Source of the DNA: Bifidobacterium sp.
GTDB taxonomy: Bacteria > Actinomycetota > Actinomycetes > Actinomycetales > Bifidobacteriaceae
DNA: 64,000 bases
NCBI GenBank assembly: GCA_024104275.1
Contig: JAGGHK010000003.1
Location: 152,609-216,608, forward strand
Direction: 5' to 3'
Shown: positions 1 through 64,000 of the stretch, piece by piece
How the letters are laid out: each line of letters opens with the position of its first letter
Numbering within the stretch: position 1 is the stretch's first letter
The notes under the pieces: generated by a model
What the model was told of the DNA's origin: nothing
Seen by the model: only the letters and a program-made list of their open reading frames with translations
Databases searched by the model: none
Position numbers and translations under genes: made by a program

Positions 1-980
1 TACAAAGCTGCCGCATAATTCCATAATTGTGTAGTACCAAGCGATTCAGCATTCCATGAAAACGGCACGGCTCTGTTATCCGCAGATTCGTGATACAACA
101 TGGGTTGTCGAATCATGCCAAATTCTTTCTTGAACTCCTCGGCCGCCTTCGCTCCTTCACTTTGCGTAATCGATTCCAACATTTGTCCGGGAATTTCTCG
201 CACGACGCTTTTTACTTCAACTTTGGACACTCCCAAATCAGAAGATTCCAGCAAATTAGTCACCCAGGAGCGAAAACCTGCGTCCTCATCGAACAAGGCC
301 ATGGCGTCTGCAAAATGATCCTCTATGCTCTTGGATGGCACAAACCAACGATACACCCCCATAAGCGGCTCGAAATTCTCCTTCGCCGCTTTTGAAAGGA
401 ACAGCACGTTGTTACGAGTGGCTTCCCGAATGGCCTTCTTAGCACCAGGTAGATACGACGAAACCCGGATATCGGGCTTTGCACCAACCGAAAATCGTTC
501 ACCTTCACCTGACGGTTCGACTAGGTTACGCGAGAACAGGGTTCTGGTAGAGTCACGTTGCCGACCCTTACCAGCCCTATCACGATGAATTATCTCGCAA
601 AGCTTTTCCGACAGTACATTGCCATTCTGAATTGCAATGGAATATTCGTACTCTTTCAAATCCTTCGTGGAAAAATGGACATAGTATTCCGTCGGCTCAT
701 TTTCGGATGCCCCATCAAGTTTGAACGCCCTATTAGGCAATGGCTTGTCGACCGGCCTATCGGCCGACCCGCTCACTAAACGCTGAACATATCTCAATGC
801 CTCTATAACATTGGATTTTCCTGACGCATTTGCACCAAAAATCACCTCGACAGGCGAATATTGGCCACACGCCAATTCTTCACTGTCATCAGGCAACCTT
901 GTCTGTCCTGCTCTCTTGAAACTGAGCGTCTGCTCATCACGAATGGACCTGTAGTTCTTTACACGAAATGAGAATAACAT
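1..980 (-). CDS. AAA-family ATPase (AAA15/COG1106 type), C-terminal part beyond window
   Basis: This frame is open from an ATG at 980 to the left edge (326 residues), so the gene is partial and its 3' end lies outside. The N-terminus has the typical MLFSFRVKNYRSIRDEQTLS start of AAA15-type ATPases. A Walker A motif GANASGKSN follows at about residues 50-58. The last visible residues (ESLGTTQLWNYAAAL) resemble the ABC-like signature that precedes Walker B. In this family these are SMC/RecF-like ATPases, often paired with RloB-like or nuclease partners in defence loci. The partner, if any, would be off the window. The family assignment rests on motifs seen here; a defence role is inference only. 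Confidence 0.75.
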   Translation of the reverse strand, partial: MLFSFRVKNYRSIRDEQTLSFKRAGQTRLPDDSEELACGQYSPVEVIFGANASGKSNVIEALRYVQRLVSGSADRPVDKPLPNRAFKLDGASENEPTEYYVHFSTKDLKEYEYSIAIQNGNVLSEKLCEIIHRDRAGKGRQRDSTRTLFSRNLVEPSGEGERFSVGAKPDIRVSSYLPGAKKAIREATRNNVLFLSKAAKENFEPLMGVYRWFVPSKSIEDHFADAMALFDEDAGFRSWVTNLLESSDLGVSKVEVKSVVREIPGQMLESITQSEGAKAAEEFKKEFGMIRQPMLYHESADNRAVPFSWNAESLGTTQLWNYAAAL

Positions 981-1252
981 AGTAATCCTTTCGTTTTCTT
1001 TTTAAAATAATAGCATATCTAACGAATTTTATGATAATTTCTTCGCTATTCAGATTTTATATTCCCCATAGTCTTATACTCTAAACATCTGTATAACTTG
1101 ATCGAGTGCGGTGAGAGCGAAAACGATGTCTATGCACAGATTAAAGGACCCCAGTCTATGATTCTGGAAATTCCTACAACCTTCCGAAAGTGTGGGCAGA
1201 AAGCTGAAAACGCTTTTCAATCGTTCCCCTGAAACTCAAAACACAATACAGT

Positions 1253-1825
1253 TCAATTGAAATATATTCCAAACACATTGGAAGGCATATATTGCAAGCT
1301 CAATTCCATGCTGCGCTCGCTTTGCTCCAGCGTGATCGGCCAGTCGATGCCGAGGTCAGGATCCGCGAGGTTCACGAACGTGTACGTCTTCTTCTGCTCC
1401 AACGACCAGTGCGCGTTCACCAGATACGTATAGACCGTACCGTCCTCAAGCGCCTGGAAACTGTTGCCCACGCCACGCGGCACATAGATCGCCCGAGACG
1501 GGTCCAGGCGGGTCGTGTACACCTGCCCGAAGCTCTCGCCGGGCCGCAGGTCCACCCACGCGCCGAAGATCTCCCCGGCCGCGATCGAGATGTACTTGTC
1601 CCACGGCTCGGCGTGGATGCCGCGCGTCACGCCCTTCTTGTCGTTGTAGCTGATGTTGTTCTGCACCGGCCCGAAATCAGGCAGGCCGAGCGCCGTCATC
1701 TTCGCGCGCTGCCAGTTCTCCTTGAACCAGCCACGGCTGTCGCCGTGCACCGGCAGATCGAACACCAACAGCCCCGGAATGTTCGTCCTCGTGACCTTCA
1801 GTTCCTTCTCAAAATCAAATGCCAT
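1253..1825 (-). pseudogene. rmlC: truncated dTDP-4-dehydrorhamnose 3,5-epimerase (RmlC domain)
   Basis: The frame carries a good RmlC cupin domain: SRGWFKENWQRAKM, then GVTRGIHAEPWDKY with the catalytic-type His, then YVPRGVGNSFQAL. RmlC converts dTDP-4-keto-6-deoxyglucose to the dTDP-4-keto-rhamnose form in rhamnose synthesis. Start at 1825 is chosen because homology begins at MAFDFEKELKV; an upstream in-frame ATG at 1897 adds an unrelated AT-rich leader. In bifidobacteria this domain is normally fused to an RmlD reductase (known for the genus). Here it stops right after the epimerase with an AT-rich, unrelated tail (about residues 176-190), so the reductase half is missing. It may still make a free epimerase domain. 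No rmlA, rmlB or rmlD is in the window. Confidence 0.7.
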
Positions 1826-1919
1826 ATTTGCTTTACCTGCGCTTGAAGGCAAATAAGGCAGGCAATAACCGTTACACCCTTTAAAATCGAAATCCAATAT
1901 ACCGTTAAAATTCGGCAGA

Positions 1920-1979
1920 GAGGTGCAGACGCTTTCCTGGACTGGTTATGCGGCCAATCCAGGAAAACGTCCGCACCTC
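1920..1979 (-). repeat. long hairpin: 26-bp inverted repeat, 8-nt loop
   Basis: Arms at 1920-1945 and 1954-1979 match at 23 of 26 positions. The three mismatches are all A/G or C/T differences of the kind that become G-U pairs in an RNA read from the minus strand, so the minus-strand RNA would fold as one uninterrupted 26-bp stem. It lies just upstream (minus strand) of the truncated rmlC and beside the IS30 remnant. No T-run follows closely, so a simple terminator is not certain. A mobile-element end or a leader hairpin is possible. Confidence 0.6.
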
Positions 1980-2096
1980 CTCATCAACAGTTATGATCAA
2001 TAAGCTTATTGGCCTTGTTTCTTGTACTTGGCATCGGTCACAGCCTTTCCATCAATCCTTGCTGTCCACATACCACTAAATCGTCTGCTTCGAACC

Positions 2097-2336
2097 AGAA
2101 ACGAAATCCGCAACGAGCAGATCCGCCGTTACTCGCCCAAGGGCACAGACTTCTCCGACTTCGACCAACAGGACATCGACGCGATCCGCAACGAGATCAA
2201 CGACCGGCTCATGAAGGTGCTCGGCGGCCTCAGCCCCGCCCAGGCCTTCGGCCTCGAACTCGACAGGATGCAGTCAGACCAACAGTGTTGCACTTCTAAA
2301 TTGAACCCGGGAAACGATAATCAAACCAGTCAATGA
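2097..2336 (+). mobile_element. IS30-family transposase C-terminal remnant
   Basis: Translation from about 2097 gives RNEQIRRYSPKGTDFSDFD followed by INDRLMKVLGGLSPAQAF. This is the C-terminal end of IS30-family transposases (the conserved RRYFPKGTDFS and NNRPRKVLGWKTPAEAF region of the DDE domain). The catalytic D and D residues and the N-terminal HTH are missing, so the element is dead. The sequence before 2097 does not match the family. It sits at the left border of the polysaccharide locus, where IS remnants often mark past recombination. Confidence 0.7.
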
Positions 2337-2382
2337 TATATACTATTGATATGCAGCCAAGCAACAAAACGGGGAAGGCCAG

Positions 2383-3288
2383 ATGTCAATAGGAATATGC
2401 GCGGGCATTGTCACTTATAACCCTTTTCTTCCAGAACTCCGAAAGAACCTCCAAGCTGTATCTATTCAGGTACCTGTAGTTGTCATTATTGATAATGGAT
2501 CATCTAATATCCGTGAAATTCGTAATCTCATCAGAGATTTCCCTCACATCAAACTCATCACAAACACCGTGAACAAAGGCTTAGGATTCGCGTTAAACCA
2601 AGCGATGCAATATGGTTATGATCATAGCTACCCCTATGTGCTTCTTCTCGATCAAGACAGTCTTGTCTCGACTAATCTGATTTCAGAGTATTTACGTTTC
2701 ATCAATCCTACTTGTTCCATTATTTCACCTCAAATCATCGATAAAAACAAATCTCGATACAAGCCCGCTCAAAGGCAGGACTACGAGTATACAAAACGGC
2801 CAATTACATCTGGATCTCTGATCAGCACCTCCATTTGGCATAAATTGGGAGGATTCGATACTTCTCTATTTATCGAATTCATCGATTACGAATATGATGA
2901 ACGTAGTCTGCAAGCAGGATATAAGCTTATACAGGTGAATACAGCGCATCTTCTCCAAGAAGGTGGACATGCACAACGATTACCCTTAATTTCAGGTTTT
3001 GGCGATGATGGCCATGGGAAAATCCACCTGCAACATCCTTATCGATATAACTATCCCCCTTCTCGTTATTACTATCGTTTTCGCAACAACTTAATCTTCA
3101 TAAGAAGATATATGCACCGTCCAGTGCCTAAAATCAAAGAGAGTCTGATACTAGCTAAACGATTGATTCATGATAGTCTACTTGAAAAAAATCGCATAGA
3201 AAATTGGCGGCAAATCTACCATGGCCTAAAGGACGGTTTCTGCAGCCCCTTATACGCAAGACCGAATTGGACAAATCAAAATGACTAG
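2383..3288 (+). CDS. GT2-family glycosyltransferase (rhamnosyltransferase-like)
   Basis: 301 residues with a GT-A fold start (GIVTYNPFLPELRKNL), the segment VVIIDNGSSN, then NKGLGFALNQA and LLLDQDS, the metal-binding DxD-like motif of rhamnosyltransferase-type GT2 enzymes. It would transfer a sugar from a nucleotide donor to a lipid-linked repeat unit on the cytoplasmic face of the membrane. The second half keeps FIEFIDYEYDER, a likely catalytic-base and acceptor region. It overlaps the next gene by 8 bp, implying one operon with the polymerase and flippase. Codon use is AT-rich compared with the housekeeping genes. Donor and linkage cannot be read from sequence. Confidence 0.88.
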   Translation: MSIGICAGIVTYNPFLPELRKNLQAVSIQVPVVVIIDNGSSNIREIRNLIRDFPHIKLITNTVNKGLGFALNQAMQYGYDHSYPYVLLLDQDSLVSTNLISEYLRFINPTCSIISPQIIDKNKSRYKPAQRQDYEYTKRPITSGSLISTSIWHKLGGFDTSLFIEFIDYEYDERSLQAGYKLIQVNTAHLLQEGGHAQRLPLISGFGDDGHGKIHLQHPYRYNYPPSRYYYRFRNNLIFIRRYMHRPVPKIKESLILAKRLIHDSLLEKNRIENWRQIYHGLKDGFCSPLYARPNWTNQND

Positions 3289-4627
3289 TCTTCTTGTACT
3301 TGATGTTTTACTTTTAATTTCGCTGATTATCTCGTGTTATCTTACTAGAGACATCTTGGCACCTAGCGTCGTCACCACCGCCAGCTTCTTTTTTTCTTCC
3401 ATCTGCTGCACCATAGGTTACGGTCATTGGCACAATATTACGTTGTCCACATTTACTATAATCCTTATAGTCGGTAGTGTGTATCTTTTCTGCGCATTTT
3501 CAATTCCTATAACCCATATATATAAAAACAAGCATATAAAGGCAAAAACAGAAAATAATTCTATCCTCTACACCGCACCTCCAACGAAAAATTGGAAAGT
3601 CATTCTCCTGCTCATCTTTATCATTGTGGTTTCAACACTCTATCTGAATCAAATCATTACACTTATCAACGCACAAGGCCACCAGAATTATACCGTTATA
3701 GAAAAATTAAAAGCATATAGGGGCTCATACATCCTCAATGCGAAAAATGATGGAGCAGGAATTAACGTCGTTATAGGACAATTGAGAAATCTTATCGACG
3801 CCATCGTTCCGATGCTGTTCTTTGAATTTTTTCGAGAAAAAAAACTGTTAGGTAAGTTTAATTATTGGCTTTTGATTACTCTTGTAACAGGTTTATTTTC
3901 GAGTTTTGTATCATCAGGACGAACCCTCTTCTTCACATATATTTTGTCAGGACTAGTTTTATATGTCTATTTCTTCCGTTTCCAGAACAAAAAAGTCACT
4001 TCAAAAACCGTCACAATATTCTGTGCTTTTATTCTCGGGATGTTGTTCCTTGTATTCGCGCTTAATGCTCTGTTAAAACGCGATGTAGCTTTATCCTTCA
4101 TCGATTACATATCTTTTTATTTTGGTTCTTCGATAACAAATCTAAATGCTTTCCTGGCAAAGCCATATCTAGGTGAGGGGGAAACTCTCAACGGTATTTC
4201 CAAAATTATTCATACTCTTGGCTTTACTGATGCCTATATACCTCCAAAAAACGATTGGATAGAGTATGGTAATTCCGACATTTACAGTAATATTTATACA
4301 GCTCTTAAAGCTTATTATACAGATGCAGGTGTCGTCAGCGTCATTTTCTACGTATTTATATTCAGTTTGGCGGTGTCATTCCTTTATAAAAAAGCCGAAG
4401 GTTTAAGACATCCTTTATTAGCAGTATTTTATTCAATCATCTTTGACACACTTGTGGATCAGGCCAGGCGCGAAGCTTTCTTCGCATATTTTCTCCGTAT
4501 CAGTCTGCCAATCACTCTTGTTGCATTATGGTTATTGTACAAATTCCTTCTTTCTCAACCGATACTCAAAATATCACACGAAAAGACAACAAGAGGATGC
4601 ACAAACAAAAAACCTCTTGAGCAATGA
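3281..4627 (+). CDS. wzy: Wzy-like oligosaccharide repeat-unit polymerase
   Basis: 448 residues, strongly hydrophobic, with about ten or more predicted membrane segments and a larger external loop around residues 125-165 (RGSYILNAKNDGAGINVVIG). The segment SFVSSGRTLFFTYILSG and the loop layout fit the oligosaccharide repeat-unit polymerase family, which joins lipid-linked repeats at the outer face of the membrane. It starts inside the preceding glycosyltransferase gene (8-bp overlap). As usual for Wzy, identity comes from topology and context more than motifs; an O-antigen ligase-like role is the alternative. Strongly AT-rich, consistent with horizontal acquisition. Confidence 0.75.
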   Translation: MTSLLVLDVLLLISLIISCYLTRDILAPSVVTTASFFFSSICCTIGYGHWHNITLSTFTIILIVGSVYLFCAFSIPITHIYKNKHIKAKTENNSILYTAPPTKNWKVILLLIFIIVVSTLYLNQIITLINAQGHQNYTVIEKLKAYRGSYILNAKNDGAGINVVIGQLRNLIDAIVPMLFFEFFREKKLLGKFNYWLLITLVTGLFSSFVSSGRTLFFTYILSGLVLYVYFFRFQNKKVTSKTVTIFCAFILGMLFLVFALNALLKRDVALSFIDYISFYFGSSITNLNAFLAKPYLGEGETLNGISKIIHTLGFTDAYIPPKNDWIEYGNSDIYSNIYTALKAYYTDAGVVSVIFYVFIFSLAVSFLYKKAEGLRHPLLAVFYSIIFDTLVDQARREAFFAYFLRISLPITLVALWLLYKFLLSQPILKISHEKTTRGCTNKKPLEQ

Positions 4628-4675
4628 GAGTGCACGCTCTCTTTGTTCTGACAATGAGAACGCGCACCGATAAAT

Positions 4676-4735
4676 TCCCATGAATCTACTGTGTACATAT
4701 TCATGGGAGTTATGCAGCTGGGCAAAGAAACCCAG
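4676..4735 (+). promoter_or_regulatory. two tandem hairpins in the leader of the next glycosyltransferase gene
   Basis: A perfect 10-bp inverted repeat (TCCCATGAAT at 4676-4685, complement at 4699-4708) is followed by a 5-bp repeat CTGGG/CCCAG at 4718-4722 and 4731-4735. They fill most of the 146-bp gap between the wzy-like gene and the next gene. Neither is followed by a T-run, so they are not clear terminators. They could be a processing site or attenuator inside the operon mRNA. Function is unknown. Confidence 0.4.
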
Positions 4736-4773
4736 TATGATGAAAGTATTGATTTTTACAGAAAGGATATTTC

Positions 4774-5628
4774 TTGTCACTTAGTGGTATAACGACATAT
4801 AACCCCGATATCCTTAGACTACGGAACAATCTCAATAGCATTGTGACCCAAGTCGATAAAATCATCATTTTCGACAATCACTCATCGAATCTTAATGAGA
4901 TACAGAATCTAACGAACCATTATAGTGGCAGAGTCTCTCTATATTCCAGCTCCACTAATGTTGGAGTCGCAGCCGCGCTAAACGCTATGTTAGCTGTTGC
5001 CCAAAACCAACACGAACCATGGATTTTGTTTTTAGATCAGGACAGCAAGCCGGAATTAAACCTGTACAGAAAACTATCAGCACACGTTGAACCGAATACA
5101 GCGATTTTGTCACCCCTCGTTGAAGACATCAACCGTAAACATCAAGATGCAAATAAGCATGAAATTGAGCCATTCATGTGGCCCATTACATCCGGATCTC
5201 TCGTGAACGTCGATGTCTGCAAAAAACTCGGAAGCTTCAACGAAAGGCTTTTTATCGATTTTGTGGATGATGACTACTCAATACGCGTCTTCCTTTCCGG
5301 CTATAAAAGCTATCGTGTCAACGATGCCATACTGACCCATGAAATCGGCCGACTTACGCCCTCTGGTATCCCGTTCCCACATATCGAAGGAGGGAGAATC
5401 GTCTGGCGACGGGCATTCAACAGCGGTCATTCGCCATCGCGCCATTACTATCAAGTCAGAAATCTCTGTTATCTACGCCAACGATATGGCAAATCGCTAG
5501 CAAAGAGAGACGTAAAACTGCCGTCGGTTCTGAAGTTCTACCTGCATTCGATTATCTTCGAAAATAATCGAATAGCTAATATCAAGGCCATGAACAAGGG
5601 ATTCGCCGACTATGGCAACCTCCTCTGA
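4774..5628 (+). CDS. GT2-family glycosyltransferase
   Basis: 284 residues beginning with SGITTYNPDILRLRNNL and carrying IIFDNHSSN, VGVAAALNAM and FLDQDSKPE. The layout is very close to the enzyme at 2383, so the two are probably paralogues acting on successive sugars of the same repeat unit. The conserved FIDFVDDDYSIRV segment follows. The start chosen is TTG at 4774, preceded by GAAAGGA with good spacing; no ATG gives a complete N-terminus. It is followed after 13 bases by the flippase gene. The two enzymes differ mostly in the C-terminal acceptor part. Confidence 0.87.
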   Translation: MSLSGITTYNPDILRLRNNLNSIVTQVDKIIIFDNHSSNLNEIQNLTNHYSGRVSLYSSSTNVGVAAALNAMLAVAQNQHEPWILFLDQDSKPELNLYRKLSAHVEPNTAILSPLVEDINRKHQDANKHEIEPFMWPITSGSLVNVDVCKKLGSFNERLFIDFVDDDYSIRVFLSGYKSYRVNDAILTHEIGRLTPSGIPFPHIEGGRIVWRRAFNSGHSPSRHYYQVRNLCYLRQRYGKSLAKRDVKLPSVLKFYLHSIIFENNRIANIKAMNKGFADYGNLL

Positions 5629-5641
5629 AGAGGTCATTTGA

Positions 5642-7066
5642 ATGTCCTTAAATTATCGTAACTTGGCGAGTAACGCCTCTATTGCTTTTATCTCTCAAGG
5701 CATCAGTATGACCCTCAGCGCTGTGACTGCGCTGATCGTACCGAAAGTGCTCGGCGTCGAAGAGTTTGGATATTGGCAATTGTTCATGTTCTATTCCACG
5801 TACGTCGGTTTCTTTCATCTAGGTCTTAATGACGGTATCTACCTCATCAACGGCGGAATTCCACGAGAACGGTTGGATAAAAAGAGTATCAATTCGCAGT
5901 TCTGGTTTTCTCTTCTTTTCCAGTCGGTTTTTGCTTTGGCAATAGCCATCATCGCCTTCTTTGGGCCTTTCAACGAAAATCGACAATTCGTCATCCTTTT
6001 TACAGCACTGTTCCTTCTTCTTAATAATCTCTCCAATTTTTTGGGATTCCTTTTCCAAGCCATGAATGAAACAAAGCTCTATTCGTTTTCTATTATGGTC
6101 GACCGGCTCATATTCCTTATTCCACTTTCGGCTTTTCTTATATTCCGCTGCCAAAGCTTCAAATTGTATATCGTCGCGTATGCATTTTCCAAAACTTGTT
6201 GTCTCATATATTGCTGTTATAACGCCCGTGACATACTCACCTCCGGTTTGACCAACGCAAAAACCACTGTACAAAACTCAATTGCAGCTATACGTGTCGG
6301 ATTCAAACTTACGATCGCCAATATCGCCAGCATGCTGATACTGGGAATAGCACGTCTCCTCATTGACGCAAATTGGGGTATCAAAGTCTTCGGCGAAGTT
6401 TCTTTTTCTCTATCAATCGTCACGTTTTTCCTTACCTTTGTCTCACAGGCGAGCCTTGTGTTATTCCCCGCTCTGCGGCAAATCGATACAGTCGAACTAC
6501 AGGGATTCTTCACTAATATTCGAAACTTCATGAGTCTCGTATTCCCACTCCTCTATCTCGTCTACTACCCCATAATCTGGCTCATTAGACTATGGCTTCC
6601 CCAGTATTCAGATACACTGTATTATTTCGCTTTTTTGCTCCCTATTTGCATATTCGATAGCCGAATGGATATATGCTGTACAACATATCTGAAAGTCCTA
6701 CGCAAAGAGACACTGTTGCTCTGGATCAACATTTGCACGGTCATTGTCAGCGCAATCGGTGCTTTAATAGGCACCTATTACTTACATTCAATCGAGATAA
6801 TCCTTATTTGCGCAGTATTCGCCATTTTTCTGCGTAGTTTTGTGTCGGAAATTATACTGTGCCGTCTCATGAAAGTTCCGTACAGCCCACTGTTCCTTGA
6901 AGAGTTGGCAATAACTATTGTATTCATTGCTCTGGCGGCAATGAGTAAAAACAATCTGAGAAATTTCACGATAACCGTCATCTCGCTTCTGATATATTAC
7001 ATCTGCAACCGTAGTATTGCTCACCGGTTGTATATCAATATAAAGCTGCAAGTGCTCCATAGGTGA
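5642..7066 (+). CDS. wzx: Wzx-like polysaccharide flippase (MOP/PST superfamily)
   Basis: 474 residues with twelve or so hydrophobic segments spread over the full length. The N-terminus (ASIAFISQGISMTLSAVTAL, then VLGVEEFGYWQLFMFYSTY) is the signature arrangement of polysaccharide export flippases, which move undecaprenyl-linked repeat units across the membrane. ATG at 5642 has an upstream GAAGAGG. It is the last gene of the plus-strand block; genes beyond it are convergent. With the Wzy-like protein and the priming transferase it completes a Wzx/Wzy-dependent pathway. Identity is by topology and start motif, not by catalytic residues. Confidence 0.82.
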   Translation: MSLNYRNLASNASIAFISQGISMTLSAVTALIVPKVLGVEEFGYWQLFMFYSTYVGFFHLGLNDGIYLINGGIPRERLDKKSINSQFWFSLLFQSVFALAIAIIAFFGPFNENRQFVILFTALFLLLNNLSNFLGFLFQAMNETKLYSFSIMVDRLIFLIPLSAFLIFRCQSFKLYIVAYAFSKTCCLIYCCYNARDILTSGLTNAKTTVQNSIAAIRVGFKLTIANIASMLILGIARLLIDANWGIKVFGEVSFSLSIVTFFLTFVSQASLVLFPALRQIDTVELQGFFTNIRNFMSLVFPLLYLVYYPIIWLIRLWLPQYSDTLYYFAFLLPICIFDSRMDICCTTYLKVLRKETLLLWINICTVIVSAIGALIGTYYLHSIEIILICAVFAIFLRSFVSEIILCRLMKVPYSPLFLEELAITIVFIALAAMSKNNLRNFTITVISLLIYYICNRSIAHRLYINIKLQVLHR

Positions 7067-7275
7067 TATTAATCTACGGCCTTTGATATATCTCCGGATT
7101 CTGCACAAATCTGTTTGGAATAGGGACCGATGACACTCTTGTCTCTTATACGATTTTCTCTGGTTAGGAGCGCAAACGTCAAATATGTCTGACCACCACA
7201 TCAAGCATCTTTGTACATCTACGGATTTCAGCCAGCATGATATAGCCAGCAAATATCTCTATTGCGGGGATTCGC

Positions 7276-8456
7276 CTAATTACTCGAAAATCTAGAGCTC
7301 ATATTCGAAGAGGAGGTATATTCTCTAAATAATCTCTTGAACTTCGTAACAACTCTGCTTCCAATCAATTGGTGCAACCATTTATCCTTATGCCGATCAA
7401 TTGTAATGCTGAAAAATGCTCTTCTAACAAAATCGACCACTAAAAATAGGGTAAACAGTCCAACGACCACGCCACAGGACGCCAAGAACGGATGAGGCTT
7501 ATTCAGAATCCGCATCGGAGTAAAAATCCTTTGCCACAGTAATACATTAATCGTTGGATATTGGTGGAGCAAGTATACGGCAAACGTCGATGGAGAGATG
7601 AAATTAATCAATCTACTGAAAAAATGACGACGCTCGAAGAGAAGAAAGAGTCCAAAAGCTACCAAAAGTTGAGGTAATTGCGTATTCATGAAAATGAATT
7701 GCTGATGATGCCTTAACCATGGAACGCACAAAGAACCAGTCCAAAATATCAGATAAATTATTTCTCCGCCTATTACCATGAGACAGCATATTTCACTGCT
7801 CAGAGGGCGCGTATACCACTTGTAATATGAAATCAAAACAAACCAGAAGATGAACGTAAACACTGATAATCTTGGAAAATCAAAAGTAACAAGTGGGAAT
7901 AAGGTAGCTACACCCCAAAGCCCAAAAGTAACGAGTGCAATTATAGCGTGATTTCGCTGCCCTATCAGTCTTAACGCCGAAACAAGCATAGGAGAAAAAA
8001 TCAAAAACAAAGTATAGCTTGTGATATACCACCACATTGAAGTCGAAATCGGCAACAGTGATCTGATCAACAACGTTTTCCAAGTGAACCCCTGTGGGAG
8101 CAGATCAATACCATGCGTCTTCGCGAGTACCGACAGAACGAACAGTATGATGCTCCAAAAGAGCACTTCTCGTTCAAAATTCCAGATCCGCGTCAAATTT
8201 TTCCCTAACGAGGGCGATTCACCAGCTATGAACCACGCTGAGATAGTGAAAAAAAGAATATCTCCAATCCAGCCATCTTGTAAAAAGACATTTGGAAAAG
8301 AAACCGAGTCGCATTATCCGCAGAGGTTTCTACACTGCACCCAATTCCATTCATATATAAATGGTGTCCAACAATCATCAACATTGCAATGATTCGCAAT
8401 AGCTCAATACTTGAATTACGCTGAGAAACTGTGTGACGATCTTTTTTTAAAAGCAT
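7276..8456 (-). pseudogene. acyltransferase-3 family protein, split by a frameshift at a T7 run
   Basis: The 5' part (from 8456) encodes SIELLRIIAMLMIVGHHLYM, the N-terminal membrane helix of acyltransferase-3 proteins with the catalytic-type His. It goes out of frame and stops near 8226. The remaining eight or nine membrane helices continue in the -1 frame to 7276. The break lies at a run of seven T on the coding strand (about 8248-8254). One more T would give IFFFFTISAWFIAGESPSLG and a full protein of about 390 residues. Such enzymes acetylate or otherwise acylate surface polysaccharide sugars. It could be a dead gene, a phase-variable gene or a homopolymer sequencing error. Confidence 0.72.
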
Positions 8457-8567
8457 TACAATTCCTCTTTACTTGAATTTCTGCCAATTGCACATAGCTT
8501 TATTGACCCAACTTAACAAGATGAACAGACCGAAACACATCCGATTTTTTGTTAAGAATTTCCGAAT

Positions 8568-9704
8568 TTAAGCGTTCATGCTATCGTCCATAACCAACAG
8601 CCGTAGAGCGGTTTCCCGCACTTTTGGATAAAGAATATCGAACCAATGTCCCCTATTTCTATCTATGGTAACGTTAAATACCAGTTGTCTTACGCAATCC
8701 AAAACAATGCAGCAACAGTACACCATCATCACAACAACCAATCCATATAATATAGCCCAATACGTGTTGATCAATGGTTGAAAAGGAAACAACTCCTGCC
8801 AAAGCAATGGTCGAATAGGCGCAAAATCACTAATCAGATAAATCGCAAAAGTATGTGAGCTTAAATAATTCACCAAACGACTGGAAAAATGCCAATTATA
8901 AAAAATTATGAACCACCCTGCTGACTCAAACAATAAAGCCGGATTGAGATAAGAAGGAGTGACATTGTAGTCCAACAGCACAGACCCAAAATCCACGCAT
9001 ACCCGATAGCAAGGCAGATTACACCTACCTTACGGGTTATAATCAATTTTGGCATGTACCATCGTACATAAGCGACACAGACAAACAGCGCAAGAAAACC
9101 GACATTGATGAAACCAGAATCAAGAAATGCCGGCAATTTGAAAATCGGCAACTGTATAACGATGCATGTAAATAGGGATATCAGGCTCAACGCCAAATGC
9201 CATTTCTGAGGCAATGCATTCAAGCCTTTAATTAGGAAGGGAGAAAGAAATAGAAAGCCCATGTAACTCGTGGCAAACCACCAGCAATTTGAGAAAGTGG
9301 GCATGCACGCGACAAGCCAATACTTAGCAACGGCCTTAATCGGTTGACCTTGTAGCTTTACACCGCCGCTTACGACCTCATACAAGGACAATATGAGAGA
9401 CCAGAAAAGCAACATCCGTTCAAGAATCCATGCTTTTCTGACACTTTTATGGATGCTGGGCGTCGATTCGCAAATGAAAAAAGCACTGATCATGAAGAAG
9501 AGATCAACACCGACCCTTCCCTGGGTCAAAAACAGCATTTCCAATATGATTTTTCAGACTGAATGGATAAGTCTGTAATTTCACAGACTGATGAACACAA
9601 AAATGATGCCCGACAATCATGAACATCGCCAATAACCGTAATGCCTCAAGATTGGACTGCCGTTTCGAATGTTCTCTCATCTTTTCTCTCAATCGTATAT
9701 TCAC
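8568..9704 (-). pseudogene. second acyltransferase-3 family gene, broken by two frameshifts
   Basis: Three frames together make one acyltransferase-3 protein. 9704 to about 9530 gives NLEALRLLAMFMIVGHHFCV; about 9540 to 8990 gives QGRVGVDLFFMISAFFICES and central helices; about 8990 to 8568 gives the end (SSRLVNYLSSHTFAIYL). The first join needs removal of one base (near the T5 run around 9531), the second needs an added base (about 8950-8995). Because the two shifts have opposite sign and the gene resembles the neighbour at 7276-8456, this looks like a decayed paralogue that once O-acylated the same polysaccharide. Confidence 0.7.
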
Positions 9705-9761
9705 GAAAATATGGCATCACTACCTGTCTACCGGTTATACGAATCTTCCAGAACTCACGAT

Positions 9762-10970
9762 CTATCCTATACAACTCCGATAAACTGCAAGAAGCTCGTT
9801 CAAATATGATTCCTGAGTCTGATAATGGTTATGATATCTTTCGATGAGTATTGTCTCTTGCAAAGATTGGATGAGCGCATCATCTTCTGATTTGCGAAGT
9901 TGTAACTTTAAAGAATCAATATCCCCAGTCTTAAAAAGAAGACCATCCACACCATCTTTAATGTTTTCAATAACAGAAGTCCGGTCTGATCCAATTACAG
10001 GAATACCCCAACCAAGCATAATCTCTTTAACTGTAAGACCATCGGTTTCATACCATAGAGACGGAAATACACAACAACGTACATCCTGCATATATTCAGA
10101 AAGATGCCGTTTGGACAGCCAACCCACAAACTCAATATTCGGATATTTCCGCGAAAGCTGGTCTATCTGATCACCTGTGCCAATAACTCTGCCAGATAAT
10201 CCTAACTGTGAAACGGCCTCACAGAAAAGTCCTACATCCTTTTCCTGATCGACTCGGCCAAAATAAGCATATACATGATTTGAAGAGCAGTCCACCTTTG
10301 TTATATGCTTACAATCTACAGGGTTGCGAATAACAGTTCCGTATGCTTGTGGTTTGTCTCTGACAATAATATTACGCGCAAATTCAGAAACATGTATAAC
10401 ATACGGGAATTTTTTTGAAAATATAAAATTCTGAATTGCTGTACGAATCAGACGATAAATCTTTTGGGCATAACTTCTTCTATCACAATTGCTTGCTAGA
10501 CATGCCACTGACATAGGTTTTAATAAGCAAATCTTGCAAGTCTTATAATTAAAAAATCCACCATTCGGACAACATAGAAAATAATCATGAGCAGTAAGGA
10601 CTGTCGGTATGTTTATCATTCTCAGTGCGGAGAAGATCGAAGATGACAAAGCCTTTGTCCATGAATGGATATGAGCAATCTGGATATCGGGATTGTCCCT
10701 GATGCATTCAAGCAACATCTTCTTTGCATACCAGTTATACAAACCCATCGCAGCACCCTTAATCCGACTTGGATTATCAAAGAAAAGAGGCTGTTTGGTG
10801 AGCACAAGATGGATATTCCGATTGCTCAAAAGCGACTCATCAGCCTTACTGCCAGCTGCAAAAAAAATGACCTCATGCCCAGCATCAGCAAGAATCCTGG
10901 CAGTCATAATAGCAACAGATGCAGCACCGCCAATTATTGTCGCCGTATCATTAACAATCAGTATTTTCAT
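9762..10970 (-). CDS. GT4-family glycosyltransferase
   Basis: 402 residues with the GT-B arrangement. The N-terminal domain starts MKILIVNDTATIIGGAASVA and contains AHIHSWTKALSS and LTAHDYFLCCPNGGFF. The C-terminal donor domain contains YFGRVDQEKDVGLF, VIGTGDQIDQL and the E-x7-E type region around WYETDGLTVKEIMLG, typical of GT4 retaining transferases. A cysteine cluster (CKICLLKP...CLASNC) in the N-domain is seen in GT4 enzymes of this subgroup. It would add a sugar to the lipid-linked oligosaccharide in the cytoplasm. It is encoded on the minus strand with the downstream broken acyltransferases and the upstream GT2 gene. Confidence 0.87.
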   Translation of the reverse strand: MKILIVNDTATIIGGAASVAIMTARILADAGHEVIFFAAGSKADESLLSNRNIHLVLTKQPLFFDNPSRIKGAAMGLYNWYAKKMLLECIRDNPDIQIAHIHSWTKALSSSIFSALRMINIPTVLTAHDYFLCCPNGGFFNYKTCKICLLKPMSVACLASNCDRRSYAQKIYRLIRTAIQNFIFSKKFPYVIHVSEFARNIIVRDKPQAYGTVIRNPVDCKHITKVDCSSNHVYAYFGRVDQEKDVGLFCEAVSQLGLSGRVIGTGDQIDQLSRKYPNIEFVGWLSKRHLSEYMQDVRCCVFPSLWYETDGLTVKEIMLGWGIPVIGSDRTSVIENIKDGVDGLLFKTGDIDSLKLQLRKSEDDALIQSLQETILIERYHNHYQTQESYLNELLAVYRSCIG

Positions 10971-11051
10971 TCCCCATCCCGAATTTCTGACACCATCATC
11001 CTATCCAACACAAAATCAAGACAGCAAGTTATATCGACAACACTGCTAAAT

Positions 11052-11960
11052 TCATTTTAGCCTGTGTACCGATTGGATTCTCCCAATTCGATTACCCAGA
11101 AGCCGTGCCATACAGTCGAACCCAAACCGCAGAATCTCTGTATATTCTCTTTCCTTTAGGAGATGACTGACGACGAAGCTCAACATCCTTTTGCCTTCGC
11201 CTAATTCGGAGGCATATCCCAACACCTTTTGATTGTGCTGCAAGAAACGACCGATCTCCTTATTGCGATGAAACTGCTGACGCAAGGAAAAATTATGCGA
11301 ATGGTACACTTTCGCGTCTGCTACATATGCAACACCATAACCGTTGTTGATACATTTCGCTGCCAGTAGCATATCCTCATTCGTATTGCATCTTCCAAAA
11401 CCTCCAAGTCGTAGATAAATATCCCTTCGATATGCACTGCATACGTCAGAATTGAAGTAGGTCTTAATTCCTAAGCGGTCTATGTCGGACTTAGTACGGA
11501 CAAAAGATGTTGCTGAGTAATTGAATTCCCTCACTAACTGCTCACTGCGCCGCGCATCCGACTTGGGAATCTGGCGGCCTGAAGCTATCGCAATATTCGA
11601 ATCATGAATCAATGGAGCCGTGATTTTTTCGATGTAAGCGTTATCCACCGGAAGTGCATCTTGAGTCAAGAACAGCACATAATCAAAAGGCAATTCAAGC
11701 ACAGCTTTGTGCCTAGTTAATCCGTGGTTGAATTCCTTTCGAGGAATCACACGCACCGTCGCCCCGTACATTTTAGCCTTGACTACAGTATCGTCATCGG
11801 AACTCGAATCAACAACTAGCACTTCATCTGGTTTTATGGACTGACTATTGAGCGATTTGAGTAAATCCACAATCGACGAAGCTGCATTCAGCGTAGGTAT
11901 GACAACACCAACTGAAATACAGTGTGTCTTTGCATCGTGCATGTCAGTCCTCAACTTCAA
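11052..11960 (-). CDS. GT2-family glycosyltransferase (rhamnosyltransferase type)
   Basis: 302 residues. VGVVIPTLNAASSIVDLL is the GT-A start, DEVLVVDSSSDDDT the nucleotide-binding strand, and FNHGLTRHKAV plus LFLTQDALP the segment used by rhamnosyltransferases, with the QDA metal site. FGRCNTNEDMLLAAKCI follows as the catalytic region. The first ATG (MKLRTDMHDAKTH) is used; M7 is an alternative. It lies 81 bp upstream of the GT4 gene on the same strand. The acceptor is unknown. Divergence from the plus-strand GT2 pair suggests a different sugar step. Confidence 0.85.
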   Translation of the reverse strand: MKLRTDMHDAKTHCISVGVVIPTLNAASSIVDLLKSLNSQSIKPDEVLVVDSSSDDDTVVKAKMYGATVRVIPRKEFNHGLTRHKAVLELPFDYVLFLTQDALPVDNAYIEKITAPLIHDSNIAIASGRQIPKSDARRSEQLVREFNYSATSFVRTKSDIDRLGIKTYFNSDVCSAYRRDIYLRLGGFGRCNTNEDMLLAAKCINNGYGVAYVADAKVYHSHNFSLRQQFHRNKEIGRFLQHNQKVLGYASELGEGKRMLSFVVSHLLKEREYTEILRFGFDCMARLLGNRIGRIQSVHRLK

Positions 11961-12004
11961 ACCTATCGATTTCCTTCAATCATCAACGATATTCTATCCT
12001 GCCG

Positions 12005-13834
12005 TCAGTAATTGACTCGAGTAATGCCAGGATCCTCCCAGCCCATTGGCGACTGATCAAGAGCAAGACCTGTCGCTGCCTTGGAAGAAGTCGTGACATC
12101 AAATGAAAAGGTCACTGTATCCCCTGGCGCAATCTGCACTACATTGGCATATAAAGAGACACCATTCAAGGTATTATTGGGCTTTCTGGAATCTTTACCA
12201 TTCACAGATACCTCACCGAGTGAACCTCCCGCCGGAGCATAGATAAGCACCTTTTCAATTGGCATTCCCTTCGGAGGGATACCACCTCTGACATAGTCAG
12301 GAGTCGAGGCAAGTTCCTGGTTCGTCATTGTATTGGTCATGGAATAATCAACATGATAAGTTTGCGTACCGTTGGTACCACCGCCGGTTTTGGTAATCTT
12401 TGAAGTCCTATGAACATACCAGTCTAATTTCGACGCCACTTGTTCATTGACATATAGCCCAACTGTTGGTTTCTCCTCATCATTAGGAGTATGCGCAGCC
12501 ACACCAGATTCTTCAAATTGTTGCTCAACTTGACCATCGAAAGCATAAGCAGATACATGGCGCTGCTGGCCCATACTCGACGTTAGCTGAACAAGTGCAA
12601 TCATCTTGTTGACATTCAAATTCGAGAAAATGCTCGATACACTTTGTTCGGCGACAGTACCAAAAACAACATCCTGAACCATAGGATTACTATACTGTTT
12701 GTAAATCCCATTAAGTAAAAACTCTGCAGTGTTGTTTCCATCAAGCTCCTGTCCACTAGGTAGTTTCACATTATTACCACTGGTTCTAATGAGTGCTTGA
12801 AGGAACACAGGATCCATGGTGATGACACCATCAATTGGTTGTTTTTTGCCCCATGGCGTCTTAGTCCAAATCTTCTGCGTCATCTGGGCTATACGCGCAG
12901 TGTCCGGAGAAGCACTGATATCACGTATATCCATTGACATCGGTTCCGGTCCCCAATCGGTAAACGTTGCTTTTTCATCCGGGGTTGGCCCGCCTTGGCC
13001 GTAAGGTATATATTCCGCATTCGATTTAAAGTCACCGATATTGATTTTGCCCTGATCAGTTTTCATTACTCCAATAGAACCAATCAATCCACCTGATGAA
13101 CGCGCCTCAGAGGTGGTCATTGATAATACCAAATAGTTTTGTGGTTTATCAGCTCCCAAAAATTGTGGAAGAATCTGTATCGTTCCGGAAATCTGATCAA
13201 CTTTCTGAGCCAAACCAGACAATTTGGCATCTGTCTGAGTGTAAGCCTTCGAGACTTGGCTGATTTTAGCCTTATCCGCAGGTAATTTCTGGAAAGCGGC
13301 AACCTGAGATTTCAATGACTCATCTGCAGCCTTCATTTGTGGTTGCGCCTGAAGAATCGGCTGCAGGTTTATCTGGCCATTACCTTCGCTGAGCTGAGCA
13401 CCTTTGAGATTGTTGACCACATTAAGAAACTGCGGAACCGAATCATGCGTGATTCCATCGACGGCTGAAGTCATGCCCTGCACCGTCTTGATGTCGTTGC
13501 CGATATATGGGGCTTTGGCAGCCAGGTTCCAGAGCTTGCCGTGTGCAATGTCATTGGCCCGCTGGGTTTCGCTTTGCACTTGCGGTATTTTCTGCGAAAC
13601 CTGATCAAGAGAGTTGAGATCATTAGTGCCCGAGAAACCACTGAGCATGGTTACGGCGTTCTGCTCGTGCGCCTTTACCTCTTTGGCCTGACCATACATG
13701 GTCTTGGCTGCGTACGCCCCGACCCCTGCCATCGCAAGCAACAGCACGAATATGACCAGCAGCACCCATGGCCAGACGTGACGCCGACGCATAGGCCTCG
13801 TGGCCGCCAGATGCCTACCTTGTGGTTGACGCAT
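12005..13834 (-). CDS. DUF4012 domain membrane-anchored protein of the exopolysaccharide locus
   Basis: 609 residues. A basic N-terminus (MRRRHVWPW) leads into one membrane helix at about residues 18-42 (VLLVIFVLLLAMAGVGAYAA), and the rest is extracellular. The segment QNYLVLSMTTSEARSSGGLIGSIGVMKTDQG is the hallmark of DUF4012, found in actinobacterial polysaccharide clusters. The function is not established; a role in wall attachment or assembly of surface polymer, analogous to LytR-CpsA-Psr proteins, is inference. A good GAAGGGAAG ribosome site precedes ATG 13834. It is divergent from the priming transferase, sharing a 250-bp promoter region. Confidence 0.85.
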   Translation of the reverse strand: MRQPQGRHLAATRPMRRRHVWPWVLLVIFVLLLAMAGVGAYAAKTMYGQAKEVKAHEQNAVTMLSGFSGTNDLNSLDQVSQKIPQVQSETQRANDIAHGKLWNLAAKAPYIGNDIKTVQGMTSAVDGITHDSVPQFLNVVNNLKGAQLSEGNGQINLQPILQAQPQMKAADESLKSQVAAFQKLPADKAKISQVSKAYTQTDAKLSGLAQKVDQISGTIQILPQFLGADKPQNYLVLSMTTSEARSSGGLIGSIGVMKTDQGKINIGDFKSNAEYIPYGQGGPTPDEKATFTDWGPEPMSMDIRDISASPDTARIAQMTQKIWTKTPWGKKQPIDGVITMDPVFLQALIRTSGNNVKLPSGQELDGNNTAEFLLNGIYKQYSNPMVQDVVFGTVAEQSVSSIFSNLNVNKMIALVQLTSSMGQQRHVSAYAFDGQVEQQFEESGVAAHTPNDEEKPTVGLYVNEQVASKLDWYVHRTSKITKTGGGTNGTQTYHVDYSMTNTMTNQELASTPDYVRGGIPPKGMPIEKVLIYAPAGGSLGEVSVNGKDSRKPNNTLNGVSLYANVVQIAPGDTVTFSFDVTTSSKAATGLALDQSPMGWEDPGITRVNY

Positions 13835-14087
13835 GAAACTTCCCTTCGCCGATATAACAATGAACCATTATGCACTACCACCGTGGATTTCACGGCTTTC
13901 GCGCAAATTCTGCACAGATTCGGTATAAGTAGAAGGCAATGGCAAAGATGTTAAATATCAAAATAATAGGATAGTTATGCAATATAACTCGACAAACACA
14001 CGCCGAAGAGAAGCACAGAACAGGCTTCTTTGCCTATGCGTTATGTATTATTGTGTGAGGGTTTTATACGACAGAAGAGGTTACATC

Positions 14088-15827
14088 GTGGCACAGAGAG
14101 TTGAGTCAGGTCAGATTCTACAGACCCCTGACGCCACTCATCTTGACGATAAAACCCTAAAAATTGATCAAGATTCACAGCCACTCTTCTCAGATACACA
14201 CAAGAAACGCACTGCTTCCTCACGCCCTCATCGCGGAGACGAATCCATAGGCAACAGTTTCTTCGACGGTTCCTATTTTCTTTCGGACAGCAAAGGCAAA
14301 TTCCACTCCAAAGCCACCGAATCCAACCATCAGCTGCTGAGCTATTCCATCCCCAAGTGGAGTCTCGTCTTCAACGCAACTCTTATCGTACTCGACGTCG
14401 TTGTAACACTTTTGGCGACGGCTATCGTGCTGTTCTTTGATACAGATGCCTACGCGAATTTGCAAGGCTACGGGCCCAGCCCGAAACGCCTCAACGAATT
14501 CCTCATCCTTATCTGCATCGCATGGCTGGTGAGCCTCGCCTCTCAGCACATCTACCACCGCCACGCCATGGGCGAAGGTTATGAGCTTTATAGCAAGATT
14601 CTCAACGCGACGCTGGTCGATTTCGTCATTATCTGCATGTTCAGCTATATCTTCAAGCTCGACATCCCGCGTTCTCTGACCATTTTCATACCGCTGTGTT
14701 CGTGCGTTCTGGAATTGCTGGAACGCTGGATCATGCGTCGTTCGTTGCACCGGCACCGCCGCAATGACACCTATATGTATGGCACCGTGATCGTCGGCTC
14801 CCCCGAAGGAATCCACAAGGTCATCGCACAGCTCAGGGAAAATCCCGGCATGGGTTACCAGCCTACCGCCGTCTGCCCCGTGGTCTCGGTCTCCGAAAGC
14901 GTCGGAAACCAGAATTCACCCGATGCCCAGCAGCTCGTTTCGGTGCCGTTCAGCGCCACCTGCCCCGAGGAAAAGAACCTGCGCATATTGCCGATGGACT
15001 CCCACCTACCGCAAAAGGCAAAGGAGCTCGGCTCCCAAGCCATTCTTATCGCCGACGTAATGTCACGCTATTCCGAGACCATGCGCACCTTCTCCTTGGC
15101 CGTCGAATCCATGGGCATCGAGCTCGCGTTCATGGCCAACGTCGCCGACATCGCATCCTCGCAACTTCATCTGCGCAGCAACCCCTCGATGCCGATGCTC
15201 ACTGCTCGTCTTCCCCAGTATTCGACATTGACCAGGGTACTCAAACGCGCGTTCGACATCGTCGGTTCCACCATCGCCATCATCCTTTCCTCGCCCGTTA
15301 TGGCGTTTGTCGCCATCCGCGTTAAGGCTCAGGACGGTGGCCCGGTCATGTATTCCCAGCAACGCATCGGCCTTTACGGCAAGCCGTTCACGCTCTACAA
15401 ATTCCGTTCGATGCGCGTAAACGCAGACAAATACGACGAAGAAGTGGCCGAGGAAACCGGCAACGCGCACGGTATTCTTTTCAAAGCCGAAGACGACCCA
15501 CGCATCACCAAGTTCGGCCATTTCATCCGCAAGACCTCACTTGACGAATTCCCGCAGTTCTTCAACGTGTTCAAAGGCGATATGAGTCTCGTCGGCCCCC
15601 GTCCGCAGCAGCAGTACGAGGTGGACCAATACGGCTCGCTTTATTCCGCACGTCTGCTGGTCAAGCCGGGCATCACCGGCCCTTGGCAAATTTCCGGGCG
15701 CAACGCACTGAGCCAGGAGGAAAGCGAACAGCTCGACATCTTGTACGTCGAGAACTGGTCCTTCACCGGCGATATCGCCATTCTGCTCAAAACCGTGATG
15801 GCCGTTTTCCACGGCACCGGCGTGTGA
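14088..15827 (+). CDS. priming sugar-phosphate transferase (polyprenyl glycosylphosphotransferase)
   Basis: 579 residues from GTG 14088, chosen because AGAGG lies 7 bases before it; an in-frame ATG at 13977 adds 37 non-conserved residues. Four N-terminal membrane helices and a nucleotide-binding-like middle are followed by the bacterial sugar transferase domain. This has [51 protein letters not shown]-like ([19 protein letters not shown]) and [16 protein letters not shown], with the [14 protein letters not shown] end. It transfers a hexose-1-phosphate (glucose or galactose type) from UDP-sugar to undecaprenyl phosphate, starting each repeat unit. It anchors the right border of the polysaccharide locus. 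Confidence 0.93.
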
Positions 15828-16179
15828 CACTCGCTGCTCGCAGTTTTCTTGATCAGATGCTTTCGATAATATGACAATCACTGCCATAAGCGTGAAGCAC
15901 TTCCCTTCCTCCCAAGTCTCATATTTTTCTGCCCGCGACGCGTAATACTTACACGCGCCTTGCGATGCAACGCTGCTTGCGTCCGATGTACGACACCGGC
16001 GTTTCCAACCATCCGGCTGATGGTGTAATCTGTACCGAGTTGATAAGCGGTAAGCAGCGGCAAAATGAAGCTCTTTTCCCTGGAGTCATAATTGAATGCT
16101 TTGAATTTTGGATATAGTGGAATACGTATGCGGGTAGTAATAATGAAATTTCAGCGCAGCAAAGAAGGAGTGACCGATC
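15828..16179 (+). other. intergenic stretch with the likely MFS promoter, no gene seen
   Basis: 352 bases between the priming transferase and the MFS gene. I see no convincing coding frame; the long minus-strand frame reaching into it is an antisense shadow of the MFS gene. An AT-rich patch at 16090-16150 (TTGAAT then TATAGT with short spacing) may hold the MFS promoter, and AAGGAG at 16166-16171 is its ribosome site. No clear terminator follows the priming transferase. Confidence 0.4.
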
Positions 16180-17958
16180 GTGACTGATCCGGCGCAAGCA
16201 CCAGCAAAATCTCCCTCCAAGCCATCCCTGTCGAAAGCCCTCACCAAAGAGGAATCGTACGTCGACGGTCACCTGAGCCACGCGGCCTTCGTTTCCATCG
16301 CCATCCTCACCTTCATCACCTTCATCGGCAACTTCACCCAGCTGCAGCTGAGCGCCGCGCTGCCGACCATCGTCCACGAGTTCAACATCAACGTGACCAC
16401 CGGCCAGTGGCTCACCTCGGTCATCCAGCTCGTTCAGGGCGTCATGGTGCCACTCACCGCCTACCTCACCCGCCGCTTCTCCACCCGCCAGATCGTCATC
16501 ACTTCCATGACCATCTTCACGCTGGGCTCGGTGCTGGCCTGGTTCGGCCCCACCTTCATCCTCGTGCTCGCCGGGCGTACGCTCGAAGCCATCGGCTCCG
16601 GCGTAATGTGGCCGGTGCTGCAGATCATCGTCTTCTCGGTCTACCCGATGTCCAAGCGCGGCATGGCCATGGGCACCGTGGGCGTGGCCATGAGCGTCGC
16701 CCCCGCCATCGGCCCGACCTTCGGCGGCTGGCAGACCGATGCCAAAGGCTGGCGTTCCATTTTTGTCTCGTTGACCATCGTCGGTGCGATTGCGCTGGTG
16801 CTGGCCATCTTCTTCCTTCATAACTTCGGCGAGCGCGACAGCGAGGTCAAAGCGGACTTCTTCTCGGTGTGCCTCTCCGTCATCGGTTTCGGCGGATTGC
16901 TCTTCGGTTTCACCAACATCGAGGCCTACGCGTTCACGGCTCCGGTGGTCTGGCTGCCGATGGCCGTCGGTCTGGTCGGCATCGTCTGGTTCGTCACCCG
17001 CCAGCTCAAGGGCGCCAAGCGCTACAAGGCCCAGCTCAGGGAACTTCTTGCCGGTCTTGAAGAAAACGAGCATCTGCAGGAAGAAGCGAACCGCCCTCAG
17101 AACGTGGCCGAGCTTCGTGCCGCCATCAAGCGTCTGCGCGCCGACCCCGATGCCGCCGCCAAGCTTGAGGAACATTTCAAGACACCCAAGGTGCGCGAGC
17201 AGATCGAGAAGATTCGCAGACTGCAGCCGCCGCTGCTTGATCTCACCGTGCTCAAGAACAAGAACTTCCGTGTCGGCACCATCACCGCCGCCATGAGCTT
17301 CTTCGCCTTCAGCTCCATCACCGTCATCATTCCGCTCTTCATCCAGAACGACCGCGGCTATTCCGCCACGATTTCCGGCCTCGTGATGCTTCCCGGCGCG
17401 CTCGGTCAGTGCATCTCGCAGTTCGGAGGCGGACGTCTGCTTGACCGGTTCGGTGCGCGTCCGGTGGCGTTGCTCGGCTCCTTCACTTTGATGACGGGCA
17501 CCATCATGATGAGCTTCATCGGGATGGGTGTGCCGATCTGGTGGGTCTCGATCTGCCAGTTCATCCGCCAGATTGGCATGGGTTTCGTCCTGATGCCGAT
17601 TACGACGTGGTCGCTTAACTGCCTTACTCCCGGAAGCGTTTCCGCAGGTTCCGCCGTCACCAACACGGTCCGTCAGATATCCGGAGCCATCGGCGCGCCG
17701 GTTCTGGTCATCCTGATGGAGGAATTCACCAAGGTGTTCAGGCCTTTGATGGGTTCCCGTCATAATGCCGCCATCCTCGCCAACGTCTGGGGCATCAGGA
17801 TGTCGCTGATCATCAGCTCAGTCATCGCCCTCGGCATGGTCCTGCTCGTCCTGTTCGGCGTGCGCGGCCAAGGCGCCGGATCCGCCCGCGACCTCGCCAA
17901 CCGCACCCTGCGTCACGTCCGCGTCCCCCGCTTCCATGCACACAAGCAGGCAGAATAG
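16180..17958 (+). CDS. MFS drug/solute exporter, DHA2 type
   Basis: 592 residues starting at GTG 16180 behind AAGGAGTGACC. A hydrophilic N-terminus of about 37 residues is followed by membrane helices. GQWLTSVIQLVQGVMVPLTA is the DHA2 'motif' of helices 1-2 and GRTLEAIGSGVMWPVLQ follows. GVAMSVAPAIGPTFGGW is motif C, the antiporter signature in helix 5. A charged cytoplasmic insert (about residues 285-355) is alpha-helical with many Glu/Lys/Arg and divides the halves. This predicts a proton-driven efflux pump with about 14 helices. It is a single gene, with the hairpin at 17985 after it. The substrate is unknown. Confidence 0.9.
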   Translation: MTDPAQAPAKSPSKPSLSKALTKEESYVDGHLSHAAFVSIAILTFITFIGNFTQLQLSAALPTIVHEFNINVTTGQWLTSVIQLVQGVMVPLTAYLTRRFSTRQIVITSMTIFTLGSVLAWFGPTFILVLAGRTLEAIGSGVMWPVLQIIVFSVYPMSKRGMAMGTVGVAMSVAPAIGPTFGGWQTDAKGWRSIFVSLTIVGAIALVLAIFFLHNFGERDSEVKADFFSVCLSVIGFGGLLFGFTNIEAYAFTAPVVWLPMAVGLVGIVWFVTRQLKGAKRYKAQLRELLAGLEENEHLQEEANRPQNVAELRAAIKRLRADPDAAAKLEEHFKTPKVREQIEKIRRLQPPLLDLTVLKNKNFRVGTITAAMSFFAFSSITVIIPLFIQNDRGYSATISGLVMLPGALGQCISQFGGGRLLDRFGARPVALLGSFTLMTGTIMMSFIGMGVPIWWVSICQFIRQIGMGFVLMPITTWSLNCLTPGSVSAGSAVTNTVRQISGAIGAPVLVILMEEFTKVFRPLMGSRHNAAILANVWGIRMSLIISSVIALGMVLLVLFGVRGQGAGSARDLANRTLRHVRVPRFHAHKQAE

Positions 17959-17984
17959 CGGCAGCTTTATTTTGCGATTTTGCC

Positions 17985-18031
17985 AAAGCGCCGATGCACG
18001 TCTTGAATTCGGAGATGAGCATCGGCGCTTT
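17985..18031 (+). terminator. hairpin terminator after the MFS gene
   Basis: Perfect 12-bp inverted repeat AAAGCGCCGATG (17985-17996) with its complement at 18020-18031, 27 bases downstream of the MFS stop. The following TTCGTATCCTT is only moderately T-rich, so termination strength is uncertain. Confidence 0.6.
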
Positions 18032-18217
18032 CGTATCCTTAAGTGTCATATAGCCTTAAGTAAGAACAACTAGCGCTATCGGCATCCAAATTTTTCCCTT
18101 AGCCCAGAACGATTCAAACTATCCTCAGCACTATCTTTCCCCCGCATCGATCCGCCTCAAGCACTTCTCGTAGGTTGCGGCTCATACCAAAATTCATGAA
18201 AATAATTGACATTGGTG

Positions 18218-19036
18218 TCACTGCTTCGGGATCTGCTGGGCAGGACAGGTTCGCAGGACCTTGGAGATGGCCTGCTTTTCGGGGGTGGTTACGGTGAGGT
18301 TGTATTTTCGTTTGACACCGACCTGACGGGCAACGTAGGCACAGCGAAACTTGCGATTGGCCGGGAGCCAATAGGCGGCGGAGGCGGAACCCTTCTGCTG
18401 GTTGGCGGGGCCATCAACGGCCAGCAGGTTGTAGGCATCATTGCCATATTGCTGTTTGGTTGTCGCATCCCACTTGCTCGCACCCGACTGCCATGCGTTC
18501 TCAAGCGCAACCACATGGTCGATCTGCACCGCCGCGCTCGTCTGCTTGCCGCGCACGAAACGGATGGATTTGCCGGTATACGGCTCCTTCAAAGCGCCGG
18601 CCTTGACCTGGCAGCCGCTTGGAGCTTTGTATCTGATGGCCGTCATATCGCGCTTCAAGATATCATCGCGGATGGTGCAGCCGTCGCCATCGTCGTCGGT
18701 GGTGTTGTAGCCGAACGAATCACGGTCGTAGCCACGTGTGCTCGGATGGTCGTCGACGGGAAGCGTCGCCAATGCCTGCGCCACAGGGCCAGTCGCCACA
18801 TACTGTCCGGTCATCTGAGCGAGCGGTCTGCTTACCTTCGGCAAGACCAAACCGGTTGCGACCCCAATAAGGCACGCCGCCACCAGCAAAATCAGGAATC
18901 TTGTGAGCAGACTGTCAAAGTTAATCCACCGCCGCCGAAAATGGGCCCTGCTACCCCGTCTGCCGTCTCTAATAGCCCAATGGTCGTAGTTATTGGGCCG
19001 CTGCCGAATCGTCTCTCTAGTGTGCCAAATCATCAC
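18218..19036 (-). CDS. membrane-anchored HNH-type nuclease (DUF1524/GmrSD C-like)
   Basis: 272 residues with a short basic cytoplasmic head and one membrane helix at about residues 44-66 (LLTRFLILLVAACLIGVATG). The outside domain contains DRDSFGYNTTDDDGDGC, QIDHVVALENAW (the DH catalytic pair), NDAYNLLAVDGPANQQKG and a final CAYVARQV...CPA, matching secreted HNH endonucleases of actinobacteria. It probably degrades DNA outside the cell or at the envelope, for example for nutrient use. AGGAGAAAC precedes the GTG-ATG start; either codon may be used. It is convergent with the MFS gene and stands alone. Confidence 0.85.
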   Translation of the reverse strand: MMIWHTRETIRQRPNNYDHWAIRDGRRGSRAHFRRRWINFDSLLTRFLILLVAACLIGVATGLVLPKVSRPLAQMTGQYVATGPVAQALATLPVDDHPSTRGYDRDSFGYNTTDDDGDGCTIRDDILKRDMTAIRYKAPSGCQVKAGALKEPYTGKSIRFVRGKQTSAAVQIDHVVALENAWQSGASKWDATTKQQYGNDAYNLLAVDGPANQQKGSASAAYWLPANRKFRCAYVARQVGVKRKYNLTVTTPEKQAISKVLRTCPAQQIPKQ

Positions 19037-19242
19037 GTTTCTCCTGTACTATTTTCTGATATCTTCTATTGCATAAAATATGCAACGGAGCTATCGTGCT
19101 ACCGGTGATTTAAGGAATATAAAAAACCAAAGGGAAAAGCAAACGCAAGAGGCCAATTCAAGGAAAAATCAAGATTTCTTGATATTGCGTTTTAGGGAAT
19201 TATGTCAATAAATAAAAATCAAGATAGGCAAAGCCTGCCTCG

Positions 19243-19289
19243 CAAAACAAAAGTTGCTCGGTACCTCTTTGCAAGGTACCGGGCAACTT
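19243..19289 (-). terminator. rho-independent terminator of the rplK-rplA operon
   Basis: On the minus strand AAGTTGCCCGGTACC pairs with GGTACCGAGCAACTT (one mismatch) around a 9-base loop, followed by TTGTTTTG. It sits 44 bases past the rplA stop. This is the clearest intrinsic terminator in the region. Confidence 0.88.
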
Positions 19290-19332
19290 GTTGAATCAAC
19301 TACGCTTTACGCAGTTAGACGCTTCACACGCT

Positions 19333-20028
19333 TCAGGAAAGCGGGGCGAGGTCCAGCGGAACGCCGGGGCCCATCGTCGAGGTGAGCGTCGCCTTGGAGA
19401 TGTAGCGGCCCTTCACAGTGGAAGGACGCAGACGCTTAATCTCCGCAGCCACGGCCTGGAAGTTCTCTTCCAGAGCCTTCTGATCGAAGGACTTCTTGCC
19501 GATGATGAACGACAGGTTGCCGTTCTTGTCGACGCGGAACTCGATCTTGCCTCCCTTGATGTCCTTGACCGCCTTGGCCACGTCCATGGTCACGGTGCCG
19601 GTCTTCGGGTTCGGCATGAGGCCACGGGGGCCGAGCACGCGGCCCAAACGACCGACCTTGCCCATCATGTCGGGAGTGGCGACCACGGCATCGAAGTCGA
19701 GGAAGCCGCCCTGCACCTTGGCGACCATGTCGTCATCACCGACCAAATCGGCGCCGGCTTCAGCGGCCTCAGTAGCCTTCGGACCACGTGCGAACACGAG
19801 GACCGTTGCGGTCTTACCGGTGCCGTTGGGCAGGTTGACCACGCCACGGACCAGCTGGTCCGCCTTGCGCGGGTCGACACCCAAGCGGTAGGTGGCTTCG
19901 ATGGTCTCATCGAAACCGCGCTCGGGCATGCTCTTCAGCAGTGCGATAGCCTCGGAAGCGGTGTACAGATTGCTGCCGTCGACCTTTTCGGCCGATTCAC
20001 GATATTTCTTAGAATGCTTGTTAGCCAT
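19333..20028 (-). CDS. rplA: 50S ribosomal protein L1
   Basis: 231 residues, the normal L1 length. It has the N-terminal [22 protein letters not shown], the RNA-binding [24 protein letters not shown], and the signature [20 protein letters not shown] with [18 protein letters not shown]1 forms the mobile stalk at the ribosomal E site and, in many bacteria, represses its own operon by binding the mRNA leader. It is 14 bases downstream of rplK and is followed by a strong terminator. Confidence 0.98.
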
Positions 20029-20042
20029 CTGTCTATCCTCCC

Positions 20043-20471
20043 TCAGCCTTCGACCGTGATGCCCATCGAACGGGCGGTGCCCGCGATGATCTTCATTCCG
20101 GCCTCGACGTCACGAGCGGACAGATCGGCCATCTTGGTCTCGGCGATCTCACGGACCTGTGCCGAAGTCACGGTTCCGACCTTGTGGGTCAGCGGGTTGT
20201 CGGTGCCCTTCTTGATGCCTGCGGCCTTGAGCAGAAGCGCTGCGGCCGGCGGGGTCTTAAGGATGTAATCGAAGGAACGATCCTCATAGACGGTGATTTC
20301 GACAGGAATAACCTGTCCCATCTTGTCTTTCGTCGCTTCGTTGTAGGACTTGCAGAAGTCCATGATGTTGACGCCGTGCGAACCGAGGGCAGGACCGAGC
20401 GGCGGGGCAGGATTGGCCTTGCCGGCCTCGATCTGCAGCTTGATCAGCGCAGTGACCTTTTTCTTAGCCAT
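20043..20471 (-). CDS. rplK: 50S ribosomal protein L11
   Basis: 142 residues. It has the canonical [20 protein letters not shown] start with the proline pair of the L11 N-domain. The C-domain has [20 protein letters not shown] and ends [15 protein letters not shown]11 binds 23S rRNA at the GTPase-associated centre and is needed for the stringent response. The ribosome site AAAAGGAG precedes ATG 20471. It is the first gene of the rplK-rplA operon, separated from nusG by a 393-base gap with its own promoter. Confidence 0.98.
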
Positions 20472-20640
20472 GGAAATGGCTCCTTTTCATTGTCCGTGCG
20501 GTAATGACGGTCGCCCACGACACCTTGCGATATATCAGGTTCCAGTCTTTCCAGTAAGTTGTCATCTTGCAACGACCAACAAACCTAACTGTTTATAAAA
20601 CCGGAACCGACATCTGCCAGTCTCGGTAAAACCGTTGGTA

Positions 20641-20669
20641 TATCTAGTGTCACGGGTCTCCTCCCGCAA
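20641..20669 (-). promoter_or_regulatory. candidate sigma-70-type promoter for rplK-rplA
   Basis: Minus strand TTGCGG (20669-20664), a 17-base spacer, then TAGATA (20646-20641), about 170 bases before rplK. This leaves a long leader. The 393-base gap 20472-20864 otherwise holds the nusG-side hairpin and no coding frame. Two GAGACCCG copies flank the -35 element. Confidence 0.45.
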
Positions 20670-20809
20670 CTGATATTGCTGTGCTGTGCTAGCGGGTCTC
20701 CCCTCCAGACACAAGCCTTTCCATTATTCCAACTATGCGAGACAATAATCGGGCTGATTCAAGAACCGTTATTGCCCGAATCGGTAACAATGCCTCTGAT
20801 ACGAATGAC

Positions 20810-20833
20810 GCCGCAGACCTTGCGACCTGCGGC
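20810..20833 (-). terminator. hairpin downstream of nusG
   Basis: GCCGCAG and CTGCGGC (7 bp, extendable by GATGA/TCATC) flank a 10-base loop, about 30 bases past the nusG stop. The run after it on the minus strand is not T-rich, so this is a weak or factor-assisted terminator candidate. Confidence 0.5.
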
Positions 20834-20864
20834 ATCATCATACAAAATCTAAACGAAACGGGAC

Positions 20865-21788
20865 TCAGACAATCTTCTCGACCTGGCTGAAACCAAGCTC
20901 GACCGGGGTATCGCGACCGAAGATGGAGACCAGGACAGTGAGCTTCTGCGTGGTGGGCTCGACGTCGGAAACCGCACCGGCCATCGTGGCGAATGGGCCG
21001 TCGATGACGGTGACCTGATCGCCGACCTTATAGGAGGCCTCGACAGTGCGCTTCTTGGCGGCTGCAGGCTTGTCGCCCGCTTCCTTCAGCGCCTGGGAAG
21101 CAATCATCGGAGCCATCATCTTGACGACATCCTTACGGCTCAGCGGTGCGGGCTCCTTGGTGGGGCCTACGAAGCCGGTGACGCCTTCCGTCTCGCGGAC
21201 GATACGACGGGCGTTTTCGTCGGGCCACATGCGGATGAGCACGTAACCAGGCACACGCACGCGGGTGACAACCTTCTTGCCCTTGTCGGTATGCTTCTCG
21301 ACCTCTTCCATCGGCACTTCGATCTGAAAGATCTGGTCTTCGAGACCATAGCTTTGGATACGGGACTCGACGTTGGCCTTCACGCGCTTCTCATAGCCGG
21401 AATAGGTGTGGAGCACATACCACTTGCCATCCAGACCGCGCAGGCTCTTGGAGAATTCCTTGACGGCCTTGGCACCGACATCATCAGCGTCTTCACCTTC
21501 GGAGCTCGTCGTGCCATCAGAGGTTGATTCAGTAGTGGTATCGGCCGTGTCGGAAGTGTTTTCAGACGCATTGCCAGTTGCTGAGGAGTCTTCGGCGGAG
21601 GTAGTATCCGCAGAATCGTCGGAAGCCTTTTCGACAGCGCCCGTGTTCTCGATACCCGCAACGGCATTGACCGCCGCACTGTCGACATTTTGATCTGCGG
21701 CAGCAGCTGCAGTCTGATCGTCGTTCGGCAAATCGGGCAATGAGTCCAAGCCTTCGAGTTTTACTTCATTATCCATGCTGTTAGTCAC
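20865..21788 (-). CDS. nusG: transcription elongation/termination factor NusG with long acidic N-terminal extension
   Basis: 307 residues. An acidic Ser/Thr/Asp/Ala-rich extension of about 120 residues precedes the NGN domain ([20 protein letters not shown] ... [19 protein letters not shown]) and the C-terminal KOW domain ([21 protein letters not shown]). NusG binds RNA polymerase and couples transcription with Rho and with the ribosome. The extension is usual in actinobacteria, though its exact sequence is poorly conserved. It lies 18 bases downstream of secE, the standard secE-nusG pair. Confidence 0.97.
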
Positions 21789-21806
21789 CTTTAAAATCGT
21801 TTACGC

Positions 21807-22034
21807 TCAGCCAAAGATCCAGAGAGTCAGCTTGCCGAGACCGAAATCCATACCCGAAACAAGTGCCATCAGAATGACCACGAAAAGAAACACGGCAACC
21901 GACCAACCGGCCAGTTCCTTGGCACTCGGCGTGACGACCTTACGCAATTCGTCGATAACCTGCTTGATGAACAAGCCGATACGCATAAAAATGTTCGGCT
22001 TGACGCTCTCTTCAGACTCGTGTGCCTTCGCCAT
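21807..22034 (-). CDS. secE: protein translocase subunit SecE
   Basis: 75 residues, with one membrane helix at the C-terminal half (WSVAVFLFVVILMALVSGMDFG) preceded by the conserved amphipathic segment FIKQVIDELRKVVTPSAKEL. SecE clamps the SecY channel of the Sec translocon in the cytoplasmic membrane. The short single-helix form is the usual type outside Enterobacteria. It follows tRNA-Trp by 29 bases and is probably co-transcribed with nusG. Confidence 0.96.
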   Translation of the reverse strand: MAKAHESEESVKPNIFMRIGLFIKQVIDELRKVVTPSAKELAGWSVAVFLFVVILMALVSGMDFGLGKLTLWIFG

Positions 22035-22063
22035 ATCCGTCCTTCGTTTGGCTTGTGATTACT

Positions 22064-22139
22064 TGGCAGGGAAGGCGGGACTCGAACCCACAACCTACGG
22101 TTTTGGAGACCGTTGCGCTACCAATTGCGCCACTTCCCT
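22064..22139 (-). tRNA. tRNA-Trp (CCA anticodon)
   Basis: A 76-nt cloverleaf on the minus strand with acceptor stem AGGGAAG/CTTCCCT, anticodon loop CTCCAAA (anticodon CCA), TTCGAGTCC T-loop region and an encoded 3' CCA. The tRNA-Trp/secE/nusG order is typical of bifidobacteria and related actinobacteria. Confidence 0.97.
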
Positions 22140-22342
22140 AGGTGAACTCTGTCCACGATACTCGAAGCACGAGACCATACGACATAAACCGCCGAAGGAA
22201 TAGTCTAGCCGCTTTTCACAGTTTCGTCCACTCCACGTGTCGCGGTGACATCGGCTGCAATGGAGTAAAAGCAACGATTTAATTCATCGTTTTGCCGTGG
22301 TTGTCGGAAAACGTCACGATCAAATCTGCCAAAATCGGGGGT

Positions 22343-22440
22343 CTTGGCGCACCAAGTGACTCAAAAATAGAAGAATCACCACCAATTCCCACAAAAACAA
22401 ACCACTCGGCGCACCAAGACCATGGGAATATGACGAGTTT
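22343..22440. repeat. 62-bp-period palindrome repeat, two units
   Basis: CTTGGCGCACCAAG at 22343 and CTCGGCGCACCAAG at 22405 are exactly 62 bases apart. The first is followed by CAAAAATAGAAGAAT, matching the block found after the palindromes at 32720-32940. The stretch 22140-22561 between the aminotransferase gene and tRNA-Trp has no gene. It also holds the tRNA promoter region and a 12-bp palindrome TTCCGGCCGGAA at 22483-22494. Confidence 0.7.
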
Positions 22441-22561
22441 CATGCCGGAATCATCGGAAACGGAAAGACCAAGCAGATTGAGTTCCGGCCGGAATCACCA
22501 ACAGCGCAAAAGAAGCTCAGTCTCTCCGCTTCCCAAACATCTTGTTCTAAATCGATGCGAT

Positions 22562-23767
22562 TCAGCCGACCCATTCCTTGAAGCGGCGCATGCCCTCTGC
22601 CAGGTCGTCGTCGGCGAGCGCGTACGAGAAACGCAGGAAGCCAGGGGCGCCGAAGCCCTCTCCGGGAACGGCCGCGACGTGGGCTTCCTCGAGCAGGAGC
22701 TCGGCCAGTTCGGAGGAAGTCTTGGCAACTGTTCCGTTTTTGCCGAGCGGACGGTTCAGCAGCGCGGTGACATCGGGAAGAGCATAGAACGCTCCTTTGG
22801 GCGTGCGGCAGGTGACGCCATTGACGGCGTTGAGACCGGCGACGATGGCCTTGCGACGCTTGTCGAACGCCTTGCGCATCATCGCCACTGCATCAAGTGA
22901 GCCAGAGACAGCCGTGAATGCCGCTTGCTGACAAACGTCGGCGACGTTGGAGGTCATATGGCCTTGCAGTTTGGCAGCGGCCTTGGCGACCGGAACGGAA
23001 CCAATCAGCCAGCCGACACGCCAGCCGGTCATCGCGTAGGTCTTGGCCACGCCGTTCATGACGATGAGTTGGTCGCGGACTTCCGGCACCACCGCGCCGA
23101 TATACGCGGTTTTCTCGCCGTCATAGGTCAAGTGTTCGTAAATTTCATCGCTCAGGACCCAGACGTGATGCTCAACGGCCCACTCGCCTATGGCGCGCAC
23201 CGTCTCTTCGCTCCACACCGCGCCGGTAGGGTTGGAGGGCGTGTTGACGAAAATGGCTTTGGTACGCGGCGTGCGCACGGCTTCAAGCGCCTCGACGGTG
23301 GGCTCGAAACCGTTCTCTGCGCCGCTGAAAACCGTGACGGGTTTGCCGCCGGCCAACTTTACAGCCTCGGGATACGTCGTCCAATACGGGGCCGGAATGA
23401 TAACCTCGTCTCCGGGATTAATCAGAATCTGCAGGGCCTCGTAGACGGCCTGTTTGCCGCCGTTGGTCACCACGACCTGATCGGGCGAAATCTCGTAACC
23501 GGAATCGCGTAGCGTCTTTTCGGCAACGGCCTTGCGAAGCTGCGGCAGGCCAGGGGTCGGGGTGTATCGATGGTTCTTCGGGTCGTGGCACGCAGCGGCA
23601 GCCGCGTCAATGATATAATCGGGGGTCGGGAAATTAGGCTCGCCGGCACCGAAACCGATGACGTCGATACCACTGGCTTTCATCGCCTTCGCCTTGGAAT
23701 CCACGGCCAGCGTGGCACTCGGAGCCACACAATTGATACGGTCACTCAACGTCCGCCACTCTGCCAT
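22562..23767 (-). CDS. aspC: class I/II aminotransferase, aspartate aminotransferase type
   Basis: 401 residues of the fold-type I family. [11 protein letters not shown] is at about residue 102, [11 protein letters not shown] at about 175-185 contacts the cofactor, and LSDEIYEHL has Asp207. The PLP lysine lies in [14 protein letters not shown] (Lys242), with Arg250 after it. It would move amino groups between aspartate and 2-oxoglutarate, feeding the lysine/threonine/methionine branch whose genes lie further along; another amino acid substrate cannot be excluded. It is downstream of proB with 266 bases between, so probably an independent unit. Confidence 0.9.
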
Positions 23768-23912
23768 TTTTATCTCCCGCGCTCTTGAGTGTCATTACCA
23801 ACTCAAGACTAGACCGCCGTGGCGAATTGGCAGGACGAATGCGCATATAACGAAATATCGGATATCAACGGCAAATGCCATCCCCAGCCAAGGTGCGTTC
23901 ATGCGGTTGCGA

Positions 23913-23990
23913 CAGATTCAAGCCACTGAGGCCATACCAACGGCTCATTTCTAGCGCAACGCCATAATTCCGCCAGATTCAAGCCACTGA
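23913..23990. repeat. 17-bp direct repeat, 61-bp spacing
   Basis: CAGATTCAAGCCACTGA occurs at 23913-23929 and 23974-23990 in the gap between the proB stop and the aminotransferase start. A partial inverted repeat (AGCGC...GCCATA with TATGGCGCT) lies around and between them. It could be a regulator site or a decayed repeat element. Confidence 0.6.
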
Positions 23991-24033
23991 CATCGCCTCA
24001 GCGGCCTGTATATGGCGCTATTTCTCTACAGAT

Positions 24034-25167
24034 TTACAGGAGGACCAGATTATCGCGGTGGACGAGCGGATGGGCGTACTCCTCGCCGAGCAGGCGCTTG
24101 AGCTGGGAGGTGTCGCGGCCTAAAGTGTGCGGAATTTCATCGGAATCGAAACTCGAGAGGCCTTTGGCAATGTGATTGCCGTCTTCGTCGTCAATCCAAA
24201 CAGGGTCACCAGCGGAAAAATCGCCGTGGACTTCGAGCACGCCAGCGGCCAACAGACTTGCCTTGCCGCCGAGCACCGCCTTGATCGCGCCTTTGTCACC
24301 GACCAATGAACCGCGCGGGTTCGCGGCGAAACCGATCCACAGGCGACGCGAGGAATCGCGATGGGCTGTGGGCGCGAAGGCCGTGCCCGTTGGCTTGCCG
24401 TCCAACGCATTTGCAATGTTGCTGGCACTGGTAAGCACGACGGGAATGCCGGAATTGACTGCTATACGCGCAGCTTCCAGCTTGGTGACCATACCGCCGC
24501 TGCCGACACCGGACGAACTGCCGCCCACCGAAACCTCGTTCAGAATTTCGTCTACGTCCGGTACAAAACCAACTCGCTTGGCGTTTGGTTTGGAGGGCGG
24601 AGCGGTATAAAGGCCGTCAATGTCAGTGAGCAGAACCAACGCATCCGCACGTACCAGATTGGCGACCAGAGTGGAAAGATGATCGTTGTCGCCGAAGCGG
24701 ATTTCATTGGTCGCCAACGCGTCGTTTTCGTTGACAATCGGCACCACATTGAGGTCAAGCAGCCTACGCAACGTACGCTGGGCATTACGGTAGCGCGAGG
24801 CGTGCATCGTATCGTCAGCGGTCAGGAGAATCTGGCCGACACGCACGCCGTAACGTGCGAAACCGGTCTCATAATGCTGCATCAAGACACCTTGACCAAC
24901 CGAAGCCGCGGCTTGCTGCGTCGAGACATCGGCCGGTCTCGCGTCGAAACCGAGCGGGCCGAAACCTGCGGCGATGGCACCAGACGAGACCAGCACCATG
25001 CGGGTGCCGTTCTTGGCGGCTTGGGCCAAAACCTCAACCAGGGCGCCGACCTTATCCGTATCCAAATGTCCGGAAGGCTTGGTCAGCGAGCTGGAACCGA
25101 CCTTCACGACGACGGTTTGCGCGTCCGCCACCAATTGACGAACCTGCGACTCACTTGCTGCGTTCAT
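24034..25167 (-). CDS. proB: glutamate 5-kinase
   Basis: 377 residues. The amino-acid-kinase domain has VVKVGSSSLTKPSG, VSSGAIAAGFGPLGF, NENDALATNEIRFGDNDHLS and LLTDIDGLYTAPP. It is followed by a PUA domain from about residue 285 (KGAIKAVLGGKASLLAAGV). It phosphorylates glutamate in the first step of proline synthesis. The ribosome site before ATG 25167 is weak (CAGGTGGCAG). It lies downstream of obgE on the same strand, with a 255-base gap in which I see no gene. Confidence 0.97.
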   Translation of the reverse strand: MNAASESQVRQLVADAQTVVVKVGSSSLTKPSGHLDTDKVGALVEVLAQAAKNGTRMVLVSSGAIAAGFGPLGFDARPADVSTQQAAASVGQGVLMQHYETGFARYGVRVGQILLTADDTMHASRYRNAQRTLRRLLDLNVVPIVNENDALATNEIRFGDNDHLSTLVANLVRADALVLLTDIDGLYTAPPSKPNAKRVGFVPDVDEILNEVSVGGSSSGVGSGGMVTKLEAARIAVNSGIPVVLTSASNIANALDGKPTGTAFAPTAHRDSSRRLWIGFAANPRGSLVGDKGAIKAVLGGKASLLAAGVLEVHGDFSAGDPVWIDDEDGNHIAKGLSSFDSDEIPHTLGRDTSQLKRLLGEEYAHPLVHRDNLVLL

Positions 25168-25422
25168 GAACTGCCACCTGTTTTACGTTTTTCACCGTCT
25201 GCCGCCTTCGTAGAAGACGAAGCGCTTCTCGTTCCATCCCAAATTATATATGTACAACCATGAATGGCATCTATGAAGCCAACCTATGCCTTCACCTGTC
25301 GCTGCGAAACATTTGGTGCCAAATTGTTTCAGACGACATTGCCGAATCACAAGCCTCATTATTCAGGCAGAATGAACCGGGGCGAGCCTAGCAAATTCAA
25401 AGTCCACCCCGGCGATTCCGCA

Positions 25423-27126
25423 TCAGTTAGTGCCGGACCCGTTCTCGATGTCATCGTCGTGGCCGCCGAGAATCGCGTGCTCGTCGTGACGGTCGTCGTC
25501 GACACTCGGGTCGGCCCAGTGGCCGGCGGTGCGTTCCTGGCGCATGGCCTCACGTACGGCGGTTTTGGCATCCATCATTTCGTGATATTGACGGCGGCGT
25601 TCGGCGTTGGTACGGCGACGGACGCGGTTGCCGTCGCCACCGTCATCCAGACGCAAATCTTTGCCACGGGCACCCAGTTGGGCGCCATCGAGCATTTCCG
25701 CTCCGGCGGCGATGGTCGGGTCCCAATCGAAAGCAACCGCGTTCTCGCCCTTGCCGATACGCACTTCGTCGCCGGGCTTGGCACCGTGGCGACGCAACTC
25801 GTCCTCAACACCCAAACCAGCCAACCGGTCTGCGAGATAGCCCACGGCCTCGTCGTTGTCGAAATTGGTCTGGCGAACCCATCGTTCCGGCTTCGCGCCA
25901 GTGACGGTGAACCACACGGCTCCCCTGCGGTTACTTTCGCGTTCGACATGGAAATCGAGCGATGTGCCACGTTCGTCATCGGCTCGGCGACGCCTACGCG
26001 CCGGCTGCTCCAACGGTTTGATGATCACGCGTTCTTCATCGCGTTCGGCTTCTTCCTCAGCCAATTTCGCGCGCAATTCGGTGACCATCTTGCCCAAGGC
26101 GAAGCCGAGTTCCTTCAAGCCCCCATGCGAAGCCGTGGAAACGATGAAAGTCTTGAGCCCCATCTTCTCGAACTCCGGACGCACGAATTCCGCCAATTCC
26201 TTGGCTTCGGGCACGTCGGCCTTGTTGAGGATGATGACGCGCGGGCGCTCGGGAATCGGAATGACGCCGAGAGGCAATTTGAGCTGTGCGGCATATTTCG
26301 CCAGCTCGTCTTCCAGCGCGTGGTAATCGGAAATCGGGTCACGATCCGGTTCCAGCGTCGCGCAATCAATGACGTGCGCGATGATTTCGGTGCGTTCGAT
26401 ATGGCGCAGGAACTCAAGGCCGAGCCCCTTGCCTTCCGAAGCCCCGGGGATGAGCCCCGGCACGTCGGCAATCGTATAGCGGTATTCTTCAAGTTTGACC
26501 ACACCGAGGTTCGGGACCAAGGTGGTGAACGGATAATCGGCGATTTTCGGCTTCGCGGCGCTCATTGCGGCAATCAGGCTCGACTTGCCGGCCGACGGGA
26601 ATCCTACCAACGCCACGTCGGCAATGGATTTGAGCTCAAGTATTACGTCTCGTTCCTCGCCCGGTTCGCCAAGCAACGCGAATCCGGGGGCACGGCGTGT
26701 CTTGTTGGCCAACGCGGCGTTGCCCAAGCCGCCCATACCGCCTGCGGCTGCGACGAACTTGTCCCCCGCGTGGCGCAAATCAGCCAGCTCACGGCCTGGG
26801 TGCTTGGCCTTGCCTTGCGCGCCCTTGGCCTCGAAAATCACCGTCCCCGGCGGAACGGGAAGCACCACGTCGGCGCCTTTCGAGCCGTCCTTGGTATCGC
26901 CCAGGCCCATCGTGCCGCTTTCGGCCTTGCGGTGCGGGACGAAACGATAGTCCAAAAGATTGTTGGCGTTCGCGTCGGCCACGAAGATGACGGAACCGCC
27001 ATCACCGCCGTTACCGCCGTTCGGGCCGGCCAACGGCTTGTATTTCTCGCGCTTGACGCCTGCGGACCCGTTGCCGCCATCCCCGCCCTTGACGTGGACG
27101 GTCACTCTATCTACAAAGTCTGTCAT
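25423..27126 (-). CDS. obgE: Obg-family GTPase with C-terminal extension
   Basis: 567 residues. It has the glycine-rich Obg domain (1-165; [19 protein letters not shown]) and a P-loop [13 protein letters not shown] near residue 176. [14 protein letters not shown] is the switch region, followed by [20 protein letters not shown] and [11 protein letters not shown]. An OCT domain (about 405-480) and a charged His/Asp-rich tail follow. Obg binds the 50S subunit and ppGpp and links ribosome assembly to growth. The site TAAGGTAAGGAACT precedes ATG 27126. Normally it directly follows rpmA; here a 1.4-kb module separates them. Confidence 0.97.
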
Positions 27127-27359
27127 AGTTCCTTACCTTACCGGTGGGTATTCATCTTCCCATACCCCCACCGACGAGCCAGGCGATTATCGTTTTGGGC
27201 AAAAGCGTTATGTTGACTGAAAGACAAACGACCGTTATCCATGAGCCACACATTAAGACATAACATATTACAAAAATTTAAAAACTGATATTCGCGCAAA
27301 AGACGGATTCCATTTACTTGAGATAAAACTTCAAAAACCACGAATTAAAAATTAAATGG

Positions 27360-27578
27360 TTACAGACGGACAGACTCAGCTATCTGCTTCTTGGTATCTT
27401 GAGCATCCCAGCATGCCCATACTCTATCGATAGCATCCTGTATTTCAGGAGTGATTGGCCTTAATCGAATACTTAAATCAGAACCACCTGCCCATTCATC
27501 ATTTTCAGCTTCATTGGCCCATTCATCCATTTGCTCAGCGGTTATACCAAATCTTTCAAAGATCTCACTGTCATTCAT
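27360..27578 (-). CDS. antitoxin-like small protein, second paralogue
   Basis: 72 residues from ATG 27578 (site GAGGTGAC at correct distance). The sequence SEIFERFGITAEQMDEWANE ... GSDLSIRLRPITPEIQDAID parallels the upstream gene along its full length. The ERFGIT-x-EQMDEW-type helix followed by a short extended segment resembles antitoxins that partner BrnT/DUF4258-like toxins in actinobacteria (known pairing style, family not confirmed). The two genes also share the leader GAGGTGAC-A/T-ATGAA, so the duplication included the ribosome site. The 233-base gap to obgE holds the obgE promoter region and no convincing gene. Confidence 0.55.
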   Translation of the reverse strand: MNDSEIFERFGITAEQMDEWANEAENDEWAGGSDLSIRLRPITPEIQDAIDRVWACWDAQDTKKQIAESVRL

Positions 27579-27613
27579 TGTCACCTCATTGTGCCCTTTA
27601 CGAATATCAAAAA

Positions 27614-27838
27614 CTACGCAACTGCCCGAGCGACCTGCTTCTTTTCTCGCTTGGCTTCCTGCCGCCTATACATATCACACAGTCGATCAAGGCTCCGCTG
27701 CTCTTGAGCAGTAAGTGGCCTTAATTGAATAGACGAACCTGGCTCCAAAGGAAAAGCATCGTTCTCGGCTTCTTCAGTCAGCCGACCCATTTCCTGTTCA
27801 GTGATGTGGAACCGTTCACAGATTTCTTTTTCGTTCAT
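27614..27838 (-). CDS. antitoxin-like small protein, first paralogue
   Basis: 74 residues from ATG 27838. The site GGAGGTGACT overlaps the end of the upstream toxin-like gene, whose TGA ends 2 bases before this ATG, so translation is probably coupled. KEICERFHITEQEMGRLTEE is the helical N-part and SSIQLRPLTAQEQRSLDRL the conserved middle, with a basic C-terminus (AKREKKQVARAV). It is a paralogue of the next gene, 35 bases further on. It likely binds the toxin-like protein; this is inferred from size, order and coupling. Confidence 0.55.
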   Translation of the reverse strand: MNEKEICERFHITEQEMGRLTEEAENDAFPLEPGSSIQLRPLTAQEQRSLDRLCDMYRRQEAKREKKQVARAVA

Positions 27839-27840
27839 AG

Positions 27841-28110
27841 TCACCTCCATAATATTCCAAGTTCTATCAGTATACCTTTTGTGACCGGGGCCTGAGCATG
27901 GAAAATCAACCAGCGGCCATGATCATCATGCGTTGCAACCATCTCCAGCCATCGACCATTACCATCAAGACCAATAGCAACCCAACGGTCTGATTCTCCT
28001 CTTCTAAGGCTTGCATGTATTCGGAAGCGCCACGCAGCCCTGACGTCGTCATCGGTGATGTCAGGATGACGGCGATGGATGCGCGGGTGGATGATCGGGT
28101 CTTCGTTCAT
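27841..28110 (-). CDS. toxin-like small protein (BrnT/DUF4258-like)
   Basis: 89 residues from ATG 28110; an in-frame start at 28188 adds an unlikely leader. HPRIHRRHPDITDDDVRAAW, then ESDRWVAIGLDGNGRWLEMV and DHGRWLIFHAQAPVTKGILI resemble BrnT/DUF4258-like proteins of bacterial toxin-antitoxin pairs. These have a small beta-sheet with a conserved His-helix N-part and a final alpha helix. RNase activity is known for BrnT but cannot be read here. It is the first gene of a three-gene unit and lies in a spot where rpmA and obgE are usually adjacent. Confidence 0.55.
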   Translation of the reverse strand: MNEDPIIHPRIHRRHPDITDDDVRAAWRFRIHASLRRGESDRWVAIGLDGNGRWLEMVATHDDHGRWLIFHAQAPVTKGILIELGILWR

Positions 28111-28178
28111 GGTTCCATTGAACAGGAAATTGGACGAATTCCGCGGGAAAATCGGGTGATGTGGTCGGATGATAGGGG

Positions 28179-28415
28179 TTATCCACATTTGAGGCGTGTC
28201 GCGGCGCCGGGCGCTGAGCTATCCACCGGATTTTGGAGGTAATCCGCAGATCGTCCACTGGATTTTTTGGAGGCATTTCAGTGGCTTCTATCATGTTATC
28301 AATATAAATGAAAAATTATCTAATTCAATATCTCAGATAAACCAAATTATCCACTAAACTAATGAAACCAAGAAATCTGTCCACAATTCTGCATCAGCGC
28401 AAGAAATTATCGACA
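28179..28415. other. AT-rich gap with a cluster of DnaA-box-like 9-mers
   Basis: One perfect DnaA box TTATCCACA (28179-28187) and four related 9-mers lie in the same orientation: CTATCCACC 28219, TTATCCACT 28347, CTGTCCACA 28377, TTATCGACA 28407. They fall in the 434-base gap between the toxin-like start and the rpmA end. No dnaA, dnaN or replication gene is in the window, so this is not the main origin. It could be a DnaA-titration site, a relic of an integrated replicon, or chance in AT-rich DNA. No coding frame is seen. Confidence 0.4.
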
Positions 28416-28484
28416 ACACTGAACGTGCACTTTGGTAAGTAAAACCGTGACTTTACCGGCTGTGTACAAAACTGTTCATAAAAT

Positions 28485-28517
28485 AAAAAGGTCGTACCCA
28501 GTGGGTGCGGCCTTTTT
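28485..28517 (-). terminator. terminator of the rplU-rpmA unit
   Basis: Strong 15-bp stem (AAAAAGGTCGTACCC with its complement, two G-U pairs) around a 3-base loop, with A-runs and T-runs on both sides so it can work in both directions. It is 28 bases after the rpmA stop, so rpmA transcription probably ends before the inserted module and obgE. Confidence 0.85.
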
Positions 28518-28544
28518 ATTAAAAGCTAATTAAGCTCGACTATC

Positions 28545-28796
28545 TCACTCGGAGACCACGTCGACGACCTTACGGTCGCGACGGACGCCGAACTTCACGT
28601 TGCCGTCGGACAGCGCGAACAAGGTGTGATCCTTGCCGGTGCCGACGTTCTCGCCGGCGTGGAACTTGGTGCCACGCTGACGCACGATGATGTTGCCGGC
28701 GACGACAGGCTCGCCACCGAACTTCTTCACGCCGAGGTATTGTGCGCTTGAATCGCGACCGTTGCGGGAAGCGGATGCGCCCTTCTTATGTGCCAT
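28545..28796 (-). CDS. rpmA: 50S ribosomal protein L27
   Basis: 83 residues. It starts [20 protein letters not shown], with the processed-type N-terminal basic stretch that reaches the peptidyl transferase centre. [21 protein letters not shown] is the L27 signature. It follows rplU by 38 bases on the same strand. The site AAGGAACAG is before ATG. Full length and intact. Confidence 0.98.
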
Positions 28797-28834
28797 TGTC
28801 TGTTCCTTTCAGTCTTTATTAACCGTGACCCGAA

Positions 28835-29143
28835 TCAGGCGATTGCCGTAATCTTGATGACGGAAAGCGGCTGACGATGACCCTTGCGACGGGCGACACC
28901 AGTCTTGTTCTTGAACTTCTGAATGTTGATCTTCGGACCCTTGGCCTCATCGTCAACGACTTCAGCCTTGACGGAAACCTTGGCAAGATCCTTGGCGGCG
29001 AGCGTCACCTTGGCGCCGTCGACCACGAGCGCGACCGGGAACTCCACGGTATCGCCCTTCTTCGCATTGAGACGGTTGACCAGGATGACGTCACCGACCT
29101 CGACCTTTTCCTGATGGCCACCGGCCTTCACAATCGCGTACAT
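28835..29143 (-). CDS. rplU: 50S ribosomal protein L21
   Basis: 102 residues from ATG 29143, with AAGGAACGAG in front; a longer in-frame start at 29248 adds an unconserved leader. It has the standard [20 protein letters not shown] start, [20 protein letters not shown], and the end signature [21 protein letters not shown]. It binds 23S rRNA early in assembly. First gene of the rplU-rpmA pair, 220 bases downstream of the RNase E/G gene. Confidence 0.98.
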
Positions 29144-29363
29144 ATCTCGTTCCTTGCTATTTCGAAAGCTAAACTGCCCAGCACGTCTTCGACTTCCACG
29201 GCCAGACACCAGTCTTTTAGAGTACACCGACCCACGTACTAACGTCAACCAATCTTAACGGCATGTCGGTACGTTGTGGACGGCCTGGGGTGTTGTGTTC
29301 CCGATTTCACAAAAGAACAGGCGAAAACGGAATCGGGAACGTCGGTTTTATTCCCCTGTTATT

Positions 29364-32300
29364 TCAGTCCTTATCGGCCGAGGGCTCAGAAGATGAATCC
29401 GAATCGGACGCCTCTTCCTTTTCCTCGTCGTTGGCCGCCACCGCAGCCGCGGCAATCTGCGCCAACTTGGCCTTGACCGCAGGGCTGGAACCCTTCGGCG
29501 CCTGCACCTCAGGAGCGCTGCCGTGGCCGTGCTTGTTGGTGTGGACGAACGGATCGCCGCCCTTCATCGCGTAGGGATCGGCGTAATCGGCGGAGATCGT
29601 GGGTTCGTCGTGGAGAATGAAGCCGCGGCCCTTGCAGGTCGGGCATTCCTCGGAGAACGCTTCCACCAGGCCCTGACCGATGCGCTTGCGGGTCATCTGC
29701 ACGAGACCCAGCGAGGTGACCTCGGCCACTTGGTGCTTGGTGCGGTCGCGCGCGAGGCATTCGACCAGGCGCCGCAGCACAAGGTCACGGTTGGCGGGCA
29801 TCACCATGTCGACGTAATCGATCATGATCATGCCGCCGATGTCGCGCAGACGCAGCTGGCGGGCAATCTCTTCGCTCGCCTCGAGGTTGCAACGGGTGAC
29901 CGTCTCCTCGAGCGACTTGCCCTTGCCGATGAACCGGCCGGTGTTGACGTCGATGGTGGTCATGGCCTCGGTGCGGTCGATGACGATCGAGCCGCCGCTG
30001 GGCAAATAGACCTGACGTTCCATGCCCTTGCGCAGCTGGGAATCGATCTGCCAACTATCGAAGACGTCCTTGCCCTGATGCTCCTCCGGGTCCCACTTTT
30101 CGAGGCGGTCCTTCAAGTCGGGAGCCATGGTGTCGAGGTATTCCTCGATGCGCTCGTAGACCTTGTCGCCCTCGACGATGAGCTTGGAGAAGTCGTCGTT
30201 GAAGATGTCGCGCACCACGCGGATGGCGACGTCGGGCTCGCCCTGCAGAAGCTTTGCCCGCTTGCCGTTGTGATACAGCTTGCGCTTGTCCTCGATCTTG
30301 CTCCACTGACGCTTGAGGTTTTCGAGGTCCTTCTTCAGCGCATCCTCGCTGGCGCCGTCGGCTGCCGTGCGGATGATGACGCCCATATCCTTCGGGGCGA
30401 TCTTGGAGACGATGGACTTGAGCCTGCCGCGTTCGCGCTCGGACAGCTTACGGCTGACGCCGGTCATGCCGCCGGAGGGGACGAGTACGAGGAAACGACC
30501 CGCGAGCGTCACCTGCGAGGTCAGACGGGCACCCTTGTGGCCGATCGGATCCTTGGTGACCTGCACCAGCACCGGATCGCCGGACTTGAACGCGAGTTCG
30601 ATGCGGCGCGGCTGGCCTTCGAGGCGCGTGGCGTCCCAGTTGACTTCGCCGGCGTAAAGCACGCCGTTGCGCGGCTGGCCGATGTCGACGAACGCGGCCT
30701 CCATGCTGGGCAGCACGTTCTGCACGCGGCCCAGGTAGATGTTGCCGACGGTGGCGACCTCCTGAATGTCGGAAACATAATGCTCGACGAGCACGTTGTC
30801 TTCGATCACGGAAATCTGGGTATGCTGGCCTTTTTCGCGCACGACCATCAGGCGGTCGACGTTCTCGCGACGGGCAAGGAAATCCTGCTCGATCAGTTGG
30901 TTCTGGCGGCTGCGTTCGCGGCGATTGTCGCGACGGCGCTGTTTCTTGGCCTCGAGACGCGTGGAGCCCTCGATGTCGGTGATTTCGTCGATATACTGCT
31001 GCTTGCGCGAGCGACGCGAAGTGGAACGGGACGAGTCACGGCCACTATCGTTTTCATCACCCTTGGAACCGCGATGACGGCGACGGCGACGGGTCAGCGG
31101 CTGATCGTCGTTGTCCTCGTCGGATTCACGCCTGCGACGCCGACGGGTTTCGCTACGACTTTCCTCATCGCGCTCGTTACGATCGCTGCCGCTCTTGCGT
31201 CTGCTGCGAGAACCGCGCTCTTCGCCTTCATCCTCGAGCTCGTCATCGGCTTGCTCGGCACGCGAGGAACCGCGGCTGCCACGAGTACGACGTGACGTCC
31301 GCTCGCTCGACGAACGTTCGCTACCACGCCCTCGGCGTGTCCGCGTTCCGGATTGTTCGGCTTCCACGTCATCAATGGGACGATAGGTGATGTCGTCGTC
31401 TTCAAGGTCTTCTTCGATCTGTTCGATCTCATCGGCCGCATGGCGTTCTTCGGCGTTGAGCCTGCGGCGGCGATGGCCGCGACGCTCGGTGCGTTCAGCC
31501 GCTTCCTCATCATAAATATCATCGTCGCTTGAACGACGTGAGCGACGGGCCACACGAGAGGAGTTTTCGTTGTCATCCTCGTAATCGCGGTCGCGGTCAT
31601 TGCCCCTGCCACGTCTAGAACCTGACCTGCCTCGGCGCTCGTCCTGCTCTTCGTCCAACCGGTCATCGTCGCGTTCGGAACCTCGACGCGAACGGCTGCC
31701 ACGCGCGGAACGACGCGATTCATTTTCCTCGCCCTCGTCGCCTTCGGCCGCACGGGAACGGGAACGTCGCCGAGTCGGCTTAGGCACTTCGCCCTCATCA
31801 TCTGCGCCCTCACCCGGAAGCACAGGTTCCTGGAACAGCAACGACGTCATCGGACGCGGAGTGTGATGGCTTTCGTGGCCTTTGGGAAGGCCTTCAACAG
31901 CATCGATAACGCGCTCCTCGGCGGTTTCGATATTGGATTCCACCTTGGCTTCACTCGCGGATACAGAATCGGCAGACCTGCTGCGGGACCTTGCGGAGCT
32001 GGTACGGCGGCTGCGGCTTGCAGCAGAGGATTCGTTCGCGTCTTCGTCGGATTTGGCGCTTCTTACGCTCCGGCGACGCGTTTGGGGCTCGTCATCTGAG
32101 CCTTCGTCACTGCGAACACGGCTACGCGTACGAGTTCTCCTTGTCGTGCTGGATGAGGAAGCACCAGAACCACGCGAGGAGGAAGAAGTTGCTCTGCTGC
32201 TTCTCGTACCTTCGGCTTTTGAATCCGCGCCGGCTCCGCTTTCGTCGGATTTTTCTTCATTTCTCGCGGATTTGGCGCTTTCGCGCTCCTCGACTTTCAA

Positions 32301-32525
32301 CGCGACGTCGGCACCGGCGGCACCAGCACCACGCACTACACGACGACGAACGGTACGGCGGCGTGTGGCAGGTTCGTTATCCGAAGATGATGAAGAAGGT
32401 AAATTAGTATCGTTTTGTTTGGCGTCGTCGACTTGACCGACCCCGCCTCGGGTTACTCTGGGCACAATGCTCCTCGTCGACATGCTGCAATCATGTCGAC
32501 TTATCTGGCCGTCTACGGCTCTCAC
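29364..32525 (-). CDS. rne: ribonuclease E/G with long Arg/Ser/Glu-rich N-terminal region
   Basis: About 1040-1053 residues. The first about 540 are low-complexity Arg/Ser/Glu/Asp (RRRTVRRRVVRG, many RS/RE repeats). The catalytic part has an S1-like domain (MVVREKGQHTQISVIEDNVL ... VGNIYLGRVQNVLPSMEAAF), the 5'-sensor/DNase-like region with GGSIVIDRTEAMTTIDVNTG, the Mg-site segment GGMIMIDYVDM, and a Zn-link CPTCKGRG. It starts mRNA decay and matures rRNA/tRNA. GTG 32525, ATG 32483 and GTG 32465 (behind GAGGAG) are all possible starts; the last has the best ribosome site. The Arg-rich head probably binds RNA. Confidence 0.9.
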   Translation of the reverse strand: MRAVDGQISRHDCSMSTRSIVPRVTRGGVGQVDDAKQNDTNLPSSSSSDNEPATRRRTVRRRVVRGAGAAGADVALKVEERESAKSARNEEKSDESGAGADSKAEGTRSSRATSSSSRGSGASSSSTTRRTRTRSRVRSDEGSDDEPQTRRRSVRSAKSDEDANESSAASRSRRTSSARSRSRSADSVSASEAKVESNIETAEERVIDAVEGLPKGHESHHTPRPMTSLLFQEPVLPGEGADDEGEVPKPTRRRSRSRAAEGDEGEENESRRSARGSRSRRGSERDDDRLDEEQDERRGRSGSRRGRGNDRDRDYEDDNENSSRVARRSRRSSDDDIYDEEAAERTERRGHRRRRLNAEERHAADEIEQIEEDLEDDDITYRPIDDVEAEQSGTRTRRGRGSERSSSERTSRRTRGSRGSSRAEQADDELEDEGEERGSRSRRKSGSDRNERDEESRSETRRRRRRESDEDNDDQPLTRRRRRHRGSKGDENDSGRDSSRSTSRRSRKQQYIDEITDIEGSTRLEAKKQRRRDNRRERSRQNQLIEQDFLARRENVDRLMVVREKGQHTQISVIEDNVLVEHYVSDIQEVATVGNIYLGRVQNVLPSMEAAFVDIGQPRNGVLYAGEVNWDATRLEGQPRRIELAFKSGDPVLVQVTKDPIGHKGARLTSQVTLAGRFLVLVPSGGMTGVSRKLSERERGRLKSIVSKIAPKDMGVIIRTAADGASEDALKKDLENLKRQWSKIEDKRKLYHNGKRAKLLQGEPDVAIRVVRDIFNDDFSKLIVEGDKVYERIEEYLDTMAPDLKDRLEKWDPEEHQGKDVFDSWQIDSQLRKGMERQVYLPSGGSIVIDRTEAMTTIDVNTGRFIGKGKSLEETVTRCNLEASEEIARQLRLRDIGGMIMIDYVDMVMPANRDLVLRRLVECLARDRTKHQVAEVTSLGLVQMTRKRIGQGLVEAFSEECPTCKGRGFILHDEPTISADYADPYAMKGGDPFVHTNKHGHGSAPEVQAPKGSSPAVKAKLAQIAAAAVAANDEEKEEASDSDSSSEPSADKD

Positions 32526-32719
32526 ACCGCGCTCTCACCGCGGCCACGCAACACTTGCGCTCGTAGCCGGCAATCTAAAAGTCTACGTTCGTCACGGCGG
32601 ACACCGACACTCGCGGATTAGCACACGAAGGGATCAACGCCATCGGAATTTGGCAACTTGCAGAATCACCATGTTTTATTATACGTCAACGTATGCAAAA
32701 AAGAAGCCAAACCGACGTT

Positions 32720-32940
32720 CTTGGCGCACCAAGAAACCCAAAAATTGAAGAATGGGCATTATTTCTTTAAATTTTGAGGGTCTTGGCGCGCCAAGAAAGC
32801 CCAAAAACGAAGAATGTGGGCCATATCTTCAAATTTCGGGGAACTTGGCGCGCCAACATACCCAAAAAATGAAGAATTGATGCCCGTTTTCTTATTTTCG
32901 AGCATCTTGGCGCGCCAACATAGACTAAAACAGCGGTTTG
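32720..32940. repeat. 62-bp tandem palindrome array, four units
   Basis: Palindromes CTTGGCGCACCAAG or CTTGGCGCGCCAA start at 32720, 32782, 32844 and 32906: exact 62-base steps. Each of the first three is followed by a conserved A-run and GAAGAAT, then a degenerate AT-rich half; the fourth is cut short. Sequence left of each palindrome (T-run, GGG) is partly complementary to that right of it (CCC, A-run), giving a long imperfect hairpin. The array fills most of the gap between dapE and the RNase E/G gene. No cas genes; the unit is conserved beyond the 'repeat' part. Confidence 0.85.
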
Positions 32941-32976
32941 ACGGGGAGCGGAATCGTGAGAGATGGGACTTTGCCC

Positions 32977-34167
32977 CTATGAGAGCCAATTTTCAAGGAT
33001 GTCGGCAAGCAAAGTGAGTTGGCTTTCGGGAATTTGTTCGTCGGCTTTGTGCGCCAAAAGCGGGGAACCCGCGCCGAGATTGACGGCGGGGACGCCGATG
33101 GACGAAAAGCGGGCGACATCGGTCCAGCCGAGCTTGGCCTGAGGTTTCAACCCGGTTTTCTCCTCGACCAACTTGGCCAAGGAAACCGCAAGCGGAGCAT
33201 CCATACCAGGGCGAGCTGAAGGCGATTCGTCCTTCATCTCGATATCGAAGCCCTCGAACATGCCGCCGCTGGCCTTGTGCTCGCCGTTGCCCATTTCGGC
33301 ACCGGCGTCGGCACCCATCATCAAGGCTTTGGCGGCAGGCAGATCCTTGTCCGGCGCAAAACGATAGTTGATGTGGATGCGGCATTCGTCGGGGATGACG
33401 TTGGTGCCCTTGCCGCCGGAAATGAGGGTGGCATTGACGCCTTCGCGGTAGGTCAGGCCGTCCACCTCAATATCCTGCGGAACGTAGGCGGCAAGCCGAT
33501 CGAGGACCGGCGCGGCCTTATGAATGGCGTTTTCACCCATCCAGGCGCGGGCGGAATGGGCGGCGACACCGTGGGTGACGACGTCGAAACGCATCGTGCC
33601 GTTGCAGCCGCCTTCGATGCCGCAATCGGTCGGCTCGCCGATGATGGCGAAATCGCCCTGTATCCAATCGGGATGGGCCTTCGCCACCTTGCCGAGGCCG
33701 TTCTTTTCGGCCACGACCTCCTCGTGGTCGTAGAAAACGTAGGTAAGGTCGTATTTCGGGTTCGTCATCGTCGCTGCAAGATAGAACATCACGGCGTCGC
33801 TGGCCTTCATATCGGTCGCGCCCCTGCCAAACATCACGCGCTCGTTTGGGTCCGCCTTCACCGCCACGTCATCGCGGATACGCTCGTCGCCCGGCTCAAG
33901 CCAGACCGGGGGGAAATTGTCGATAACCGGAACCGTGTCAAGGTGACCGGCGAGCACAACCCGCTGCGCGCGCCTGAGCAAGGTCGAAGCGACCACCGTG
34001 TCGCCCATGCGATGCACCGTCAGATGCGGCTGGTCACGCAGAAACGCCTCCACGTCATCGGCGAGCGCCGTCTCGTCGTCGGAGACGGAATACGACTTCA
34101 TCAATGTTTCGAATAATTCGTTTAGCGCGGCCTTGCGCGTGGTTCCCTGCTCGATAGTCAAACTCAT
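32977..34167 (-). CDS. dapE: succinyl-diaminopimelate desuccinylase
   Basis: 396 residues of the M20 peptidase family. VVLAGHLDTVPVIDN holds the first metal His/Asp, GATDMKASDAVM the bridging Asp, and YDHEEVVAEKNGLG the catalytic-base and metal Glu pair. Metal His is in PLLAHKADEQI near the end, and the lid domain is in between. It removes succinate from N-succinyl-LL-diaminopimelate in lysine and peptidoglycan precursor synthesis, and so connects with lysA in this window. Start ATG 34167 gives the usual length. Confidence 0.92.
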   Translation of the reverse strand: MSLTIEQGTTRKAALNELFETLMKSYSVSDDETALADDVEAFLRDQPHLTVHRMGDTVVASTLLRRAQRVVLAGHLDTVPVIDNFPPVWLEPGDERIRDDVAVKADPNERVMFGRGATDMKASDAVMFYLAATMTNPKYDLTYVFYDHEEVVAEKNGLGKVAKAHPDWIQGDFAIIGEPTDCGIEGGCNGTMRFDVVTHGVAAHSARAWMGENAIHKAAPVLDRLAAYVPQDIEVDGLTYREGVNATLISGGKGTNVIPDECRIHINYRFAPDKDLPAAKALMMGADAGAEMGNGEHKASGGMFEGFDIEMKDESPSARPGMDAPLAVSLAKLVEEKTGLKPQAKLGWTDVARFSSIGVPAVNLGAGSPLLAHKADEQIPESQLTLLADILENWLS

Positions 34168-34282
34168 TCTTTCATCCTAGCGAACCGACACCCTTATTCC
34201 GGGCCCGCGTCCAATTTCCATGATTTACTTCAGCGAGACAAACCCGATTACCGGCCCGACGCACGATTTTCACATTATGTCA

Positions 34283-34370
34283 TGCCACAAACCGGTCACT
34301 AATGCCTCTGGACGTAGGTTTTCAGCTCAAAAAATCAACGGGAAGGGGCACTAGTGACCGGTTTGTGGCA
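34283..34370. repeat. 24-bp inverted repeat around a 40-base loop
   Basis: TGCCACAAACCGGTCACTAA at the start of the left arm (34283-34306) is mirrored at 34347-34370 with one mismatch, which becomes a G-U pair in minus-strand RNA. It sits in the divergent promoter region between dapE and the AEC transporter, within the 397-base gap 34168-34564. It is neither a classical terminator (no T-run) nor a recognised riboswitch. A plausible -35/-10 pair (TTCACA, 18 bases, TATATT) for the transporter lies after it. Confidence 0.6.
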
Positions 34371-34564
34371 GTTAGGTTGTCGCGCACGCTGAAATCCGCA
34401 GGAACCCGATGCCAAACACACACAACGAGACCTTCCCGCGCCGGTACAGCAACAAATACAAAATGCTAGACATACAGTATGAGACGCCTCTTCACAAATT
34501 AAGGATACGAGCACTATATTATGGTAGGCATGGTTTATGTAAACCTCGGCCAAGGGAGAGATTC

Positions 34565-35506
34565 ATGGGTTTGCTGAGCGCGATGCAGGGGTTTGTGGTC
34601 ATCGCCGTCATCATCGGAACCGGCTACGTGGCCGCACGTTTCAACATCGGCGGCCCGACCGCGCAGATGGTCCTGAACCGTTATGCTTTCTTCGTCACCA
34701 ATCCGTTTCTGATGTTCGCCATCCTCTCCAAAGAGCCGATCCTGGAGATTTTTCACCCTTCGATCATTGTCGCGTTCTTCTCCGCGCTGGCCGTGGGCGT
34801 GCTTTTTCTGATTCTCAATAAGATCTTCTACCATATGGGGCCTGCGGACGCGACGGTCGGCGCGCTCAACTCGCTTTACCTCAATTCCAACAATATTGGT
34901 CTGCCGATTGCCACCTATATTCTCGGCAACCCTGCTTTGGTCGCGCCGATTCTGGTGATGCAGCAAGCGATTTTCACACCTATCGCGCTGACGGTTCTGG
35001 ACTACACGACCACCGGCAAGATGTCGGTGAAAAAAGCACTGATGCAGCCGTTGCACCAGCCGCTTCTGATCGGCTCACTCGGAGGGATTCTGGTTTCGGC
35101 CATAACCGCTTGGGTTGGTTTCTATCCGATCCCGAAGTTCATTTACGACCCGGTCAACATGATCGGGCAGGCGGCGGTGCCGATGATCCTGATGGCGTTC
35201 GGCATGTCGCTGCACGGCACTCGGCCGATGCAGAACAAGAGCTCACGTTCCGCCGTCATCGGAGTGACGATTCTGAAGAACGTCGTGATGCCGATTATCG
35301 CCTTTTTGATTGCGTTCTTCATCATGGGCTTCCGCGGCAAGGTGCTCTACGCCTGCGTCGTGCTCGCGGCGCTGCCTGCCGGCCAGAACGTCTACAATTA
35401 CGCGGCCCGATACAACGTCGGCATGACCTTCGCCCGCGACGGCGTACTGATTTCCACGATTTCCAGCCCTATCGTCATCGCCATCATCGCGGCGCTCTTA
35501 AGCTGA
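34565..35506 (+). CDS. AEC-family (auxin efflux carrier type) transporter
   Basis: 313 residues from ATG 34565 behind AAGGGAGAG; an in-frame ATG at 34409 is unlikely. Ten hydrophobic segments in two groups of five. SLYLNSNNIGLPIATYIL and VLAALPAGQNVYNYAARYNV are the paired conserved helices of the AEC/malate permease family, which move organic acids or amino acids. No nearby gene points to a substrate. It stands alone between divergent dapE and convergent Maf-Nudix. Confidence 0.87.
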   Translation: MGLLSAMQGFVVIAVIIGTGYVAARFNIGGPTAQMVLNRYAFFVTNPFLMFAILSKEPILEIFHPSIIVAFFSALAVGVLFLILNKIFYHMGPADATVGALNSLYLNSNNIGLPIATYILGNPALVAPILVMQQAIFTPIALTVLDYTTTGKMSVKKALMQPLHQPLLIGSLGGILVSAITAWVGFYPIPKFIYDPVNMIGQAAVPMILMAFGMSLHGTRPMQNKSSRSAVIGVTILKNVVMPIIAFLIAFFIMGFRGKVLYACVVLAALPAGQNVYNYAARYNVGMTFARDGVLISTISSPIVIAIIAALLS

Positions 35507-35737
35507 AAACGTTCGGGAATCCGTTTGTTCGCAACCTTTCTCATTGTTGTTGTCTGTTTTGCATATCACGTGAGGTAATCATCGAGCTCTTCCGGTAGGC
35601 CGTTAACACAATACATCGGCAAAGGGGCGAAAGCTCCCCGAAATGTATCAAACCCCGCCAGGAAACGTTACAAAACATATGGCAAGGCCGCCTGACAGGA
35701 CAGACCATCAGACGCCCAAAACCATTAAGGCACGTTC

Positions 35738-37414
35738 TCATTTATCGCGATAATCGTCAGCCAGAATGTTCAGGCGCTCGACGAAATGGGGCCAGTCGGC
35801 GTTCATCGCGGTCAGCAGCTTGCGCTTGGGCACCTCGTCAATCGGAATCCAAGCGATTTCCATACTTTCGTCGTCGTTGGGATGCGGATGGACCTCGTGG
35901 CTCGGCTTCTCGAAAGCGAAAACCGTGGTGTAGGCCCACGGGCCGTGCTCCTCGCGATGCGTACCGACCACCTCGATATCCTCCGGGGTGATATTGGCTT
36001 CCTCGTAGCTTTCGCGCAGCGCGCCCTCGATCGGACTTTCGCCATCGGCGAGCGCACCGCCTGGGATGCCCCACGTGCCACCTTCCGCGCTCCACATCGC
36101 ACGATGCTGCATTACAATATGGGTGACCTCGCCGGTTTCCTTACTGCGGCGGGCGAGCAGGACGCCAGCCGCACCGTTCAATCCCCAATGACGTCGGCCG
36201 CAGGCGCACTGCACCCAGCCGTCGCCCGGCTGATGGACATTGTCTTTTGGAGGCACCACCGACGCGGCCTGTGCCTTGGCAACAGCAGCCTTGGTTCTGT
36301 TGGCGGTTCCGGCAGAAAGTGAATGAGCATCGGCTTCCAACTTGGCTGCAGCGACCTTGCCAAGACCATCATTCCATAGATCCGTCCAGGCCACGCCCAT
36401 CTTCTCGACCATGCGACGCAGCAACGGCAGACTCAGACCGAGCACACCGCTCGGATCGCCGTCGACGCCGTCGATGAAGGCACCGCCAAGACCTTCCAAC
36501 GTGAAGCAACCAGCCACTTCCAACGGCTCGCCGGACGCGATATATGCCTCGACGTCACGGTCGGAATAATCCCCGAAACGCACTGTCGCGTGGCTCGAAG
36601 CGAGTTCTTGCCGCCCGCTGGCGAAATCGATCAGGCAATGGCCTGTCCACAACTCCCCCGACTTGCCGCGCATCGCGCTCAGACGTTCGCGCGCGACTTC
36701 CGGGGTATGTGGCTTGCCCAATGCCTCTCCGTTAAAAAGGAACATGGAATCGCAGCCGACGATCAACGGGCCGACCTTCGCGTCGGCGAATCCCGGGTAC
36801 TCGGCCAAGGCGTCTCTCATCGGCTCGGCTTCGACCGGGACGGTCACATCGGAAAAATCACGGGTTCGCGTCGAATGATGGTCGTAGGTTTTTTCGGCAT
36901 ACTTGTTTACGCCGGGGTTGGCAGAGGGAGGGTCAACAGAAACGGCACCCGCAGCCAATGAGGCATATGCGGTCCGACCGGTGAGATGCATCTGGATATT
37001 ATGACCGGCGTTGTCAGCGCCGCTTTCCTTACCCGCCTTGTCAGCGTTACGAACGTTGATTACGTTGCCGACATCGCCCACGTTAGACGCACTTGCAACT
37101 TCGTCATCACCGTCCGAAGCGGCTTCCTCGGCTTCAAGCGGATAGGCGGTCACTTGCTCGCCGCCTGCATCGCGAGCGGCTTTCGCAACCTGCCGATACG
37201 CCCGATAGACGCTCTGCGCCTTGGCTTGCGCGAGAATCATCACGCGTTGCTCGCAGCTCAGAGACTCGACAGATACGCCACGTGCCTTCGCCTCGGCGGA
37301 AACGACGGCCGGCTCGTCGACATGCGAAACATGAATCGTCGGGCTGATGCCGGCGGCATTGAGCACATTGCGCCGCGAAGGCGACTGCGAGGCGAGAATC
37401 AGCGGAATCGACAT
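35738..37414 (-). CDS. maf: Maf nucleotide pyrophosphatase fused to Nudix hydrolase
   Basis: 558 residues. The N-part is Maf: LILASQSPSRRNVLNAAGI (active-site loop with Ser/Arg), VGCDSMFLFNGEALGKP, and GGAFIDGVDGDPSGVLGLSL. An Ala/Asp-rich insert lies at about residues 90-190. The C-part is Nudix: WGIPGGALADGESPIEGALR followed by ESYEEANI, a complete Nudix box GX5EX7REX2EEX2. Maf hydrolyses modified dNTPs/UTP/TTP; the Nudix half probably clears another nucleotide, so both are house-cleaning. A fusion of these two is known in bifidobacteria. The linker holds CACGRRHWGLNGAAGVLL, a Cys/His segment. Confidence 0.9.
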   Translation of the reverse strand: MSIPLILASQSPSRRNVLNAAGISPTIHVSHVDEPAVVSAEAKARGVSVESLSCEQRVMILAQAKAQSVYRAYRQVAKAARDAGGEQVTAYPLEAEEAASDGDDEVASASNVGDVGNVINVRNADKAGKESGADNAGHNIQMHLTGRTAYASLAAGAVSVDPPSANPGVNKYAEKTYDHHSTRTRDFSDVTVPVEAEPMRDALAEYPGFADAKVGPLIVGCDSMFLFNGEALGKPHTPEVARERLSAMRGKSGELWTGHCLIDFASGRQELASSHATVRFGDYSDRDVEAYIASGEPLEVAGCFTLEGLGGAFIDGVDGDPSGVLGLSLPLLRRMVEKMGVAWTDLWNDGLGKVAAAKLEADAHSLSAGTANRTKAAVAKAQAASVVPPKDNVHQPGDGWVQCACGRRHWGLNGAAGVLLARRSKETGEVTHIVMQHRAMWSAEGGTWGIPGGALADGESPIEGALRESYEEANITPEDIEVVGTHREEHGPWAYTTVFAFEKPSHEVHPHPNDDESMEIAWIPIDEVPKRKLLTAMNADWPHFVERLNILADDYRDK

Positions 37415-37572
37415 AACACTCCAAACATTTCACCGGCACAACCGGCATAGAACATATCCACGTCCATCCTACCCAAATCCCACTCCACACGTCAGAGCGA
37501 ATGGAGTAAAAGAAAATAGGAGGCACGGACCAAAAGTGACGCTTGGGCTTGAAGTCGGACTTATACCCGCAA

Positions 37573-37603
37573 AAAGCAACTGGCCTCCTTTTGCAAGGAG
37601 GCC
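37573..37603 (-). terminator. hairpin terminator-like element, orientation minus
   Basis: GGCCTCCTT (37582-37590) and AAGGAGGCC (37595-37603) form a perfect 9-bp stem with a 4-base loop. On the minus strand it is followed by AGTTGCTTTTTG. No minus-strand gene is found just upstream, so it may end an unannotated small RNA or be left from a lost gene. The gap 37415-37815 otherwise holds the maf promoter region and no gene I can support. Confidence 0.6.
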
Positions 37604-37815
37604 AATGAGATCTCAGATGGGACTCACCCCATCACCCATAAGTAGCATACGACGTATGAAAGTAGCTATTCCAGATTGCCAAGAGCAACCATTATTGCGA
37701 CACAAACGCAATATGTCGATAATTCATTGGCTCACAGTAGACTTATAGTTCATCTCCAAACTTCAGAACCTGCGAAACAAAGACGTAAAAGACAGACGAA
37801 AGGCAAGGAGGGAAA

Positions 37816-38381
37816 GTGGAAGCCAAAAACAAATCAGCATGGGGCGATGAAAGCATGCGCACACAGGACAGCAAGCCCGGAAGATACATGGTGGGCGTTA
37901 GTATCTGCGACCTCGCCGAGCATACGGTCCGCAACGGGTTCGATAGTCGGAGTTTACGCAAGGAAAAAAAGTCCATTGGTATGACATGAAGCTTGATGAA
38001 CGCAATAAATCAATAGATTTCATCAATAATCTCAATCTTCGGCATATCGTCATTGGTGCCGAACCACTTCCGGAAACGATGCGTCCCGAACGGGCTCGCC
38101 GAAAGTGCCTTGAAACCTTATTGCCTATATTGGAAAAACAATATGACATCACCCAACTGTTCATGGAATCGAGAAACACGAAACAAGATCTTCTCGAAAT
38201 TAATTTCATTCAAGGTATACGCTCACGCGGTTTCATCAGTTCATTAAACTACCAGCTGTTGCCCGGAGATTCGGACGCACGCCTCTGGATACCGGACCAA
38301 ATACTTGGAGCTGTTGGAGCCGATGATTGGAGAGGACTCCCCGTCAAAAACGTTGAACAATATATGATCACACTGGAATGA
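37816..38381 (+). pseudogene. DUF3800-like hypothetical protein split at an A7 run (possible -1 frameshift)
   Basis: First frame: GTG 37816 behind AAGGAGGG, giving AWGDESMR (DES-like motif of DUF3800 proteins) and RYMVGVSICDL, ending at 37989. Second frame, -1, continues GKKVHWYDMKLDERNKSIDF and RCLETLLPILEKQ ... LWIPDQILGAVG to 38381. The join lies at GAA-AAA-AAG (37963-37971), a heptamer A AAA AAG in the correct phase for programmed -1 frameshifting as in dnaX. A lost A would give the same picture. Joined product about 189 residues. Function unknown; DUF3800 is predicted to have an RNase H-like fold. Confidence 0.55.
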
Positions 38382-38489
38382 AACACTCCAAGCAATGCGC
38401 TCAAAGCATAATCTTTACCAAACAATTGTCTGTTCAGGCCTCAATCTGATAGCTTGAAATCAAGCCTGCCTTCGAGGAGGTATGGAAGT

Positions 38490-38528
38490 GGAAACCGGTT
38501 ACCCTGTGTGGCATGGGGCCCGGTTTCC
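38490..38528. terminator. hairpin between convergent genes
   Basis: GGAAACCGG at 38490-38498 and CCGGTTTCC at 38520-38528, with a 21-base G/C-rich loop that can pair further. It lies between the ends of the DUF3800-like and the LPXTG-like genes and may stop transcription from both sides. No clear T-run. Confidence 0.45.
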
Positions 38529-38617
38529 GCGTATCTGAAATCCTTCTGGCCTGCTTGCTGCATTCCCACAATCAACGTAGATTGTCAGAAAACAAGAAAT
38601 AATCATCCCGCAAGAAG

Positions 38618-39038
38618 CTACACCAGGTGACGCTGATGCGAGGCGCGGCGGCGGGAAATGGTGTTGACGACGGCGACGCCGGCGGCGGCGAAGAGCGCGT
38701 AGAACCACGGCCGGGTCCACCACGGCTTCGTGGCACCGGTCAGCGGGAGCGAGGATACGGTTTCGGCGGTGACGTCAAGCGGTGAAGGTGCGGAGACGTT
38801 AGGAGATCCGGTTCCGGTCAAGGTGGGCACATCCGAAGCGGGGGCATCCCCGACCGTCAGACTCGCGTTGCCGTTCAGCAGCACGCCTTCAGGAATCGCG
38901 ATGCTGCGCGGACGAAGCCGGGACGGAAGCGACTGACGGGAGCTCACCGACCATCGCCGACCCCGCAGGCAACGCGAACGCGAGCGCCAACGCGGCCACA
39001 GCCGCCACGACCCTGAACACCACACCACGCCTGACCAT
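38618..39038 (-). pseudogene. small LPXTG-type surface protein, frameshifted
   Basis: From ATG 39038 the frame gives MVRRGVVFRVVAAVAALALA and an AFALPAG cleavage-like site, a normal signal peptide, then stops after about 48 residues. In the +1 frame the sequence continues through IPEGVLLNGNASLTVG to SSLPLTGATKPWWTRPWFYA, a membrane helix and a basic tail (SRRRASHQRHLV) ending at 38618. This is the sortase signal plus anchor of a Gram-positive wall protein. Joined it is only about 138 residues, so a large middle part may have been deleted earlier. No sortase gene is nearby. Confidence 0.6.
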
Positions 39039-39222
39039 TCATGCCCCCAACAACACTTACAAAGACCACTCAACACCGGGAACCGCACCCGCACCACTCA
39101 CACAACAACCGCACGCGCCCAACATCAGACGCGATACATGACCTCACGTATAAAAAACACGACGGACACCACCAACACGACCACAGAACCGGCCATCCAA
39201 TAAGCATCCAACTTAAGAAAAC

Positions 39223-39366
39223 CTACAACAACTCATCGTGGCTACCGCAACGCATCACGGTGACGAGCAGCCCCTGCCATCGATACGATAAATCAGCAAC
39301 CAGTCGGCAACAATATGCAGCTCCCGGTACCGCCTGAGATTCCCTTTGAGTCGGCGATCACGGCAT
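39223..39366 (-). pseudogene. RelE/YafQ-family toxin remnant
   Basis: Minus-strand translation gives DRRLKGNLRRYRELHIVADW and LLIYRIDG, the characteristic C-terminal half of YafQ/RelE mRNA interferases. A frameshift then leads into LVTVMRCGSHDELL and a stop at 39223. The N-terminal half and the antitoxin are missing. It is a dead fragment about 48 codons long. Confidence 0.65.
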
Positions 39367-39524
39367 CTGCGGCACACAGACCACCCAATCTTTTGCAGAC
39401 CGCTTGCAGACCATTCGCAAACCAAATCGAAATTTGCGAACTATTGCGCCCCAACGTTCAATAAAAAAACGACTCTTTTGCAACCGCTTGAGCATCATCT
39501 GTTATCGCCAAGATCAAGAATCAA

Positions 39525-39615
39525 TTTTCATATCTTTTTTTATATTTCTTTTTATCTTTTTTATTTCTCTTTATTCTGTTATACATTTTACGATTATTCT
39601 AATCGCAACTAAGAA
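39525..39615. other. T-rich tract in the gap after thrB
   Basis: Within the 644-base gap 39039-39682, the stretch 39525-39615 is almost only T and A on the plus strand (runs of 5-7 T). It is strongly different from flanking DNA. I see no gene, only the toxin remnant further left. It may include the end of the thrB transcript, where the minus-strand RNA would be A-rich, so it is not a normal terminator. Confidence 0.5.
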
Positions 39616-39682
39616 AGTATACTATTCCTACTATTCCTCGATAGCGATAGTTACATCCGTTAGAAAAAACAGACAGCGGCGT

Positions 39683-40891
39683 TTAGGAAAGTGCAACTTG
39701 AACGCCTTGCGCGCTGACAGGGAGATGGAGGACGCGCCAGTGGCCGCTTTCGAGCTCGGGGGCGGCGACTTTGTCGATTTGCGCGGAGACGTCGCCGTAA
39801 TGGAGGACCAGGACGCAGGGGCCGGCTCCGGAGACGGCGGCGGCGAAACCCTTGACGCGCAACGTTTCGATGAGCTTCCAGGATGGTTGCATCAGTCCTT
39901 TCCGATAAGGCTGGTGGAGCCTGTCTTGCGTGGCGGCGAACAGCAGAGCGTTCGAGCGCGAGGCGACGACGGGGTTATCGGCGTTATCAAGGACTGATGA
40001 TTCACTGCTTTGTGATTTACCGACCGAATCGTTCACAAGACTCATCGGATTCATCGCGGCCGGAAGCAACGCAACGCGCGAAATATTGAATACCGCATCC
40101 TTATACGGCAGCTTTTGCGGCAGGGCCTCACGTGCTTTTTGCGTGGAAAGCTCGAAATCGGGGACGAAGACGGCAGCGGTCATGGCACGGGAAACCGGAT
40201 AGTTGACGGTATGAAAACCGGCACGCAGCGGCTCACCGCCCGGAATGCCTACACTCCCCACACCTTCCGCGGTCTCGAAATTCCACGAAACCGTGAGCCC
40301 GCCGTAAACCGCAGGGGCTACGTTGTCGGGATGGCCTTCCATCGAGGCGGCCATCTGGAAAATCGTCTCGCGGTTGAAATCGGCGTCACCCTGCGCGAAA
40401 GCGGCCGCCGCGGCGATGCCGGCGACGATGGCCTCGGCCGACGAACCCATGCCTCGGGCCTGTGGGATGTTGTTCTGGGCCTCAAGTGTGAAGCCGAAAC
40501 GGCGCAGGCCGAACGCCTCGCACGCGCGACGGAAAGCGGAAACGACCAGATGCGTCTCATCGCGTGGCAATGTGTCCTCGCCCTCGCCGTGAATGATTAC
40601 TTTGGCGGTGGTGTCTGAGAAAATGGCGGCGTTGCGACGGCTATCCTGCCTGATCGGATTACTCTGGTTGCCGCAACTGCCATGATTGCCCTGGTTATCT
40701 TGGCCGCCCTGGTTACTCCGAGTACTCTGGTTATCCCGATTATCTACCGGCTCGTTTTCGTTAATGGTAAATGTAAGTTCGTCGTGATAATCCAGTGCCA
40801 AGCCGACGGTGTCGAAACCGGAACCAAGATTCGCACTCGTGGCGGGCACGCGCACCCTGACCTGCCTGACTTTCGGCAACATTGACGCCAT
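39683..40891 (-). CDS. thrB: homoserine kinase with Asn/Gln-rich insertion
   Basis: 402 residues against about 300-350 usual. GHMP-kinase N-part VRVRVPATSANLGSGFDTVG. An Asn/Gln/Ser/Gly-rich insert lies at about residues 46-95, then the ATP loop NIPQARGMGSSAEAIVAG near 141-158, HPDNVAPAVYGGL, and the C-terminal VSGAGPCVLVL. A second Ser/Asn-rich insert is near 290-310. It phosphorylates homoserine in threonine synthesis. It lies 9 bases downstream of hom on the same strand, a hom-thrB operon. The inserts are probably surface loops; core motifs are intact. Confidence 0.95.
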   Translation of the reverse strand: MASMLPKVRQVRVRVPATSANLGSGFDTVGLALDYHDELTFTINENEPVDNRDNQSTRSNQGGQDNQGNHGSCGNQSNPIRQDSRRNAAIFSDTTAKVIIHGEGEDTLPRDETHLVVSAFRRACEAFGLRRFGFTLEAQNNIPQARGMGSSAEAIVAGIAAAAAFAQGDADFNRETIFQMAASMEGHPDNVAPAVYGGLTVSWNFETAEGVGSVGIPGGEPLRAGFHTVNYPVSRAMTAAVFVPDFELSTQKAREALPQKLPYKDAVFNISRVALLPAAMNPMSLVNDSVGKSQSSESSVLDNADNPVVASRSNALLFAATQDRLHQPYRKGLMQPSWKLIETLRVKGFAAAVSGAGPCVLVLHYGDVSAQIDKVAAPELESGHWRVLHLPVSAQGVQVALS

Positions 40892-40900
40892 AACGTCTCC

Positions 40901-42283
40901 TCACATCTCACGCAAGATCGAAGGCTCGCCGATGACGAAGTCGAACTTGCAGACATCCTCGACCGTTTCGCGCAGCTTGGTTTCGTTGCACTGGTGCGTC
41001 ACGACGCGCAGAGTCTGCAGCTCGCCGGAATAGCCGGGATCGTGCGGCGTCGGCTTCAGGTCCTGGTTGATGCCGTTGATGGAGACGTTATGATCGGCGA
41101 AGGTCTTGGAAATCGCGGCAAGGATGCCCGGGCGGTCGCAGATACGGAAACGAACGGCGAACGCGGCGCGGGAGGCGCTCAACGGGGCCTTGGGCAGGTT
41201 CTGATACATCGAGATCTGCGGACCGGTGCCACCTTGGACGATATGACGGGCGACGGTGACGATGTCGCCCATGACCGCCGAAGCGGTGGGTGCGCCGCCC
41301 GCGCCTCGGCCGTAGAACATCAGGTCATCGGCCGCCTGCGCGTGCACGAACGCCGCGTTGTAGCTGCCGTGAACGCTGGCGAGCGGATGATCGTCGGGAA
41401 TGAGCGCCGGATAGACGCGCGCGGAAACGCCGTCTTCGCCATTGACCACGACCGCAAGCAGCTTGATGACCTTGTGCTCGGCCTTGGCTAACGCGATATC
41501 GTCGGCGGTAATACTTGTAATACCTTCCATGGTGACGTCATCGATGCTCACCGGGGTATGGAACGCCAGCGAGGCCACGATGGCCGCCTTGTTCGCCGCA
41601 TCCTCGCCCTCGACGTCGCCCGTCGGATCGGCCTCGGCGTAACCCTTGGCCTGCGCGTCCTTCAAAGCCACCTCGAAATCGAGGCCTTTGGTGGTCATCT
41701 CGTCGAGAATGTAATTGGTGGTGCCGTTGAGGATGCCAATGACGCTGGTGACTTTGTCGCCAACCAACGATTCACGCAGCGGGCGAATCAGCGGAATCGC
41801 GCCGCCGACGGCCGCTTCAAAGTAGATGTCGACGCCGTCTTCCTCGGCCGCGCGATAGATTTCGGGGCCATATTTCGCAAGCAACGCCTTGTTGGCGGTG
41901 ACCACGGACGCACCGCTGTCGAGCGCCTTCAAAACCAGCGTGCGCGCGGGCTCGAGGCCGCCAATGAGCTCGACGAGGATGTCACTATGGGTGACGACAT
42001 ACTTGGTATCCGTGGTGAGGAGTGCTTTATCGATCCAAGGAGCGGTGACCTTTTCGGGGTGACGGCAGGCGATTCCGGATATCTCAAGCGGCTGGCCAAT
42101 GCGCTGCTGGAGCTCTTCCTTCTGCTCGGTAAGTATTCTGGCGACTTCGGAACCGACCGTTCCGGCACCAAGCAGACCCACACGGATCGGGGTCGAGCTG
42201 TTGTGAATGCCCTTGCGCAGGACTTCGGCCTCGCTGCCATCATCGTCAGTTTGCTGCCCTGACAAGCCTTCCACCGAACCCAT
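40901..42283 (-). CDS. hom: homoserine dehydrogenase with ACT domain
   Basis: 460 residues from ATG 42283, behind GGGAGAGTGGT; an ATG at 42301 is possible. It has IRVGLLGAGTVGSEVARIL for NAD(P) binding, TANKALLAKYGPEIY with the catalytic Lys, and AAVGGAIPLIRPLRESLVGD. GILNGTTNYILDEM and YAEADPTGDVEGEDAANKAA are the substrate site. A C-terminal ACT domain (FRICDRPGILAAISKTFADH) is for threonine feedback. It reduces aspartate semialdehyde to homoserine at the branch to threonine and methionine. Upstream of thrB, downstream of lysA. Confidence 0.97.
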   Translation of the reverse strand: MGSVEGLSGQQTDDDGSEAEVLRKGIHNSSTPIRVGLLGAGTVGSEVARILTEQKEELQQRIGQPLEISGIACRHPEKVTAPWIDKALLTTDTKYVVTHSDILVELIGGLEPARTLVLKALDSGASVVTANKALLAKYGPEIYRAAEEDGVDIYFEAAVGGAIPLIRPLRESLVGDKVTSVIGILNGTTNYILDEMTTKGLDFEVALKDAQAKGYAEADPTGDVEGEDAANKAAIVASLAFHTPVSIDDVTMEGITSITADDIALAKAEHKVIKLLAVVVNGEDGVSARVYPALIPDDHPLASVHGSYNAAFVHAQAADDLMFYGRGAGGAPTASAVMGDIVTVARHIVQGGTGPQISMYQNLPKAPLSASRAAFAVRFRICDRPGILAAISKTFADHNVSINGINQDLKPTPHDPGYSGELQTLRVVTHQCNETKLRETVEDVCKFDFVIGEPSILREM

Positions 42284-42381
42284 ACCACTCTCCCATTTCA
42301 ACCGCTTTTACTACATCACACTTTGCTTAGACTTACTAATCCTAGGTAATGAATTCGACACCTCACGAACGGAGAATATCG

Positions 42382-43980
42382 TCAGCTCACATCCAAAGCG
42401 AGAAGGTCGTCAATGGTCTGGCGGCGCATCATGAGATGAGCATCTTTATCGCTGACGGCTATCACCGCGGGGATAAGCGCCTGGTTGTAGTTGCTGGCCA
42501 TCGTGCGACCGTAGGCTCCGGTGACAGGAATCGCGAGGATGTCACCGCGTTTGAGATCGCGGGGCAGGCGGCATTCGTGCACGAGGATGTCGCCGGATTC
42601 GCAGTGCATGCCGACCACACGGGCGAGCATGGAATCCTTGAGATCGCCGTTTTCGTCGCGTTCGCCGCCGCGGTCGCGGTTGGCGAGCAGTGCCGTGTAA
42701 TCCGCACCGTAGAGCGCTGGACGGATGTTGTCGCTCATCCCGCCGTCGACTGAAACGTAGGTGCGCTCCGAAATGGGATTGCCGGCTGCGTCTTTCGTGC
42801 CCTTCGGCAACGCGACACGTTTGATGGTGCCGACACGGTAGAGCGTGACACCTGCGGGCGCGACGATCCAGCGACCGGGCTCGAAAGAGATAACCGGGGC
42901 AGGCATGCCCAGTGCCTTGTTGATCAAGGTGACCGCTTGCGCCAGTCTGCCGAGCTCGGCGTCGATGTCCATGGAATCCTCGGAATCGGTGTAAGCCACG
43001 GAATAGCCGCCGCCCAAGTCGACCTCGGGCAGGGTGTAGGCATCGGTGGCGTAGAAGGTCTTGCGCAAGAGCATCATGCGCCGCGCGGCTTCGATGAAGG
43101 CGTTGGCGTCGTGAATCTGGGAGCCGATATGCGAATGGATGCCGACCAGTTCGAGGTCGTCCTGGCGCTGGTAGATGTCTTTGAGCACCGCGAGCGCCGG
43201 CCCGTCCGCCACCGCGTTCATGGCTTCGGCCAGTTCGCGGTCAGCATCGGAGACCTTGACATGGCTCATATCGTAAGGATATTTGATGGAATAATCGAGC
43301 TTGGGTTTTTGTGCAGAGTCTGTAGAGTTGAGCAAATCGTCGGCATGATCATCTTCGCTATTTGCATTACTCAATTTGCCAAGAATATCGAGAATTTCCG
43401 GACCGGCACCAGCCGGCAGAAGGGGCACGCCGAATTTCTGATCTTCGTGCGCGGTGGAGATGTATTCGTGGCCGCCGGCATGAATACCGGAGGTGACGCG
43501 AAGCATCACGCGGGCACGCTTGCCCAGACGGTGCGCGATGGCGGCGATACGGGCGGGCTCGTCCGGCGAATCGACGACGATCTTCGAGAAGCCTTCCTTG
43601 ATGGCCAGCTCGATTTCTTCGTCGGATTTGTTGTTGCCGTGCAGCACGAGCCTACGCCCTGGAGCGCCGGCGGCGAGCGCGATCTTAATCTCCCCCATCG
43701 AACAGGTGTCGACGGACATGCCGGCCTGAGTGACGATGCGCACGACCTCCTTGGAGAGGAACGCCTTGCCCGCAAAGCTGACGTGCGTGGTATTGGTATT
43801 GAACGCTTTCGCGGTGGAACGCACGAACTTTTGCGCGCGAGCACGCACTTCGTCGGTATCGATGAGATAAAGCGGCGAGCCGAATTCGTTCAGCAACGAC
43901 GCAGCGCTGTGCCCATGGAACGTCAGTTCGCCGTTATCGTTGAATGCGGTCGCTTCCGGCCAAATCGGAGTGATGCCCAT
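42382..43980 (-). CDS. lysA: diaminopimelate decarboxylase
   Basis: 532 residues, longer than the usual about 420. PLP lysine at about 72 in THVSFAGKAF, HGNNKSDEEIELAI, then GIHSHIGSQIHDANAF, VDLGGGYSVAY, and FEPGRWIVAPAGVTLYRVG. The CESGD motif (MHCESGDILVHE) is the catalytic Cys/Glu pair. The extra length includes an acidic insert near 200-240 (NANSEDDHADDLLNSTDSA). It makes L-lysine from meso-diaminopimelate. Directly downstream of argS, an arrangement common in actinobacteria (argS-lysA-hom-thrB). Confidence 0.97.
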   Translation of the reverse strand: MGITPIWPEATAFNDNGELTFHGHSAASLLNEFGSPLYLIDTDEVRARAQKFVRSTAKAFNTNTTHVSFAGKAFLSKEVVRIVTQAGMSVDTCSMGEIKIALAAGAPGRRLVLHGNNKSDEEIELAIKEGFSKIVVDSPDEPARIAAIAHRLGKRARVMLRVTSGIHAGGHEYISTAHEDQKFGVPLLPAGAGPEILDILGKLSNANSEDDHADDLLNSTDSAQKPKLDYSIKYPYDMSHVKVSDADRELAEAMNAVADGPALAVLKDIYQRQDDLELVGIHSHIGSQIHDANAFIEAARRMMLLRKTFYATDAYTLPEVDLGGGYSVAYTDSEDSMDIDAELGRLAQAVTLINKALGMPAPVISFEPGRWIVAPAGVTLYRVGTIKRVALPKGTKDAAGNPISERTYVSVDGGMSDNIRPALYGADYTALLANRDRGGERDENGDLKDSMLARVVGMHCESGDILVHECRLPRDLKRGDILAIPVTGAYGRTMASNYNQALIPAVIAVSDKDAHLMMRRQTIDDLLALDVS

Positions 43981-44032
43981 AATCCGCCTCTTCTTCTCGC
44001 TAATTTTTAAATATCTAAAACAATATGAACTA

Positions 44033-45943
44033 TCACATCTTGTCGGGTGCGGTGACGCCGAGCATCGCCAGGCCAGAGGCGATGACGCGCTGGACGGCGT
44101 CGTTCAACTGCAGGCGAGCTGCGGCGCGGGCCGGTTCCGGGTTCTTGGCAATGCGCGCGGCCTCAAGCTTGGCGGCGTCCTTTTCGCGGGCTTCGAGATC
44201 GGTCAGGTCCATGGGCACCACGCGCTCGAGGTTGTACCACTTGTGGTACGTTCCGGCGAGGGACTCAAGATAGTGCGCGATCTTGTGCGGGGCGCGCAGG
44301 TCGCCGGCGTCAGAGACGACGGACGGCCACTGGGCGAGCGAGCCCAGCACCTCGCCATCAGCGGCGGTGTCGAGCAGCGATAGGTCGGCGGTATTCGCGT
44401 CAATCTTCGCGGCTTCGGCGTTGCGGTCGACGTTGCAACTGCGGGCGTGCGCATACTGAACGTAGTACACAGGGTTTTCGTTGGTGTGCGAGGCGAGCAC
44501 GTCGAGGTCGATGTCGACGCTGGTGTTGTAGTCGGTACGAGCCAGCGAATAACGCGCGGCATCCACGCCCACGGCCTCCACCAAGTCGTCGATGGTGACG
44601 ACGTTGCCGGCGCGCTTGGACATGCGCACGGCCTTGCCGTCCTTCATCACGTTGACCAGCTGGCCGATGAGAATCTGCATGTTCTCGCCGGGCTTGTCGC
44701 CGAACGCGGCGCACATCGCCATCATGCGGCCGATGTAGCCGTGATGGTCGGCGCCGAGCATATAGATCGCGATGTCGGCGGGAGCGGAAGGCGATCCAGC
44801 GCGGTGGCGCTTGTTGTAGTAGTAAGCGATGTCGGCGGCAAAGTAGGCATACTCGCCGTTCGACTTGATGATGACGCGGTCCTTGTCGTCGCCGTGCTTG
44901 GTGGAGGCGAACCAGGTGGCCCCGTCCTTTTCGTAGATGTCGCCCTGCTCGCGCAGCTTGGCGATGGCCTCTTTGACGGCACCGTCCTGATACAGGCTGT
45001 TTTCATGGAACCACACGTCGAAGTCGACACGGAAATCCTTCATGGACTGTTGGATCTCGGCGAACATCATCGGCACCGCGCGCTTGCGGAACTCCTCGCG
45101 CTGTTCAGAATCACCCTCGCCCAGCGGATTGCCGTCCTTATCGACTCCGCCGTCGACGCGTGGCAAGTTCAGCACGTCAATGCCGTCGGCCTTGGCTTCT
45201 GCGATCACACGGTCGGCGATTTCGTTGATATAGGTGCCCTTGTAGCCATCCGCCGGGGTTTCCTCGCCATGGGCCGCCGCCACGAGCGATTTGGCGAAGC
45301 GGTTGATCTGCTCACCGTGGTCGTTGAAGTAGTATTCGCGCACGACCTTGGCACCGTTGGCCTCAAGCACGCGGGCCATGGAATCGCCAGTCGCCGCCCA
45401 GCGCACGCCGCCGATGTGGATCGGGCCGGTCGGGTTGGCCGAGACGAATTCGAGATTGAGCGTCTTGCCGCCCAAGTGGTCGTTCAGGCCGAACTTCGTG
45501 GAATGGACGGTTTGCGCTTCAGTCTCGGTTCCAGCTGCTTCGGTATCGCTGTCCTTGCCCTTCCAGACTTCCACACCCTTATCAATGGGCTCCATTTCAA
45601 CGCCCTGGTCGAGAATCTGCGAAACCACAGCAGCGGCCGAAGCGGAATCAAGCGTGATGTTGATGAACCCGGGACCGGCCACTTCGACAGACGCAACGCC
45701 GTCGGCGTCCCGCAGTTTCGCCGCAAATGCCTCTGCCAAATCGCGCGGCTTCATGCCGGCTTTCTTGGCCAGCTGCATCGCCACGTTCGACGACCAATCG
45801 CCATGCGCACGGTCCTTCGGCCGCATCACCGCCAGCTTCTCAACCGCCGGAATCAGCTCAACGGTCAGTTCGCCGGCTTCCCCCGCCGAAACCAACTCAT
45901 GTGCAATATCAGAAATAAGTTCACTTAACGCTTCAGGATTCAT
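44033..45943 (-). CDS. argS: arginyl-tRNA synthetase
   Basis: 636 residues from ATG 45943 (MNPEALSELISDIAHELV), where homology begins; ATG 45988 adds an unlikely leader. It has the N-terminal Add-1 domain, then FVSANPTGPIHIGGVRWAA (HIGH-type signature). LVEAVGVDAARYSLARTDYN follows, along with VRMSKRAGN (KMSKS type) and a DALR anticodon-binding domain ending SGLAMLGVTAPDKM. It has a small charged insert near 140-160. It charges tRNA-Arg; a tRNA-Arg gene is 0.7 kb away. First of the argS-lysA-hom-thrB series. Confidence 0.97.
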   Translation of the reverse strand: MNPEALSELISDIAHELVSAGEAGELTVELIPAVEKLAVMRPKDRAHGDWSSNVAMQLAKKAGMKPRDLAEAFAAKLRDADGVASVEVAGPGFINITLDSASAAAVVSQILDQGVEMEPIDKGVEVWKGKDSDTEAAGTETEAQTVHSTKFGLNDHLGGKTLNLEFVSANPTGPIHIGGVRWAATGDSMARVLEANGAKVVREYYFNDHGEQINRFAKSLVAAAHGEETPADGYKGTYINEIADRVIAEAKADGIDVLNLPRVDGGVDKDGNPLGEGDSEQREEFRKRAVPMMFAEIQQSMKDFRVDFDVWFHENSLYQDGAVKEAIAKLREQGDIYEKDGATWFASTKHGDDKDRVIIKSNGEYAYFAADIAYYYNKRHRAGSPSAPADIAIYMLGADHHGYIGRMMAMCAAFGDKPGENMQILIGQLVNVMKDGKAVRMSKRAGNVVTIDDLVEAVGVDAARYSLARTDYNTSVDIDLDVLASHTNENPVYYVQYAHARSCNVDRNAEAAKIDANTADLSLLDTAADGEVLGSLAQWPSVVSDAGDLRAPHKIAHYLESLAGTYHKWYNLERVVPMDLTDLEAREKDAAKLEAARIAKNPEPARAAARLQLNDAVQRVIASGLAMLGVTAPDKM

Positions 45944-46106
45944 GTTCCACAGTCTAGCGTGTCGAGTGAACCTTCTCAGCCGAACCAAGCAACCGAAATC
46001 CGGTCTGTAACAATGAGGCTGTTTATCGTCTCGTCATTACCGATATCGATATCATCAATCGCCAGACCAAGAAATCACGATGAAAGCAAACGCAAAAAGT
46101 TTAAAG

Positions 46107-46161
46107 TATACTGAAAACTTTTTACGATTTTCCAATAGTTTCATTTATACTGAAAACTTTT
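46107..46161. repeat. 16-bp direct repeat TATACTGAAAACTTTT, 39-bp spacing
   Basis: Copies at 46107-46122 and 46146-46161. The first is also the right half of an inverted repeat (AAAAAGTT at 46094-46101 with AACTTTTT). Each copy contains TATACT, a fair -10 element. It lies in the 307-base divergent gap between argS and the gene at 46251, so it may be paired operators or twin promoters for that gene. Confidence 0.55.
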
Positions 46162-46250
46162 ATACCACCATAATTATGGCCACGTTCTGTTAGGAATCGA
46201 AAGGTAGCATAGTGGTGAAAACGTAATTGGCATCTCAGGAAGAGGGAATC

Positions 46251-46610
46251 ATGGGAATTCTGAACGGTGGAATGAAAGCGGAACGCCACGTGTATGCGAC
46301 GGCTCCGGACGAGACCTACAAGGCTGTGGTCGAACTGCTGCGCAATAGCAAGACGTTCACGCTGAAAGCCCGCAATGACGAGAAGCAGGCTTGCATCTTC
46401 ACTACAGGCGTCACGGCGTTTGCGTGGGGCGAAGACCTCGTGGCGACCGTGGACAAGGCCGAAGGCGGATCGAGCGTGAGCGCGCTGGTACGTTCCAAGA
46501 CGAAGCGAGCGCCACTCACCCAGATTCACAAGAATAAAAAGGACATCAAGCTGTTCTTCAACGAACTCGACCAAAAGCTTGGGTCGGAGGACTCCGCGCA
46601 ACAGCAATAG
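46251..46610 (+). CDS. conserved small hypothetical protein
   Basis: 119 residues from ATG 46251 (site GAGGGAATC); an in-frame earlier ATG at 46227 is less likely. No signal peptide or membrane helix. A mixed alpha/beta pattern: MGILNGGMKAERHVYATAPD, TYKAVVELLRNSKTFTLKAR, ACIFTTGVTAFAWGEDLVAT, then a helical Lys/Asn end. Two Trp/Phe-rich strands suggest a small START-like or PH-like sheet, which is inference only. I do not recognise the family. It stands alone, followed by tRNA-Arg on the other strand. Confidence 0.7.
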   Translation: MGILNGGMKAERHVYATAPDETYKAVVELLRNSKTFTLKARNDEKQACIFTTGVTAFAWGEDLVATVDKAEGGSSVSALVRSKTKRAPLTQIHKNKKDIKLFFNELDQKLGSEDSAQQQ

Positions 46611-46633
46611 ACAAGCCGACGACGGCAATTTAG

Positions 46634-46707
46634 TGGGCCCAACGGGATTCGAACCCGCGACCTTTCGCTCCGGAGGCGAACGCTCTATCCAGCTGAGCTA
46701 CGGACCC
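46634..46707 (-). tRNA. tRNA-Arg (CCG anticodon)
   Basis: A 74-nt cloverleaf on the minus strand: acceptor GGGTCCG/TGGGCCC (with G-U pairs), D-loop AGCTGGATAG, anticodon loop CTCCGGA (anticodon CCG), T-arm GGGTTCGAATCCC, discriminator A. The 3' CCA is not encoded. Reads the CGG codon. Confidence 0.96.
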
Positions 46708-46947
46708 AAACAACTGTTACAGCATAGCACCGCAGCCGACCAAACGACTCGGCTCCAACAGCACCTGACGGTGATATAAGTTGATATAACTGATCAACGC
46801 TGAATCTGTTGCCAGCCGACATGCCTTCGGACCGCTGCGCGCAAACGAGACGCGTGATCGCGAACCTCGCCTCATATTCCGTTTGTTCCGGCTCGCATAT
46901 ATGCACAAACAAGTGCACAGCGCCGCCATTTCGTCTAGACTTAGTAT

Positions 46948-47598
46948 ATGGCTCCTGAAATGAACGATTTCGAATTCGACCGGCGGTTCTTCTGCCGGAC
47001 CATGCCCGCGGAACTTGACGACGGCAGCGCGCCGACGCTGATCGTGCAGAGCTACTATGTTCATTCGGATAATTACGCGCTGCGCGCGCGTCTGATAAGC
47101 CGGAAAATCCGTATCGAAATGAACGCCGACACCGACGCGATGGCGGTGCTCGACCAGTACCGAGACAGCTTCACCGAAGCGTCCGTCGCCATCAAGGGCC
47201 CGTCCGTGGGCGGTACGCGTTACGAGGCCGAGCGCGAAATCGACGCCAATATCGCCGCGGAACTCATCAAGCGCGGCGGCGAGATCATCATCAAGAACCG
47301 TTTCGCTGCGTGGATCGGCGAGGACGGCTGGGACATCGACGTGTTCGGCGGGTCCAACGCGCCGCTGGTGGTGGCCGAGGCCAAACGCAGCCGGCCGGTC
47401 ACGAATCTCATCATCCCCGATTTCTGCGTCACCGAAATCACCGATCAGGCACGTTTCTCCAACGATGGGCTCGCCGGCAGGCCGTTTGCGACCTGGAGCA
47501 AGGACTTCGACCGAGAGCTGGCCGAACAGGGTCCCCATTTCGAGCAGATCTACGGCCGCAACCGTCATGAATCTTCGACTTCAGACGCATCTTTCTGA
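46948..47598 (+). CDS. CYTH-domain protein (triphosphate tunnel metalloenzyme family)
   Basis: 216 residues. DFEFDRRFFCRTMPAEL corresponds to the ExExK-like N-terminal motif, here with changes (E-F-D-R-R). PTLIVQSYYV and YALRARLISRKIRI give the paired strands with Arg side chains. WDIDVFGGSNAPLVVAEAKR, FCVTEITDQARFSNDGLAGR and the final PFATW fit CYTH proteins. These bind triphosphates in a beta tunnel; activity may be triphosphatase or cyclase. A TAGACT box 6 bases before ATG suggests a leaderless mRNA. It ends where the 51-bp array starts. Confidence 0.8.
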   Translation: MAPEMNDFEFDRRFFCRTMPAELDDGSAPTLIVQSYYVHSDNYALRARLISRKIRIEMNADTDAMAVLDQYRDSFTEASVAIKGPSVGGTRYEAEREIDANIAAELIKRGGEIIIKNRFAAWIGEDGWDIDVFGGSNAPLVVAEAKRSRPVTNLIIPDFCVTEITDQARFSNDGLAGRPFATWSKDFDRELAEQGPHFEQIYGRNRHESSTSDASF

Positions 47599-47780
47599 CG
47601 GCGACGTCATAAAAGTGCACTTTGCTGCGTCTTAGATGCACTTTTCCAACGGCAGCGTCACCAACATGCACCTTACAGATGGCAGAGTGCACTTCTTCGA
47701 CGGTGACGTCAGATAAGTGCATCTAGGCCAAGCCAAGGTGCATGTTTCAAACGGGGGCGTCAGAAAAGTGCACTCTGCGG
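47598..47780. repeat. 51-bp-period palindrome array, 3.5 units, sites alternating 21 and 30 bp apart
   Basis: A conserved start ACGGYGRCGTCA lies at 47598, 47649, 47700 and 47751, exact 51-base steps. Each unit holds two copies of a GTGCAC-type core (RTGCAY): 47615, 47636, 47666, 47687, 47717, 47738, 47768, spaced 21, 30, 21, 30, 21, 30. Flanks (AAA...TTT) extend several into AAAGTGCACTTT-like palindromes. It fills the gap after the CYTH gene. No ORF is supported, although 51 bases is 17 codons and part reads open on the minus strand. Confidence 0.85.
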
Positions 47781-47849
47781 GATTAGAAACCGATGGTCGG
47801 GCTTGAGACCCAGCACATAAGTGCCGAAAAGCGAAGAAGGAGCAGAGCC

Positions 47850-48821
47850 TCAGTACATCAACGTGGAGAGGCGACGACGGGCGGCCTTGAGGCGAGGGTC
47901 GTCCGGCTCGGGAATGACGAAGTACTCGAGCAGACGCTTGCGAACCGGCTCCAGATCGGCCTTGTGCCCGGCCGCGAGGAAATCAAGCAGACGCGAGAAT
48001 GCGTCTTCGATCTGGCCGCCGATCATATCGATATCGGCGACGGCAAGCTGGGCGTCGACATCGTCGGGATGCTCGGCCGCGGCCGCACGGACCTCACGCA
48101 CGTCGGCGCTGCCGGAACGCGCCAGCAGCAGGGCCTTGGAACGCTCACGAGCGGCCAACGCGTCGTTGGGGTTCGCTTCAAGCACCTGAGCATAGGCCTC
48201 GGCGGCACCGGCGTAGTCACCGTCGGCCGCGAGCTGATGGGCCTGCTGGTGCTCCGGCGGCACCTGTTCGGCCGCATCCGCTCCCTCACCCGCAGCAGCG
48301 TCGGCATCCGGATCGCCGGAATACGGCGCAGTACCGGTGACTCCGGCCTGCTGGGCCAGCTGCACGATCTGCGGCAGCAAGGTGTCGGTAATCTGGCTCA
48401 ATTCCTCGTCGCTCGGCAGCCCTTCAAGAATCGGCATGGGCCGTCCTCCGATAAGCGCGAATAACGCCGGCGCGCCCTTGATCTGGAAGGCCTGGGCGAT
48501 ATTCGGCTCTGCGTTGATGTCGATACGGGCCAGCTGCAGCTGCCCTTTCATCCCGTTGACGGCATCCCCGAGTTTTTTGGCCATCGCGAACAGGCGGTCA
48601 TCCGTGGGAATCCACAGCAACAGCACCACCGGATAGGTGGCGGAGGTCTGCAGAACCGCTTGGAACGTGGATTCGGTGACATCGATGACGTAGCCGCCTG
48701 CGCTCGGCGCACCGCCGGCCTGACCAGGCTCGGCCTGCACCTGATGCTTGATCGAACTCAAATCAACCGCACCCGCCAATGAAATGCCCGGATTCGACCC
48801 GGAATTGTTTGCTGCTGCCAA
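47850..48821 (-). CDS. YbbN-like thioredoxin-fold protein with TPR-like C-terminus
   Basis: 323 residues from TTG 48821 (AGAAGG before it). Residues about 45-155 form a thioredoxin fold: VTESTFQAVLQTSATYPVVL, LLWIPTDDR in place of the CXXC site, ARIDINAEPNIAQAFQIKGA, PALFALIGGRPMPILEGLPS. The C-half has repeated helices (GDYAGAAEAYAQVLEANPND), tetratricopeptide-like. Such YbbN/CnoX-type proteins act as chaperone-like holdases. Lack of both cysteines rules out disulfide chemistry. It is on the same strand as the lipoprotein, 135 bases apart, so linkage is uncertain. Confidence 0.85.
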   Translation of the reverse strand: MAAANNSGSNPGISLAGAVDLSSIKHQVQAEPGQAGGAPSAGGYVIDVTESTFQAVLQTSATYPVVLLLWIPTDDRLFAMAKKLGDAVNGMKGQLQLARIDINAEPNIAQAFQIKGAPALFALIGGRPMPILEGLPSDEELSQITDTLLPQIVQLAQQAGVTGTAPYSGDPDADAAAGEGADAAEQVPPEHQQAHQLAADGDYAGAAEAYAQVLEANPNDALAARERSKALLLARSGSADVREVRAAAAEHPDDVDAQLAVADIDMIGGQIEDAFSRLLDFLAAGHKADLEPVRKRLLEYFVIPEPDDPRLKAARRRLSTLMY

Positions 48822-48956
48822 AAGTGCCTTCTTTCTCGCTGTGTCGTTGCGACACAGGATTCACTACTTCCCGAAACCGGATGAATACAAGTCTAATCTA
48901 CCTGCCGTCCGCTCTGCAGGACACCGCTTTGTCTGATGGCGGACCAGACTCGAGGC

Positions 48957-49964
48957 CTAGAGCGCTTCGACCTTGATCGGCTGACGTTCGGCGCCTACCG
49001 CGACCACCTTTTTGCCCGACTTGGCCGGCGGCACGTAGAAGGCCAAGACGTTGACATACGTCACCTTCATCGTTCCGGTGGCCTTGCCCTGACCGAACAG
49101 CGCACGCTCGGCATCGCTGGCCGGCTGCGACTCTCGGCCTTCGCCGGCGATACGGGTCCATTCCGAATTAATCTGCGAAACCACCAGGTCGCCGCCTTCG
49201 CTGGAGCGCATCACCGCGATTTCGTTTTTGACCGGAGTGAACATCTGGGTCTGCGTGCCATGGTTACGTTCCATGCCCTGCTGGACCGTTGCGGACAGTT
49301 TATCGAGATCTTGGCGGAAATAATCGTTGTCGAATTTCGAGGCAAACTTGCTCTGCTGCCCGTGCGTCAAAACGTCCGCATACTCATCCACCGCCTGTTG
49401 CGGGGTCATCGACAATCCGGAATCATCCGGCGAGCCCAAACTGGCACCGATTGAGGGGATAGCGAATTCCGGCAGCTTCGCGCCCTGGAAAAGCCTGACG
49501 ACGCCCCAAAGCTTGTAGTTGCTGCGCGGGCTCTGCTGGGTCATCACCAAAAGGCGCTTGGACTGCTGGTCCTGAGTGGTGGTGGTAATCGAGAACACCG
49601 AACGCGGCCAGCCCGACTGGGTGGGAATGATCGTCTGGGCGATGTCTTTGGGAATAGTGGCCTTCGGGTCCATCGTGCCGGTGGCCTGGGCAATCGCCAG
49701 TTCGCTGGTCCGCACCTGAAGGGCAGGGCCGGTGACACGCGCCGAAAGCCCGTCGGGGTTCTTGGCCTTGTCTGAGGCATCAAGAGCGCTGAGGGTCGCC
49801 TTGCGTATCGCCTTTTCCTGCCCCTCGGTAATATCGGGGGTCTGGGTGGACGATTCGGCTCCCTGCGGTTGCGGGGTTTGATCGCCGCACGCGGCGGTGC
49901 CGACTAGCGTTGCGGCTGCCAGAGCCGCGGCCGTCAAGGCCTTCAACAGTTTTTTCGTACTCAT
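48957..49964 (-). CDS. secreted lipoprotein of unknown function
   Basis: 335 residues with an N-terminal signal KKLLKALTAAALAAATL and lipobox LVGTAAC (Cys26), so anchored to the outer face of the membrane. The mature part starts with a Gln/Thr/Ser linker, then a globular region with SVFSITTTTQDQQSKRLLV, NYKLWGVVRLFQGAKLP and AVDEYADVLTHGQQSKFASK. I do not recognise a catalytic motif. Its ATG overlaps the stop of the upstream membrane protein gene by 4 bases, so the two are translationally coupled and probably act together at the envelope. Confidence 0.8.
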   Translation of the reverse strand: MSTKKLLKALTAAALAAATLVGTAACGDQTPQPQGAESSTQTPDITEGQEKAIRKATLSALDASDKAKNPDGLSARVTGPALQVRTSELAIAQATGTMDPKATIPKDIAQTIIPTQSGWPRSVFSITTTTQDQQSKRLLVMTQQSPRSNYKLWGVVRLFQGAKLPEFAIPSIGASLGSPDDSGLSMTPQQAVDEYADVLTHGQQSKFASKFDNDYFRQDLDKLSATVQQGMERNHGTQTQMFTPVKNEIAVMRSSEGGDLVVSQINSEWTRIAGEGRESQPASDAERALFGQGKATGTMKVTYVNVLAFYVPPAKSGKKVVAVGAERQPIKVEAL

Positions 49965-51880
49965 GCGTTTTCCCCGTCCCCGTTTGCACCCGATGTATCG
50001 CCGGACGCTTCTGACGACGTGACTTCTGCCCCCTCGGCCTCGCCGTTTGTATCGTCGTCTGACGTTTCCGAAGAGAAACGCGCGAAATAATCACGGAGCT
50101 CATCCGCGGAAATCACCGTGGTCTCGGCCTGTGCGTGACCTTCGTCAATCAGTTCGTCGGCGCTTGATGCCGTGCGGGTCTCGTCGTTTGCCTCTGCATG
50201 CTCACCGTTACCGGGCTCGACGTCACCTTCCGGCCGCTCAAGCGATACGGCCACACTGGCTGTCCTGAAATCGGTATCCTGCCTGTCGCCGCCATCACGG
50301 TTGTCACTGTTGGTGGCATTGTCACGATTATCCGCATTGTCGAGCTGGTCGGCATGGTCGCGGTTGTCGTATTTGTCGGCATTGCCTTGATCAACGGAAC
50401 TATCATCGTTGGCGTGGTTGACCACGGCATGCCGGGAATGCCTGCCCACCACAGGCTGAGACGTCTCCCTGTCGGATTCGGATTCCGGTTCCGGCTTGCC
50501 ACGATGACGTGCGAACCAGCTCATGTCAGGATTGCCTTCATCAGCACTAACAATGTCGGCACCCTGACTGCCCTGGCCGGAAGTCCCTTGCGTTGCAGCC
50601 GTGGGTTCACCAGAACCTTGCGGCTCAGTAGTTCGAGATTCAGTGGTCTCACCGTTTCGACTTCCCGACGTACCGTCGAAGGCCTGGGTTTGCGAATCAG
50701 AGGCATCGCTCTGCGCCGCGTCTTTCTCGGCAACCCCTGGTTCATTGTCGGCATTTTCGTCCGTGTCATTCTGCATCTGCATATCGGCCACGAGATTGCG
50801 TCTGGTCGGGTCGATGATGCTGGGCGTCGAAACGTCGACATCCGAAAGTCCGCCTTCCGAGCTCGTGGGAAGCAACGATCCGTTGTCCGGCGCAGCGCCC
50901 GTATCCCCTTCGTTTGAGGTCACGTCTGCAGAACCCGCACCGGCGAGATCGGAGGGTTGAATCTTATGGGACGGACGATGGTTGTGGCTCGAGTGTGTCA
51001 GGCTCGTCTTGAGCACGGCAATGCTGCCGGTCATGGCCTCGGAAATCGAGACCTCTTCGGCCTTCGCCTTTTCGCGCACCTCGCGGCGCTTGGCCCGTTT
51101 GCGCTTAAACGATTCATTGGCCATAATAGCGAAAATCGAGGCGGATAATATGGTCAGGACCACGCACACACCAGCCGCGATGAAGAACGGCATGGCATGG
51201 TTCGGCACCTGGTCGCGCACCCAATGCATGGTAATGGTGACACTTGGCTGCTCGAACTTCTTGGCGGATTCGGATTTCGCGACGCCTGTGCCCATATCGA
51301 CGATCATCACCTGATCGTTCTTCACATCATTCAGGTTCATCGAAATCGCCGAATCGCCGCACTTCACGTTCGTCCACATATCCGAATCTTTGAACGCCAC
51401 CTCATCGCCGGCTTGCGTACCGCCGAGCTTCGGCCCGTTCGCGAGTTTGGTGGAAAGCCCCTTCCAACCATCCAGCCCGGTGACGCGGGTGTAATTCTGG
51501 CCGGCCAGCCAGCCAGTGGCGTCCTTGGCGTTGCCCAGAGCCACACAGGTCTGCGCTGTGGCTTTCGCGTTTTTAGTATTACTATTATTGGATTTGGATG
51601 AGGCTTTCGGCTGGTTGCCTTGAGTGCTCACCTTGATATCGACGGATTTGCCAAGCAGGTTCAGCATCCCCGCGTCGGTGACGACGTAACGGGTTCCGGA
51701 AACCGAAGTGGTAGCGTTGATCTCACGCGCCGGCTTCCAGACAGTCAGATTCAAGGCGCCCAAGACGATGAACAGCACCGTGAGAAGCCCGAAAATCGGC
51801 GCGACGACGCCACGCATGATGGTCGCGTGTTTGGTCGGCTTTGCGTTGTGCCTATGCTGCTTATCGTTTGTTGAAGTCAT
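49961..51880 (-). CDS. membrane protein with two helices and long acidic, repeat-containing tail
   Basis: 639 residues. Helix 1 at about 26-48 (VVAPIFGLLTVLFIVLGALN), an extracellular domain of about 180 residues containing GTRYVVTDAGMLNLLGKSVD, helix 2 at about 232-258 (FFIAAGVCVVLTILSASIFA). A cytoplasmic tail of about 370 residues follows, rich in Ser/Asp/Glu/Gln and holding a Asp-Asn repeat stretch (DNRDHADQLDNADNRDN). The family is unknown to me. The tail looks disordered; it may bind other proteins. First gene of the pair with the lipoprotein. Confidence 0.8.
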   Translation of the reverse strand: MTSTNDKQHRHNAKPTKHATIMRGVVAPIFGLLTVLFIVLGALNLTVWKPAREINATTSVSGTRYVVTDAGMLNLLGKSVDIKVSTQGNQPKASSKSNNSNTKNAKATAQTCVALGNAKDATGWLAGQNYTRVTGLDGWKGLSTKLANGPKLGGTQAGDEVAFKDSDMWTNVKCGDSAISMNLNDVKNDQVMIVDMGTGVAKSESAKKFEQPSVTITMHWVRDQVPNHAMPFFIAAGVCVVLTILSASIFAIMANESFKRKRAKRREVREKAKAEEVSISEAMTGSIAVLKTSLTHSSHNHRPSHKIQPSDLAGAGSADVTSNEGDTGAAPDNGSLLPTSSEGGLSDVDVSTPSIIDPTRRNLVADMQMQNDTDENADNEPGVAEKDAAQSDASDSQTQAFDGTSGSRNGETTESRTTEPQGSGEPTAATQGTSGQGSQGADIVSADEGNPDMSWFARHRGKPEPESESDRETSQPVVGRHSRHAVVNHANDDSSVDQGNADKYDNRDHADQLDNADNRDNATNSDNRDGGDRQDTDFRTASVAVSLERPEGDVEPGNGEHAEANDETRTASSADELIDEGHAQAETTVISADELRDYFARFSSETSDDDTNGEAEGAEVTSSEASGDTSGANGDGENA

Positions 51881-52114
51881 ATTGCCTTATATTCTACAGG
51901 GCCTATCCGATAGAATTCTGAAAGAACCAACCTTTCATGTTTTATAGAGCGATAATTTAAGCCCCGAACAGTCATCAATCCTTGAAATCTAAAGTATAGA
52001 GCCTGCACAAACGCTTTTGTCGAGAGATGAACCGATCCAGAACAATCCTTACGAAATGATAAATCGGGAATGATTCTGCGAGTAAATCAGGGTTCGGGGC
52101 TAATGTGGTGAGAC

Positions 52115-53080
52115 ATGAGCAACAAACACTGCCGAACATTCGGCCGTATTCTCGCCGCCGCCTGCGCCATCGCCTTGTCATTCGGTATGGCCGCTTGCGG
52201 ATCGAGCAGCGACAACAGCAAATCCGCAGATTCCTCGAACGACACCCAGATGGCCGGGGTCACCGCCACTGGAACGCTCGGCAAAAAGCCGAAAATCACC
52301 TTCCATACCCCGATGAAGGTAGTCAACAATTCCTATGCCGTGCTGCAAAAAGGCAACGGCCCTGCAATCCAGAAAGACAATCACGTCTGCGTACAGGGCA
52401 TCGCGCTCAATGCCAAGGACGGCAGCGAGATGATGAGCACGTGGGAAAAGAACACCCCCGACTGCTCGATGGTCATGAACGAGGACGGGGCCGGCAAGAC
52501 CTATTACAACGTGTTGAAGGACCAGAAGATCAACTCGACCATCGCCTTCGGCGTCAACGACAACAACAAGGCCAGCACCTCTTACATTATGGCGCTTACA
52601 TTGGTTTCCCAATCCAAGCCCATGACGCGTGCCGAGGGCGAAAAGGTCACGGACATTCCCGCGGATCTGCCCAAGGTGACGCTCGATGAAAAGGGCGCAC
52701 CGTCCATCGATTTCAACGGCTACAAGCCCGGCAACGACCTCGTCGTCCAGCCGCTCATCAAAGGCAAAGGCAAGAAGGTCGCCGAGACCGACACCATCGA
52801 TGCTCACTACACCGGCTGGGTAATGGGCGCCGACGGCAAGCCCTCGAAGTTCGATTCCTCTTGGGACCGCGGCAAGGCCACAAACTTCTCGTTGCAGCAG
52901 GTCGTCAAGGGCTGGACCAAAGGCTTAGCCGGACAGACGGTCGGCTCGCAGGTGTTGCTGGTCATTCCTCCTGACTTGGGCTACGGCAACGAGGCGAAGG
53001 ACAAGATTCCCGCCAATTCGACGCTCTACTTCGTGGTCGATATTCTTTACGATTACGGCCAGATGCAGACTCAGCAATGA
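52115..53080 (+). CDS. FKBP-type peptidyl-prolyl isomerase lipoprotein
   Basis: 321 residues. Signal RILAAACAIALSFGMAAC with the lipid Cys at about 28. A first domain (about 45-180) has a degenerate FKBP-like pattern. The second, about 215-318, has the FKBP signature: DTIDAHYTGWVMGADGKPSK, FDSSWDRGKATNFSLQQVVK, GWTKGLAGQTVGSQVLLVIP, PDLGYGN. It would help fold secreted proteins outside the membrane. Single gene; terminator at 53119. Upstream gap 51881-52114 holds no other gene. Confidence 0.92.
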   Translation: MSNKHCRTFGRILAAACAIALSFGMAACGSSSDNSKSADSSNDTQMAGVTATGTLGKKPKITFHTPMKVVNNSYAVLQKGNGPAIQKDNHVCVQGIALNAKDGSEMMSTWEKNTPDCSMVMNEDGAGKTYYNVLKDQKINSTIAFGVNDNNKASTSYIMALTLVSQSKPMTRAEGEKVTDIPADLPKVTLDEKGAPSIDFNGYKPGNDLVVQPLIKGKGKKVAETDTIDAHYTGWVMGADGKPSKFDSSWDRGKATNFSLQQVVKGWTKGLAGQTVGSQVLLVIPPDLGYGNEAKDKIPANSTLYFVVDILYDYGQMQTQQ

Positions 53081-53118
53081 GTCGGCCGATGCATCCGATA
53101 CATAACTAAGGCCAACAG

Positions 53119-53160
53119 AATTCCCGGATATTCCACATTGCGTGGTGTCCGGGAATTTTT
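53119..53160 (+). terminator. rho-independent terminator after the FKBP gene
   Basis: AATTCCCGGA with TCCGGGAATT (10 bp) plus an inner CCAC/GTGG stem, followed by TTT and TTATT. 38 bases downstream of the stop. A strong intrinsic terminator. Confidence 0.9.
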
Positions 53161-53310
53161 ATTGGCTATGAAACTTGCACTCACAATGATGGAACCGGAT
53201 CCGACAGAGCCATGGAAGGCGAAAACCCGGGTACACAGCCAAGTTAAAAGCCGGATCACGCCGAATGTGCGGAACTGGCGAATTCGCGAATTCAGTAAGC
53301 GCTCTCTTCT

Positions 53311-54171
53311 TTAGAAAAGTCGGAGACTGTCGTCGTCGGTACCCTTCATATCCTCGTAGTCGAGAATCAGGCAGTCGAAACCACGTTCGGTCGCCAGAAC
53401 TTTGGCTTGCGGGGTGATGGTCTGGGCGGCGAACATGCCACGGACCGGGGCAAGCAGCGGGTCCTTGTTCAGAAGCTTGACGTAGCGGGTGAGCTGTTCG
53501 ACGCCGTCGATGCCGCCATGTCGCTTGATCTCGATGGCGACATGCTGGCCGTTGCCGTCGATGGCCATGATATCGACCGGGCCGACCGGCGTGGGATATT
53601 CCCGACGTACGAGCTTCGCGCCTTTGCCGATCCGTTCGATCTGCTGGGCGAGATAATACTGGAGATGGTCTTCGACACCGTCCTTGACGAGTCCCGGATC
53701 CTCCCCCAAATCGTACGTCTCATCGGAATAGACGTGCTGCACGGTGACTTCAAGAACGTCCGTAGATTTCTGCGCAGCGACGCGAAAGACCTTTTCCGGC
53801 AACGGTTCAGCGTCTTTGCCGGCTGTGTCGATATCGGCTTCTACAGAACCTTGCTCCGCAAAATCCCCATCTGAACGGGCGGCCGCTTCGACTTCCGCAG
53901 AGTTTTCTGCAACGGCGCCCCCAGTCGAGTCCACCGTCGTTTCGTCTTGTTCTTCCCGGTTTCCCGACACGGCTACTTCGCCGCGTTTCGGTGTGACTTC
54001 GCGGATGGTGCAGGGCGCGGCCATCCAGTTAAGCGGCTTGTAGGAGCCGAGCTCGGAGAAAATCAGCAGGCTCTGGTCGGCTTTGATCATGAGCACCCGC
54101 TTGGCCATGGGCAACGAGGCGTTGAGCCTTCCGGAATAAACAGCGGAGCAGTCAGCAACAATAATTCGCAC
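53311..54171 (-). CDS. nucS: endonuclease NucS (EndoMS), mismatch repair
   Basis: 286 residues, longer than the usual about 220-260. N-domain MRIIVADCSAVYSGRLNASL and SYKPLNWMAAP bind DNA. An acidic insert at about 60-125 (Glu/Asp/Ala-rich) separates it from the nuclease domain. There PTPVGPVDIMAIDGNGQHVA and IEIKRHG hold Asp200, Glu214, Lys216, and QLTRYVKLL completes the RecB-like site. The C-terminus ends SLRLF, a sliding-clamp-binding type tail. In actinobacteria lacking MutS/MutL it cuts mismatched DNA on both strands. The start is GTG 54171. Confidence 0.95.
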   Translation of the reverse strand: MRIIVADCSAVYSGRLNASLPMAKRVLMIKADQSLLIFSELGSYKPLNWMAAPCTIREVTPKRGEVAVSGNREEQDETTVDSTGGAVAENSAEVEAAARSDGDFAEQGSVEADIDTAGKDAEPLPEKVFRVAAQKSTDVLEVTVQHVYSDETYDLGEDPGLVKDGVEDHLQYYLAQQIERIGKGAKLVRREYPTPVGPVDIMAIDGNGQHVAIEIKRHGGIDGVEQLTRYVKLLNKDPLLAPVRGMFAAQTITPQAKVLATERGFDCLILDYEDMKGTDDDSLRLF

Positions 54172-54290
54172 GCTGGCTACCTTACCCGAGCCTCTAGGCG
54201 AAATCCGAAAAATCGAGTGTATGGATATTTATGACAAGGTGCAATAAATGCCTGTAGGTGTGCGGAACCGAATATCAAAGAAATACAAAG

Positions 54291-54321
54291 GCGGAGACAC
54301 CGAATATATCGATGTCTCCGC
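54291..54321 (-). terminator. terminator of the ATP synthase operon
   Basis: GCGGAGACA with TGTCTCCGC (9 bp) around a 13-base loop, followed on the minus strand by CTTTGTATTTCTTT. 37 bases past the atpC stop and upstream of nucS. Confidence 0.8.
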
Positions 54322-54357
54322 AGTATTGACGAAAGTCGCCAACGGAACAACTAAAAC

Positions 54358-54650
54358 TTAGTCAGCGGTTGCCGTCGGATCCTTCTTGGTGTCCACGCCG
54401 GTTTCGACGGCGACGGTCAGCGAGTTGGAATCGAAGGACGCGAACCCGTCGGTCACCTCGAAGCTGTGACGGTTGCCGTCAACGTCAATGGCCGAAACCG
54501 TGCCTTTGTCGATCACCGTGAGAATCGGCTCATGGTCGGGCAGAAGCCCCATGCCACCCTCGCTCGCGGGGATGGACACGGACTTCGCCTCGCCTGTCCA
54601 CAGCGGTCGGTCGGAGGCGACGATATTCACCTTCATCGTGGAGCCGGCCA

Positions 54651-54651
<1 letters not shown>
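54358..54651 (-). CDS. atpC: F1 ATP synthase epsilon subunit
   Basis: 97 residues from ATG 54651, whose A is shared with the TGA of atpD (TGATG), so translation is coupled. KVNIVASDRPLWTGEAKSVS, then GGMGLLPDHEPILTVIDKGT are the beta-sandwich of epsilon. The usual C-terminal two-helix regulatory domain is almost absent, as in several actinobacteria. It connects the gamma shaft to the c-ring. Confidence 0.95.
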
Positions 54652-57163
<2,512 letters not shown>

Positions 57164-57166
57164 GGG

Positions 57167-58801
57167 TTACTTATCCCCCGCCACAATCTTTTCCTGCTCA
57201 ATCTTGGTAGGCGTGATGGCGACCGGCTTCTTGACGACCAATGGCTTTCCGGCCTTGGTCACGTAGTTCTCGCGGTACTTCTCGACGGCCTCATCCAAAG
57301 CCTTCTCGGTATCGTCGGTGAAGTTTTCGGTGTCACGAATCGTCTTCAGGATATCGGTGTTGTGCTCGAGGTAGTCCAGCAGACCATGCTCGAAGGGCAG
57401 CACGTCGGCGATGTCGAGATCGTCGAGCTTGCCATGGGTGCCGGCCCACACGGAGACGACCTCCTGCTCCATCGAATACGGGGAGAACTGAGGCTGTTTC
57501 AACAGCTCGGTCAGGCGGGCGCCGCGGGTCAGCTGGGCCTTGGAAGCCGCATCCAAATCGGAAGCGAACATCGCGAAGGACTGCAGCGATCGGTACTGCG
57601 CCAGCGAGATCTTCAAGGTGCCGGAAACCTTCTTCAACGCCTTGGTCTGGGCCGCGCCACCGACGCGGGAGACCGAGATGCCGACGTCCACTGCGGGGCG
57701 CTGGTTGGCATTGAACAGGTCGGACTGCAGGAAGATCTGACCGTCAGTGATGGAAATGACGTTCGTCGGGATGTAGGCGGACACATCGTTCGCCTTCGTC
57801 TCCACAATCGGCAGACCGGTCATCGAGCCACCGCCAAGGTCATCGGAGAGCTTGGCGCAACGTTCGAGCAAACGGGAATGCAGATAGAAGACGTCTCCCG
57901 GGTAGGCCTCGCGCCCCGGCGGGCGACGCAGCAGCAGGGAGATCGAGCGGTAGGCCTCGGCCTGCTTCGACAGATCGTCGAAGACGATGAGGACGTGCTT
58001 GCCGTGATACATCCAGTGCTGGCCGATGGCCGAACCGGTGTAGGGGGCGATGTACTTGAAGCCTGCGGAATCGGAAGCCGGGCTGGCCACGATGGTCGTG
58101 TATTCCATCGCGCCCGCCTCTTCAAGGCTCTGACGCACGGAGGCGATAGTCGAGCCCTTCTGGCCGACCGCCACATAGATGCAGCGCACCTGCTTCTTCG
58201 GGTCGCCGCTCTCCCAGTTGCTTTTCTGGTTCAAAATCGCATCGATCGCAATGGCCGTTTTGCCGGTCTGGCGGTCGCCGATGATGAGCTGGCGCTGACC
58301 ACGGCCGATCGGTGTCATCGCGTCAATAGCCTTCAAGCCCGTGGAAAGCGGTTCCACAACGGGCTGACGATGCATAACGTCCGGGGCCTGCGCCTCGAGA
58401 ATTCTGCGGCCTTCGCTCTTGATTTCACCCAAGCCATCGATCGGTTTGCCCAGAGGGTCAACCGTACGCCCGAGATAGCCGTCGCCGACCGGCACGGAAA
58501 GCACCTCTCCGGTGCGCCGTACCTCCTGGCCTTCCTCGACACCTGCGAAGTCGCCGAGGATAACCACGCCGATCTCACGGGGATCAAGGTTGAAAGCCAG
58601 GCCGAGCGTGCCGTCTTCGAACGTCAGCAGCTCGTTGGCCATGCAACCAGGCAGTCCCGTTACATGTGCGATGCCATCGCCGGCCGTGGCGACATAGCCC
58701 ACCTCTTGGGTGGGAGTGTCGCTGGGCGTGTACGAATCGACGAAATCGTCGAGGGCCTTTCGCACATTCGCAGGATCAATGGTAAGTTCTGCCATGATCA
58801 C
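57167..58801 (-). CDS. atpA: F1 ATP synthase alpha subunit
   Basis: 544 residues. [20 protein letters not shown], the Walker [16 protein letters not shown] at about 170, then [40 protein letters not shown] and [20 protein letters not shown]. It forms the non-catalytic nucleotide sites. GGCAGAACTTACC-type site before ATG 58801; 85 bases downstream of atpH. Confidence 0.99.
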
Positions 58802-58886
58802 TCCTTATTGATTAATTTGTTGACTGATAAGTCTTGGTATCGGATGCCCTGTTCGAGCACCTTGTTTGTTGGTTCCGATGTGCCGT

Positions 58887-59714
58887 TCACATCTCCGTGG
58901 TCACTTTTCGTCGCAGCTGCAAGAGCTGGGCGGCAATGGTGTTGTCCGTGACGTCCGCTCCGACCTGAACACGCATACCGCCGATAACGGTTGGATCGAC
59001 GGACGAATTGATATGCACTGGATGGCCGAGCTTGGCCGAGTAAATCTCGACAAGCCGCTTAATCTGCGCCTTGCTCAACGGCGTGGCCGTCGTGACGGTG
59101 ACCATCGACTCCCCCATATGGCGGGTGAATTTGGCGATAAGCCACTCGAGCGTCTCGAGGAAGCGACGGTGACGCGGATTGGCAGCGGCGTGTTCGGCCA
59201 GTCTCATAGTCACCTTGTTGAGCTTCGAGTCGCCGAAGACCGTATGCAGAAGCTCAAGGCGTGCCTTGGCCGGCGCAAAGTCGTCGGAAAGCTTGGAACG
59301 CAGCACCGACATCTTGAGCAATGCGGAATGCATTTGTGCCAATTCGACGGAAACGGCAAGCGTGCTGTCGGTCGCACCAGCGTAATACATCATCGCATCC
59401 ACCGCAAAATCCTCGACGGCATTGGCGATATCCCTGACCCGGCTCCAATTACGCGAGACCAGATCGCTCATGATATCCACCGTCAAAGGATCGGCCTGAC
59501 CGGCGAGAATGGCTTTGACAAGGGCGACCTTGTCGGATGTGGGACGGGACGGATCGGTGAGCGAACGCTCCACCTGCGCATCATGGTCAAGCAGATTGGT
59601 GACGACGAACAGCTCTTCGCCGATCCGCCAGGCATCCGTTCCCTTCGCCCTTAACTTCGGGGCCAGGGAATCACGCGATGTGCGATCGGCTTGCAGTGAC
59701 GCTTCACCTCGCAT
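58887..59714 (-). CDS. atpH: F1 ATP synthase delta subunit
   Basis: 275 residues, the actinobacterial long form (usual about 180 elsewhere). Its N-part is helical (DRTSRDSLAPKLRAKGTDAW). The conserved C-part has TRHMGESMVTVTTATPLSKA, LGHPVHINSSVDPTVIGGM and RVQVGADVTDNTIAAQL. It links F1 to the b-subunit stator. Between atpF and atpA. Confidence 0.95.
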   Translation of the reverse strand: MRGEASLQADRTSRDSLAPKLRAKGTDAWRIGEELFVVTNLLDHDAQVERSLTDPSRPTSDKVALVKAILAGQADPLTVDIMSDLVSRNWSRVRDIANAVEDFAVDAMMYYAGATDSTLAVSVELAQMHSALLKMSVLRSKLSDDFAPAKARLELLHTVFGDSKLNKVTMRLAEHAAANPRHRRFLETLEWLIAKFTRHMGESMVTVTTATPLSKAQIKRLVEIYSAKLGHPVHINSSVDPTVIGGMRVQVGADVTDNTIAAQLLQLRRKVTTEM

Positions 59715-59777
59715 TGTTCACCTCACTTCTTTTCAATTCCATGTGCTGCGACACATTCCCGCAATCAGCGGAACCTG

Positions 59778-60311
59778 TCACTTCGTATTGTCTGTTTTCT
59801 TGTCGAGATCGTCGATCATGTCGTCGAGCATGTTGCTCTGCACGTCGCTGTCCTGAAGCTTGGAGCCCAGGATCTTGCCTGCAAGAGCGGTGGCCAAAGT
59901 CCCGACCTCGCTCTTCAACGTCACCATCGCCTGCTGTTGCTGCGAGGCTATGGAACGCTGGGCGTTGCTGGTGATCTGCTCCGCTTCCTTGTCCGCACGG
60001 GTGTGGGCATCGGAGATGATCTTCGTCGCCTCGCTGCGTGCGTTGTCGGTGATCTTGGATGCATCGACACGGGCGTGATTGAGTTGGTCCTCATACTTCT
60101 TCTTGGCGGAGTCCGCATCTTCCTTGGCTTTCTTGGCCTTGGCGATATTGCCTTCGATCTTTTCGGCGCGTTCGTCGAAAATGGCGTTGAACTTGGGCAT
60201 GAAGAATTTGTAGAAGAACACAGCGACTATGGCAAGAATGATCAGGGACCATACGATGTCATAGACCTTGGGAATAAACAGGTTGATGCCCTTAGAGGCA
60301 GCAAATGTCAT
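59778..60311 (-). CDS. atpF: F0 ATP synthase b subunit
   Basis: 177 residues. One N-terminal membrane helix (VYDIVWSLIILAIVAVFFYK), then a long charged coiled coil starting FMPKFNAIFDERAEKIEGNI and containing ADKEAEQITSNAQRSIASQQ. It forms the peripheral stalk holding F1 to the a subunit. AAAGGAGATCAC precedes ATG 60311. Confidence 0.97.
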   Translation of the reverse strand: MTFAASKGINLFIPKVYDIVWSLIILAIVAVFFYKFFMPKFNAIFDERAEKIEGNIAKAKKAKEDADSAKKKYEDQLNHARVDASKITDNARSEATKIISDAHTRADKEAEQITSNAQRSIASQQQQAMVTLKSEVGTLATALAGKILGSKLQDSDVQSNMLDDMIDDLDKKTDNTK

Positions 60312-60369
60312 CGTGATCTCCTTTCATCGTTCGTTTCTGTCATTGTTTTCGCTTGTTGCAGGTTCGTCT

Positions 60370-61558
<1,189 letters not shown>

Positions 61559-61847
61559 GTGCCCCTCCCTGATTTATCTTGAGGCCTACCAGTCTATTCC
61601 ACTCGACGGAAATGAAAGTGTCGCCTTCCACGAATCGACGTGAATTGGCAACAAAATCACTTCTTGGATTTTCGGAGGCAAGGAATCATGCGGAGCTTCG
61701 AGCACCGACACGACCCTCGACTCCGAATGGCCGCTGACGATTGTACGTCGCTTTTCCGAAAAAATGTAAATACCATCACATTTACTGGAAATATTAGCAT
61801 TGACAGATAATTATCAGCATCAATTAACAATCTTATGTTGGATTATT
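61559..61847. other. gap between metA and atpB, promoter region
   Basis: 289 bases. On the minus strand it must hold the atp operon promoter and the metA end. A 48-codon frame (61788-61642) has no ribosome site or recognisable content. An AT-rich patch at 61780-61860 is the likely metA-atp control/terminator region, but I see no clear hairpin. Confidence 0.4.
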
Positions 61848-62894
61848 TTAGCTTTCAACGGGGTTCATAACGAGCCCATATCCGTCATTTTCAAGCGGTT
61901 TGAAACAATCTTTGCGCGGCGCACCCGGCTCGTGCCGAATGGAGCGGTCAGTGCCCAATTTTTTCTCTGCGCGAAGTTTTGGAACTTCCCTCAAGTCGTA
62001 TGGGGTGGTTTCGTAGACCCAGTTGAGCCAGTTGCGCCAGAGCAGGTTCGCGTGGGCGCGCCAGGAGAACAGCGGCTCCATCGTGGGGTCGTCGTGTGGG
62101 AAATAATTGGCCGGGAACGGCACGTTCGTAAGGCCCTTCGCCTTGTCGCGCTCGTATTCGTCGCGCAGCGTGTACTTGCCGTACTCCCAATGGCCGAACA
62201 CGAAAACCTCCGAAAAATCGCGGGCGGCAATGAGGCCGGAACCGGCCTGCGGGCCCCAGGTGAGGACTTGGAGGTCTTTGTTTTTGGCGATATCGTCCTC
62301 GTTCATGCCCGCAACACGCGAGTGCGGCTGCAGCGAAATCTCGTCGAATCCGTTGGTGATGAAACAGTACTCATCCTGCAGATATTGCGGAAACACGCCG
62401 AAAAGCTTTTCCTTGAAATTTTGCTTGCGGATCCCGTAACGGTAGTTGAGACCGGCCATCGCACCCCAACACAGGTACATCGTGGAAAAGACGTGGGTCT
62501 GCGCCCAGTCGAGGATCTGAGTCAACTCGTCCCAGTAATCGACCTCTTCGAAATCAAGCTGTTCCACCGGGGCTCCGGTGACCACCAGACCGTCGTAGTA
62601 GTTGTCTTTGAAGGCGTCGAAGTTCTCGTAGAACTTGAGCAGATGGTCTGCGCTGACGTGGGTGGACTCGTGGGTCGAGGTCTTCATGAAATCGATGTCG
62701 ACCTGCAGCGGGGACTTGGAAATCAAGCGCAACAGCTGCGTTTCCGTCTCGATTTTCTTGGGCATCAGGTTGAGGATGACCAACTTCAGAGGGCGGATCT
62801 TCTGCTGCTCCGCTTCCGGTTTCTCGATGGCGAAAATGCGTTCCGAATCGAGTATTTCACGCGCCGGCAGTCCGCTGGCAATCTTGATAGGCAT
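61848..62894 (-). CDS. metA: homoserine O-acyltransferase, MetA type (probably acetyl-CoA using)
   Basis: 348 residues from ATG 62894 (MPIKIASGLPAREILDSERI), where the family begins; the ATG at 62936 is rejected. Nucleophile Cys142 in YLCWGAMAGL; His235 and Glu237 in VFGHWEYGKYTL. At position 111 the residue is Glu (GAPVEQLDFEEV), the form linked to acetyl-CoA rather than succinyl-CoA use in this family. It activates homoserine for methionine synthesis, drawing on the hom product. The 118-base leader to tRNA-fMet has no recognised riboswitch. Confidence 0.95.
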   Translation of the reverse strand: MPIKIASGLPAREILDSERIFAIEKPEAEQQKIRPLKLVILNLMPKKIETETQLLRLISKSPLQVDIDFMKTSTHESTHVSADHLLKFYENFDAFKDNYYDGLVVTGAPVEQLDFEEVDYWDELTQILDWAQTHVFSTMYLCWGAMAGLNYRYGIRKQNFKEKLFGVFPQYLQDEYCFITNGFDEISLQPHSRVAGMNEDDIAKNKDLQVLTWGPQAGSGLIAARDFSEVFVFGHWEYGKYTLRDEYERDKAKGLTNVPFPANYFPHDDPTMEPLFSWRAHANLLWRNWLNWVYETTPYDLREVPKLRAEKKLGTDRSIRHEPGAPRKDCFKPLENDGYGLVMNPVES

Positions 62895-63011
62895 GGTTCC
62901 ATTATGGACGCACTTCTGGCCAGTTTCTGCCCTCATAGCAAAAAACTCGCCGGAAATTTGACATTTGCTTCATTACCCGTAATCTAGATTATTGCTGTAT
63001 TAAACAGCCGT

Positions 63012-63088
63012 CGCGGGGTGGAGCAGTTCGGTAGCTCGCTGGGCTCATAACCCAGAGGTCTCAGGTTCAAATCCTGACCCCGCTACCA
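63012..63088 (+). tRNA. initiator tRNA-fMet (CAT anticodon)
   Basis: A 77-nt cloverleaf: unpaired C1 with U72, three G-C pairs in the anticodon stem (CTGGGCTCATAACCCAG), anticodon CAT, D-loop TTCGGTAG, T-arm TCAGGTTCAAATCCTGA, encoded CCA at the end. C1 mismatch and the GGG/CCC stem are initiator marks. Followed by an intrinsic terminator. Confidence 0.97.
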
Positions 63089-63126
63089 AAAGCCCGGAAT
63101 CTCAACGTTTTCGGGCTTCATTATTT
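63089..63126 (+). terminator. terminator after tRNA-fMet
   Basis: AAGCCCGGAA pairs with TTTTCGGGCTT around a short loop, then CATTATTTTT. Starts right after the tRNA CCA. Confidence 0.85.
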
Positions 63127-63161
63127 TTCGAGAACGTCAAAATGCGCTTAAAAGTACGCTG

Positions 63162-63190
63162 AAACCTGAGACCTCTGGTTATGGGTTCAG
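63162..63190. repeat. inverted partial copy of the tRNA-fMet anticodon/T-arm region
   Basis: AACCTGAGACCTCTGG (63164-63179) is the exact complement of tRNA positions 63052-63067. With one gap and three transition differences the match extends to about 30 bases (63036-63067 against 63162-63190). It lies 75 bases after the tRNA end, in front of a perfect 10-bp hairpin at 63219-63246. Confidence 0.7.
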
Positions 63191-63218
63191 AAGAATAAGC
63201 AACACACTAGAAGGAAGT

Positions 63219-63246
63219 GCTCGGCGCGAATCGCTCCGCGCCGAGC
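63219..63246. terminator. perfect 10-bp hairpin GCTCGGCGCG/CGCGCCGAGC
   Basis: 8-base loop AATCGCTC. No T-run, but directly past the stop of the small minus-strand remnant at 63256, so it may end minus-strand transcription. Could also mark the edge of an inserted segment. Confidence 0.5.
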
Positions 63247-63255
63247 CGGCCCTAA

Positions 63256-63440
63256 CTATCGCCTGCGATAGCTCCATACGACGGCCGCAGCGTAGCCTGT
63301 CACAGCCACGAGCAGCACGTCAACCACGGTGTTATCCGCGTTCGCCGCCAGAACGACGAAAAACGGCACAATGGTCTGGATAATCTCAGGGGCGTCAAAG
63401 CCCTTCCTATTTTTCGGGATACCGGCCAGAATGTGTGTCT
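63256..63440 (-). pseudogene. membrane-helix protein fragment beside the transposase
   Basis: Minus-strand frame ending with a TAG at 63256: HILAGIPKNRKGFDAPEIIQ, TIVPFFVVLAAN, then ADNTVVDVLLVAVTGYAAAV and VWSYRRR. Two hydrophobic stretches with a basic end suggest the C-terminus of a small membrane protein, maybe phage-derived. No start is visible; upstream the frame runs into the transposase end. Probably a remnant cut by the insertion. Low certainty. Confidence 0.3.
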
Positions 63441-63454
63441 GGCGGTCCTGTTTT

Positions 63455-64000
63455 TTAGTCGGTCTGGTTGGGGTATCTGGTGGCGGTGTGGAACTCGTTC
63501 CAGTCGATGCCGGTGCCCCAGGTCTCTGGCGTGCCGAGGGTGTGTGCCGCGCCTTCGGGCGAACGTTCCCATGCCTGGTTGCTGAGTTCCTCTATTTGCT
63601 CGTCGGTGATGGCGTGGGCGGCGAGCCATGCGGGGCTTTCGGGGTGTTCGGTGTGCATGTGGCACCACCGGCAGATGGCCTTGATCTCGTGGGTCAGTGG
63701 CAGGCCGTTGTGGTTGCGGAGCATGTCGCGCAGCCGGCGGTTCCATGACTCGCAGAGGTTGTTGTCCGGCGGTATCGGCTCCCGGCATTCGCCGGCCATA
63801 GTGATGAAGGTGTCCATGACGTGTTCGGCGATCCGCCTGCGGATCATGGTGCGGGCGCGCGCCAGGCGCTGGTGGGCGTCGTTGAGGCTGCCGTCGGCGT
63901 ACCTGCTCTTCTCGTCGAGGAAATCCCTGCAGTCCTGCTCCCGCTGGTTGTAGGCGGCGAGCCAGTCCGCCATCATGCCGGCGTCCCTGACCCGGCTGAG
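63455..64000 (-). mobile_element. IS256/IS1249-like transposase, N-terminal part beyond window
   Basis: The frame is open to the right edge (RDAGMMADWLAAYNQREQ...). PPDNNLCESWNRRLRDMLRN, HNGLPLTHEIKAICRWCHMH and TDEQIEELSNQAWE match the C-terminal region of IS1249-type transposases (NN-E-G-NAQLR-MLR-HRGLS...RRIKA-FWWCYMH in the family). The first part, including most of the DDE site, lies outside. It stands next to tRNA-fMet, a usual insertion area. Confidence 0.7.

What the first reader, a model, noticed from the sequence alone, without database searches (positions are those of the whole stretch)
47598..47780. Helically phased palindrome array with alternating 21/30-bp steps
Seven RTGCAY sites occur at 47615, 47636, 47666, 47687, 47717, 47738 and 47768. 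The steps are 21, 30, 21, 30, 21, 30, within an exact 51-bp repeat whose start ACGGYGRCGTCA recurs four times. 51 bp is about five DNA turns, so all sites face nearly one side of the helix. This looks like a binding array for a dimeric DNA-binding protein (regulator, chromosome-organising or centromere-like), not random repeats. Degenerate bases between the sites while spacing stays exact argue for selection on spacing.
Basis: partly seen in the sequence, partly recalled or inferred. Interest (0 to 1): 0.72.

Follow-up and report, generated by a model that had tools for sequence, protein, structure and literature searches.

The report
Palindrome arrays around the replication origin
The repeat belongs to a family of precisely spaced DNA arrays that sit between genes mostly in the half of the bacterial chromosome around the replication origin, which suggests docking sites for a protein that organises or guards the chromosome rather than a local gene switch.

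Summary
The seven RTGCAY sites with 21/30-bp steps are real. They belong to a dispersed family of 51-bp units found in 12 of 112 genus genomes and in none of 15 other genera sampled. Of 160 steps between units, 140 are exactly 51 bp. TGCA, ACG/CGT and AAA/TTT blocks are conserved; the spacer centre is random. Pairing covariation is absent, no common coding frame was found, flanking genes share no evident function, and parS occurs separately. The same gaps carry arrays in several species, and conserved columns diverge half as fast as spacers. The main new fact is position: 70 of 84 loci and 24 of 29 ortholog groups lie in the origin half. Complete scans found 11 arrays in 400 kb around one origin and none in 400 kb around each of two termini. 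Best reading: docking arrays for an unidentified sequence-specific protein with a chromosome-scale role, working like Noc/SlmA sites. No protein was found; a BIME-like topology element and a REP-like relic remain live rivals.

The parts
47585..47779 (.). The array: about 3.8 units of 51 bp; unit = RTGCAY - TTT - GACG(SYRS)CGTC - AAA - RTGCAY - 15-bp variable spacer, nearly symmetric on both strands
   Evidence: unit HMM hits cover window 47587-47779; self-inverted repeats
47585..47590 (.). degenerate eighth site ACGCAT, in phase, inside the 3' end of the upstream ORF
   Evidence: start of the first unit
47615..47620 (.). site GTGCAC
47636..47641 (.). site ATGCAC
47666..47671 (.). site ATGCAC
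47687..47692 (.). site GTGCAC
47717..47722 (.). site GTGCAT
47738..47743 (.). site GTGCAT
47768..47773 (.). site GTGCAC
47598..47609 (.). second palindromic block ACGGCGACGTCA, centred in the 30-bp step; similar blocks start at 47649, 47700 and 47751
   Evidence: conserved ACG/CGT columns
46948..47598 (+). upstream ORF (216 aa, no Pfam or NCBIfam match); its stop lies in the first unit
47850..48821 (-). downstream, convergent gene: TPR_20 with a weak thioredoxin match

Best explanation
The array is one of a set of intergenic docking arrays (1 to 18 detected per genome in ten genomes, 4 in the window's own, not exhaustive) for an unidentified, sequence-specific, probably dimeric DNA-binding protein with a chromosome-scale role. 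SHOWN: a 51-bp unit with two palindromic blocks (AAA-RTGCAY-TTT and GACG-SYRS-CGTC) held in fixed register; conservation of base identity without compensatory pairing; the same gaps occupied in several species; strong enrichment in the origin half and none found in the terminus DNA scanned in full. INFERRED: a dimer reads the palindromes, the 21/30-bp register lets neighbouring dimers bind cooperatively as a multivalent platform, and protein-loaded platforms mark origin-proximal DNA, either to keep septation off it (working like Noc or SlmA sites) or to compact and segregate it. The choice between those two is a guess.
For: Family and register. Conserved blocks vary almost only by transitions, with G/C swaps of about 1% or less at the core G and C columns of the unit, which argues for base-specific reading. 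Covariation lies below most shuffles for both palindromes (479 and 494 of 500 shuffles score at least as high). At the window locus the array differs from that of G054 by one whole 51-bp unit. Conserved columns differ at 64/584 against 70/337 for spacer columns, Fisher p = 6.5e-5, in six pairs; 22 of the 23 pairs compared go the same way. Origin bias: 70 of 84 loci in the origin half, tenths from origin to terminus 24,18,7,12,9,6,5,2,1,0; 24 of 29 ortholog groups, p = 2.7e-4; 11 arrays in 400 kb around the G057 origin against 0 in 400 kb around the terminus of G057 and of G093, down to 14 bits, decoys 0. dnaA places the origin; in G054 and G093 GC skew changes sign there and about half-way round, and intergenic DNA is not richer in the origin half. 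Thirty flanking proteins from 15 of 29 groups have no evident common function.
Against: No binding protein was identified. The family is confined to 12 of 112 genus genomes, so it cannot serve a step that the whole genus needs in this form. The per-genome rotation test, which keeps clustering, gives only p = 0.024 to 0.36, and orthologous loci are not independent. 14 of 84 loci lie in the terminus half, one in G054 at 0.83 of the way. Conserved columns were defined on the same data in which their divergence was measured. Some gaps lack the array in one genome.
Confidence: 0.5

Rival explanations
1. BIME-like topology element: the helically phased array wraps DNA gyrase (or is bent by HU) and relieves supercoils between genes.
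For: The AT profile has its largest harmonic at 10.2 bp (p = 0.01; 0.03 with symmetry kept) and predicted curvature exceeds shuffles (75.7 against 57.2 degrees, 67 arrays, recalled parameters). In E. coli, gyrase has a 130-bp motif with 10.75-bp GC periodicity, cuts BIME-2 elements and shows an ori-ter gradient (PMC6379681, passages read).
Against: Conserved columns keep base identity, whereas the gyrase motif is called degenerate, with phased GC content. The any-harmonic test is not significant (p = 0.27).
Confidence: 0.2
2. REP/REPIN-like selfish repeat, spread long ago by an enzyme encoded beside it and now decaying in place.
For: Dispersed intergenic palindromes with copy-number changes. 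A conserved 321-356-aa gene with weak AbiEi-like similarity is flanked by arrays on both sides in five genomes, reminiscent of RAYT genes flanked by REPs (PMC2817692, abstract). Array-free counterparts exist: 6 of 213 comparisons of homologous gene pairs, at two loci; most fetched stretches were chosen for their arrays, so this undercounts.
Against: Many positions are old and shared (17 of 29 groups occur in more than one genome). Register and motif are maintained while spacers drift. The protein matches no transposase family in the libraries searched. A fall from 42 loci in the first fifth to 1 in the last is steeper than I would expect from replication dosage alone.
Confidence: 0.2
3. Local regulatory operator or attenuator array for the adjacent genes.
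For: 51 of 96 arrays lie in tandem gaps, hence upstream of a gene.
Against: 29 of 96 are in convergent gaps, as in the window; the flanking genes examined share no evident function, and one array sits between pstA and pstB.
Confidence: 0.05
4. RNA hairpins: terminator, sRNA or a CRISPR-like array.
For: Both palindromes would fold, and the paired cells exceed every slid control (78% against at most 50%, and 70% against at most 48%), as any symmetric consensus would; the 15-bp spacer is variable.
Against: Pairing covariation is lower than in most shuffles; no terminator-like call in the array; a separate hairpin lies beside one array, by eye; the only Rfam match is far below its cut-off (22.7 against 95 bits).
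Confidence: 0.03
5. Coding tandem repeat (51 bp = 17 codons; 21 and 30 are multiples of 3).
For: 39 of 48 arrays have at least one frame open throughout, and some arrays lie in long ORFs.
Against: No third-position pattern is visible in the column table (read by eye, no formal test); the open frame differs between arrays, 9 of 48 have none, and the window array has stops in all six frames.
Confidence: 0.02

Closest known systems
Noc binding sites (NBS, Bacillus subtilis, Staphylococcus aureus)
   Same: Scattered palindromic sites under-represented near the terminus (PMC4726725, passages read)
   Different: NBS have a 14-bp consensus, about 70 sites in B. subtilis; Noc as a ParB paralog is recalled. 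Here tandem 51-bp arrays with another sequence, and no ParB paralog was seen to track them
SlmA binding sites (E. coli)
   Same: 24-52 palindromic sites, under-represented at Ter
   Different: Not tandem arrays of this kind (recalled); another phylum; no SlmA homolog was sought here
parS
   Same: Origin-proximal palindromes
   Different: Canonical parS is present separately: 6-10 matches with at most one mismatch in each of the 12 array genomes, 0-14 in the other 100; sequence and array form differ
REP/BIME elements (E. coli and others)
   Same: Intergenic, palindromic, regularly spaced, dispersed
   Different: Here no sign of a pairing constraint, a fixed 51-bp register and an origin bias

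Membership tests
parS centromere | TGTTTCACGTGAAACA-like site | tested here: not met
   The unit consensus lacks it; real parS copies occur separately
Noc binding sites | palindromic sites depleted from the terminus | tested here: met
Noc binding sites | NBS consensus and a ParB-paralog Noc | tested here: not met
   The array consensus differs from the NBS consensus (recalled). TIGR00180 gives 2 matches in ten of the 12 array genomes and 3 in G094 and G000. One listed match per genome is a ParB 8-65 kb from dnaA where both lie on one contig; a distant second ParB-like gene is listed only for G094 and G000. The list is cut: I take the other unlisted matches as the N-terminal piece of the same gene, as shown for several other genomes
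nucleoid occlusion system | bound protein inhibits septation over DNA | not testable with these tools
   needs cells
SlmA binding sites | SBS consensus and a SlmA protein | not tested
   no search for SlmA was made
REP/BIME | dispersed intergenic palindromic repeats | tested here: met
REP/BIME | stem-loop maintained by compensatory change | tested here: not met
REP/BIME | associated RAYT tyrosine transposase | tested here: inconclusive
   An array-flanked gene exists but matches AbiEi only weakly and no transposase family; its spread over the genus was not tested
CRISPR | near-identical repeats, spacers of about 30 bp, cas genes | tested here: not met
   Spacers are 15 bp and repeats degenerate; no cas family named among the 30 flanking proteins
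minisatellite | recent near-identical tandem copies | tested here: not met
   Not seen by TRF in the window; 201 of 208 units distinct; some arrays, e.g. in G054 near 117 kb, do hold identical copies

The most novel reading that the evidence does not exclude
The arrays are the DNA half of an unrecognised origin-domain system in one bacterial lineage: a multivalent docking platform that marks the origin-proximal half for nucleoid occlusion or segregation, built on tandem 51-bp arrays rather than on single sites and run by a protein unrelated to ParB/Noc.
Probability: 0.3. Interest if true: 0.87.

Novelty: new variant of a known kind. Interest (0 to 1): 0.7.

Why it matters
Few bacterial site families are known whose layout marks the origin half of the chromosome (parS, Noc and SlmA sites; list from memory). 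A new one, with a fixed two-palindrome register and a narrow spread of species, would give a direct handle on how this lineage places its division septum or arranges its chromosome. The handle is concrete: the array is a ready bait for finding the protein.

Tried and rejected
Rejected: RNA hairpin, common coding repeat, terminator, parS or a Noc-like ParB paralog, regulon, replication-polar motif (unit orientation along or against the fork 40 to 26 of 91 arrays, the rest neutral), phage or plasmid element (no match; near relatives may be left out there).

Led nowhere: one search used a pattern with a one-base spelling error and is void. Literature: nine searches. Seven looked for this family (all but 65 and 66); the rows they listed (titles and abstract starts) show no paper on it, and searches listed only 15 of 21 and 10 of 61 papers. 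Searches looked for the analogues. Seen of papers: PMC4726725 and PMC6379681 (passages), PMC2817692 (abstract).

Data caveats. Units: 208 were kept out of 504 HMM hits on both strands (plus strand, E at most 1e-3, gapless). The array lists come from search tables cut at the best rows, so arrays are missing: the full scan shows one at G057 113 kb that is not in the list. Six clusters under 22 bits were dropped. The six pairs were picked after seeing all 23, so that no locus counts twice; three of the 23 pairs (with L053) are not orthologous. Gene calls are my own codon-score ORF calls, not annotations. Most NCBIfam names of flanking genes are below the curated cut-offs; PstA, PstB, PurA, glutamate dehydrogenase and the NAD diphosphatase are above. 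Curvature used wedge parameters recalled from memory.

Full report
WHAT IS THERE. The seven sites and their 21/30 steps are as described. The array fills a convergent gap between a 216-aa ORF of unknown family (46948-47598, +) and a TPR_20 gene with a weak thioredoxin match (47850-48821, -). It is not an exact repeat: what is exact is the register. A degenerate eighth site (47585) extends it into the end of the ORF.

A FAMILY, NOT A ONE-OFF. A search of the window's own genome found further copies elsewhere, on the same contig and on another. BLAST over 101 genus genomes found relatives in 10, the window's own included; one of these, G025, had a single marginal hit and is not among the profile matches. 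A profile built from 64 two-unit stretches found the family in 12 of 112 genus genomes. In a sample of 151 genomes from 16 genera of the family it was found only in this genus, in 9 genomes. Searches of over 40 genomes use stricter filters, so weak cases may be missed. The pair RTGCAY-N15-RTGCAY is clearly raised in five of the array genomes (26, 20, 17, 12 and 11 hits in G057, G054, G093, G094 and G048; reversed controls 0, 0, 0, 0, 1). In the other seven it is 1 to 8, like many array-free genomes; G100 has 14 against a control of 4 but no profile match.

ANATOMY. From 208 units in 41 loci (201 distinct) the unit reads RTGCAY-NTTT-NN-GACG-SYRS-CGTC-NN-AAA-N-RTGCAY plus a 15-bp spacer. The TGCA cores, ACG/CGT and the A/T tracts inside the 30-bp step carry about 1.05 to 1.8 bits per column, the A/T tracts beside the spacer 0.7 to 1.1, the spacer centre 0.02 to 0.03. 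Of 160 steps between neighbouring units, 140 are exactly 51 bp; the rest are 30 (1), 46 (2), 50 (2), 52, 53, 59 (one each) and 98-102 (12, of which 5 are 102). The unit is nearly its own reverse complement, so the array has no clear direction, and its weak direction does not follow the replication fork.

WHAT IS SELECTED. Four findings bear on this. (a) Base pairing is not selected: for both palindromes the covariation score falls below most shuffles (479 and 494 of 500 score at least as high). The paired cells exceed the slid controls (78% and 70% against at most 50% and 48%), which the symmetric consensus alone explains. (b) A common coding frame is not selected: I see no third-position rhythm in the column table (no formal test), and the window array has stops in all six frames. 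39 of 48 arrays do have some open frame, but not a common one. (c) Base identity is selected: core G and C columns vary by transitions and hardly ever by G/C swaps. (d) The constraint is current: in six orthologous pairs the conserved columns differ at 64 of 584 positions and the spacer columns at 70 of 337 (p = 6.5e-5). 22 of all 23 pairs agree in direction, the exception being L069/L073; three of the 23 (with L053) proved not orthologous. Spacing rhythm: 10.2 bp is the largest harmonic of the AT profile, p = 0.01, or 0.03 keeping the symmetry, but the any-harmonic test gives 0.27. Predicted curvature is moderately raised (75.7 against 57.2 degrees; 78% of shuffles lower). I take the phasing as suggestive only.

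OLD, FIXED POSITIONS. The window locus carries an array in G054, G094, G057 and G048 as well. Against G054 the window copy differs by exactly one 51-bp unit; the others differ by larger blocks, and G057 and G048 share a 1-bp gap. Over the fetched loci, 96 arrays (10 genomes, at least 22 bits) fall into 29 ortholog groups by flanking genes, 17 of which have members in more than one genome. In the window's group the six members with known positions lie at 0.25 to 0.39 of the origin-terminus distance; the window's own distance is unknown because its genome is in 19 contigs. Contexts: 51 tandem, 29 convergent, 13 divergent, 2 overlapping an ORF, 1 undetermined. Thirty flanking proteins from 15 of the 29 groups show no evident common function: kinase, glycosidase, PstA/PstB, ClC channel and PurA, helicase, glutamate dehydrogenase, response regulators and others, most names being below curated cut-offs. 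Of 213 comparisons of homologous gene pairs, the partner had an array in 207 and none in 6, at two loci: G093 lacks the one that G054 has near 1.40 Mb, and G054 lacks one that five other genomes have (the fetched stretches were mostly chosen for arrays). At the first of these a separate hairpin with an A- or T-run stands by the gene end in both genomes (by eye), so there the array is not the terminator.

THE ORIGIN BIAS. dnaA was found once in each of the 12 genomes. In G054 and G093 the GC skew changes sign at dnaA and about half-way round, with one discordant sample in G054, and intergenic DNA is no richer in the origin half (20 samples of 16 kb each). Of 84 loci (arrays merged within 5 kb) in eight single-contig genomes, 70 lie in the origin half; the tenths from origin to terminus hold 24, 18, 7, 12, 9, 6, 5, 2, 1 and 0. 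A first list read from the search tables gave 74 of 88. Two genomes whose records do not start at dnaA (G029, G004) follow the rule, so it is not an artefact of numbering. Counted by ortholog group it is 24 of 29 (p = 2.7e-4; KS p = 0.001). As an unbiased check I took whole stretches: 400 kb around the G057 origin hold 11 arrays, 400 kb around its terminus hold 0, and 400 kb around the G093 terminus hold 0, even at 14 bits; reversed decoys hold 0. Against this: a rotation test that keeps the clustering is weak genome by genome (p = 0.024 for G093, 0.075 to 0.36 for the other seven), and G054 has one array at 0.83 of the way to the terminus. Several loci lie on opposite replichores in different genomes yet at similar distance from the origin.

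HOW IT MOST LIKELY WORKS. Shown: register, base-specific conservation, lack of RNA-pairing and common coding signature, shared positions, origin bias. Inferred: a dimeric sequence-specific protein docks on the palindromes, neighbours cooperate through the 21/30 register, and the loaded platforms label origin-side DNA. This resembles Noc and SlmA sites: both are under-represented in the Ter region (PMC4726725, passages). Membership fails for Noc: the sequence differs, and no ParB paralog was seen to track the arrays (list cut). SlmA was not tested. Canonical parS is present beside the arrays. The gyrase/BIME rival also predicts an origin gradient and helical phasing (PMC6379681, passages) and stays open. 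So does a REP-like origin, for which the best lead is an AbiEi-like gene bracketed by arrays in five genomes.

NOVELTY. Seven text searches for this family listed no paper on it (the library holds open-licence papers only, and searches showed part of their hits). I rate it a new variant of a known kind: origin-marking palindromic sites, here in tandem 51-bp arrays.

Noticed in passing
window 32719-32918: A second palindrome array: TTGGCGCGCCAA (first copy with one mismatch) at 32721, 32783, 32845 and 32907, exactly 62 bp apart. The exact 12-mer occurs once in 1.84 Mb of fetched stretches of G054, G057 and G093 and never as an array there.
   Followed up: partly
L038 1885-2850, L051 2680-3645, L058 1224-2264, L044 2509-3579, L178 7821-8864: A conserved 321-356-aa protein of unknown family (weak AbiEi similarity; a D...EYDG...K pattern that recalls PD-(D/E)XK nucleases, from memory) whose gene is flanked by the arrays on both sides in five genomes.
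   Followed up: partly
window 46901 and 46913: Two more RTGCAY sites 12 bp apart just upstream of the ORF that ends in the array; the pair and its 701-702-bp distance to an array site recur in loci L010, L012 and L013.
   Followed up: no
L064 513-2639: A second gene bracketed by arrays, in G057: an ATPase_2/DUF234 protein.
   Followed up: no
L153 and L138: The most terminus-near array found (G054, 0.83 of the way) has an array-free counterpart in G093, so that array was gained or lost on its own.
   Followed up: partly
L127 (G054 2220000-2236000): A 1457-bp gap between two genes without an array in G054, where G094, G048, G057, G004 and G096 have one between the homologous genes.
   Followed up: no
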